The notes under the pieces: generated by a model
What the model saw: only the letters and a program-made list of their open reading frames with translations
Told to the model about the DNA's origin: nothing
Database searches by the model: none
Program-made: the position numbers and the translations under genes
In this document: piece after piece, positions 1-25,677 of the stretch
Position numbering within the stretch: position 1 is the stretch's first letter
Layout of the letters: each line of letters opens with the position of its first letter
IMG/VR virus record: IMGVR_UViG_3300010149_000150
Location: 1 to 25,677 of that record
Reading direction: 5' to 3' (one strand)
Length of the DNA: 25,677 nucleotides
Source: a virus

Positions 1-1
1 T

Positions 2-586
2 GCAGACAAAGCGAAATTAAAAGAAATGTGTGAATCATGTGGAAAGACTCATGAGGCTGAAGATTATAAAGAATCTATTGAGGAGAAATTAAATAAACTT
101 ATTTCTGCTGCTGAAACTAAAAATGTATCTGAAATGCACTTTATGAATTTCTTAGGAGAATCAAAAAAGAATCAGTTTAATGCTTTACCTGAAAGTAAGC
201 AAGCTATGATTGTAGAATCAATGAATTCACAACCTATTATGTCAACTATACAAGCTGAAAATATTTGGGAATCTAATTTTATTGAAAAGAAAAGAGAAAT
301 AAATGTAATTGATGATATGCCAGAAAGATTCCGTGGAAAATGGAATAACCTTTCTGAATCAAGACAACAACAAATTATATCTGAATCAAGATTCCACCCA
401 GTTGGTAATCAATATGGAATTAATAATTTCTGGGCAACAAGAGATCTAAGAGATACTCAAATTGCTACTGAATCTATTAATGAAAGTAAAACTGCTGCTG
501 AGGCTGCTAATAAAAAAGAACCATTAGTTAATGAATCTTTTGCTGCTGACCTTATTAATAAAGTTAAGTTTAATTTAGGTAAATAA
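2..586 (+). CDS. Probable prohead core scaffold protein (gp22-like), 5' end outside the window
   Basis: The frame is open from base 2 to the stop, so the N-terminus lies upstream and the ATG at 26 is probably internal. The visible 195 residues are charged and rich in Glu, Lys, Ser and Asn, with no membrane segment. Seven [L/I]-x-E-S tetrads (LGES, LPES, IVES, IWES, LSES, ISES, INES) plus a VNES near the C-terminus are scattered along it. In T4 the gp21 prohead protease cuts after [L/I]-x-E and degrades the gp22 scaffold into small peptides, so this density of sites is what a scaffold would show. The gene lies directly 5' of the major capsid gene, where T4 has gene 22. The T4 analogy is family knowledge and the scaffold identity is inference. 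It could instead be the tail of a protease-scaffold fusion. Confidence 0.6.
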   Translation, partial: ADKAKLKEMCESCGKTHEAEDYKESIEEKLNKLISAAETKNVSEMHFMNFLGESKKNQFNALPESKQAMIVESMNSQPIMSTIQAENIWESNFIEKKREINVIDDMPERFRGKWNNLSESRQQQIISESRFHPVGNQYGINNFWATRDLRDTQIATESINESKTAAEAANKKEPLVNESFAADLINKVKFNLGK

Positions 587-649
587 ATAAAGAAACAAAT
601 AATATTAATCGAATGGTCAAGAAGAAAAGGACCGAGGCGATTAAAAACC

Positions 650-665
650 GGAATTTTATAATTCC
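650..665 (+). promoter_or_regulatory. Inverted repeat in the capsid gene leader; possible degenerate late promoter
   Basis: GGAATT-TTAT-AATTCC forms a perfect 6-bp stem with a 4-nt loop, 28 nt before the capsid ATG and followed by an A-run. Its GGAATTTTATAA also resembles the GGAATATATAA element ahead of other structural genes with one base inserted. It could be a leader hairpin, a promoter, or chance in AT-rich DNA. Confidence 0.3.
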
Positions 666-693
666 AAAAAATGCGAAAAATAATTTTTAAAAA

Positions 694-2424
694 ATGTACG
701 CAAATCAATTAATCAACGAGTCCGAGGTTCAAAAGACCTGGGGACCTATCATTGAGGAAGCTACTGGTATCACTGAAAAGTCTAAGTTATCTTGGATGTC
801 TAAGTACTGCCATTATCACAACCTTAATGAAAGTGTATATAATACTGTACACTTAAATCCAAATATGAATGTACCAGGTATGGATGCGGTAACTTTACCA
901 GGCAATCCTACTACAATGAATGCATTCTCTGGACAAACTGCTGGATCTGGTGACAGACCTTTTTCTTTGCTTCCACTTGCAATGCAAGTTGCTGCTCAGA
1001 CTGTAGGTTTAGACTTAGTACCTGTAGTACCAATGCAAGGGCCAATGGGAATCCTTACTTACCTAGACTTTGTCTATGGTGGTGGTTTAACTGACCAAGC
1101 AGGTGGTGTAAATGGAAATTCTGCTCCATTATTAATTAAAGTACCTGTAACATTAGGTTCTGGTGTTCCTGCTTTAGCAGTAAACGATGTAAACTATGTT
1201 GGTACTGGAACTGATGGTTCTTACGAGCTTACTTTTGTAGGTTCATCAAGAATTGATGGATATCCAATCTTCCGTGTAAGAGGTAAATCTACTGACGCAG
1301 CAGAAACAACTAATCCTTACAGACAAGGTGAAGAAGGTTATGAGCCAATTTATTCTGCTATTGTAGGTGGTGGTACCCCAACTGATATTTACTCTAATGA
1401 TTCATTAGCTGCATCTATTGGTACTTTTGGTGGAAGCCCTGAATATGTAAAAGCTTTAGAAGACCATATTACTGGTTTCTCAGGTAACGCATTTGAGGCT
1501 AATAACCCTGCTACTGGTGCATTAACAGCACAAGATATCAATGGTGTAGATCCATACCAAAGAGGTGTTGGAGAATCAACTCCAGATAACCTTTTAGGTC
1601 TTTCATTGTTCAACAAATCAGTTGCTGCTAAAACTTACCAAGTTGCTGCCGCTGTAACAAGAGAACAAGTTCAGGATTTAAAACAATTCGGAATCGACGC
1701 AGTTGCTCAAGTAGAAGCTGTATTGGTAAATGAGTTAACTCAATCTATCAACAAATACATCTTGGATAGAATCTTCAGAAATGGAGCTACTAACGCATCA
1801 AATGTATTTAACGTAGACGGACTAAACCTTTCTGCTGCATTTGCAACAGGTGCAGGTGCTGCGGTTAACATTAACTTAGGAGCTGATAACAGTTCTAATA
1901 CTAATGTTACTTTATCAACGCCTTTAACTGTTGTAGGATCAGGTGGAGAAACTCAAGGATCATTACAACGTAGATTGTATACTAAGATTCTTGCTGCTTC
2001 TAACCTAATCGCAACAAGAGGAAGAAGAGGACCTGCAACGTTTGCAGTATGTTCTGGAGAAATTGCTACGGCACTACAGGATATCGCAGGTTTCGTACCT
2101 TACCCACTATCAAATACAATCAACCAAGCTGGTGGATCTTTATATCCAATCGGTGCTTTGGCTGGTGTAACTATTTATGTTGATCCAAACATGGCTTGGA
2201 CTGACTACAGAGTTGCAGTAGGTAGAAAAGGTGATGGTAATTCTCCTGGTTTAGTATTCATGCCTTACTTAATGGCTGAATCTGTTGAAACAATCGCAGA
2301 AGGAACTATGGCTCCTAAAATCGCGGTTAAATCTAGATTCGCTTTAGTAGACGCTGGATTCCACCCAGAAACTATGTACTACACATTAGGATTTAACTTT
2401 GGTGCTGGTGTATCAATTATCTAA
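694..2424 (+). CDS. 23: Major capsid protein (T4 gp23 family)
   Basis: This 576-residue protein forms the head shell (T4 gp23 is 521). Typical gp23-family features are a short charged N-terminal region, a Gly/Pro-rich stretch with QTAGSGDRPFSLLPLA, then VPMQGPMG and LDFVYGGG, and a C-terminal half containing RRGPATFAVCSGEIATAL and a final FHPETMYYTLGFNFGAG segment. The N-terminus has two candidate prohead-protease sites, INE/S at residues 7-10 and LNE/S at 44-47. The second would remove about 46 residues, comparable to the 65-residue T4 propeptide. The start is the ATG after an A/T-only leader with no Shine-Dalgarno. A strong terminator follows. Codons are more optimised than in the neighbours (many GGT, GCT, AAC), as expected for the most abundant virion protein. 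Confidence 0.93.
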   Translation: MYANQLINESEVQKTWGPIIEEATGITEKSKLSWMSKYCHYHNLNESVYNTVHLNPNMNVPGMDAVTLPGNPTTMNAFSGQTAGSGDRPFSLLPLAMQVAAQTVGLDLVPVVPMQGPMGILTYLDFVYGGGLTDQAGGVNGNSAPLLIKVPVTLGSGVPALAVNDVNYVGTGTDGSYELTFVGSSRIDGYPIFRVRGKSTDAAETTNPYRQGEEGYEPIYSAIVGGGTPTDIYSNDSLAASIGTFGGSPEYVKALEDHITGFSGNAFEANNPATGALTAQDINGVDPYQRGVGESTPDNLLGLSLFNKSVAAKTYQVAAAVTREQVQDLKQFGIDAVAQVEAVLVNELTQSINKYILDRIFRNGATNASNVFNVDGLNLSAAFATGAGAAVNINLGADNSSNTNVTLSTPLTVVGSGGETQGSLQRRLYTKILAASNLIATRGRRGPATFAVCSGEIATALQDIAGFVPYPLSNTINQAGGSLYPIGALAGVTIYVDPNMAWTDYRVAVGRKGDGNSPGLVFMPYLMAESVETIAEGTMAPKIAVKSRFALVDAGFHPETMYYTLGFNFGAGVSII

Positions 2425-2449
2425 TCCTATTTAGGTATATAACTTTAAG

Positions 2450-2484
2450 AAAGGTTCGTCGAAAGGCGGACCTTTTTTGTTTTG
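2450..2484 (+). terminator. Intrinsic terminator after the capsid gene
   Basis: An 11-bp stem (2450-2460 pairing with 2465-2475, two G-U pairs) closes a GAAA tetraloop and runs into TTTTTTGTTTT. It lies 25 nt after the capsid stop and would isolate this highly expressed gene from the next unit, which has its own promoter-like motif. Confidence 0.9.
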
Positions 2485-2491
2485 TATAAGT

Positions 2492-2504
2492 CTAATATAT
2501 AAAA
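2492..2504 (+). promoter_or_regulatory. Putative late promoter, CTAATATATAAAA
   Basis: Matches the [GC][GT]AATATATAA element found 23-36 nt ahead of several structural genes in this window. It lies directly after the capsid terminator and about 26 nt before the ATG at 2520. It resembles, but is not identical to, the T4 late promoter TATAAATA. Confidence 0.5.
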
Positions 2505-2519
2505 AAATTAAAACTAATT

Positions 2520-3494
2520 ATGAAAAGAGTATTATCATACAATGAATTCGTTAATGAATCTAAAGATATTAAGGAAGGAATTACAGATATTAAAGGTATT
2601 ATGAGTAATCCTATTAAATATAAGAAGATTAAAAATAATGCTAAGAAGTATCAAAAGACTAAAGTACAACAAGCATTAAATAATTTGGATTACGAAAAGA
2701 AGAAAGCTGCTAGTAAAGGTGATGGTAATTCAAATGTTCTTAAAGTTGCTAATGCTACAAAAAATGCTGCACTTAAAGATCAGTCAACTACAATAGCGGC
2801 AAGAATGAAAGATCTTGCTACAACAGATCCTCTTAAGAAGGTAGTTACTCTTGCAACAAGTAAAGCTAATTTAGCAGCAGCAGAAACGGCACTTAAAGCT
2901 GCTGATGCTGAAGAAACAAAAGCACTTAAGATTAGAATTAAAAGATTGGCAGGACAAGCGGCCGATGCACAAAAAGCACTTAAAGATTATGAATCTGATT
3001 CAAAGGAGGATACTGCAGATAATGCAACACCGTCTGCTGAAGATAATCAAAAGGCTGCCGCTGCAGAGAAAGCTAAATTAGATAAAGAAAAGGCTGAAAA
3101 GGAAAAGGAAGCAGCTAAAGCAAATAAAGAAGCAGATGCAAAAGATGAACCAAAAGTAGATGATAAAGCCGAAGATAAGATTGCTCAATTAGAAAATAGT
3201 ATTAAGTCACAAGATAAAATACAAGCTGATGCAACTAAGAATATAGAAAAATTAAAGGGCGAATTAAAAATAGCACAAGATAATAAAAATACAGGTAAAT
3301 CATCACAGGCTGAAGTGGATGCTATCTCAGCTAAAATACAACAAGAAACTGAAGATAAGAAGGCTGCTAAAGCTGAAGAAGATAAACTTAAAAAACAATT
3401 AAAACCAATAGCAGATAAACAATATGGAGAATCTCATACTCCTTTAGAAGAATCTGTTGCTGATAAGTTTAGAAGATTATCAGAAAAACTGTAA
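2520..3494 (+). CDS. Lys/Ala-rich coiled-coil protein, probable packaged internal head protein
   Basis: 324 residues, not recognised as a named family. The N-terminus MKRVLSYNEFVNES closely resembles the T4 internal protein III capsid-targeting peptide (MKTYQEFIAEA): MK, Tyr, Glu-Phe, a hydrophobic residue, x, Glu, then a small residue. Such peptides guide proteins into the prohead and are cut by the prohead protease after the Glu. Residues from about 40 to 300 are almost wholly Ala, Lys, Glu, Asp and Gln in heptad-like order, so an extended coiled coil is likely. The C-terminus has further protease-like sites (YGES, LEES, LSE). There is no signal peptide or membrane segment. It lies next to the capsid gene behind its own terminator-promoter pair. 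Ejected or DNA-condensing head protein is inference; a scaffold accessory protein is the alternative. Confidence 0.65.
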   Translation: MKRVLSYNEFVNESKDIKEGITDIKGIMSNPIKYKKIKNNAKKYQKTKVQQALNNLDYEKKKAASKGDGNSNVLKVANATKNAALKDQSTTIAARMKDLATTDPLKKVVTLATSKANLAAAETALKAADAEETKALKIRIKRLAGQAADAQKALKDYESDSKEDTADNATPSAEDNQKAAAAEKAKLDKEKAEKEKEAAKANKEADAKDEPKVDDKAEDKIAQLENSIKSQDKIQADATKNIEKLKGELKIAQDNKNTGKSSQAEVDAISAKIQQETEDKKAAKAEEDKLKKQLKPIADKQYGESHTPLEESVADKFRRLSEKL

Positions 3495-3508
3495 AAAAAC
3501 TATTAACT

Positions 3509-3574
3509 ATGAAATGTAATTGTAAAACCTGCGGTTGTGGTAAATCATGTGATTGTACCTGTTGTAACTGCTAA
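3509..3574 (+). CDS. Cysteine-rich micropeptide, metallothionein-like
   Basis: A 21-codon ORF in the 91-nt gap between two genes. It has nine cysteines at positions 3, 5, 8, 10, 14, 16, 18, 19 and 21, mostly in C-x-C and C-x-x-C spacing, with no aromatic residues. The rest is Lys, Asn, Thr, Gly, Ser and Asp. This is the composition of a small metallothionein or thiolate metal-cluster peptide. The ATG follows the preceding stop by 14 nt with an A/T leader (ctattaactATG) like the neighbours, and the next gene starts 11 nt after its stop, so it fits the operon. No function can be assigned. It could bind zinc or copper, supply metal to the zinc-ribbon protein downstream, or be an antimicrobial or signalling peptide. 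Translation is inferred, not shown. Confidence 0.6.
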   Translation: MKCNCKTCGCGKSCDCTCCNC

Positions 3575-3585
3575 AATAAATCATT

Positions 3586-4077
3586 ATGTATAAAGTTCGT
3601 AAAATAAACTTTGGTTGGTATAAAAGGAGGCATGGTATTCTATTAGAAAATCTGCCTCCTTTAAAGCAAAAACTTTTATTGGAACATAATCATATGAAAT
3701 GGTTAGATTCTGATATACAAGCATTTGAGATTATATTTAAGGTCGAAGATATGAATGAGCATGAAAAGAATCCTAATCGTATACTTTGGAATCCTTTTAG
3801 AGAAACATTTACAAACATTAAAGAATTAGAAAAAGACTCGGATCTCGTTGATTGGAATTGTGGAATATGTAAAGTTGAAATTAAATCAAGAATGGATTCT
3901 AAGAAGGTTGAAAATTTTGTTTGTGGTAAATGCGTGGAGGCCCATAACTCACGGAACAGCAGAGTTGATCAAAGAATAATAGATTCCTCTGTTAAATTTA
4001 TGAAGCACTGTAAATCCTTATTAAAAGGTGAACAAAGAGAGTTTATGACTTATGTAAGAAGATCATCAAAAGCGTAA
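3586..4077 (+). CDS. Unknown protein with a zinc-ribbon-like Cys motif
   Basis: 163 residues, family not recognised. A central C-G-I-C and, about 20 residues later, C-G-K-C form a four-cysteine zinc-ribbon pattern (about residues 92-117). The N-terminus is basic and aromatic (VRKINFGWYKRRHG) and is followed by a Leu-rich helix. The C-terminal 45 residues are basic and helical. Zinc ribbons of this kind occur in nucleic-acid-binding phage proteins, but nothing here identifies the target. It starts 11 nt after the cysteine-rich micropeptide and probably shares its transcript. Its last 12 nt overlap the end of the convergent minus-strand gene. Confidence 0.75.
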   Translation: MYKVRKINFGWYKRRHGILLENLPPLKQKLLLEHNHMKWLDSDIQAFEIIFKVEDMNEHEKNPNRILWNPFRETFTNIKELEKDSDLVDWNCGICKVEIKSRMDSKKVENFVCGKCVEAHNSRNSRVDQRIIDSSVKFMKHCKSLLKGEQREFMTYVRRSSKA

Positions 4078-4854
4078 AGCTTCTTCTATAGTTATTTTTT
4101 TAAATGCATTTAAATTACTAGATGGGCATGCATTTAAAATTTCTATTCCACTTCCATTAAGATCACGTTTAAGCAAATCAAACGCAGGTATAAATTGATC
4201 TTTATAAATATTAACACCTGTAGTATTTACTGGATAGCCATCGTGGAAGTGACTTTCCTTTCCTACATTACCCATATCATATCCTAATAAGATAATTCTT
4301 TTAGCACCTAAATGAATTGCTAAATTAATTGCAGCATAACCACTATTTCCACCATGAGCCACCGTATCTTTTTGTTTTGATAATCCAGTTTTACTACCTC
4401 GTTTTAAAAGTTTAATACTTTCGTTATGATCTTTATTAGGTGTAATAGTATACTTCAAACCACTATAAGACATTATTTCTTTTCTAAACCATCTGAATAC
4501 TCTAGAATCTGTCCAATATAAAGCTGTTGGGTTATTATAATATTTTATGGCTTTATTAATAGCTATAGTTTTTTTATTAGATAACAAATTCCACTTAAAT
4601 CCTTTTAGTGAAGGACCTCCACCAATAATGTAAACAGTTTCCCCAGCCCATAGCGGTGAAATAGTATGATATTTTAAATCTTTCTTTAATGGTGTCTTTA
4701 GTCTAACTGGATTAGGATTTACTTTAGTAGGTACTTTATGGTTAGAATTAGTGTTTATAATTTTACCTCTCTTTACATTAGTCTTAATGTTCTTAGAAGA
4801 TTCAGCTGGTACGGATATGTTTACCACTTTTCTAATTCGTCGGCCCTTTCTCAT
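4066..4854 (-). CDS. Rossmann-fold DUF115-like protein (glycosyltransferase- or MptE-like)
   Basis: 262 residues and the only convincing minus-strand gene here. After a basic, low-complexity N-terminal tail (about 1-60) comes VYIIGGGPSLKGF (residues 74-86), then NSGYAAINLAIHLGA (170-184), IILLGYDM (187-194) and HFHD (202-205). A GGGPS nucleotide-binding loop plus a later N-S-G-x-x-A-x-x-L-A-x-x-L-G-A helix and L-G-x-D strand is typical of phage and bacterial DUF115 proteins, which are related in fold to the pterin kinase MptE and to GT42 sialyltransferases. A role in modifying surface or virion glycans is possible but the substrate is unknown. The 3' end overlaps the plus-strand zinc-ribbon gene tail-to-tail by 12 nt. 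Its leader is back-to-back with that of gp44, only 75 nt apart. Confidence 0.75.
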   Translation of the reverse strand: MRKGRRIRKVVNISVPAESSKNIKTNVKRGKIINTNSNHKVPTKVNPNPVRLKTPLKKDLKYHTISPLWAGETVYIIGGGPSLKGFKWNLLSNKKTIAINKAIKYYNNPTALYWTDSRVFRWFRKEIMSYSGLKYTITPNKDHNESIKLLKRGSKTGLSKQKDTVAHGGNSGYAAINLAIHLGAKRIILLGYDMGNVGKESHFHDGYPVNTTGVNIYKDQFIPAFDLLKRDLNGSGIEILNACPSSNLNAFKKITIEEALRF

Positions 4855-4893
4855 TGGTAGATTTTTTTTATTTATTTACATTAAAACAAATGT

Positions 4894-4916
4894 CTTTTTA
4901 TCCATATAAAAATAAA
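4894..4916 (+). promoter_or_regulatory. Putative early/middle promoter of the replication genes
   Basis: A T-rich block followed by CCATATAAAAATAAA, about 14 nt before the gp44 ATG. Very similar strings lie before 7341 and 25000, both ahead of DNA-metabolism genes. It lacks the AATATATA core of the structural-gene motif. Confidence 0.4.
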
Positions 4917-4929
4917 TCTAACTCATTAT

Positions 4930-5892
4930 ATGAAGAATATCCAAAACATACTATTAACAGAGAAGTACAGGCCACAATCCTTAGATGATTTGATTACACC
5001 ACAGAGAGTTGGTGAGAAATTAAGTAAAGGAGTTTATCAACATTTACTATTACATGGCAGTCCAGGTACCGGTAAAACTTCTGCTGCTAAGGCTTTAGTG
5101 AAACATTTTAAGCATCCTTATTTATACATTAATGCATCAACCGATACATCAGTAGATGTTGTAAGAAATAGAATTACTGACTTTTGTGCTAATCGTTCTA
5201 TAATGGATGAACCAGGAAAAATGAAGGTAATTATACTTGATGAGATTGATGGTGTATCTGATCAATTCTTTAAAGCGTTAAGGGCTACAATGGATCAGTT
5301 TGCTGTTAATGCAAGATTCGTTGCAACATGTAATTATATTAATAAAGTACCAGATCCAATTCAGTCTAGGTTTGAAATGATTGATTTTGATTTTTCTAAA
5401 GAAGAAGAAACTGAAATAATGAAAAGTTACATTATGAGGATTTTTCAAATCTGTAAAGAAGAAGGTATTGGTATCGATAAACATGCAGCTGTTGAATTAG
5501 TAAAAAGAAAATTTCCTGATTTAAGAAACATGTTAAATCAATTACAAGGATTTAAATCACAAGGTGTAGAAACTATAACTGTTGAAAACATTAAACAATT
5601 TAGTTCTGTGTATAGAGATATTTACGACCTCGTAATCGATGGAGAAGATCCTGTAAAAAATTATCAGTATATGTTATCTAATTATGCAAATAGAACTGAT
5701 GATGTTTTATCTTCATTAGGTGCGGAGTTTATAGATTTTATAAAACAAGATAGGCAATCATACACTCAATTTATTCCACAGATAATTGTAACAGTTGCAA
5801 AATACCAAGCACAAAGACAACAAGTAATAGATCCTGCAGTATCAATGCTTGCTTGTATTTATGAACTGCAAACAATAGTTAATGGCGCATGA
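4930..5892 (+). CDS. 44: Clamp-loader ATPase large subunit (T4 gp44-like)
   Basis: 320 residues (T4 gp44 is 319). This AAA+ ATPase opens and loads the sliding clamp onto primer-template DNA. It begins with the clamp-loader box TEKYRPQSLDDLI (residues 10-22), then Walker A GSPGTGKT (43-50), Walker B VIILDEID (100-107), sensor-1 VATCNYINKVPDPI and the arginine-finger region QSRFE. The SRC motif of clamp loaders reads SRF here and the DExx box is DEID. The C-terminal third is helical, as in the collar domain. It leads a replication cluster behind a putative promoter. The next small ORF starts inside its stop codon (ATGA overlap). The sliding clamp itself is not in the window. Confidence 0.93.
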   Translation: MKNIQNILLTEKYRPQSLDDLITPQRVGEKLSKGVYQHLLLHGSPGTGKTSAAKALVKHFKHPYLYINASTDTSVDVVRNRITDFCANRSIMDEPGKMKVIILDEIDGVSDQFFKALRATMDQFAVNARFVATCNYINKVPDPIQSRFEMIDFDFSKEEETEIMKSYIMRIFQICKEEGIGIDKHAAVELVKRKFPDLRNMLNQLQGFKSQGVETITVENIKQFSSVYRDIYDLVIDGEDPVKNYQYMLSNYANRTDDVLSSLGAEFIDFIKQDRQSYTQFIPQIIVTVAKYQAQRQQVIDPAVSMLACIYELQTIVNGA

Positions 5893-6044
5893 GATCACAA
5901 TTCTTAAAAAAATTAATAAAGAAGTTTCCTAATCACATGGAGTTAGGTGGAGCAGTAGCAAGATATTACGACTTAAGACAATCAAAGTTAAGCAAAGAAG
6001 AGTGCGAAGAAATTGTATTAAATTCTTCTTTCAGATTCAATTGA
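5889..6044 (+). CDS. Small unknown protein translationally coupled to gp44
   Basis: A 51-codon ORF whose ATG overlaps the gp44 stop as ATGA, the classic arrangement for translational coupling. The product begins with a basic helix (MRSQFLKKLIKKFPNH) and continues GGAVARYYDLRQSKLSKEE, an alpha-helical pattern with no Cys cluster or membrane segment. In T4 this position is held by gene 62, the clamp-loader small subunit, but 51 residues is far too short for it. A better gp62 candidate lies at 7341. Function unknown. It may be a small regulator or partner of gp44. Confidence 0.6.
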   Translation: MRSQFLKKLIKKFPNHMELGGAVARYYDLRQSKLSKEECEEIVLNSSFRFN

Positions 6045-6046
6045 TA

Positions 6047-6068
6047 CTTGTTATATTTAAAATAAATA
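6047..6068 (+). promoter_or_regulatory. Possible promoter upstream of the flap nuclease
   Basis: TTGTTATATTTAAAATAAATA lies about 10 nt before the RNase H ATG. It is a looser version of the T-block plus ATATAAAAATAAA pattern seen before gp44, the gp62-like gene and gp39. Confidence 0.25.
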
Positions 6069-6077
6069 ATACACAAT

Positions 6078-7301
6078 ATGAAAAAAACAGGCAGACATAC
6101 ATTTGTTATAGATGGTAATTATTTTCTGTTTAGAACATTATATGTAATTCCTAGCAGATCAAAAAAGGCAGGTCTATTAGGAACAGAAGAAGACGTACAG
6201 GCTTTTGTCAAAAAATTGGCAACTGACTTTGCATATCAAATCAGATTATTCGAAGGTCTTATCGACAAGGTTGTTTGGACTGTAGATTCAAGATCATGGC
6301 GAAAAGACTTTTACCCAGAGGCAGAATATAAAGGTAATCGTAAACAGAATGATGCCCTCAACTGGGAAAACTTTTCAAAGGCAACAGCTGACTTTATTTC
6401 TATCTTATCTAAACAAGGTGTTATTATTTCTAAAATAGACGGTGCTGAAGGTGATGATTTAATGTATGCATGGAATACTGAATGTCTTGCAAATGACAAA
6501 TCAGTTATTATGTTTACTGGTGACAGGGACTTAGTTCAATTAGTAGATAAGAGTACAAATAACAGTACGCATACTATTTTATTCTCACCTGCTCATAAAA
6601 AATTATATACTTATCAAGGTTTTTCTGAATGGATGGATTCCCAAACAGAAGAAGAACAATCTGATGATATATTTGATGTACTAAAAACTTCTGTATCACC
6701 AGAGAATCAGGCTAAAAAATTACTTAAAGCTTTGGTTGCAAAGAAAAAGGTTTCTATTATAGAAGTTGACCCTGAAGACTTCCGTTTTCGTAAAGTACTT
6801 ACTGGAGATTCAGGAGACAATGTACCACCTGCATATTACTATCAAAAGGGCAACAGGCGATATGGCATCAGCGAGAAAAAGGCAACTGCTATTATTGCAG
6901 AGTTCAAAGAAAAGCATGGCCACTTATCTCATATGTATCTTTACAACGATGAGTATATTACCGATCTTGCAAATATGACTGTAAGAGTTATGAATGCAAA
7001 ACATATGAGCAGAGAACAGATTATTTCTAATCTAAAATCCAATGTTAATCTTATGGTACTTGCTGCTGAATCTATACCAGAAGGTATCCTAGACGAAATG
7101 TTCAAATCTGTCGAATCTAAAATGAATGTAAAAGGTTTACAATTAAAGACAATTTCTACAATGAAATCTATTTTGGAAAATACTGAATATGCAAAAGAAA
7201 CTGATAGTTCATTTAAATCTTCTTTCTTTAAAGATGATGATACTGATTCAGGTGACATGTCTTTTATAAAAGGTAGTAAATCACAGGATAAGATTTTTTA
7301 A
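6078..7301 (+). CDS. rnh: RNase H / 5'-3' flap exonuclease (T4 Rnh-like, FEN family)
   Basis: 407 residues, longer than T4 RNase H (305). It removes RNA primers and 5' flaps from lagging-strand fragments. The metal-binding acidic residues are visible: D12 in VIDGN, the E-G-D-D cluster at 124-127 in DGAEGDDLMYAW, D149 and D151 in TGDRDL, and D244 and D247 in TGDSGDNVPP, the last leading into the helix-hairpin-helix-like GISEKKATAIIAEF. All the key residues of a FEN-type nuclease are therefore present. A Ser/Asp-rich tail (about 370-407) could be an interaction tail for a clamp or single-strand binding protein; that is inference. It is grouped with gp44. Confidence 0.9.
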   Translation: MKKTGRHTFVIDGNYFLFRTLYVIPSRSKKAGLLGTEEDVQAFVKKLATDFAYQIRLFEGLIDKVVWTVDSRSWRKDFYPEAEYKGNRKQNDALNWENFSKATADFISILSKQGVIISKIDGAEGDDLMYAWNTECLANDKSVIMFTGDRDLVQLVDKSTNNSTHTILFSPAHKKLYTYQGFSEWMDSQTEEEQSDDIFDVLKTSVSPENQAKKLLKALVAKKKVSIIEVDPEDFRFRKVLTGDSGDNVPPAYYYQKGNRRYGISEKKATAIIAEFKEKHGHLSHMYLYNDEYITDLANMTVRVMNAKHMSREQIISNLKSNVNLMVLAAESIPEGILDEMFKSVESKMNVKGLQLKTISTMKSILENTEYAKETDSSFKSSFFKDDDTDSGDMSFIKGSKSQDKIF

Positions 7302-7310
7302 ACTTTTTTC

Positions 7311-7333
7311 TTTTTCTTCATATAAATATAAAA
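7311..7333 (+). promoter_or_regulatory. Putative early/middle promoter, TTCATATAAATATAAAA
   Basis: A pyrimidine tract (from about 7303) is followed by CATATAAATATAAAA, ending 8 nt before the ATG at 7341. It includes an exact TATAAATA, the T4 late promoter string, but the whole matches the motif before gp44 and gp39 better. Confidence 0.4.
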
Positions 7334-7340
7334 TATCTCA

Positions 7341-7757
7341 ATGAAATTATTTGATTATATAAAAGTTCTTTTTGGTAAGGATGCACACTGGGAAAATGTA
7401 AGTGGTTATGATAAGTCTAAAAATTCTTTTATGACTAATCGATTCATGAGTATTAAATTTCCAATACAGGCAAATCTCTTTAATACTCTTAAAATTGATC
7501 CAATTGGTCAAGCAGAGGCATGGAGATTAGTTTCGTCTAAATTTAATAGAGTACCTGGTTTTATTTACACAAAGGTAAAAAAATCAGCAAAGCAAAAAGC
7601 AAAAGAATGGTCGCCTAACCCTAAGGCTTTAGAATTGTATATGAAATTTAACGAAATAGGAGAAAGAGAATATAAAGAAGCATTAAAAATTAACCCATCA
7701 CAAGTACAGTCCTCGATAGATATATTAGAAAAACAGATGGGAAATGATGTTAATTGA
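7341..7757 (+). CDS. Probable clamp-loader small subunit (gp62-like, diverged)
   Basis: 138 residues. From memory of T4-like cyanophage gp62 proteins, the layout matches: an N-terminal LFDYIK helix, a mid-N-terminal N-R-F-M-S motif (here FMTNRFMS, about 33-40), a helical stretch ending in a basic RVPGFIYTKVKK segment, and a C-terminal helix with a YKEALKI...SIDILEKQ pattern. gp62 pentamerises with four gp44 subunits to load the clamp, and the gene sits two genes from gp44. It is shorter than T4 gp62 (187). There is no enzymatic motif, as expected for gp62. The call rests on motif order recalled from relatives and not on an alignment. The 3' end overlaps the next ORF by 14 nt. Confidence 0.5.
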   Translation: MKLFDYIKVLFGKDAHWENVSGYDKSKNSFMTNRFMSIKFPIQANLFNTLKIDPIGQAEAWRLVSSKFNRVPGFIYTKVKKSAKQKAKEWSPNPKALELYMKFNEIGEREYKEALKINPSQVQSSIDILEKQMGNDVN

Positions 7758-8412
7758 TAATACTTTTGAATTAGGAATACCTACGCACATACAGTTTACT
7801 TTATTTAAATATGATTACTTTGATAGTATCATAATTACTAGAGTAAAAAAAGAGTGCAAAAACATATCTAAAGTTAACGGTGAATTTACTGTTACTAAGT
7901 CATCTTTCTTAAATGCTATAAAAACTAGTAAAAGAATTAAAGCTGAGATTGAAAAGGCAGAAGATTTTGGATACATACCAATCCCTTCAATAAAACCTAA
8001 CTCTGTTTACTTTTTAACTTCTATTTTTAGCAGATTACCTAATCTTAACACATTAACATTTAAGATTAATAATGATAAGAAATATACTCGTTTAATTAAA
8101 AATGCAGCAGGTCATGATATAATAAGCTTTCATTTTAATATCATTGAAGGTATATTTGATTTGACTAAGGTAATGGATAGAAAGGAATTAGATATTTTTA
8201 ATAAAACTCTTATAGAATTTAAAATATTAGAAAATAAGTATTTAAGTAGGAAGCCATACTTTTATATGAAAGCTACTGCTATTATAGATATTTTAACTGT
8301 TATGGAAGCCGAAGGTAAATTAAGTACATTTAATATTTTAGATCACATAGATGATAAGTTAGAAGAAGATGATCCTATACTAATCGTAAAGACTGATTAT
8401 ACTCCTTTTTAA
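7744..8412 (+). CDS. Unknown 222-residue protein of the replication cluster
   Basis: Not recognised. The product is rich in Ile, Lys, Phe and Asn, with alternating beta-like (HIQFTLFKYDYFDSIIITR) and helical (FLNAIKTSKRIKAEIEKAEDFG) segments, and has no Cys cluster, Walker motif or membrane helix. Two adjacent ATGs (7744 and 7747) lie inside the end of the preceding gene, so the genes are overlapped and probably coupled. The next gene starts 1 nt after the stop. Position suggests DNA metabolism or transcription control, but sliding clamp (gp45), helicase loader (gp59) and late sigma factor (gp55) did not match what I know of those sequences. Confidence 0.75.
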   Translation: MMLIDNTFELGIPTHIQFTLFKYDYFDSIIITRVKKECKNISKVNGEFTVTKSSFLNAIKTSKRIKAEIEKAEDFGYIPIPSIKPNSVYFLTSIFSRLPNLNTLTFKINNDKKYTRLIKNAAGHDIISFHFNIIEGIFDLTKVMDRKELDIFNKTLIEFKILENKYLSRKPYFYMKATAIIDILTVMEAEGKLSTFNILDHIDDKLEEDDPILIVKTDYTPF

Positions 8413-8413
8413 T

Positions 8414-8929
8414 ATGATAAGAAGAGAAATGTATCAATTTAAAGGTAATGATTTATTACCTTGTAAAAGCTGGAAAAGATATTTTTCATTATCAGAAGTA
8501 GATAATTATTATGAAATACTTTGGGACAGTTCAGATAATGAATTGTTAATGTCAGATACAGAATATGAAAAGAAAAGTCACAAGCCTTTAACTGATGCAT
8601 TATCAAAATATAAAAACCCTTCTGTATTATCTATAGGTTATGGAATCGGTCTTATTAACAATTTAATTAAACTGTGCAATGGTTCTTTAACCGTCATGGA
8701 GATTAATCCTGATATTATAAAATTAGAAACTCATGACATCGAAGATTTAGATATTATCATTGATGATGCATTTATTTGCAATTATGATAATCTTTTTGCT
8801 GATAAGAAGTTTGATATAATTTGGTGGGATCCTTCGGGTGGAAATAATAAAAATAAAACATACCCAAAAGAAAGACTTAAAAATCTTTTAACAGAAAATG
8901 GCCAATTAATAAACTGGCACCATCTTTAA
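8414..8929 (+). CDS. Small spermidine-synthase-like / SAM-dependent methyltransferase-fold protein
   Basis: 171 residues. A Rossmann-type core is visible: motif I SIGYGIGLINNLI (about 74-86), an acidic strand end VMEINPDII (about 95-103), then DIIIDDAF and FDIIWWDPSGGNN. The upstream segment LLMSDTEYEKKSHKPLTDAL resembles the strand-loop of spermidine synthases that precedes their catalytic domain. It is short for either family (spermidine synthases are about 280 or more), and the C-terminal beta region is missing. The substrate is unknown; polyamine-like or methyltransferase chemistry are both possible. It follows the preceding gene by 1 nt and precedes a late-type promoter motif. Confidence 0.6.
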   Translation: MIRREMYQFKGNDLLPCKSWKRYFSLSEVDNYYEILWDSSDNELLMSDTEYEKKSHKPLTDALSKYKNPSVLSIGYGIGLINNLIKLCNGSLTVMEINPDIIKLETHDIEDLDIIIDDAFICNYDNLFADKKFDIIWWDPSGGNNKNKTYPKERLKNLLTENGQLINWHHL

Positions 8930-8936
8930 TCGCTTA

Positions 8937-8948
8937 GGAATATATAAA
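8937..8948 (+). promoter_or_regulatory. Putative late promoter, GGAATATATAAA
   Basis: A very good match to the structural-gene motif, 26 nt upstream of the membrane-protein ATG at 8965 and just after the last replication-cluster gene. It marks the switch from replication to structural genes. Confidence 0.55.
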
Positions 8949-8964
8949 CAAATAATGTTTGTAT

Positions 8965-9390
8965 ATGAAATCCTTACTTAAGCGCTGTTGTGAATCAAAG
9001 CGTGAGTGTATTACTTACTTAGTTGTATTCTTATGGGTGGCTGTAGGTATTACTGCTACATATTTTGATACTAACTTTACTCAATTGGCTGGTTATTTTA
9101 TCTCATTAACAGGTTTTGTTGCATCGTATATTTTTGGTGAAAGCATGAGACCTAGCAATGATAGTTCTATTTTTATGAAAGGTAAAAACAGCAAGAGAGA
9201 AAATCTTATGTATATTACAATTGCACTTTGGACTATTATAGGAGTTTGGGTAATTGTTAAAAATGCTGATCTTATGGGTGCGGCGGCGTACTTTGCAGCA
9301 CTAACACCTTTTGTAGGTTCTTATATAATTGGAGAAACTTTTAAAAAGGAAGGTGATTCAAAAGATTCATACGAACAAATAAATTCTTAA
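8965..9390 (+). CDS. Four-helix membrane protein made of two duplicated hairpins
   Basis: 141 residues from the ATG at 8965; a TTG two codons upstream (8959) is less likely. The sequence is two copies of one module offset by 65 residues: S-K-R-E (11 and 76), Y (18 and 83), L-W (23 and 88), then A-x-Y-F-x-x-L-T-x-F-V-x-S-Y-I-x-G-E (42-59 and 107-124). Each copy carries two hydrophobic helices, so four transmembrane segments are predicted with charged, probably cytoplasmic, loops. The N-terminus is basic and has three cysteines. It heads a late-type unit and precedes a virion protein by 3 nt. A holin or membrane-remodelling role is possible, but no family is recognised. Confidence 0.75.
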   Translation: MKSLLKRCCESKRECITYLVVFLWVAVGITATYFDTNFTQLAGYFISLTGFVASYIFGESMRPSNDSSIFMKGKNSKRENLMYITIALWTIIGVWVIVKNADLMGAAAYFAALTPFVGSYIIGETFKKEGDSKDSYEQINS

Positions 9391-9393
9391 TCA

Positions 9394-11355
9394 ATGGCAG
9401 TTAATGGAAGAACAACAGATGCTAATGGTGATGCTATATTAATTAGTCTTCAAGAACCATATTTAAACGTAGTTGAAGTACTAGGATACACTGATGTAAC
9501 TAAAGGTGAGTCGACAGGTCTTTATTACAATAAACAATTTAGATGGGGAACTGATGGTGTAACATATTCTGATTATATTAATCTTACCAATGCAAACTTA
9601 GAAGCTTTATTATTAAACCCAGATAAACCTTTTTGGATACAATATCGTTATGAGCAAGTAGGAGAAGGTACATTAGAGTTTGAATCAATTGCATTAGAAT
9701 TAGTAACTGACGGTGGTGTAATTTGTAGAATTCCACAAGTAGAATGTGGAGCTGAAGGTTGTGTTGGGTTTCCTAATTTAGTTGTAGACTGTTGCGGAGA
9801 TACTTGGAATCCTTATGATTTATCTAGAGCATCATCTATGTATAATCAATTATCGGCAATAACATCAAACATGTTTGGTTTCTGTGTAGATTATTTTAAA
9901 ACAAAGGCAGATCAGCGAAGCAGAGATGTAATCCTTAAAGAATATTCTTTATTTGATGTAATGCAAGAGGCTGAGGTAAAAATATTAATTCCAGATAATG
10001 AACTTCCTACTAGGGAAATTCAATTTAATCCAATGATGATGGATTTTCCAGTACAGTTTGAAATTCATATTGTAAAATCTGCATTTGAGGCAGTATTCGG
10101 AATAGGTGCAAAACCTGAAATGAGAGATTACCTGTACTTTAAAGATTATATGAATCGTATGTATGAAGTGGATGCGATTGCAGAGGCTGATGATTTTCTT
10201 TATACAGGTTCTTATTGGAGAGTTAGCCTTGTTCCTTATCAACAAAGAACTGCTGTAGGATATGAAAATACAGTAGCAGGCATAAAGGCTGAAACAGATA
10301 CAAAGGCTTTAGTATCAAATGTAGAAGATAAATTCAGAGTAGAGAGAGAAAATGAATTCAGAGATGTTAGAAAAGATAATCAATATAACACAATAGGTAC
10401 TCAGTGTAATGATTATGTTAGAAGATCATTAGATAAGAGATTAATTATCAGTGAAGAAAATGTTTATAATCAATGGACTATTATTTCTAAATATCATTAT
10501 AAATTAGGTACCATTAAAAATGGTGATGAATCAATAAAATATCAATATGAAGGTGGTTGGGGTAGTGAAGAAGATCGTGCATTTACATTTTGGGCAAGGC
10601 CTCAGTTTTTAAAACCTATAGGAAATAATGTACTCATATTATCTATTGTAGATAAGAATGGTAAGGTGCAATTAAATACTGGGAAACTACCTGATTTTGG
10701 TAATTCTTTAAATGTTGGAGACTGGGTTAATATAAAAGGTACTCAATCATATAACGGTATTGCAAAAATTATCGAGATAGTTGGCGATTCTATTATTATT
10801 GATGAATCATATATAAATGATGTACTTGCTACAGGATCTCCTACATTTAATAAAGAAGAAAGTAATAATTTTATGATTTATGAAAATGATTTATTACCTC
10901 CTACGCAATATGTATCATTGACTTATACTATTAATTGGTTTATTATGAAAATAAATAACACCTACTTTAAGTGGAAAATAGATAAACCTTTTGTAAAAAA
11001 TAAATGGTATGCATTTGTTATTAACTTAAATTCAACTGCTCGTCAGCTAGGATTATTTTTATATGATACAATAGAAAAGTCAACCGCAATTAATCCAGCA
11101 ATAACAGCAGAGCTTAATTTGTTATTTAATGAAACTAAAACATATGATCCTGTAGATGTAATAGAAGGCAAGGATTGGAAATTGTTAGGATGTAATACAG
11201 ATTTAACTAATATAAGAATTTGGAAGAAGCCTATAGAGGAAGAGTTACAATCATTGATTCTTAGTCAATATGTTGTAAAGGATACTCATTTAACATTATT
11301 ATTGGATAATGCATCACCACAGTTAATGTTACAAGATGTAACGGATGCCAGATAA
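9394..11355 (+). CDS. Large virion structural protein with a lectin/LamG-like C-terminus
   Basis: 653 residues, no named family recognised for the N-terminal part. Residues 1-110 look beta-rich (repeated strands, FRWGTDGVTYSDYINL). A Cys-rich stretch follows (CRIPQVECGAEGC ... DCCGDTWNP, about 114-142), then a mixed region around 150-300 with LIPDNELPTREIQF. The C-terminal half has the look of a concanavalin A-like jelly roll: AFTFWARPQF, KWYAFVINLNSTARQLGLFLYD, and the closing TNIRIWKKPIEEE, typical of LamG-like domains. Position behind a late-type promoter and before the packaging genes suggests a baseplate, neck or fibre-associated protein, possibly carbohydrate binding. That role is inference. 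Confidence 0.7.
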   Translation: MAVNGRTTDANGDAILISLQEPYLNVVEVLGYTDVTKGESTGLYYNKQFRWGTDGVTYSDYINLTNANLEALLLNPDKPFWIQYRYEQVGEGTLEFESIALELVTDGGVICRIPQVECGAEGCVGFPNLVVDCCGDTWNPYDLSRASSMYNQLSAITSNMFGFCVDYFKTKADQRSRDVILKEYSLFDVMQEAEVKILIPDNELPTREIQFNPMMMDFPVQFEIHIVKSAFEAVFGIGAKPEMRDYLYFKDYMNRMYEVDAIAEADDFLYTGSYWRVSLVPYQQRTAVGYENTVAGIKAETDTKALVSNVEDKFRVERENEFRDVRKDNQYNTIGTQCNDYVRRSLDKRLIISEENVYNQWTIISKYHYKLGTIKNGDESIKYQYEGGWGSEEDRAFTFWARPQFLKPIGNNVLILSIVDKNGKVQLNTGKLPDFGNSLNVGDWVNIKGTQSYNGIAKIIEIVGDSIIIDESYINDVLATGSPTFNKEESNNFMIYENDLLPPTQYVSLTYTINWFIMKINNTYFKWKIDKPFVKNKWYAFVINLNSTARQLGLFLYDTIEKSTAINPAITAELNLLFNETKTYDPVDVIEGKDWKLLGCNTDLTNIRIWKKPIEEELQSLILSQYVVKDTHLTLLLDNASPQLMLQDVTDAR

Positions 11356-11358
11356 CCT

Positions 11359-11371
11359 GGAATATATATTA
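11359..11371 (+). promoter_or_regulatory. Putative late promoter of the packaging genes, GGAATATATATTA
   Basis: Matches the structural-gene motif, 25 nt before the small-terminase ATG and just after the preceding stop codon. Confidence 0.5.
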
Positions 11372-11385
11372 CAAATAACTTATTA

Positions 11386-12000
11386 ATGGAAGATAACTCA
11401 AAAGATAAATTTAGAGATAGTATCGGAGACTTACTTAGTGAATTACCTGATGAGGTTCCTGGATTAGATGATACTCCAGAATTACCTAAAGTAAGATTAG
11501 AAAGTACACAAGCAGTTGCTTTAACAAAAGCAAAAGGTAAAGCTAAAAAAGTAATGTCTAGTTTACTTAAGTTTTATTTAAGCGAAGAGATTATTGCAGA
11601 ACATGAATATATTCAGGCAAAATCTAATTTAGATGAATATGCATTAGGTATGCTCATTCGCCAAATGGAAAACAGCGAGGTTGCTATTTCACAATTAATG
11701 GATATTATAAATGAAGGTGATGTATCACCAAGAATGTTTGAAGTACTTAGTGATTTACAAAGAACTTTATTAGATATTATTAAAAGCCAAACAATGTATA
11801 TGGTTGCTATTGAAGAAAATGCAAAAAAGACTTCTAGAGATATTGATGTTTATCATGGCAATTCAGAGAGCAGTGGTAACAAAAAACAGAGTGGAGTTAA
11901 GTCAAGAGGTACTAAAGATTTAATGAGAGCCTTACAAGAAACAATTAACGAAGAAGATATACAAGATGTCGATAGCGATGAAAATGAAAATGAAGAATGA
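11386..12000 (+). CDS. 16: Small terminase subunit (gp16-like)
   Basis: 204 residues (T4 gp16 is 164). The small terminase recognises DNA and regulates the gp17 packaging ATPase. An acidic N-terminus (SELPDEVPGLDDTPELPKV) is followed by a long helical core (about 40-150), the expected coiled-coil oligomerisation region. Within it VSPRMFEVLSDLQ followed by a helix and an IIKS segment parallels T4 gp16 (DSPRHMEVFATLMGQ with a following ILKL). The C-terminus is Ser/Lys-rich and then strongly acidic. It is directly upstream of gp17 as in T4, but a GroES-like gene overlaps its end and separates the two. The identity rests on the SPR-x-x-E-V motif, size and position. Confidence 0.75.
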   Translation: MEDNSKDKFRDSIGDLLSELPDEVPGLDDTPELPKVRLESTQAVALTKAKGKAKKVMSSLLKFYLSEEIIAEHEYIQAKSNLDEYALGMLIRQMENSEVAISQLMDIINEGDVSPRMFEVLSDLQRTLLDIIKSQTMYMVAIEENAKKTSRDIDVYHGNSESSGNKKQSGVKSRGTKDLMRALQETINEEDIQDVDSDENENEE

Positions 12001-12259
12001 TTACATTCTTACCCAGGAAATAAAACAAACAGAAAGAAAAACCGAGAGTGGTTTAATTATTCCTGGTGAAACGTATAATAGGCAAGCTTTAGTAATTGAA
12101 GCAGCCAATGGCCTTGAAGTAAAGAAAGGTGATAAAATTATAAAAACAATAGGCAAGGGTACTGAATATACTTTTGAAGGTAATAAGTTTGAAATCCTTC
12201 ACATAAATCATATTCTTGCTGTTATAGAAGAAAATGGCACAGAAACCACAAGCGCCTAG
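11990..12259 (+). CDS. GroES-like co-chaperonin (functional analogue of T4 gp31)
   Basis: About 89 residues from the ATG at 11990; in-frame ATGs at 11966, 11978 and 11984 are alternatives, and I chose 11990 because GroES proteins begin just before the first strand. GroES hallmarks are NDYILTQEI (first strand), the mobile loop KTESGLIIPGE with its hydrophobic GLII tip that contacts GroEL, RQALVIEAANGLEVKKGDKI (the roof and V-K-x-G-D turn) and the final ILHINHILAVIEE. T4 encodes gp31, which replaces GroES so that GroEL can fold gp23; the capsid gene here is a natural client. It overlaps gp16 at its 5' end and gp17 by 26 nt at its 3' end, so it is translated from the packaging transcript. Confidence 0.82.
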   Translation: MKNDYILTQEIKQTERKTESGLIIPGETYNRQALVIEAANGLEVKKGDKIIKTIGKGTEYTFEGNKFEILHINHILAVIEENGTETTSA

Positions 12260-14051
12260 CGCAGGATTTGATTTTAATGTTGGTAAAGCCAAGCAAGCAT
12301 TTTCTTGGTCAAGTGAAAGTGTAGAACAGTTAATGTTTGCAATAGAAGAAGGGTATAAACCTGCGTCTACACCATTCTATGAAGGTAATCCTAATTTACG
12401 AAAAGGTAATATTGTTTTTAATTATACTTCAAATGAAATAAAAGAAATTAAAAAGTGTGCAAAAGATATTGTATACTTTGCAAATACATATTGTACTGTA
12501 ATGACCGATCATGGTTTACAGACAATTAATTTAAGACCTTACCAAGAAGAGATGTTAAGGCAATTTCAAGCTGAAAGGTTCAATGTATGTTTAGCAAGTA
12601 GGCAAGTAGGTAAAACTATTTGTTCATCTATTTTTATTGCTTGGTATTCATTATTTAATTTTGATAAGAATTCTTTAATACTTTCAAACAAAGGAGCAAC
12701 TACAAGAGAAATCATTGATAAAGGTAAAACTATATTAGAGCATCTACCTTTCTTTTTAAAACCTGGTACTCTTAAATGGGATGTATTTAATTCTAAGTTT
12801 GATAATGGTTGTAGAATAATTGGTCAAACTACTACAAAGAAAGCAGCAATCGGTTTTACTATTCATTTATTATTTATGGATGAGTTTGCGCATATACCTG
12901 CAAACTTTGTTGATACCTTTTATGAAAATGTATATCCTACGGTATCTGCATCAACTAATTCAAAGGTAATAATAACCAGCACCCCAAATGGCTTTAATAA
13001 ATTCTATGACATATATACTGCTGCTGATAAAGGATTAAGTGAATATACACCCTTTAGAGTTGATTGGTGGGATGTACCAGGAAGAGACGATGCATGGATG
13101 AAACAGGAAGTTGCAAACTTAGGAAGTGATGAAGCTTTTAATAGACAATATGGAAATCAATTTATAGCAGGATCATCATTACTATTAGGTCCTGATAGTC
13201 TTAAGAAATTAAAATCAAATGAAACAGAATTTGTTCATCGTGAAATGGTTGAGTTTGAAGATGAGCAGGTAGAATATTCTGGTTTACTATGGGATCCTGA
13301 ATTTAATTTGGATGATACAGAAGAGGATGAAAATTACTGGTGTTTTTCTGTGGATATAGCTGAAGGTACTGGTGGAGATTATTCTATCATAAATATCTTT
13401 AAGATAGAACTTATGGATGAAGCAGATTGGAAAAAGGTTACATCCCCAGGTAGCTTTATCGATTTTTATAGAATTAGACAAGTAGGAAGATTTAGAAGTA
13501 ATGACCATACTATTGAAGAATTTGCAAAAGCTCTTTATATTTTAGCTTATGATGTTTTTCACTCTGAAAATGTAAAACTAATTATTGAATGGAATTTATT
13601 TGGGGGTGAATTAATAAAAAGAATGGAAACTGTATTTCCACAGAGAAATGATTTTGATGAAGAATCTGTTGTAAAGTTTAAACATCGAATAGATGCCAGA
13701 ACTAAACAGTTTGGATTAAAAGTCAAAAAAGATAATAAACCTATATTTTGTCAAAATTTTAAAAAATACATTACTCAGAATAAAATTGTAATAAAAGATA
13801 AGCATACTGTCCATGAAGCTGCAACCTTCGGTAAACTACCAAATGGTTCGTATGCTGGACAATTAGGTCATGATGATTTAATAATGACATGTATTAATAG
13901 TTCTGAATTCTTTTTTACATTAGACTTTTCTGATTTTGCTGAAGAGATTCATGATGGGGCTGAAAAGCATGTTCAAGATAAAATTGATGCTATCTTAGAG
14001 CAAGATGCTAAAGGCGGACAACTTAACTTCGACATATACGACCTGGTATAA
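12234..14051 (+). CDS. 17: Large terminase subunit, packaging ATPase-nuclease (gp17-like)
   Basis: 605 residues (T4 gp17 is 610). This is the motor that cuts concatemers and pumps DNA into the prohead. Walker A is ASRQVGKT (121-128), close to the T4 SRQLGKT. Walker B with the catalytic carboxylate is LFMDEFAH (D216, E217), followed by the coupling motif TSTPNG. The C-terminal RNase H-fold nuclease carries D374 in FSVDIAEGTGGDYS, a central IIEWNLFG acidic strand and HDDLIM near residue 545, the three expected metal-site regions. The N-terminus (about 1-60) is a variable tail. The start overlaps the co-chaperonin by 26 nt. Confidence 0.94.
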   Translation: MAQKPQAPSAGFDFNVGKAKQAFSWSSESVEQLMFAIEEGYKPASTPFYEGNPNLRKGNIVFNYTSNEIKEIKKCAKDIVYFANTYCTVMTDHGLQTINLRPYQEEMLRQFQAERFNVCLASRQVGKTICSSIFIAWYSLFNFDKNSLILSNKGATTREIIDKGKTILEHLPFFLKPGTLKWDVFNSKFDNGCRIIGQTTTKKAAIGFTIHLLFMDEFAHIPANFVDTFYENVYPTVSASTNSKVIITSTPNGFNKFYDIYTAADKGLSEYTPFRVDWWDVPGRDDAWMKQEVANLGSDEAFNRQYGNQFIAGSSLLLGPDSLKKLKSNETEFVHREMVEFEDEQVEYSGLLWDPEFNLDDTEEDENYWCFSVDIAEGTGGDYSIINIFKIELMDEADWKKVTSPGSFIDFYRIRQVGRFRSNDHTIEEFAKALYILAYDVFHSENVKLIIEWNLFGGELIKRMETVFPQRNDFDEESVVKFKHRIDARTKQFGLKVKKDNKPIFCQNFKKYITQNKIVIKDKHTVHEAATFGKLPNGSYAGQLGHDDLIMTCINSSEFFFTLDFSDFAEEIHDGAEKHVQDKIDAILEQDAKGGQLNFDIYDLV

Positions 14052-14067
14052 AAAGTTATAGGTTGTT

Positions 14068-14079
14068 GGATATATAAAA
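14068..14079 (+). promoter_or_regulatory. Putative late promoter of the tail sheath gene
   Basis: GGATATATAAAA, 17 nt after the terminase stop and about 36 nt before the sheath ATG. It matches the structural-gene motif apart from one missing A. Confidence 0.5.
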
Positions 14080-14105
14080 AAAGCAAATAAAAAAAATAAT
14101 ATAAG

Positions 14106-17100
14106 ATGGCACTAGATCCGAAAATCGCTTCGATTAAAGCAGCAGGGACATACCGATTTGAGTTTGACAAATCTCAAGTAGTTAGTATTCCTGCTAATCA
14201 GACAAGGTTAATTGTCGGTTTCTCTAAAACAGGACCTTTTAATACTCCGGTATTCATTCCTGACACCGCATTCTTCAAACAAGTATATGGTGATATTGAC
14301 AGAAACTTAGAAAGAAAGGATTCATTTTTCCACAGAAGCTGTTTAGCAGCATTGGAAAGAGGACCGATTCTTGCACTTAACTTATTAAACTTAACTGCTG
14401 CCGATAAGGTAGAGTATATTAAATTTGGTGCGGCCTCCACACCAGAAGGTGGTACATACCAAGATAATGCAGGTGCATTAGGTGAATACCAAAAATTCTA
14501 TAACAGAGATAAATTCTTTTATCCTGACTCAGATTCATTCTTAAGTAATGTAAATGCTGATACACAGAATTTTAATTCAGGTACTACCAATGATTTATTA
14601 GATATGGTAAACCTAGGACAAAATCCTTTATCAGTCATAGTAAGAAAAGCATCAGCTGCTAATTCTACTGGATTCAACGTAACTGTTGAAGAATGGTATG
14701 GAGCTGCAAATGTACCAGGATTCTTAAATAAAGATAGTTTAGTATCTGACTTCTTGGTAGATGTATTTGTAATTGATGGAAACTTTGGTGGAGACTTTGG
14801 TTCTGCAACGCCTTATGAAAGATTTGCGGCAGATCCAATATTCCAACAATACTTTGATAAAACACAAGGTTTAAAAAGAAGACTATTTGATGCTGATTCA
14901 ACAGATACAAAAATCGCTGAATTTTTTAATGAATCAGAAGTTCAGGTAATTGCAACCTATACTGCTTCACTTATTCCTAACTTTACTGACTTATTAGGTA
15001 ATAACCTTTTCGTAGAAAAAGTTATAAATGCTGATACTGCATCTACTGGATTATTTGTCGCTGTGAATGAAGATCTTTTTGATGGTGATACATTAATTGA
15101 TGGTGTTGCAGGTGGAATTGATATGATAGGTCATAACCTTGAATATACTCAATCTACATCAATACAAGATGATGTTAATTTCTTATCATACAGTAGTTCT
15201 ATCGTATCTGATTTAGGTTATGCAGGTAATGGCATTACACCAACATCAGTTGATAAAAGTACAAGTGATCTTCTTTCTGTTACGGATTTAACTTCTGGTG
15301 ATGTTCAAATACAGATACAAGGTTCTGTAGGATCTGCATTATTCGATGGATTCTCAAGTATGACCGCAAACACTGCTACTGTTGTAGGTAGTTATATTGA
15401 AGCTATTGATCTTAATGGTGATCCAGTATATGTACCTGTGATATCTCACCAAGTAGTTGGTAACACAGTAACTGTTGTTTTATCTGGCTCTAACGGTACT
15501 ATTGATTCAACTTGTTTCGGTACAAGCTTTAATTACATAAATGAAACTGACTTTGGTTTTGTAACCGATGAGGCTCCATTAGTTGATCCTAATAATTCTA
15601 ATATTATAGGTTCTTACGGTTCATCATTATATAGTCAATTCTCAAATGGAACTTTAACTGATGGTGATGAAGCAGTATTTTTAGATGGTGGAATTCAATT
15701 TCAATCGTTCTTAGTATTTAATGCTATTGATTATGGATTTATACACACAGCATCTCCAACTACTGTTGCAGACACAGTTAAAATTTCAGATTTAGCTTAT
15801 GCTCTACCATCTGTTCAAGTAACTCCTTACCAGGAAGATGGATTTAATAATATTACACCACATGCTGAATTTACTTTAGGTAGTGCAACTGGTACATTCT
15901 TAGATTCTGATGCTGTTCCTTATGCTATAGGTACATTAGGTATCCAAACATTAAAAGGTGCAAATAATGTTTCTATAGATATTATATCAGATTCAGTTAC
16001 TGAACCTGGATTAAAGCCTAACCAAGTATTAATAGCATCTGATAATCCTGATGCTGCCGATGTTATTGTTGGTAATTATTTAGTACATTTTGAAGGCGAT
16101 GCATCAACACCACATTCAAGGTTAACAAGAATGAATGTTGTACAAGGTGGATTAACTAACGCTGAATATAGTACTATTCCTTCAGGCAAAACTGCATTAT
16201 TAGTAACTTGCCAAAGTGAAATTTCAACAACCACTGCCGCAGGTGTTGTTAAAGTAGAATTATATTATCCAATTGATGCATGGGTTGATTACTTAAATGT
16301 ATTTACACTGGATGGATTTAACTTAACTGCTAGTCATGTACCTAACGGAACTAACGATAGACAAAATGAAATCTTAAACGGTACTTTAAATGGAACTAAT
16401 TTATTTAAGGCATTAACTGACAGAGATGTAATTAACTTTAGATATATTGTAGATACATTCGGAAACGGTATTGAAAGTGGATCTAAATCAATCTATACAG
16501 TATTAGCTTCTACAAGGAAAAACGCATTTGCAATATTAAATGCGCCATCTGCTAAGGACTTTAAAAATAATTCCGATCCTTCATTTAAAGATCTAACTGG
16601 AAGCTTATCATCTAGATTTATTTCTACTGGTGGTGATCTTTCAAAGAATCCTACGGTAAGATACTCATTACCATCTCAAACACAAGGTGCGAGTTGGGGA
16701 GCATTCTATTATCCGTTTATTACTGTTAGGGATTTAGGTAGAAATATAAACGTTGTACCAGCTGCATATGTTTCAAACAACTTTATTGCAAAATATGAAA
16801 ACGCTTTACCGTGGTCATTAGTTGCAGGAGTTCGTAGAGGTGTTGTCGGTGGAACTGGCGTTGTAGGATTAGAAATCAATCTTGGAAAAGAGGACAGAGA
16901 ATACTTAGAACCATTTGGATTAAATCCAATTGTATTCCAAAGTGGAACTGGGCCAACAATCTTTGCAAATAAAACTGCACAGCAGACTACAAAATCTGCA
17001 TTAAGTTCTATTAATAGTAGAGAGGTTGTAATTTATATCCAAGATGGAATTGAAGCAATTCTTAAAAACTATTTGTTTGAATTTAATACAGCTCAAACCA

Positions 17101-17330
17101 GATTGGAGATTAAAACACTTGCTGATAACTTCTTATCAACGGTTCAAAATGATGATGGTGTTTACGATTATAAAAACGTAATGGACGAAACTAATAATAC
17201 ACCAGAAGTTATTGATCAAAATGTTGGTATCTTAGATACATACATTGAACCAGTAAGAGGAATGGAAATTCTCGTACAGAGAACAACAATTCTTAAGACA
17301 GGAGCTATTAGTTCAGGAAACTTCCAATAA
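14106..17330 (+). CDS. 18: Tail sheath protein (gp18-like) with a large central insertion
   Basis: 1074 residues against 659 for T4 gp18. The sheath contracts to drive the tube through the envelope. The N-terminal part has the family pattern of strands and loops (SIPANQTRLIVGFSKTGPFN, then FKQVYGD and an S-C-L-A-A-L-E-R-G helix at about 75-85, and SVIVRKASAANSTGF near 175). The C-terminal core is clear from about residue 868: YPFITVRDLGRNINVVPAA, the S-x-x-A-G-V-R-R-G segment, REVVIYIQDGIEAILKNYLF and a final IEPVRGMEILVQRT strand, the contractile sheath domain shared by T4-like and other contractile systems. The middle (about 250-780) is Thr/Ser/Asp/Gly-rich beta-type sequence, probably surface domains inserted into the sheath. 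Confidence 0.92.
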   Translation: MALDPKIASIKAAGTYRFEFDKSQVVSIPANQTRLIVGFSKTGPFNTPVFIPDTAFFKQVYGDIDRNLERKDSFFHRSCLAALERGPILALNLLNLTAADKVEYIKFGAASTPEGGTYQDNAGALGEYQKFYNRDKFFYPDSDSFLSNVNADTQNFNSGTTNDLLDMVNLGQNPLSVIVRKASAANSTGFNVTVEEWYGAANVPGFLNKDSLVSDFLVDVFVIDGNFGGDFGSATPYERFAADPIFQQYFDKTQGLKRRLFDADSTDTKIAEFFNESEVQVIATYTASLIPNFTDLLGNNLFVEKVINADTASTGLFVAVNEDLFDGDTLIDGVAGGIDMIGHNLEYTQSTSIQDDVNFLSYSSSIVSDLGYAGNGITPTSVDKSTSDLLSVTDLTSGDVQIQIQGSVGSALFDGFSSMTANTATVVGSYIEAIDLNGDPVYVPVISHQVVGNTVTVVLSGSNGTIDSTCFGTSFNYINETDFGFVTDEAPLVDPNNSNIIGSYGSSLYSQFSNGTLTDGDEAVFLDGGIQFQSFLVFNAIDYGFIHTASPTTVADTVKISDLAYALPSVQVTPYQEDGFNNITPHAEFTLGSATGTFLDSDAVPYAIGTLGIQTLKGANNVSIDIISDSVTEPGLKPNQVLIASDNPDAADVIVGNYLVHFEGDASTPHSRLTRMNVVQGGLTNAEYSTIPSGKTALLVTCQSEISTTTAAGVVKVELYYPIDAWVDYLNVFTLDGFNLTASHVPNGTNDRQNEILNGTLNGTNLFKALTDRDVINFRYIVDTFGNGIESGSKSIYTVLASTRKNAFAILNAPSAKDFKNNSDPSFKDLTGSLSSRFISTGGDLSKNPTVRYSLPSQTQGASWGAFYYPFITVRDLGRNINVVPAAYVSNNFIAKYENALPWSLVAGVRRGVVGGTGVVGLEINLGKEDREYLEPFGLNPIVFQSGTGPTIFANKTAQQTTKSALSSINSREVVIYIQDGIEAILKNYLFEFNTAQTRLEIKTLADNFLSTVQNDDGVYDYKNVMDETNNTPEVIDQNVGILDTYIEPVRGMEILVQRTTILKTGAISSGNFQ

Positions 17331-17345
17331 GAAGAAACTAAATAA

Positions 17346-17357
17346 GAATATATAAAA
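17346..17357 (+). promoter_or_regulatory. Putative late promoter of the tail tube gene
   Basis: GAATATATAAAA between sheath and tube, 23 nt before the tube ATG. It allows the tube to be transcribed separately from the sheath. Confidence 0.5.
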
Positions 17358-17370
17358 AAAATAAATTAAT

Positions 17371-17925
17371 ATGCCACTACCACATTATACCCAGTCAAGG
17401 GCCAGTAGCCAAAGGTACGAACCTATTCAGCCTAACCTATTTGAGGTGACTGTATTTTCACCACTAGGGGATGATACGGGTTTAATCTTAGAGCAAGTTA
17501 AAACTATCGGAGGTTTAAATAACTTAAACCCATCTGTAGATGCAGTAGGTCAAAAATATAAATTTGCTGACCGTTCATTTGCAAGTATGCCAGCTCAGAC
17601 CTTTTTAGATCTGACTATTAACTTTAGTCTTAACTTAAACGAAGCTAACGAAAATTACATTTACAATACATTCCGTAATTGGTACAAATTAATCTATGAT
17701 CCATTAACTGGTGAAATGGGATTAAAGAAAGACTATGTTGGAAGTATGATCATTGTACAATATAACAGAGCAGGAGATATCTTTAGAAAGATTACCTGTA
17801 AAGATGTATTCCCTACAGGTCAACCTGATTTTGTAGATGAATTGAATTATGAAACTCCAGATCCTGCTGAGTTAACAATGACTTATCGTTGTGATCACTG
17901 GGTTGAGGAAAATGTAGGTGCATAA
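17371..17925 (+). CDS. 19: Tail tube protein (gp19-like)
   Basis: 184 residues (T4 gp19 is 163). It forms the hexameric ring stack of the tube inside the sheath. The start, RYEPIQPNLFEVTVFSP, matches the R-x-x-x-P-x-x-x-N-x-F-E-V pattern of T4-like tubes. FLDLTINFSLNLNEANENYIYNTFRNWYKLIYDPLTGEMGLKKDY and the C-terminal IFRKITCKDVFPTG...ELTMTYRCDHWVEE strands complete the family pattern. It follows the sheath gene by 40 nt, the standard sheath-tube order, and is closed by a strong terminator. Confidence 0.93.
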   Translation: MPLPHYTQSRASSQRYEPIQPNLFEVTVFSPLGDDTGLILEQVKTIGGLNNLNPSVDAVGQKYKFADRSFASMPAQTFLDLTINFSLNLNEANENYIYNTFRNWYKLIYDPLTGEMGLKKDYVGSMIIVQYNRAGDIFRKITCKDVFPTGQPDFVDELNYETPDPAELTMTYRCDHWVEENVGA

Positions 17926-17947
17926 TTTAAAATAAAATTAATTTTAG

Positions 17948-17976
17948 AAAAACTGGCTCTAGGGCCAGTTTTTTTG
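17948..17976 (+). terminator. Intrinsic terminator after the tail tube gene
   Basis: AAAAACTGGC pairs with GCCAGTTTTT around a 6-nt loop (TCTAGG), running into a T-tract, 22 nt after the tube stop. It separates sheath/tube from the next unit, which begins with a promoter motif and an endonuclease-like gene. Confidence 0.9.
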
Positions 17977-17984
17977 TCTTTACT

Positions 17985-17997
17985 CTAATATATATTA
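17985..17997 (+). promoter_or_regulatory. Putative late promoter, CTAATATATATTA
   Basis: Immediately after the tube terminator and about 31 nt before the GIY-YIG gene. It uses the same CTAATATATA core as the one after the capsid terminator, so both terminator-promoter junctions have the same layout. Confidence 0.5.
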
Positions 17998-18017
17998 TAA
18001 ATTATATAATCTAAATT

Positions 18018-18488
18018 ATGACCATATTTAAAGTATTAAACAAAATTGATGGTAAGGTTTATGTAGGTTATTCGGTTAATGATAATCCTAATAACTTAGG
18101 ATCAGGTAAATATATTAAAAGAGCAGTTAAAGATTTTGGCACAAGATCTTTTGAAAAGCATATTTTAGAAAAATTTTCAACTGATGAATCATTAAGTCAT
18201 ATAATGGAAAGGCTAGAGTTTTGGATCAAAAAACATAAAGCCGATAATCCTAAGTATGGATATAACGAAAGCGTACAAGAATTAATACCACAAAAAAAGA
18301 GGCTTACGAAAAAACTACAAGTACTCTTAACACCAGAAGATGTTGATAATCTAAATACTATTATCATACAAAAATCAATGGAGAATAAAACAAAACCGAT
18401 GCCAGTATCTAGATATGTTAGACAATTAATAGTAGAACATATCGTTGCAGAAACAGCACCTGAAAAACAATTAATAAAAATTAAATAA
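18018..18488 (+). CDS. GIY-YIG endonuclease-like protein, possible free-standing homing endonuclease
   Basis: 156 residues. The N-terminal 85 follow the GIY-YIG layout: a first strand TIFKVLNKIDGK, the second motif VYVGYS, an LGSGK segment, the basic RAVKDFG helix (catalytic Arg region), the acidic helix ERLEFWIKKH (catalytic Glu region), and a closing YGYNES. The first motif tyrosine reads Phe (IFK), so either the GIY tyrosine is replaced or activity is altered. The YIG tyrosine, Arg, Glu and Asn candidates are all present. The C-terminal part (LTPEDVDNLNTII ... MPVSRYVRQLIVEHI) resembles a ribbon-helix-helix DNA-binding unit. It lies alone between the tube terminator and the gp26-like gene, a typical place for an intruding homing gene. 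Confidence 0.72.
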   Translation: MTIFKVLNKIDGKVYVGYSVNDNPNNLGSGKYIKRAVKDFGTRSFEKHILEKFSTDESLSHIMERLEFWIKKHKADNPKYGYNESVQELIPQKKRLTKKLQVLLTPEDVDNLNTIIIQKSMENKTKPMPVSRYVRQLIVEHIVAETAPEKQLIKIK

Positions 18489-18490
18489 TT

Positions 18491-19495
18491 ATGAGTAGTC
18501 ACGAAGACAATATTAAAAAAGAATTTGAAGAGGCTGAAGGTATAGTTGATACTACAGCTGAGGTAAAATCTAATGAAGATGGTAAAATTACTGAGTTAGG
18601 TAAAGTAGATACTAGCAGAGGATCTGGTGTAACATCTATAGATGATCCAGAAATACAAAGAATACAATCTTTAACTGGATATATTAAACTTGATTTATCT
18701 GGGTTTCCATCAGGTGGTCAGTTTTATAGAGATGATTTTGAAATTCATATCAGAGCCGCAAGGGTTGGTGAAATTAGAGAATTCTCAACATTAGATGAAG
18801 AAAATATATTAGATGTTGATGAAAAGCTAAACTCACTTCTAGTGAACTGTACAAAAATTATGTATGGTAACCAACGAGGTTCATATAGAGATATTCTAGA
18901 AGAAGATAGAATATATTTAATCTTATCTATCAGGGAGCTTACCTTTAAAGATGGTGAGAATAAATTAATGATGCCAGTCGGTAAAAAGAAATGTACGTCA
19001 GGTACATGTAAATCACAGGAATCAGTTGAACTTAAAACTCCTAATCTTCAATTTAATGAAACGGATGAATTGTTAGAAAAGTATTATGATCATGAAAACA
19101 AATGTTTTACTATACCTACGAAAAATCATGGTGAATTAACTTTAGCACCACCAACGATTGGTGTTATGAGATCTATTACAGATTGGATAAGAAAACGAGA
19201 ACAAGAAAATTTACCCTGGGATAAATCTTCTTTAGCCATATTGCCTTATATTCAAAGAGAATGGCGAGGATTTAATGATAAAGAAATATTTTCTGCCATT
19301 ACTAGTTTTCAAGGCTGGGATGCCAGTAAATTTTCGATCATATATAGATTAGTTGAGAAAGCGAAAATTGGAGTTAAACCTGAGTTTATCTATCCATGTG
19401 AAAGTTGCGGTGCGGAGGTCGCCGTTCCGCTCACGTTTCCCGGCGGGATCAAAGCTATGTTTATTGTTCAAGATATCTCTTCTGAACTTTTATAA
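18491..19495 (+). CDS. gp26-like baseplate / tail-assembly protein (zero-frame product)
   Basis: 334 residues. After a disordered acidic N-terminus (1-60) comes YIKLDLSGFPSGGQFYRDDFEIHIRAARVGEIREFSTLDEEN, the pattern of the T4_baseplate (gp26) family: K-L-P-S-G-G-x-x-Y, then a run ending in E-x-x-L/F. VNCTKIMYG, DRIYLILSIRELTF and two zinc-finger-like pairs follow (KKCTSGTCKS near 177; PCESCGAEV near 305). T4 gp26 is 208 residues. Position between tube and tape measure is that of tail-assembly chaperones (lambda G/GT) in many phages. The last codons are followed by an out-of-frame ORF with no ATG, which probably joins this one by frameshifting. Baseplate subunit and tail-assembly chaperone are both possible roles. 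Confidence 0.75.
   Translation: MSSHEDNIKKEFEEAEGIVDTTAEVKSNEDGKITELGKVDTSRGSGVTSIDDPEIQRIQSLTGYIKLDLSGFPSGGQFYRDDFEIHIRAARVGEIREFSTLDEENILDVDEKLNSLLVNCTKIMYGNQRGSYRDILEEDRIYLILSIRELTFKDGENKLMMPVGKKKCTSGTCKSQESVELKTPNLQFNETDELLEKYYDHENKCFTIPTKNHGELTLAPPTIGVMRSITDWIRKREQENLPWDKSSLAILPYIQREWRGFNDKEIFSAITSFQGWDASKFSIIYRLVEKAKIGVKPEFIYPCESCGAEVAVPLTFPGGIKAMFIVQDISSELL
19405..19452 (+). other. GC-rich island inside the gp26-like gene, upstream of the frameshift site
   Basis: About thirteen successive codons use mostly G/C third bases (GCG GAG GTC GCC ... CCG CTC ACG, then CCC GGC GGG ATC), unlike the A/T-ending codons around them. It contains GGAGGT (19414-19419) and two small hairpins: GCGGA/TCCGC (19412-19416 with 19426-19430) and TCCC-GGC-GGGA (19438-19448). 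It begins about 80 nt before the candidate slip site. Confidence 0.55.
19487..19495 (+). promoter_or_regulatory. Candidate programmed +1 ribosomal frameshift site CTT-TTA-TAA
   Basis: In the gp26 frame the last codons read GAA CTT TTA TAA. A +1 slip of the Leu tRNA from CTT to TTT gives TAT AAA GTT AGA and a long open frame to 19745. CUU followed by U is the slip used in the bacterial RF2 gene (CUU UGA). The site is one codon before the zero-frame stop. A -2 slip would reach the same frame. Confidence 0.55.
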
Positions 19496-19745
19496 AGTTA
19501 GAGTTTTATTATTAGAAAAGTTGCATCTCCAACCTTCTGAGTTGGATTTGCTTCCTTTCTATGAATATGAATACACTTTAGAAATGTTTAATGACATTCT
19601 TAAAGAGCGTAACGACGAAGACAGCAAGAATAGTCAGGCACAGTCGGATAAATATAATACTAGTAGCATGCAAAAATCTATGAGCAAAAGTGTGAGTTCT
19701 TTTAAAACTCCATCTATGCCAAATATAAGTATGCCAAAGTTTTAA
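19491..19745 (+). CDS. Frameshift extension of the gp26-like protein (GT-like tail-assembly chaperone part)
   Basis: This frame has no ATG before 19584; upstream only TTG (19353, 19464, 19521) could start it, and the part before about 19490 looks like a shadow of the gp26 frame. From TAT at 19491 it encodes 84 residues starting YKVRVLLLEKLHLQPSEL, then LPFYEYEYTLEMFNDILKER, followed by a Ser/Met/Lys-rich tail that is probably disordered. A join at CTT 19487-19489 gives a 417-residue fusion to gp26. A helix plus acidic segment and a disordered tail is typical of the T part of GT tail-assembly chaperones, and the tape measure gene starts 13 nt later. Separate initiation at TTG 19464 or 19521 is the alternative. 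Confidence 0.6.
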   Translation, partial: YKVRVLLLEKLHLQPSELDLLPFYEYEYTLEMFNDILKERNDEDSKNSQAQSDKYNTSSMQKSMSKSVSSFKTPSMPNISMPKF

Positions 19746-19758
19746 ATAAATAGATTGA

Positions 19759-22700
19759 ATGGCTATAGTAACTCTTAAAGATTTAATGGATCCTTTATCA
19801 AAGATAGAGGCAGCTGCACAGCAAACTAATGAAAAGTTAGATGCTATCGTAGCAGTCACTGTTGGTGCTTCTCAAAACGGTGTAGCTATTATTGATGAGT
19901 TACAAAAACAAACAATGTTACTATCGGAATTAGTTAGAACCAATCAAGAAATTGATGCTCAGACTGGTGCCAGTATTACTAAGTCTACTATACAATTACT
20001 TTCTCTTAGAAAAATTCTTAAAGCAATTCAGAAAGGTAATAAAGATGATAAGTCAAGTTCTAAAGCTAGTTCTACTGGCGGCCCTGGTAATAAAGTTGAA
20101 AAGGCTGGTGAGCTGTTACAAATGCTAGGCGTAGGTTCTTTAAAAACTGCAAAAGGAATGATGCTATGGGCTTTAGTACCAGCAAAGGGTGTTACTAAGT
20201 TTACTGAGTTTATAAAATCTACATTTGAAAAATTAGCAGAAACTGACACTAAGAAAGCTAAAGAAGGTATTGAAGCATTAGATTTAATGGGAGGTGCAAT
20301 TTTAAAATTCTCAAAGGCATTAGCCATATCAGCACTATTAATAATTCCTGGTATGATAGCTATACCGTTTTTAGCTGTATCTATATTGGCGATGGGTGGT
20401 ATAATGTCTTTATTAGGATCACCTAAATTTAATAAACGTATTAAAGCAGGTGGTGAATCTGTTGATATTATGGGTGATGCTATAAAAAAGTTTGCTATAG
20501 GATTAGCACTATTTTCATTAGTTGCACCACTCGCAGTAATTACAGCGCCACTCATGGCCGTATCTATGTTATTAATAGGTGGGGTTGTTTCTTTATTAGG
20601 ATCACCTAAGTTTAGTAAAAGAATACGTGCAGGTTCTACTTCATTATCTAGAATGGGTAATGCTCTAATAAAATTTACTGTAGGCTTAGTTGTCTTAGCA
20701 TTAGCAACAGCAGTTATTGCATCCAATCCTATATTAATAGCTTTAATGGCAGGTTCCATAGCATTAATAGGTGGAGCGGTTGCTCTCCTAGGTGGTAAAA
20801 AAATGTCTAAGCGAGTTAGAGCAGGTACTAGGAATCTTGGTCTATTAGGTTTAGGTATTGCTTTATTTGGTTTAGGTTATGGATTCTTTGCAAAAGCATT
20901 TCCAGAAAAAGCTACATTTAAGCAGGTATTGGTTCAGGCTGCTGCTATTGCCGGTATAGGTGGTGCAGTAGGTTTAATTGGTAAATTTAAAGTTAAAACT
21001 ATGGCTTCAGGTGCAGCAGCATTAGGTTTAATAGGATTAGCATTACCAATTTTTACAAAAGGCTATAAACCTTATGCAGCAGTTACAAAAGGAATGAGTG
21101 TTGAAGATGTAGGAATACAAGTTGCTGCTCTTTTCGGTATTGGTTTAGCAACAGTTCTTATAGGTAAATTTGGTATTAAAAATATTGCACAAGGTGCACT
21201 ATCATTTGCATTGACCGGTATTGCTTTAACTATATTTAATTATGGTTATATACCTTTTGCTTTAGCGACAGAAGGAATGAGTCTTGAAGATGTCGGTATG
21301 CAATTAGCTATTTTAGGTGGTATTGGAACTGTTATGTCTGTCGCTGGTATAGCAGTAGCTGCTTCTGGTGGATCTGCTATGTTAGGGCCTGCATTATTTG
21401 CTGCCGCAGGTGGTGCCTTATTAGCTTTAGCACCAGGGTTGGAAAAAATGAGAGATTTAGATTATACCAAGAAAGATGGTATAGCATTAGCTACTACTTT
21501 AGGTGCAGTTGCAATGGCATTTGCTGGTACTGCACCAAGCGAAGGTGAAGAAGGTGGTCTTTGGAGTGGAATTAAAGGAGCCTTTAGTAGAGTAGGTGAA
21601 TCAGGCGCTGGTCTTGCTGCCGCTGCTATGTATGCTGCCGCTGGTTTAGCATTACAAGAATTGGCAGAAGGTTTATCTGCATTTTCAAAAATAAACTTTA
21701 CTAAAAAAGAATCTGAAAAGCTCGGATTAGCATTAGGAACAATAACTGCTGCGTTTGCTCAAGCAGGTGGAGAAGCAGCAGATCCTGGTGGTGCACTTGG
21801 GGCAGTCTTTGGAAATACATTTAGCTCAAATGCTGTTGAGAAAGGTATAGATTCTGTAATGGATGCAGGTGAGGCGTTAACAAATATAGCCACTGGATTA
21901 AATGCATTCACTGGTATTAAAGATCCTGAAGGTTTAGCTACAAAAATTAAAGGTGTAGTAGGAATGGTTGGAGAAGCCTTTGCTGCAGTAGGTGGAGCAG
22001 AAGATAAGGATGGTGGTAGTTTCTTAGGATTTACCTGGGATGAAAATATTATAGAAAAAGGAATTGATGCAGTTGATGGTGCAGGTGATGCACTAGCGCA
22101 AATAGCAAAAGGTCTTAATAGTTTTGCTGGTGTTAAAGATCCTAAATTAGTAGCTAAAAAGGTATCTGATACATTAACTTTAATTGGTGGAGCCTTTATG
22201 AGTATAGGTGGTAAAAAAGAAGAAGACTCGGCATTGTTTGGTTTAATCAGTTGGGATGAAAATGCAGTAAACGAAGGTATTGAAGCCGTTGATGGTGCAG
22301 GTGAGGCATTGCTTGACATTGCTGAAAGCCTAGTTAAATTTGAAGGTTTAAAAAACCCTGAGAAAGTAGCAGAAGGTATTAAAAAAATATTTACATCAAT
22401 AGGTGATACTTTTATACATTTCTATTCACAAGATAATTTTTCTCGTGATGTAGATCATATGAAAGGGTTTATATCTCAATTAGCCGAAGCTGCTGGTTCA
22501 GGTGAATTGGCCACAGCAGCAACAGACTTAGATAATATTGCAGCTGCAATAAATTCTGTGGATATTTACAAAGCAGAAGCATTAGGTAATTTGTTTAAAG
22601 GTGCTAGTGATTTAGGTAATAATAGATCTGCGTATGAAGACTTACAAGGTGCAGTTGAAGAAATCAGAGATTTATTAAGTGAATCTACTGGCGGTACAAC

Positions 22701-22860
22701 AACTGGCGGTACAACAACTGGTGGTACAGGAGAAACTGGAAATACTAATATGAATAGTGCATTCCGAAAACTAACAGGAACTCTGTCTAGGATGGAAAGT
22801 ACACTAAGTTCCTTACCTAATGAGATTAGAGCTATTAAATTAGAACTACCTGAAGATTAA
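19759..22860 (+). CDS. Probable tape measure protein built from hydrophobic and amphipathic repeats
   Basis: 1033 residues, Ala/Gly/Leu-rich. The N-terminus (1-95) is helical (EAAAQQTNEKLDAIVAV) with a Ser/Gly linker at 95-115. Hydrophobic repeats follow: LLGSPKFNKRIKAG, LLGSPKFSKRIRAG and LLGGKKMSKRVRAG at about 218, 279 and 343, spaced 61-64 residues. Two copies of an LIGKF...GMS(V/L)EDVG module come next. A C-terminal set starts GIDSVMDAG, GIDAVDGAG and GIEAVDGAG at 696, 768 and 840, exactly 72 residues apart. A Thr/Gly microrepeat (976-990) and a final helix close it. Length, hydrophobic segments, location after the tube and chaperone-like genes and lack of enzymatic motifs fit a tape measure that sets tail length (T4 gp29 is shorter, 590). 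A membrane or baseplate hub protein is the alternative. Confidence 0.7.
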   Translation: MAIVTLKDLMDPLSKIEAAAQQTNEKLDAIVAVTVGASQNGVAIIDELQKQTMLLSELVRTNQEIDAQTGASITKSTIQLLSLRKILKAIQKGNKDDKSSSKASSTGGPGNKVEKAGELLQMLGVGSLKTAKGMMLWALVPAKGVTKFTEFIKSTFEKLAETDTKKAKEGIEALDLMGGAILKFSKALAISALLIIPGMIAIPFLAVSILAMGGIMSLLGSPKFNKRIKAGGESVDIMGDAIKKFAIGLALFSLVAPLAVITAPLMAVSMLLIGGVVSLLGSPKFSKRIRAGSTSLSRMGNALIKFTVGLVVLALATAVIASNPILIALMAGSIALIGGAVALLGGKKMSKRVRAGTRNLGLLGLGIALFGLGYGFFAKAFPEKATFKQVLVQAAAIAGIGGAVGLIGKFKVKTMASGAAALGLIGLALPIFTKGYKPYAAVTKGMSVEDVGIQVAALFGIGLATVLIGKFGIKNIAQGALSFALTGIALTIFNYGYIPFALATEGMSLEDVGMQLAILGGIGTVMSVAGIAVAASGGSAMLGPALFAAAGGALLALAPGLEKMRDLDYTKKDGIALATTLGAVAMAFAGTAPSEGEEGGLWSGIKGAFSRVGESGAGLAAAAMYAAAGLALQELAEGLSAFSKINFTKKESEKLGLALGTITAAFAQAGGEAADPGGALGAVFGNTFSSNAVEKGIDSVMDAGEALTNIATGLNAFTGIKDPEGLATKIKGVVGMVGEAFAAVGGAEDKDGGSFLGFTWDENIIEKGIDAVDGAGDALAQIAKGLNSFAGVKDPKLVAKKVSDTLTLIGGAFMSIGGKKEEDSALFGLISWDENAVNEGIEAVDGAGEALLDIAESLVKFEGLKNPEKVAEGIKKIFTSIGDTFIHFYSQDNFSRDVDHMKGFISQLAEAAGSGELATAATDLDNIAAAINSVDIYKAEALGNLFKGASDLGNNRSAYEDLQGAVEEIRDLLSESTGGTTTGGTTTGGTGETGNTNMNSAFRKLTGTLSRMESTLSSLPNEIRAIKLELPED
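22687..22731 (+). repeat. 15-nt tandem repeat encoding TGGTT
   Basis: Three consecutive copies of ACTGGCGGTACAACA, the last diverged to ACTGGTGGTACAGGA, in frame in the tape measure gene. They encode a flexible Thr/Gly linker before the last helix. The near identity suggests replication slippage. Confidence 0.9.
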
Positions 22861-22879
22861 TTAATAATTGCTTAAAACC

Positions 22880-22908
22880 TTTTCCTACTTTAGCTATATA
22901 AAATTAAC
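22880..22908 (+). promoter_or_regulatory. Possible promoter ahead of the exonuclease gene
   Basis: The 86-nt gap after the tape measure holds TTTTCCTACTTTAGCTATATAAAATTAAC, a T-rich block and TATATAAAA reminiscent of the replication-gene motif, about 40 nt before the exonuclease ATG. No terminator hairpin is seen in this gap. Confidence 0.25.
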
Positions 22909-22946
22909 AGAGAGTTTCTGGAAATAGTATAGTTTAAAAGTATAAT

Positions 22947-23744
22947 ATGGAAAATGTAAAAAACATAGTTTGGTTTGACTTAGAAACCACAGGAGTAAAC
23001 ACAAGTAGCGATAGAATTATCGAGATCGCAATGATAAAAACCGATTCTGAAGGAAATGAAATAGATTCTTTTCAGTCATTAGTTAATCCCGGCCCAGATG
23101 CAGTTATGAGAGAAGAAGCTCAGGACAAGCATGGCATATCACCAGAACAATTAAAAGATGCACCGCAATTTGATTTAATAGCAAAAGAAGTCTTAGACTT
23201 TATTGATGATAGTGACTTAGGTGGATATAATGCTCTTTACTTTGATGTACCAATGCTCGTAGAGGAATTCATGAGAAGTGGTATTGCATTCTCACATCGC
23301 CAAAGAGCTGTAGTAGATCCTTTTTTAATTTATTCAAAATATGAACGTAGAGATTTAAGTACTGCATATAAAAAATATACAGGAAAGGATTTAGAAGGCG
23401 CTCATAGAGCCGATGTTGATATTCGTGCAACAATGGAAATATTTCAAAAGCAAAAAGAACTTTATGATATGCCTACAACAGCAAAAGAAATTGATGATGT
23501 TGTAAATGAATCAAGAAAAGATCAAGTAGACCTTAGCGGTAAATATAAATTTGCTGAAATAAACGGTAAACGAGAAATCGTATTTAACTTTGGTAAAAAT
23601 AAAGGCAAACCGTTTAAAGAAGTTTATGAAACAGATGCAAGGTATATTCAATGGATTATTGATAAGGGTGAATTCTCAAAAGAGGTAAAAATCATATCTC
23701 GTAAACTCTTAGAAAAAATGAGAGCTGAAAATCCTGTTATTTAA
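22947..23744 (+). CDS. DnaQ-family 3'-5' exonuclease (DEDDh) with an ExoX-like C-terminal domain
   Basis: 265 residues. The exonuclease domain spans about 1-175: motif I VWFDLETTG (D11, E13), motif II around YNALYFDVPML (D100), motif III HRADVD (H153, D158), so all DEDDh residues are present. QDKHGISPEQLKDAPQF is the usual linker of the family. After a short linker, about 205-262 reads FNFGKNKGKPFKEV followed by ARYIQWIIDKGEFSKEVK, a small domain found at the C-terminus of some ExoX-like exonucleases and in DUF3820 proteins. Likely roles are proofreading-like trimming, nucleotide recycling (as T4 DexA) or repair; which is unknown. It starts the last gene run of the window. Confidence 0.88.
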   Translation: MENVKNIVWFDLETTGVNTSSDRIIEIAMIKTDSEGNEIDSFQSLVNPGPDAVMREEAQDKHGISPEQLKDAPQFDLIAKEVLDFIDDSDLGGYNALYFDVPMLVEEFMRSGIAFSHRQRAVVDPFLIYSKYERRDLSTAYKKYTGKDLEGAHRADVDIRATMEIFQKQKELYDMPTTAKEIDDVVNESRKDQVDLSGKYKFAEINGKREIVFNFGKNKGKPFKEVYETDARYIQWIIDKGEFSKEVKIISRKLLEKMRAENPVI

Positions 23745-23807
23745 ATTGTTAATAACTTTTAGAAAAAAGATCTCATTTTATTTTCAATTCCCAATTAAAT
23801 TGATTAT

Positions 23808-23826
23808 ATTTATAATATAATTAAAA
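23808..23826 (+). promoter_or_regulatory. Possible promoter upstream of the small-gene run
   Basis: TGATTATATTTATAATATAATT in the 92-nt gap after the exonuclease gene, about 10-30 nt before the ATG at 23837. The start is preceded by AAAAGGA, the closest to a Shine-Dalgarno of any gene here. Confidence 0.25.
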
Positions 23827-23836
23827 CAAAAGGAAT

Positions 23837-24133
23837 ATGTCTAAATATCGAGAACTACTACAAAACCCTCCACGGTTAACCGTAAAGAAAGAAGCAAGAG
23901 AGGTAATTATTAAGACGGTAAGTTGTATGTGTGATAACGTACATTACCTTAAACTTAAGAAAAATTCAGAAGGTGATTTTAAAATGTCAGGTAACGGTCA
24001 TGCTTTATCAAATTGGCAAATGAAACATACACCACATGATATTGAATGGATTGCAGATGAAGGTAAGTGGAATCAGGTATTTAGAATGATTAATACTGGA
24101 ACAGAAAAAATTGAATCTTTAAAAAGTAGATAA
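23837..24133 (+). CDS. Unknown small protein (98 aa)
   Basis: Not recognised. A basic N-terminus (MSKYRELLQNPPRLTVKKEAREVIIK) is followed by a C-M-C pair and a compact alpha/beta-looking region with many aromatic residues (ALSNWQMKHTPHDIEWIADEGKWNQVF). The ATG has an AAAAGGA 3 nt upstream, unusual for this genome. The stop overlaps the next start (TAATG), so the two are probably coupled. No signal peptide or membrane segment. Confidence 0.7.
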   Translation: MSKYRELLQNPPRLTVKKEAREVIIKTVSCMCDNVHYLKLKKNSEGDFKMSGNGHALSNWQMKHTPHDIEWIADEGKWNQVFRMINTGTEKIESLKSR

Positions 24134-24366
24134 TGGCAATAACAACTAAACCAATGCCTGGATCTGAAGTGATCCATGTAGACCTAAGTGGACCAGACGG
24201 TAATGCATTTGCATTAATTGGATTGGCTCAAAAATTAGCAAAACAACTTCACTATCAACAAGAGGAAAGAAGTGAACTTACTACCGAGATGATGAGTGGA
24301 GACTACGATAACCTGTTAGAAATATTCGATAAACACTTCGGAGAATTTGTAACATTACATAAATAA
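24133..24366 (+). CDS. Conserved small phage protein (GPDGNAF family), function unknown
   Basis: 77 residues. The core DLSGPDGNAFALIGLAQKLAKQL and the ending EMMSGDYDNLLEIFDKHFGEF match a small protein I recall from many T4-like phages, where a similar G-P-D-G-N-A motif and a final D-x-x-F-G-x-x-V are kept. No biochemical role is known to me. The ATG overlaps the previous stop by 1 nt and the next gene starts 1 nt after its stop, so it sits in a coupled run. Confidence 0.8.
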   Translation: MAITTKPMPGSEVIHVDLSGPDGNAFALIGLAQKLAKQLHYQQEERSELTTEMMSGDYDNLLEIFDKHFGEFVTLHK

Positions 24367-24367
24367 T

Positions 24368-24553
24368 ATGAAAGAACCGACACCATACCGGATGATAACC
24401 GAAGAAGAACACATTGAAGAAATTCTAACAGAAGCATCTGCCTATGGCTTAAGAGCCGAGGTGAAGCAGTATGCAGAAAACCTATTAGATGAATCTCCAG
24501 AGATGGATCCAATTGATGCCTATACTTATGGGTTTGAAGAGTGGATTAAATAA
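24368..24553 (+). CDS. Small acidic protein (61 aa), unknown
   Basis: Strongly acidic, helical protein (TEEEHIEEILTEASAYGLRAEV, then PEMDPIDAYTYGFEEWIK). It starts 1 nt after the previous stop with an A/T leader and has no frame gaps or rare features. Similar small acidic proteins in T4-like genomes often act as inhibitors or adaptors, but nothing here specifies that. Confidence 0.75.
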   Translation: MKEPTPYRMITEEEHIEEILTEASAYGLRAEVKQYAENLLDESPEMDPIDAYTYGFEEWIK

Positions 24554-24556
24554 ATT

Positions 24557-24700
24557 ATGGAAAAAGATAACGAAGACAAAAAATTAAAGGAAGTTAAGTT
24601 AACTCAACAAGAATGGTTTGATGCTCTTCGCGTACCTACACCTGTAAGAAATAAGAAAAAATATAGGAGAAAGAAAAAACATAAGAAGAAAGATGATTAA
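24557..24700 (+). CDS. Very small basic-tailed protein (47 aa), unknown
   Basis: Starts 3 nt after the previous stop (taaattATG). An acidic N-terminus (MEKDNEDKKLKEVKL) leads to QQEWFDALRVPTPVRN and then a Lys/Arg tail (KKKYRRKKKHKKKDD). The charged tail suggests nucleic-acid binding or a ribosomal/nucleoid-like peptide, but that is inference. It overlaps the next gene by 8 nt. Confidence 0.65.
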   Translation: MEKDNEDKKLKEVKLTQQEWFDALRVPTPVRNKKKYRRKKKHKKKDD

Positions 24701-24956
24701 TAGTGGAAAAGAATGGGCTTGGATGGATAATAACCAAAAGCTAAAAAGATCAATAGATTTAATAGAAATTAAGAATGAGATGAAATGGGTAGAAAAATCT
24801 ATTTTAAATAAATCCAATAATCAAAGCCATTATCCTGCTCTTAAACAATTAATCAATCTTTTTTATAATAAATGGAAATCGAAAGATACTATTAAAGTTT
24901 TGGATTCATATAAACTTTATCTTAAGTCAATTTTAAGAAATGAATTTGGTAGGTAA
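24693..24956 (+). CDS. Unknown 87-residue basic helical protein
   Basis: The start lies inside the end of the preceding gene (ATGATTAA, 8-nt overlap). The product is lysine- and asparagine-rich and helical (KLKRSIDLIEIKNEMKWVEK, then LKQLINLFYNKWKSKD). It has no motif I recognise. It is the last gene before topoisomerase II and has a clean stop with a 43-nt gap containing a replication-type promoter motif. Confidence 0.7.
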   Translation: MINSGKEWAWMDNNQKLKRSIDLIEIKNEMKWVEKSILNKSNNQSHYPALKQLINLFYNKWKSKDTIKVLDSYKLYLKSILRNEFGR

Positions 24957-24970
24957 TTAAACCTTTGTAC

Positions 24971-24992
24971 TTTTATCAATATAAAAATAAAA
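24971..24992 (+). promoter_or_regulatory. Putative early/middle promoter of the topoisomerase gene
   Basis: TTTTATCAATATAAAAATAAAA, 8 nt before the ATG at 25000. It shares the T-block and ATATAAAAATAAA with the motif before gp44, although the two genes are 20 kb apart. Confidence 0.45.
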
Positions 24993-24999
24993 TTAAAGC

Positions 25000-25677
25000 A
25001 TGGCGGTAAGCATTGAAAAGAAATATCAGAAACTTACAGATACAGAGCATGTACTACTTAGACCAGGTATGTACATTGGTTCTGTGAAGCCGCATACAGA
25101 AGAAGTTTATCTTTTGGATAGAAGAAGTTGGAAATTAGTACCTAAAGAAATTACATATAACCCAGGCTTCTTAAAACTCTTTGATGAGATTGTATCTAAC
25201 TCGGTTGATGAACATAAAAGAAATCATAAGCTTAATCAAGTAAAGATCACTATTGATATTAATACCAATAAAATATCAATTTGGGATAATGGTGGTATAC
25301 CAGTAGAGATTCATAAAAAGTATAATGAATGGGTACCTGAAATGATTTTCTCAAATTTAAAGACTGGGAGTAATTTTGATGATAATGAACAAAGAACTGT
25401 TGTAGGTACAAATGGTGTAGGTAGTACATTAACAAATATATTCAGTAAAGAATTTACAATTGATACTTGTGATAAGAAGAAAAGATTTACACAAACCTTT
25501 TCGGACAATATGGCAAAGAAAACTAAACCTGCCATAAAACCACAAAAGAAAGGATTTACTGAAATTTCATACATTGCCGATTTTAAAAGATTTGGTATGA
25601 GTAAGATTGATAAAGCTTCAATTCAAATGATTGAAAAAAGACTTTATGATATTGCTGCATGTAATCCTAAATTAAAA
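25000..25677 (+). CDS. 39: DNA topoisomerase II large subunit, ATPase part (gp39-like), cut by the window end
   Basis: 226 codons are visible and the frame is open at the last base. The N-terminal GHKL ATPase domain is clear: YQKLTDTEHVLLRPGMYIGS (typical GyrB/Topo II opening), the N-box FDEIVSNSVDEH (E63, N67), IWDNGGIPV (D96, G98, G99) and the ATP-lid glycines VGTNGVGSTLTN (G136-G141). T4 gp39 pairs with gp52 (and gp60) to relieve replication strain and supports origin function. The C-terminal transducer and later parts lie outside the window. The start is the ATG 8 nt after a promoter-like motif. Confidence 0.92.
   Translation, partial: MAVSIEKKYQKLTDTEHVLLRPGMYIGSVKPHTEEVYLLDRRSWKLVPKEITYNPGFLKLFDEIVSNSVDEHKRNHKLNQVKITIDINTNKISIWDNGGIPVEIHKKYNEWVPEMIFSNLKTGSNFDDNEQRTVVGTNGVGSTLTNIFSKEFTIDTCDKKKRFTQTFSDNMAKKTKPAIKPQKKGFTEISYIADFKRFGMSKIDKASIQMIEKRLYDIAACNPKLK

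Follow-up and report, generated by a model that had tools for sequence, protein, structure and literature searches.

A 21-codon gene with nine cysteine codons lies next to the head genes of a 25.7-kb virus fragment (25,677 nucleotides, called the window below), and it is a real gene under selection. We consider it probable that its product is a micro-metallothionein-like peptide, which would bind Zn(II) or Cu(I) through its thiols and which is common to these phages and to marine Bacteroidota. The evidence comes from the retention of the cysteine codons in relatives, from a single, rigid cysteine spacing across many viruses and from a homologue with a conserved place on bacterial chromosomes.

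The nine-cysteine gene and its selection

The initial annotation had picked out a 21-residue, nine-cysteine reading frame between two phage genes, and the sequence bears it out (Table 1). Its cysteines occupy residues 3, 5, 8, 10, 14, 16, 18, 19 and 21, histidine is absent, CxC, CxxC and CC motifs are all present, and the 19-residue core reads C-x-C-x2-C-x-C-x3-C-x-C-x-C-C-x-C. The spacing and the leader do resemble those of the neighbouring genes, as had been claimed: the intergenic gaps are 14 nt on the 5' side and 11 nt on the 3' side, the leaders are A/T-rich, and all three genes are on the plus strand. Among named records, the capsid protein of the window is closest to that of the uncultured huge phage LR756500 (57.9% identity), followed by Prevotella Lak phages and Tenacibaculum phages, and because of these relatives, and of leaders without a clear ribosome-binding site, we infer that the hosts are Bacteroidota.

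Table 1. Coordinates of the micropeptide gene, of its surroundings in the window and of elements at other loci
Feature	Position	Strand	Remarks
T4-like major capsid protein homologue	694..2424	+	similarity to capsids in named records
324-aa Lys/Ala-rich gene	2520..3494	+	directly 3' of major capsid gene; no family match; cluster c6
Nine-Cys micropeptide gene	3509..3574	+	21 aa, MKCNCKTCGCGKSCDCTCCNC, TAA stop; Cys-codon constraint and shuffle test; codons ATG AAA TGT AAT TGT AAA ACC TGC GGT TGT GGT AAA TCA TGT GAT TGT ACC TGT TGT AAC TGC TAA
163-aa gene, two CxxC pairs	3586..4077	+	starts 11 nt past micropeptide stop
262-aa antisense gene	4066-4854	-	
91-aa cupin-fold protein gene	L382:12165-12437	+	cluster c2
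Longer form of the peptide	L149:13230	-	MRNRQNCNCENCKCQKACNCMKCNCSKSCDCACCDC
Hairpin sites	L110:838, L123:3623, L140:3312, L428:8775	+	
	L344:3494	-	besides these five sites, 43 further distinct contexts

The 163-aa protein encoded just downstream had been described as a zinc ribbon. Its four cysteines form CxxC pairs at residues 92/95 and 113/116 that are invariant in 32/32 aligned homologues, but the predicted structure is of too low a confidence (mean pLDDT 44.5) to bear out the fold. No metal transporter, sensor or resistance gene was recognised adjoining the window copy of the micropeptide gene. Two further observations concern the same region. First, a 262-aa gene runs antisense amid co-oriented replication and head genes, and it matches the PHROG alpha-2,3-sialyltransferase (E 3e-40) and Pfam MptE-like (E 1.5e-8). 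Second, short motifs ending in NES (FVNES, LINES, SINES, LVNES) recur near N-termini and within head-region genes, namely the gene at 26-586, the capsid gene and the 324-aa gene; we take them to be possible prohead-protease sites.

So many cysteines are not reached by chance. When the whole window was shuffled 300 times with dinucleotides preserved, the largest number of cysteines in any ATG-started reading frame of 10-40 aa was six, attained in 10/300 shuffles, and a frame with seven was found in 0/300, as against nine in the window. Selection was then measured on a set unbiased for cysteine, since its loci were retrieved through the neighbouring 163-aa gene (the best 80 of 95 relatives); L068, which begins at that gene, was left out, leaving 79 informative loci. 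With at least 7/9 cysteines and a stop codon taken as presence, the micropeptide is present in 39/79 and absent from 40/79, and a looser scan (six of nine cysteines, or a frame of 12-70 aa with 22% cysteine) detected no decayed copies. The 39 copies comprise 18 distinct DNA versions, that of the window included; L001 and L002, which match the window exactly in the neighbouring gene, may belong to the window's own population.

Across the 18 versions, 161/162 cysteine codons are kept (136 TGT and 25 TGC, with TGA and TGG absent), and all 18 have the ATG start and the TAA stop. Over all pairs of versions, which are not independent of one another, pN/pS is 0.012 at the cysteine codons vs 0.84 at the remaining codons, and it is 1.10 and 0.78 in the +1 and +2 sense frames. 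The gene has thus come through the comparisons that the initial annotation had proposed, those of frame, of start and stop, and of synonymous and non-synonymous change. Its expectation that annotation would pass over so short a gene is also borne out, as this is a conserved coding gene to which no family library searched has a match. The sole exception among the cysteine codons is CAC in L051, by which Cys16 becomes His; such a ligand-for-ligand change would fit metal co-ordination.

Spread among phages and on bacterial chromosomes

The first pattern scans returned mostly poly-Cys readings of repeats, and matches with more than nine cysteines in the 19-residue core were excluded, which left at least 26 loci in viruses and one in a bacterium. 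Together with the loci reached through the neighbour gene, the scans give at least 138 non-redundant loci, of which at least 137 are viral, and at least 114 distinct viral peptides; the pattern-scan totals count the matches listed and are no measure of abundance. Among the loci listed, the flanking gene families form 60 combinations, mostly with all three genes co-oriented. This variety, together with the copies on marine Flavobacteriales chromosomes described below, means that the gene is no element private to this phage. It also makes the suggested functional pairing with the 163-aa neighbour unlikely, given that most other carriers have other neighbours and that the 40 loci without the peptide keep the neighbour alone. 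A tblastn search of the phage collection with the 21 residues, of low power and with the low-complexity filter on, gave no match at all; the micropeptide is absent from the whole records of six named phage genomes, and no cultured phage carrier is known from this search.

The spacing of the cysteines is rigid. When the start, all nine cysteines and the stop were demanded but two of the gaps were allowed to vary (3-9 and 3-15 nt), 26/26 newly found loci among the matches listed had the canonical core, and the gaps were 6 and 9 nt in 75/75 distinct sequences fitting the free pattern; since this holds among the matches listed, rare spacing variants may exist. The 114 short forms (113 viral and one cellular) are also nearly devoid of hydrophobic residues (F/W/Y/L/I/V/M) after Met1: 46/114 have none, 57/114 have one and 11/114 have two or three. 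A longer form in L149 has 36 residues and 13 cysteines, as though part of a further unit stood before the usual one.

The micropeptide gene is accessory and dispensable, because 40/79 informative loci are without it, some of them with a deletion scar. Its presence and absence on the tree of the 163-aa gene require at least seven changes, four of which are forced by well-supported branches. In L053 and L065, just 5' of the 163-aa gene, the last part of the peptide gene survives together with the spacer behind it (AACTGTTAAATTAAAACTCTATG), while the rest is gone; this remnant is identical to the corresponding sequence in L050 and L051, and the two loci look like deletions.

The cellular homologue came to light in a 61.5-kb contig of a Cryomorphaceae bacterium (L315), in which a 21-aa form, MDCNCKSCDCTKSCDCTCCNC, lies between chromosomal genes. 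In its genus, small-genome marine Flavobacteriales with genomes of 0.8-1.3 Mb, 18/25 genomes have matches, and the surroundings are the same in 8/8 compared genomes (nine loci, two of them from one genome): a membrane-exchanger-like gene on the opposite strand lies 5' and a small lipoprotein-like gene lies 3', both names being readings of the sequence alone. One of these loci (L504, in cell genome G402) has ATA where the eight others have ATG. Outside the genus the nine-cysteine peptide is rare. A family-level sample of 199 genomes contained true matches in G001, G416 (same genus) and G422, two of its five matches (G272 and G421) having been discounted as poly-TGT repeats ending in TGG. An order-wide search requiring an M-x-C start and a phylum search without that requirement each returned 1/395, namely the starting genome G001.

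The chromosomal peptide has the length and the nine-cysteine spacing of the phage form, and differs from it in occupying one conserved chromosomal place, whereas the phage forms sit in phage operons. Cellular and phage cores are identical at up to 16/19 residues, with no core shared exactly (0/10). Transfer in either direction is possible, and host to phage would be the simpler reading because the chromosomal place is conserved. The finding agrees with what is expected of a viral auxiliary gene of cellular origin, whose homologue resides in the chromosomes of plausible hosts, as these Flavobacteriales would be.

In other phages the gene has recurrent company. Directly 5' of the peptide, in 42/138 loci listed, lies the gene for a 91-aa single-domain protein of cupin fold (predicted structure with mean pLDDT 90.8; Foldseek best 2i45, E 9.7e-5; VIA-align 2 best 4e2g_A, Z 10.5, rmsd 2.1 over 82 residues), with relatives in the Flavobacterium phage immuto, the Methylophilales phage Melnitz and the Tenacibaculum phage pT24. 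The association is recurrent, yet no such gene is near the window-group copies, and we regard it as a lead only. A FAD-dependent dehydrogenase (Pfam Pyr_redox_2, E 1.4e-6) lies 3' of the peptide within about 200 nt in 28/138 and within 2 kb in 47/138 of the loci listed; in view of these shares, and as none was found near the peptide in the window's group, we rejected this flavoenzyme as a universal partner.

Ahead of the dehydrogenase gene, many of these other phages have a 19-nt hairpin with a near-invariant loop, of the layout ACATATAG-NNN-GATTCATAGCC-N'N'N'-CG, in which the 9-nt loop is invariant except for one base. In 48/48 distinct occurrences, picked by the loop sequence alone, all five stem pairs are formed, at least three of them varying on both sides (covariation), and the hairpin lies 5' of a dehydrogenase gene at 96-440 nt, mostly at about 100. 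Conversely, where 480 nt ahead of a dehydrogenase gene were available, the hairpin is present in 46/48 cases, the exceptions being L176 and a Campylobacter phage. A T5 run follows 35/48 of the hairpin occurrences. The motif is absent from the window, and Rfam gave no match at the gathering score in the window and eight loci. The hairpin may be a new regulatory RNA.

A probable metal-thiolate peptide and its alternatives

The peptide combines high cysteine density, constraint focused on cysteine and the lack of an aromatic or bulky hydrophobic core, all of which are features of the metallothionein class. At 21 residues, family searches have low power: Pfam Metallothio_2 was hit by 4/30 members scanned, with a best E of 0.54 that is non-significant, and NCBIfam had no match among 30 family peptides. 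PHROGs had no match to the micropeptide, and a 30-member profile, itself very short, matched 0 PDB chains at E 10. We file the peptide as metallothionein-like, outside any named family.

Known systems offer partial likenesses. Animal and plant metallothioneins contain a nine-cysteine (M3Cys9) domain of about 30 residues, as part of a larger protein. It likewise has its nine cysteines in CxC and CxxC arrays, with no sequence match to the phage peptide in the Pfam and PDB searches. The bacterial SmtA, BmtA and PmtA are also cysteine-rich and metal-buffering. Metallothioneins of the SmtA/BmtA kind have about 55 residues and use histidine ligands, whereas the phage peptide has 21 residues, has one relative with one histidine among its core ligands and matches none of them in Pfam or NCBIfam. 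The bacterial proteins have a zinc-finger fold, as described in PMC10612145, and BmtA of marine Synechococcus banks zinc, according to PMC9337993. The shortest metallothioneins reported at the time of classification, according to PMC4755600, are those of fungal family 8, with 26 residues and 7 cysteines in the pattern X2-[CXC]-X5-[CXC]-X3-[CXC]-X2-C-X3. The family 8 peptides of Neurospora crassa and Agaricus bisporus are likewise very short, with CxC arrays in a single cluster-sized unit; the phage peptide, to which no homology was shown, differs in having 9 cysteines in 21 residues, arranged as CxC-x2-CxC-x3-CxC-x-CC-x-C with a CC pair. Metallothioneins are described in the same source as enlarging through unit repetition (PMC4755600), and the longer L149 form would parallel this. 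Literature searches, with little coverage of subscription journals, turned up no account of a metallothionein encoded by a phage; PMC3974807 names a metallothionein in a table of bacterial genome genes.

What has to be explained is the combination of fixed thiols, free other residues, a Cys-to-His exchange, no hydrophobic core and rigid spacing, and these are what a metal-thiolate cluster would be expected to need. One could instead suppose that the cysteines serve as reducing equivalents, in oxidant scavenging or a disulfide relay, and that no stable metal cluster is formed. Nine thiols in 21 residues and the flavoenzyme close to many copies are consistent with such a thiol redox buffer or disulfide-exchange peptide, which we nevertheless consider unlikely: a scavenger has no need of rigid spacing, replacing Cys16 by His retains a metal ligand at the cost of a thiol, the hairpin and a terminator-like stretch separate the peptide gene from the close flavoenzyme gene in most cases, and the window's group has no flavoenzyme within 6 kb. 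Phages often deploy small proteins against host targets, and the peptide could act as an effector that takes zinc from, or gives it to, one partner, be it the host RNA polymerase, a defence nuclease or the adjoining 163-aa protein, whose invariant CxxC pairs would suit that role. We find this quite unlikely, as that neighbour persists alone in the loci without the peptide, as the near-freedom of the non-cysteine residues is unlike a binding interface, and as the gene also resides on bacterial chromosomes.

A RiPP precursor, or a peptide otherwise modified or secreted, might be equally short and rich in cysteine, but it is very improbable here, since there is no leader peptide, the first cysteine being at residue 2-4 in 114/114 short forms, and since a maturation enzyme is absent among the recurrent neighbours examined. 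Finally, that the reading frame is no gene, having arisen by chance or being conserved as an element of the RNA or DNA, would account for its extreme shortness and the lack of a database match but is scarcely credible in view of the shuffles, of cysteine codons alternating between T and C only at their third base while start and stop are kept, and of the RNA comparisons, in which RNAalifold found no conserved structure within the peptide gene (zero shared pairs predicted across 88 distinct sequences) and the mean MFE z was -0.7 (40 sampled, 8/40 below -2).

A possible role in infection

The metal-binding reading can be put as a working model. In it the peptide would be translated and bind metal; its 19-residue core would be a near-pure thiol scaffold, folding only around metal. 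Because known nine-cysteine metallothionein domains hold M3Cys9 clusters, and Zn3Cys9 among them (as described in PMC10612145), the load expected by analogy would be about three divalent ions, Zn(II) or Cd(II), or else several Cu(I). The T4-like group and other marine phages bear the gene as a small accessory operon member, the window copy being placed in the head-gene region. These phages most likely took it from Bacteroidota hosts, or share it with them, because the gene is conserved on the chromosomes of small-genome marine Flavobacteriales. During infection the peptide might provide extra Zn or Cu buffering, for example by holding metal released in the breakdown of host proteins, which would thereby be rendered harmless or supplied to the zinc proteins of the phage. 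That the window copy adjoins head genes suggests late expression, at the time of host-protein recycling.

Taken together, we tentatively put forward a new micro-metallothionein family, with fewer residues and a higher share of cysteine than the described short fungal forms, which could be conserved in small-genome marine Flavobacteriales and have spread among marine phages as a Zn/Cu buffer during infection; we hold this fuller account to be possible rather than probable. The nine-cysteine unit is minimal and has a single spacing across more than 100 natural sequences, and for chemists it would be a metal-cluster peptide of minimal size, taken from nature and backed by a large alignment. Its absence from all protein-family libraries searched also illustrates that a strongly selected 21-codon gene can escape annotation. 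If our account is true, a gene for metal buffering would here be carried by a virus, something for which we found no earlier report, and marine microbiologists would gain a connection, open to testing, of trace metals with small-genome Bacteroidota and the phages of these bacteria.

Follow-up and report, generated by a model that had tools for sequence, protein, structure and literature searches.

The tail gene locus

The window, by which we mean the whole stretch of DNA analyzed, is a 25.7-kb virus contig with T4-type genes for the major head protein, clamp loader, terminase, sheath and topoisomerase. The original prediction had called this a T4-like phage. T4-type replication, capsid and terminase genes are indeed present, yet the cultured phages closest to it are large phages of Bacteroidota. 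The features considered here are as follows.

17371–17925, + strand: tail tube protein (phrog_45/3629 tail tube, 2.6e-7 and 8e-7); found upstream of the chaperone gene in 92 of 97 testable junctions
18018–18488, + strand: ORF with a GIY-YIG domain, between the tube and chaperone genes (PF01541, 0.0096, under the curated cut-off; phrog_314, 3.6e-11)
18491–19495, + strand: zero-frame ORF of 334 aa, putative G-like (T4 gp26/gp51-like) tail/baseplate-hub assembly chaperone, ending in TAA at 19493–19495 (phrog_36717, 1.6e-26; weak phrog_150, 0.0019; Foldseek matches)
19472–19489, + strand: conserved 18-nt block GATATCTCTTCTGAACTT directly 5' of the shift, a candidate cis signal or nascent-peptide element (synonymous variation obs/exp 0.11)
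19487–19495, + strand: putative shift site CTT-TTA-TAA, with a proposed +1 slip of tRNA-Leu from CUU to UUU that skips T19490 (codon conservation, 88 haplotypes)
19491–19745, + strand: +1-frame extension of 84 codons plus TAA, a putative T-like domain (pN/pS 0.10; kept in all close relatives; helical model)
19523–19551, + strand: possible small hairpin inside the extension, of doubtful role (one covarying pair; ∼30 nt past the stop)
19759–22860, + strand: tape-measure-like ORF of 1033 aa, 13 nt past the extension stop (position and length; weak phrog_788 'tail protein', 3.9e-5; homologue downstream in 71 of 90 testable junctions)

The putative chaperone gene thus occupies the interval between the tail tube and tape-measure-like genes, the latter being weakly identified in its own right. 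A GIY-YIG-like sequence lies upstream of the chaperone gene in 85 of 97 relatives, which is unusually fixed for a homing endonuclease; the C-terminal half of the ORF in the window (18018–18488) may be another domain.

The 3' end of the zero frame reads GAA (19484), CTT (19487), TTA (19490) and TAA (19493). The open stretch of the +1 frame spans 19353–19745 and crosses the zero-frame stop; past that stop, its first ATG comes after 91 nt. A +1 shift at CTT would give a fusion of 417 aa with ELYKVR at the join. On all of these points the original prediction was accurate: the frames (18491–19495, and the +1 frame across the stop to 19745), the slip string CTT-TTA-TAA, the lack of ATG over the first ∼90 bases of the downstream frame, and the spacing of 13 nt between the end of the extension at 19745 and the ATG of the putative tape measure gene at 19759. 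Translation reproduced the 417-residue product with E-L-Y-K-V-R at its join.

Conservation of the junction and selection on the +1 frame

The comparison of homologous loci called for in the original prediction was made by scanning virus contigs, which yielded hundreds of encoding contigs and, with duplicates removed, 101 distinct junctions, 88 of them close. The close set was defined by an extension starting [YF]K[AILV][RK], and the constancy of these residues within it is therefore built in to some degree. The 13 junctions outside it are from distant phages and one broken contig (L289), and apart from these no junction was excluded for having other residues at the Phe/Tyr and Lys places. L289 has a frame break inside its chaperone gene (L289:3432-3476), probably a sequencing or assembly error.

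The recurrence of the arrangement goes well beyond chance: the zero-frame stop, the slip string with its variants and an open +1 frame are present in all of one set of 81 close junctions and in all 88 distinct close haplotypes. TAA stands at the same place in 88/88; UGA is never used. At codon –3, GAA is found in 83/88 and GAG in 5/88. Codon –2 is CTT in 85/88 and TTA in 3/88, with one inferred change on the tree, and CTT makes up only 25% of Leu codons. Codon –1 is freer, with CTT in 48/88, TTA in 34/88, CTA in 6/88 and 11 inferred changes. The open +1 frame is followed by a homologous extension in every close haplotype. The putative slip site, where the first ORF ends, is thus conserved in the close set.

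Distant relatives in which the extension is +1 to the first ORF include PAU, PTm1, pT24, MA9V-1/2, MaF61, Lak phages and several very large metagenomic phages. In Tenacibaculum, Chryseobacterium and Prevotella Lak phages and in PAU, the +1 relation comes with other slip strings. The distant strings are CTT-ATT-TAA (CTT-ATT being that of Chryseobacterium), TTT-TCT-TAA (PAU), AAA-GAA-TAA (LR756502), CTA-TTA-TGA, TTC-TTA-TTA-TAA and TTT-TAA. No relatives of the Chryseobacterium protein were found in IMG/VR, no relatives were found in the bacterial genomes searched, and alignment-wide scans of very divergent sets gave no conserved blocks to work from. The +1 extension of Lak-B5 (L093:4788-5190) has an in-frame TAG that is absent from Lak-C1, which fits TAG reassignment in Lak phages, and the extension motif lies ∼45–50 codons past the stop in it.

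We compared pN/pS between frames. In the +1 frame it is 0.15 for codons 3–7 and 0.10 over codons 3–30 (34 distinct sequences); the same bases, read in each of the other two frames, give values of 0.7 and 4.4. Before the shift the +1 frame is neutral (pN/pS 0.98), and 38 of the sequences examined have stops in it there, which places the start of the extra coding at the shift.

Two single positions sharpen this boundary (tree counts are minimum changes). The base after TAA is A or G only, with at least 12 changes on the tree of 88, and always makes Lys (AAA/AAG) in the +1 frame; among the other genes of these contigs, T follows TAA in 42% of cases. By itself this test is only suggestive, because transition bias favors swaps between A and G. 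The third base of codon –1 is a stronger case, because transversions are involved. It is T or A only, with at least eight changes between them, always giving Phe/Tyr in the +1 frame, and codon –1 is never CTC, CTG or TTG, although these three account for 16% of the gene's Leu codons. Retention of Phe/Tyr at this position indicates that +1 reading begins ahead of the stop. As judged from these substitution patterns, the +1 frame is under purifying selection, starting with the codons overlapping the stop itself. The second ORF thus overlaps the first, lacks a start of its own and is selected from the shift onward, a description that is not absolute, as 29/88 haplotypes have an ATG at +16 or +19.

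Proposed slip site, direction and alternatives

These comparisons across relatives support the frameshift reading of the original prediction, a gp26-like protein joined to an extension by +1 recoding at or beside CTT. We infer ribosomal slippage as the event, and it is very probable that recoding into the +1 frame yields a fusion of the gp26-like chaperone and the extension. With somewhat less assurance, we favor slippage at this particular CUU and in the +1 direction. A fraction of the ribosomes translating the gp26-like gene would shift to +1 within the last two sense codons and read 84 more codons, making the 417-aa fusion beside the normal 334-aa product. With the second Leu codon in the A site and TAA behind it, peptidyl-tRNA-Leu on CUU (19487–19489) would move forward by one base and re-pair with UUU (or with UUC, in relatives that have CTT-CTT); Tyr/Phe-Lys would then be read in the new frame. 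By standard codon–anticodon rules, on which all our statements on re-pairing are based, PAU (UUU-U) and LR756502 (AAA-G) share this geometry, with perfect re-pairing at codon –2. The TTA-TTA-TAA haplotypes and PTm1 are without a good re-pairing codon, which counts against the CUU slip.

Synonymous variation across codons –9 to –2 has an obs/exp of 0.11, versus a gene mean of 0.67, and is second lowest of 93 windows along the gene. The frozen block, given in the feature list, is without a Shine–Dalgarno (SD)-like run. No SD-like stimulator was found ∼3 nt 5' of CUU: GATATCTCTTCTGAA precedes CTT, and there is no AGGRGG upstream. Nor was a strong conserved 3' structure found at the usual stimulator distance. 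In the hairpin at 19523–19551, pair 70–80 is GC or AU with eight double changes (CAG_CTG in 48, CAA_TTG in 22), and total covariation is weak. We set this hairpin aside as a stimulator, since it is too distant (∼30 nt past the stop) and has one covarying pair. Farther upstream of the shift block, zero-frame codons –27 to –13 (19412–19455) form a GC-rich patch in an AT-rich gene. Within the patch GAG GTC and TTT CCC never vary synonymously, and the gene encodes a Cys-x-x-Cys motif; the patch is possibly a second RNA signal.

The same frame could be reached by a –2 slip at the last sense codon with the stop in the A site, an alternative that differs in mechanism only and would add one residue to the fusion (E-L-L-Y-K). 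It accounts for reading of the conserved Tyr/Phe codon, the A-site stop would provide a pause, re-pairing from UUA to UUU or from CUU to UUC is reasonable in most haplotypes, and –2 frameshifting is known in phage Mu (PMC5009743). But re-pairing would be poor for CTT-CTA and for the Chryseobacterium CTT-ATT, the PAU and LR756502 strings fit +1 at codon –2, and –2 slips are rarer in general. We regard a –2 slip as unlikely.

Somewhat less likely still is the absence of any frameshift, with the extension made as a separate small protein by re-initiation, from a non-AUG start (AUA at –20 or CUG at –11) or from the ATG at +16/+19. Across the 88 haplotypes there is no conserved ATG, GTG or TTG in the +1 frame from –59 to +15. 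CUG at –11 occurs in only 78/88 and so is not fully conserved, and AUA/AUC at –20 is explained by zero-frame coding, which imposes it. Relatives with an ordinary ATG for the second ORF, named in the original prediction as evidence against a shift, do exist, as a minority: the ATG 16–19 nt past the stop is present in 29/88 close haplotypes and missing from 59/88. Yet even in the haplotypes that have it, the K-x-R-V codons ahead of it (codons 2–6) are still selected, with a pN/pS of 0.14. Across the set, the +1 codons overlapping the stop are selected as well. Moreover, re-initiation needs neither a frozen CTT nor a frozen upstream block, and both are frozen.

Separate short genes are annotated in database records, and an ATG near the stop is also seen in PAU, PTm1, LR756502 and MaF61. 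Because MaF61 (ATGATGAGTAA) and PAU (GGAG, then ATGATG) have an ordinary-looking start at the junction, ATGATG in both, some lineages may have exchanged the shift for separate initiation, or may use both. Within the close set, 59/59 haplotypes without the early ATG have CTT, and 3/3 without CTT have the ATG. This pattern depends on just one inferred change, at codon –2; it fits a shift that would matter most where a start is absent.

The original prediction likened the CUU-U core to the slip of RF2 autoregulation. The likeness holds for CUU to UUU re-pairing just ahead of a stop; it fails for the stimulatory SD of prfB, which is missing, and for the A-site codon at the slip, which is UUA in the window. 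A full RF2-type switch, that is, CUU directly before the stop, stimulated by an SD and sensitive to release factor, seems highly improbable. The stop can directly follow the slip codon only in the CTT-CTT-TAA haplotypes (48/88), which have CUU-UAA; the TTA and CTA haplotypes (40/88, the window among them) are unable to slip in this way. The stop is always UAA and never UGA in the 88 haplotypes, and the Phe/Tyr codon is conserved although a slip at codon –1 would bypass it.

A sequencing or assembly error, or decay of a once-single gene, can be dismissed: indel errors do typically leave a one-base offset, but this one recurs in many independent contigs and finished isolate genomes, with both frames selected. 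Transcriptional slippage was rejected, as the T run is just 3–4 nt and is interrupted in CTT-CTT haplotypes.

Relationship to known tail assembly chaperones

The two halves were folded separately, from contig sequences only. The model of the zero-frame protein is of moderate confidence (pLDDT 75.5). Foldseek matched it to PAU gp93, pT24 and PTm1, then to hub and hub assembly proteins of T4 type (E from 4e-8 to 5e-3); the PDB gave neither a fold match nor a sequence match. T4 gp26 and gp51 both belong to phrog_150, and the predicted fold relates the protein to them; in sequence the tie is marginal (phrog_150, 0.0019). The C-terminal part of gp51 matches a separate 'hub assembly catalyst' family, phrog_634. 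T4 gp26 and gp51 (L094:7803-9229) are possibly a short/long pair arising from gene duplication instead of frameshifting. Synechococcus phage S-PM2 has no annotated gp26/gp51 pair between 18 and 140 kb.

The model of the extension, whose structure begins ahead of any ATG, comprises a helix, then a short one at PSELD, then a long one (pLDDT 70, pTM 0.33). Its sequence runs in the order helix, QPSEL turn, LPFYEYE, long helix and SMPNISMPKF tail. One member of the extension family matches a 'tail assembly chaperone' PHROG at 0.002. QPSEL..LPFYEYE recalls WPPSEL..MSLTEL of P2 E', a likeness below significance (hhalign probability 10%, 17 columns), and the extension has no match to PF06528 (P2 GpE).

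In position and form the pair resembles lambda G/GT (and P2 E/E+E'), with frames that overlap, lie between the tail tube and tape measure genes and would yield a long product made of the short one and a C-terminal extension. This analogy is the basis for the putative chaperone role, in which the short form would act like gpG and the long one like gpGT, the G-like part coating the tape measure and the extension recruiting tube subunits. The differences are that the shift here would be +1 (or –2) whereas that of lambda is –1, that the slip string is another one, two codons ahead of the stop, and that a gp26-like protein of 334 aa stands first, in place of a small TAC.

The +1 chaperone shift of haloarchaeal HSTV-2/HF1 is similar in gene position, direction, a site near the first stop and the lack of a conventional slip string; the HF1-group site sits inside a block of 15 bp, near the stop, that is perfectly conserved (PMC7230728). 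There the motif is TTT-CGC and the hosts are archaeal, whereas here it is CTT-YTN-TAA, and we do not claim homology. Tail chaperone shifts of –1, –2 and +1 are already known (PMC5009743), and in the PRFect actinophage set, 350/2718 annotated slip sites are forward (+1) (PMC10885494). The +1 direction alone is therefore not new. A 2016 review described G-T shifting as widely conserved 'except T4' (PMC5009743). T4 itself carries 26 and 51 as separate genes in divergent orientation. The literature searched, with subscription journals mostly outside coverage, holds no description of a shift in this gp26-like protein family.

prfB frameshifting occurs in most Bacteroidia (PMC8710568), and prfB, that of Flavobacterium johnsoniae included, has an SD-like run (PMC8710568, PMC12421855). 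The site described here differs from prfB in having no SD-like stimulator, UAA rather than UGA-C, and, in the window, a sense codon in the A site; no regulatory logic is implied.

For annotation, the second half in MA9V-1, PTm1 and PAU is currently a separate gene starting from an internal codon, and would need correction; the deposited genes (L086:4860-5036, L083:4103-4225 and L082:4091-4228, respectively) lose part of the conserved extension.

More broadly, we give about even chances to the idea that, across a large lineage of Bacteroidota phages, T4-type (gp26/gp51-like) tail assembly relies on a programmed frameshift, via an SD-independent +1 signal (a conserved block of 18 nt whose final CUU lies two codons ahead of UAA), with the separate genes of T4 as the derived state. 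The favored frameshift reading would itself extend the tail-chaperone frameshift, among the most general features of long-tailed phages, to a T4-type protein listed as lacking it. The junction would also provide a natural +1 recoding signal that works without a Shine–Dalgarno stimulator, from hosts whose ribosomes seldom use SD sequences. Such a signal would suit ribosomes that largely ignore them.
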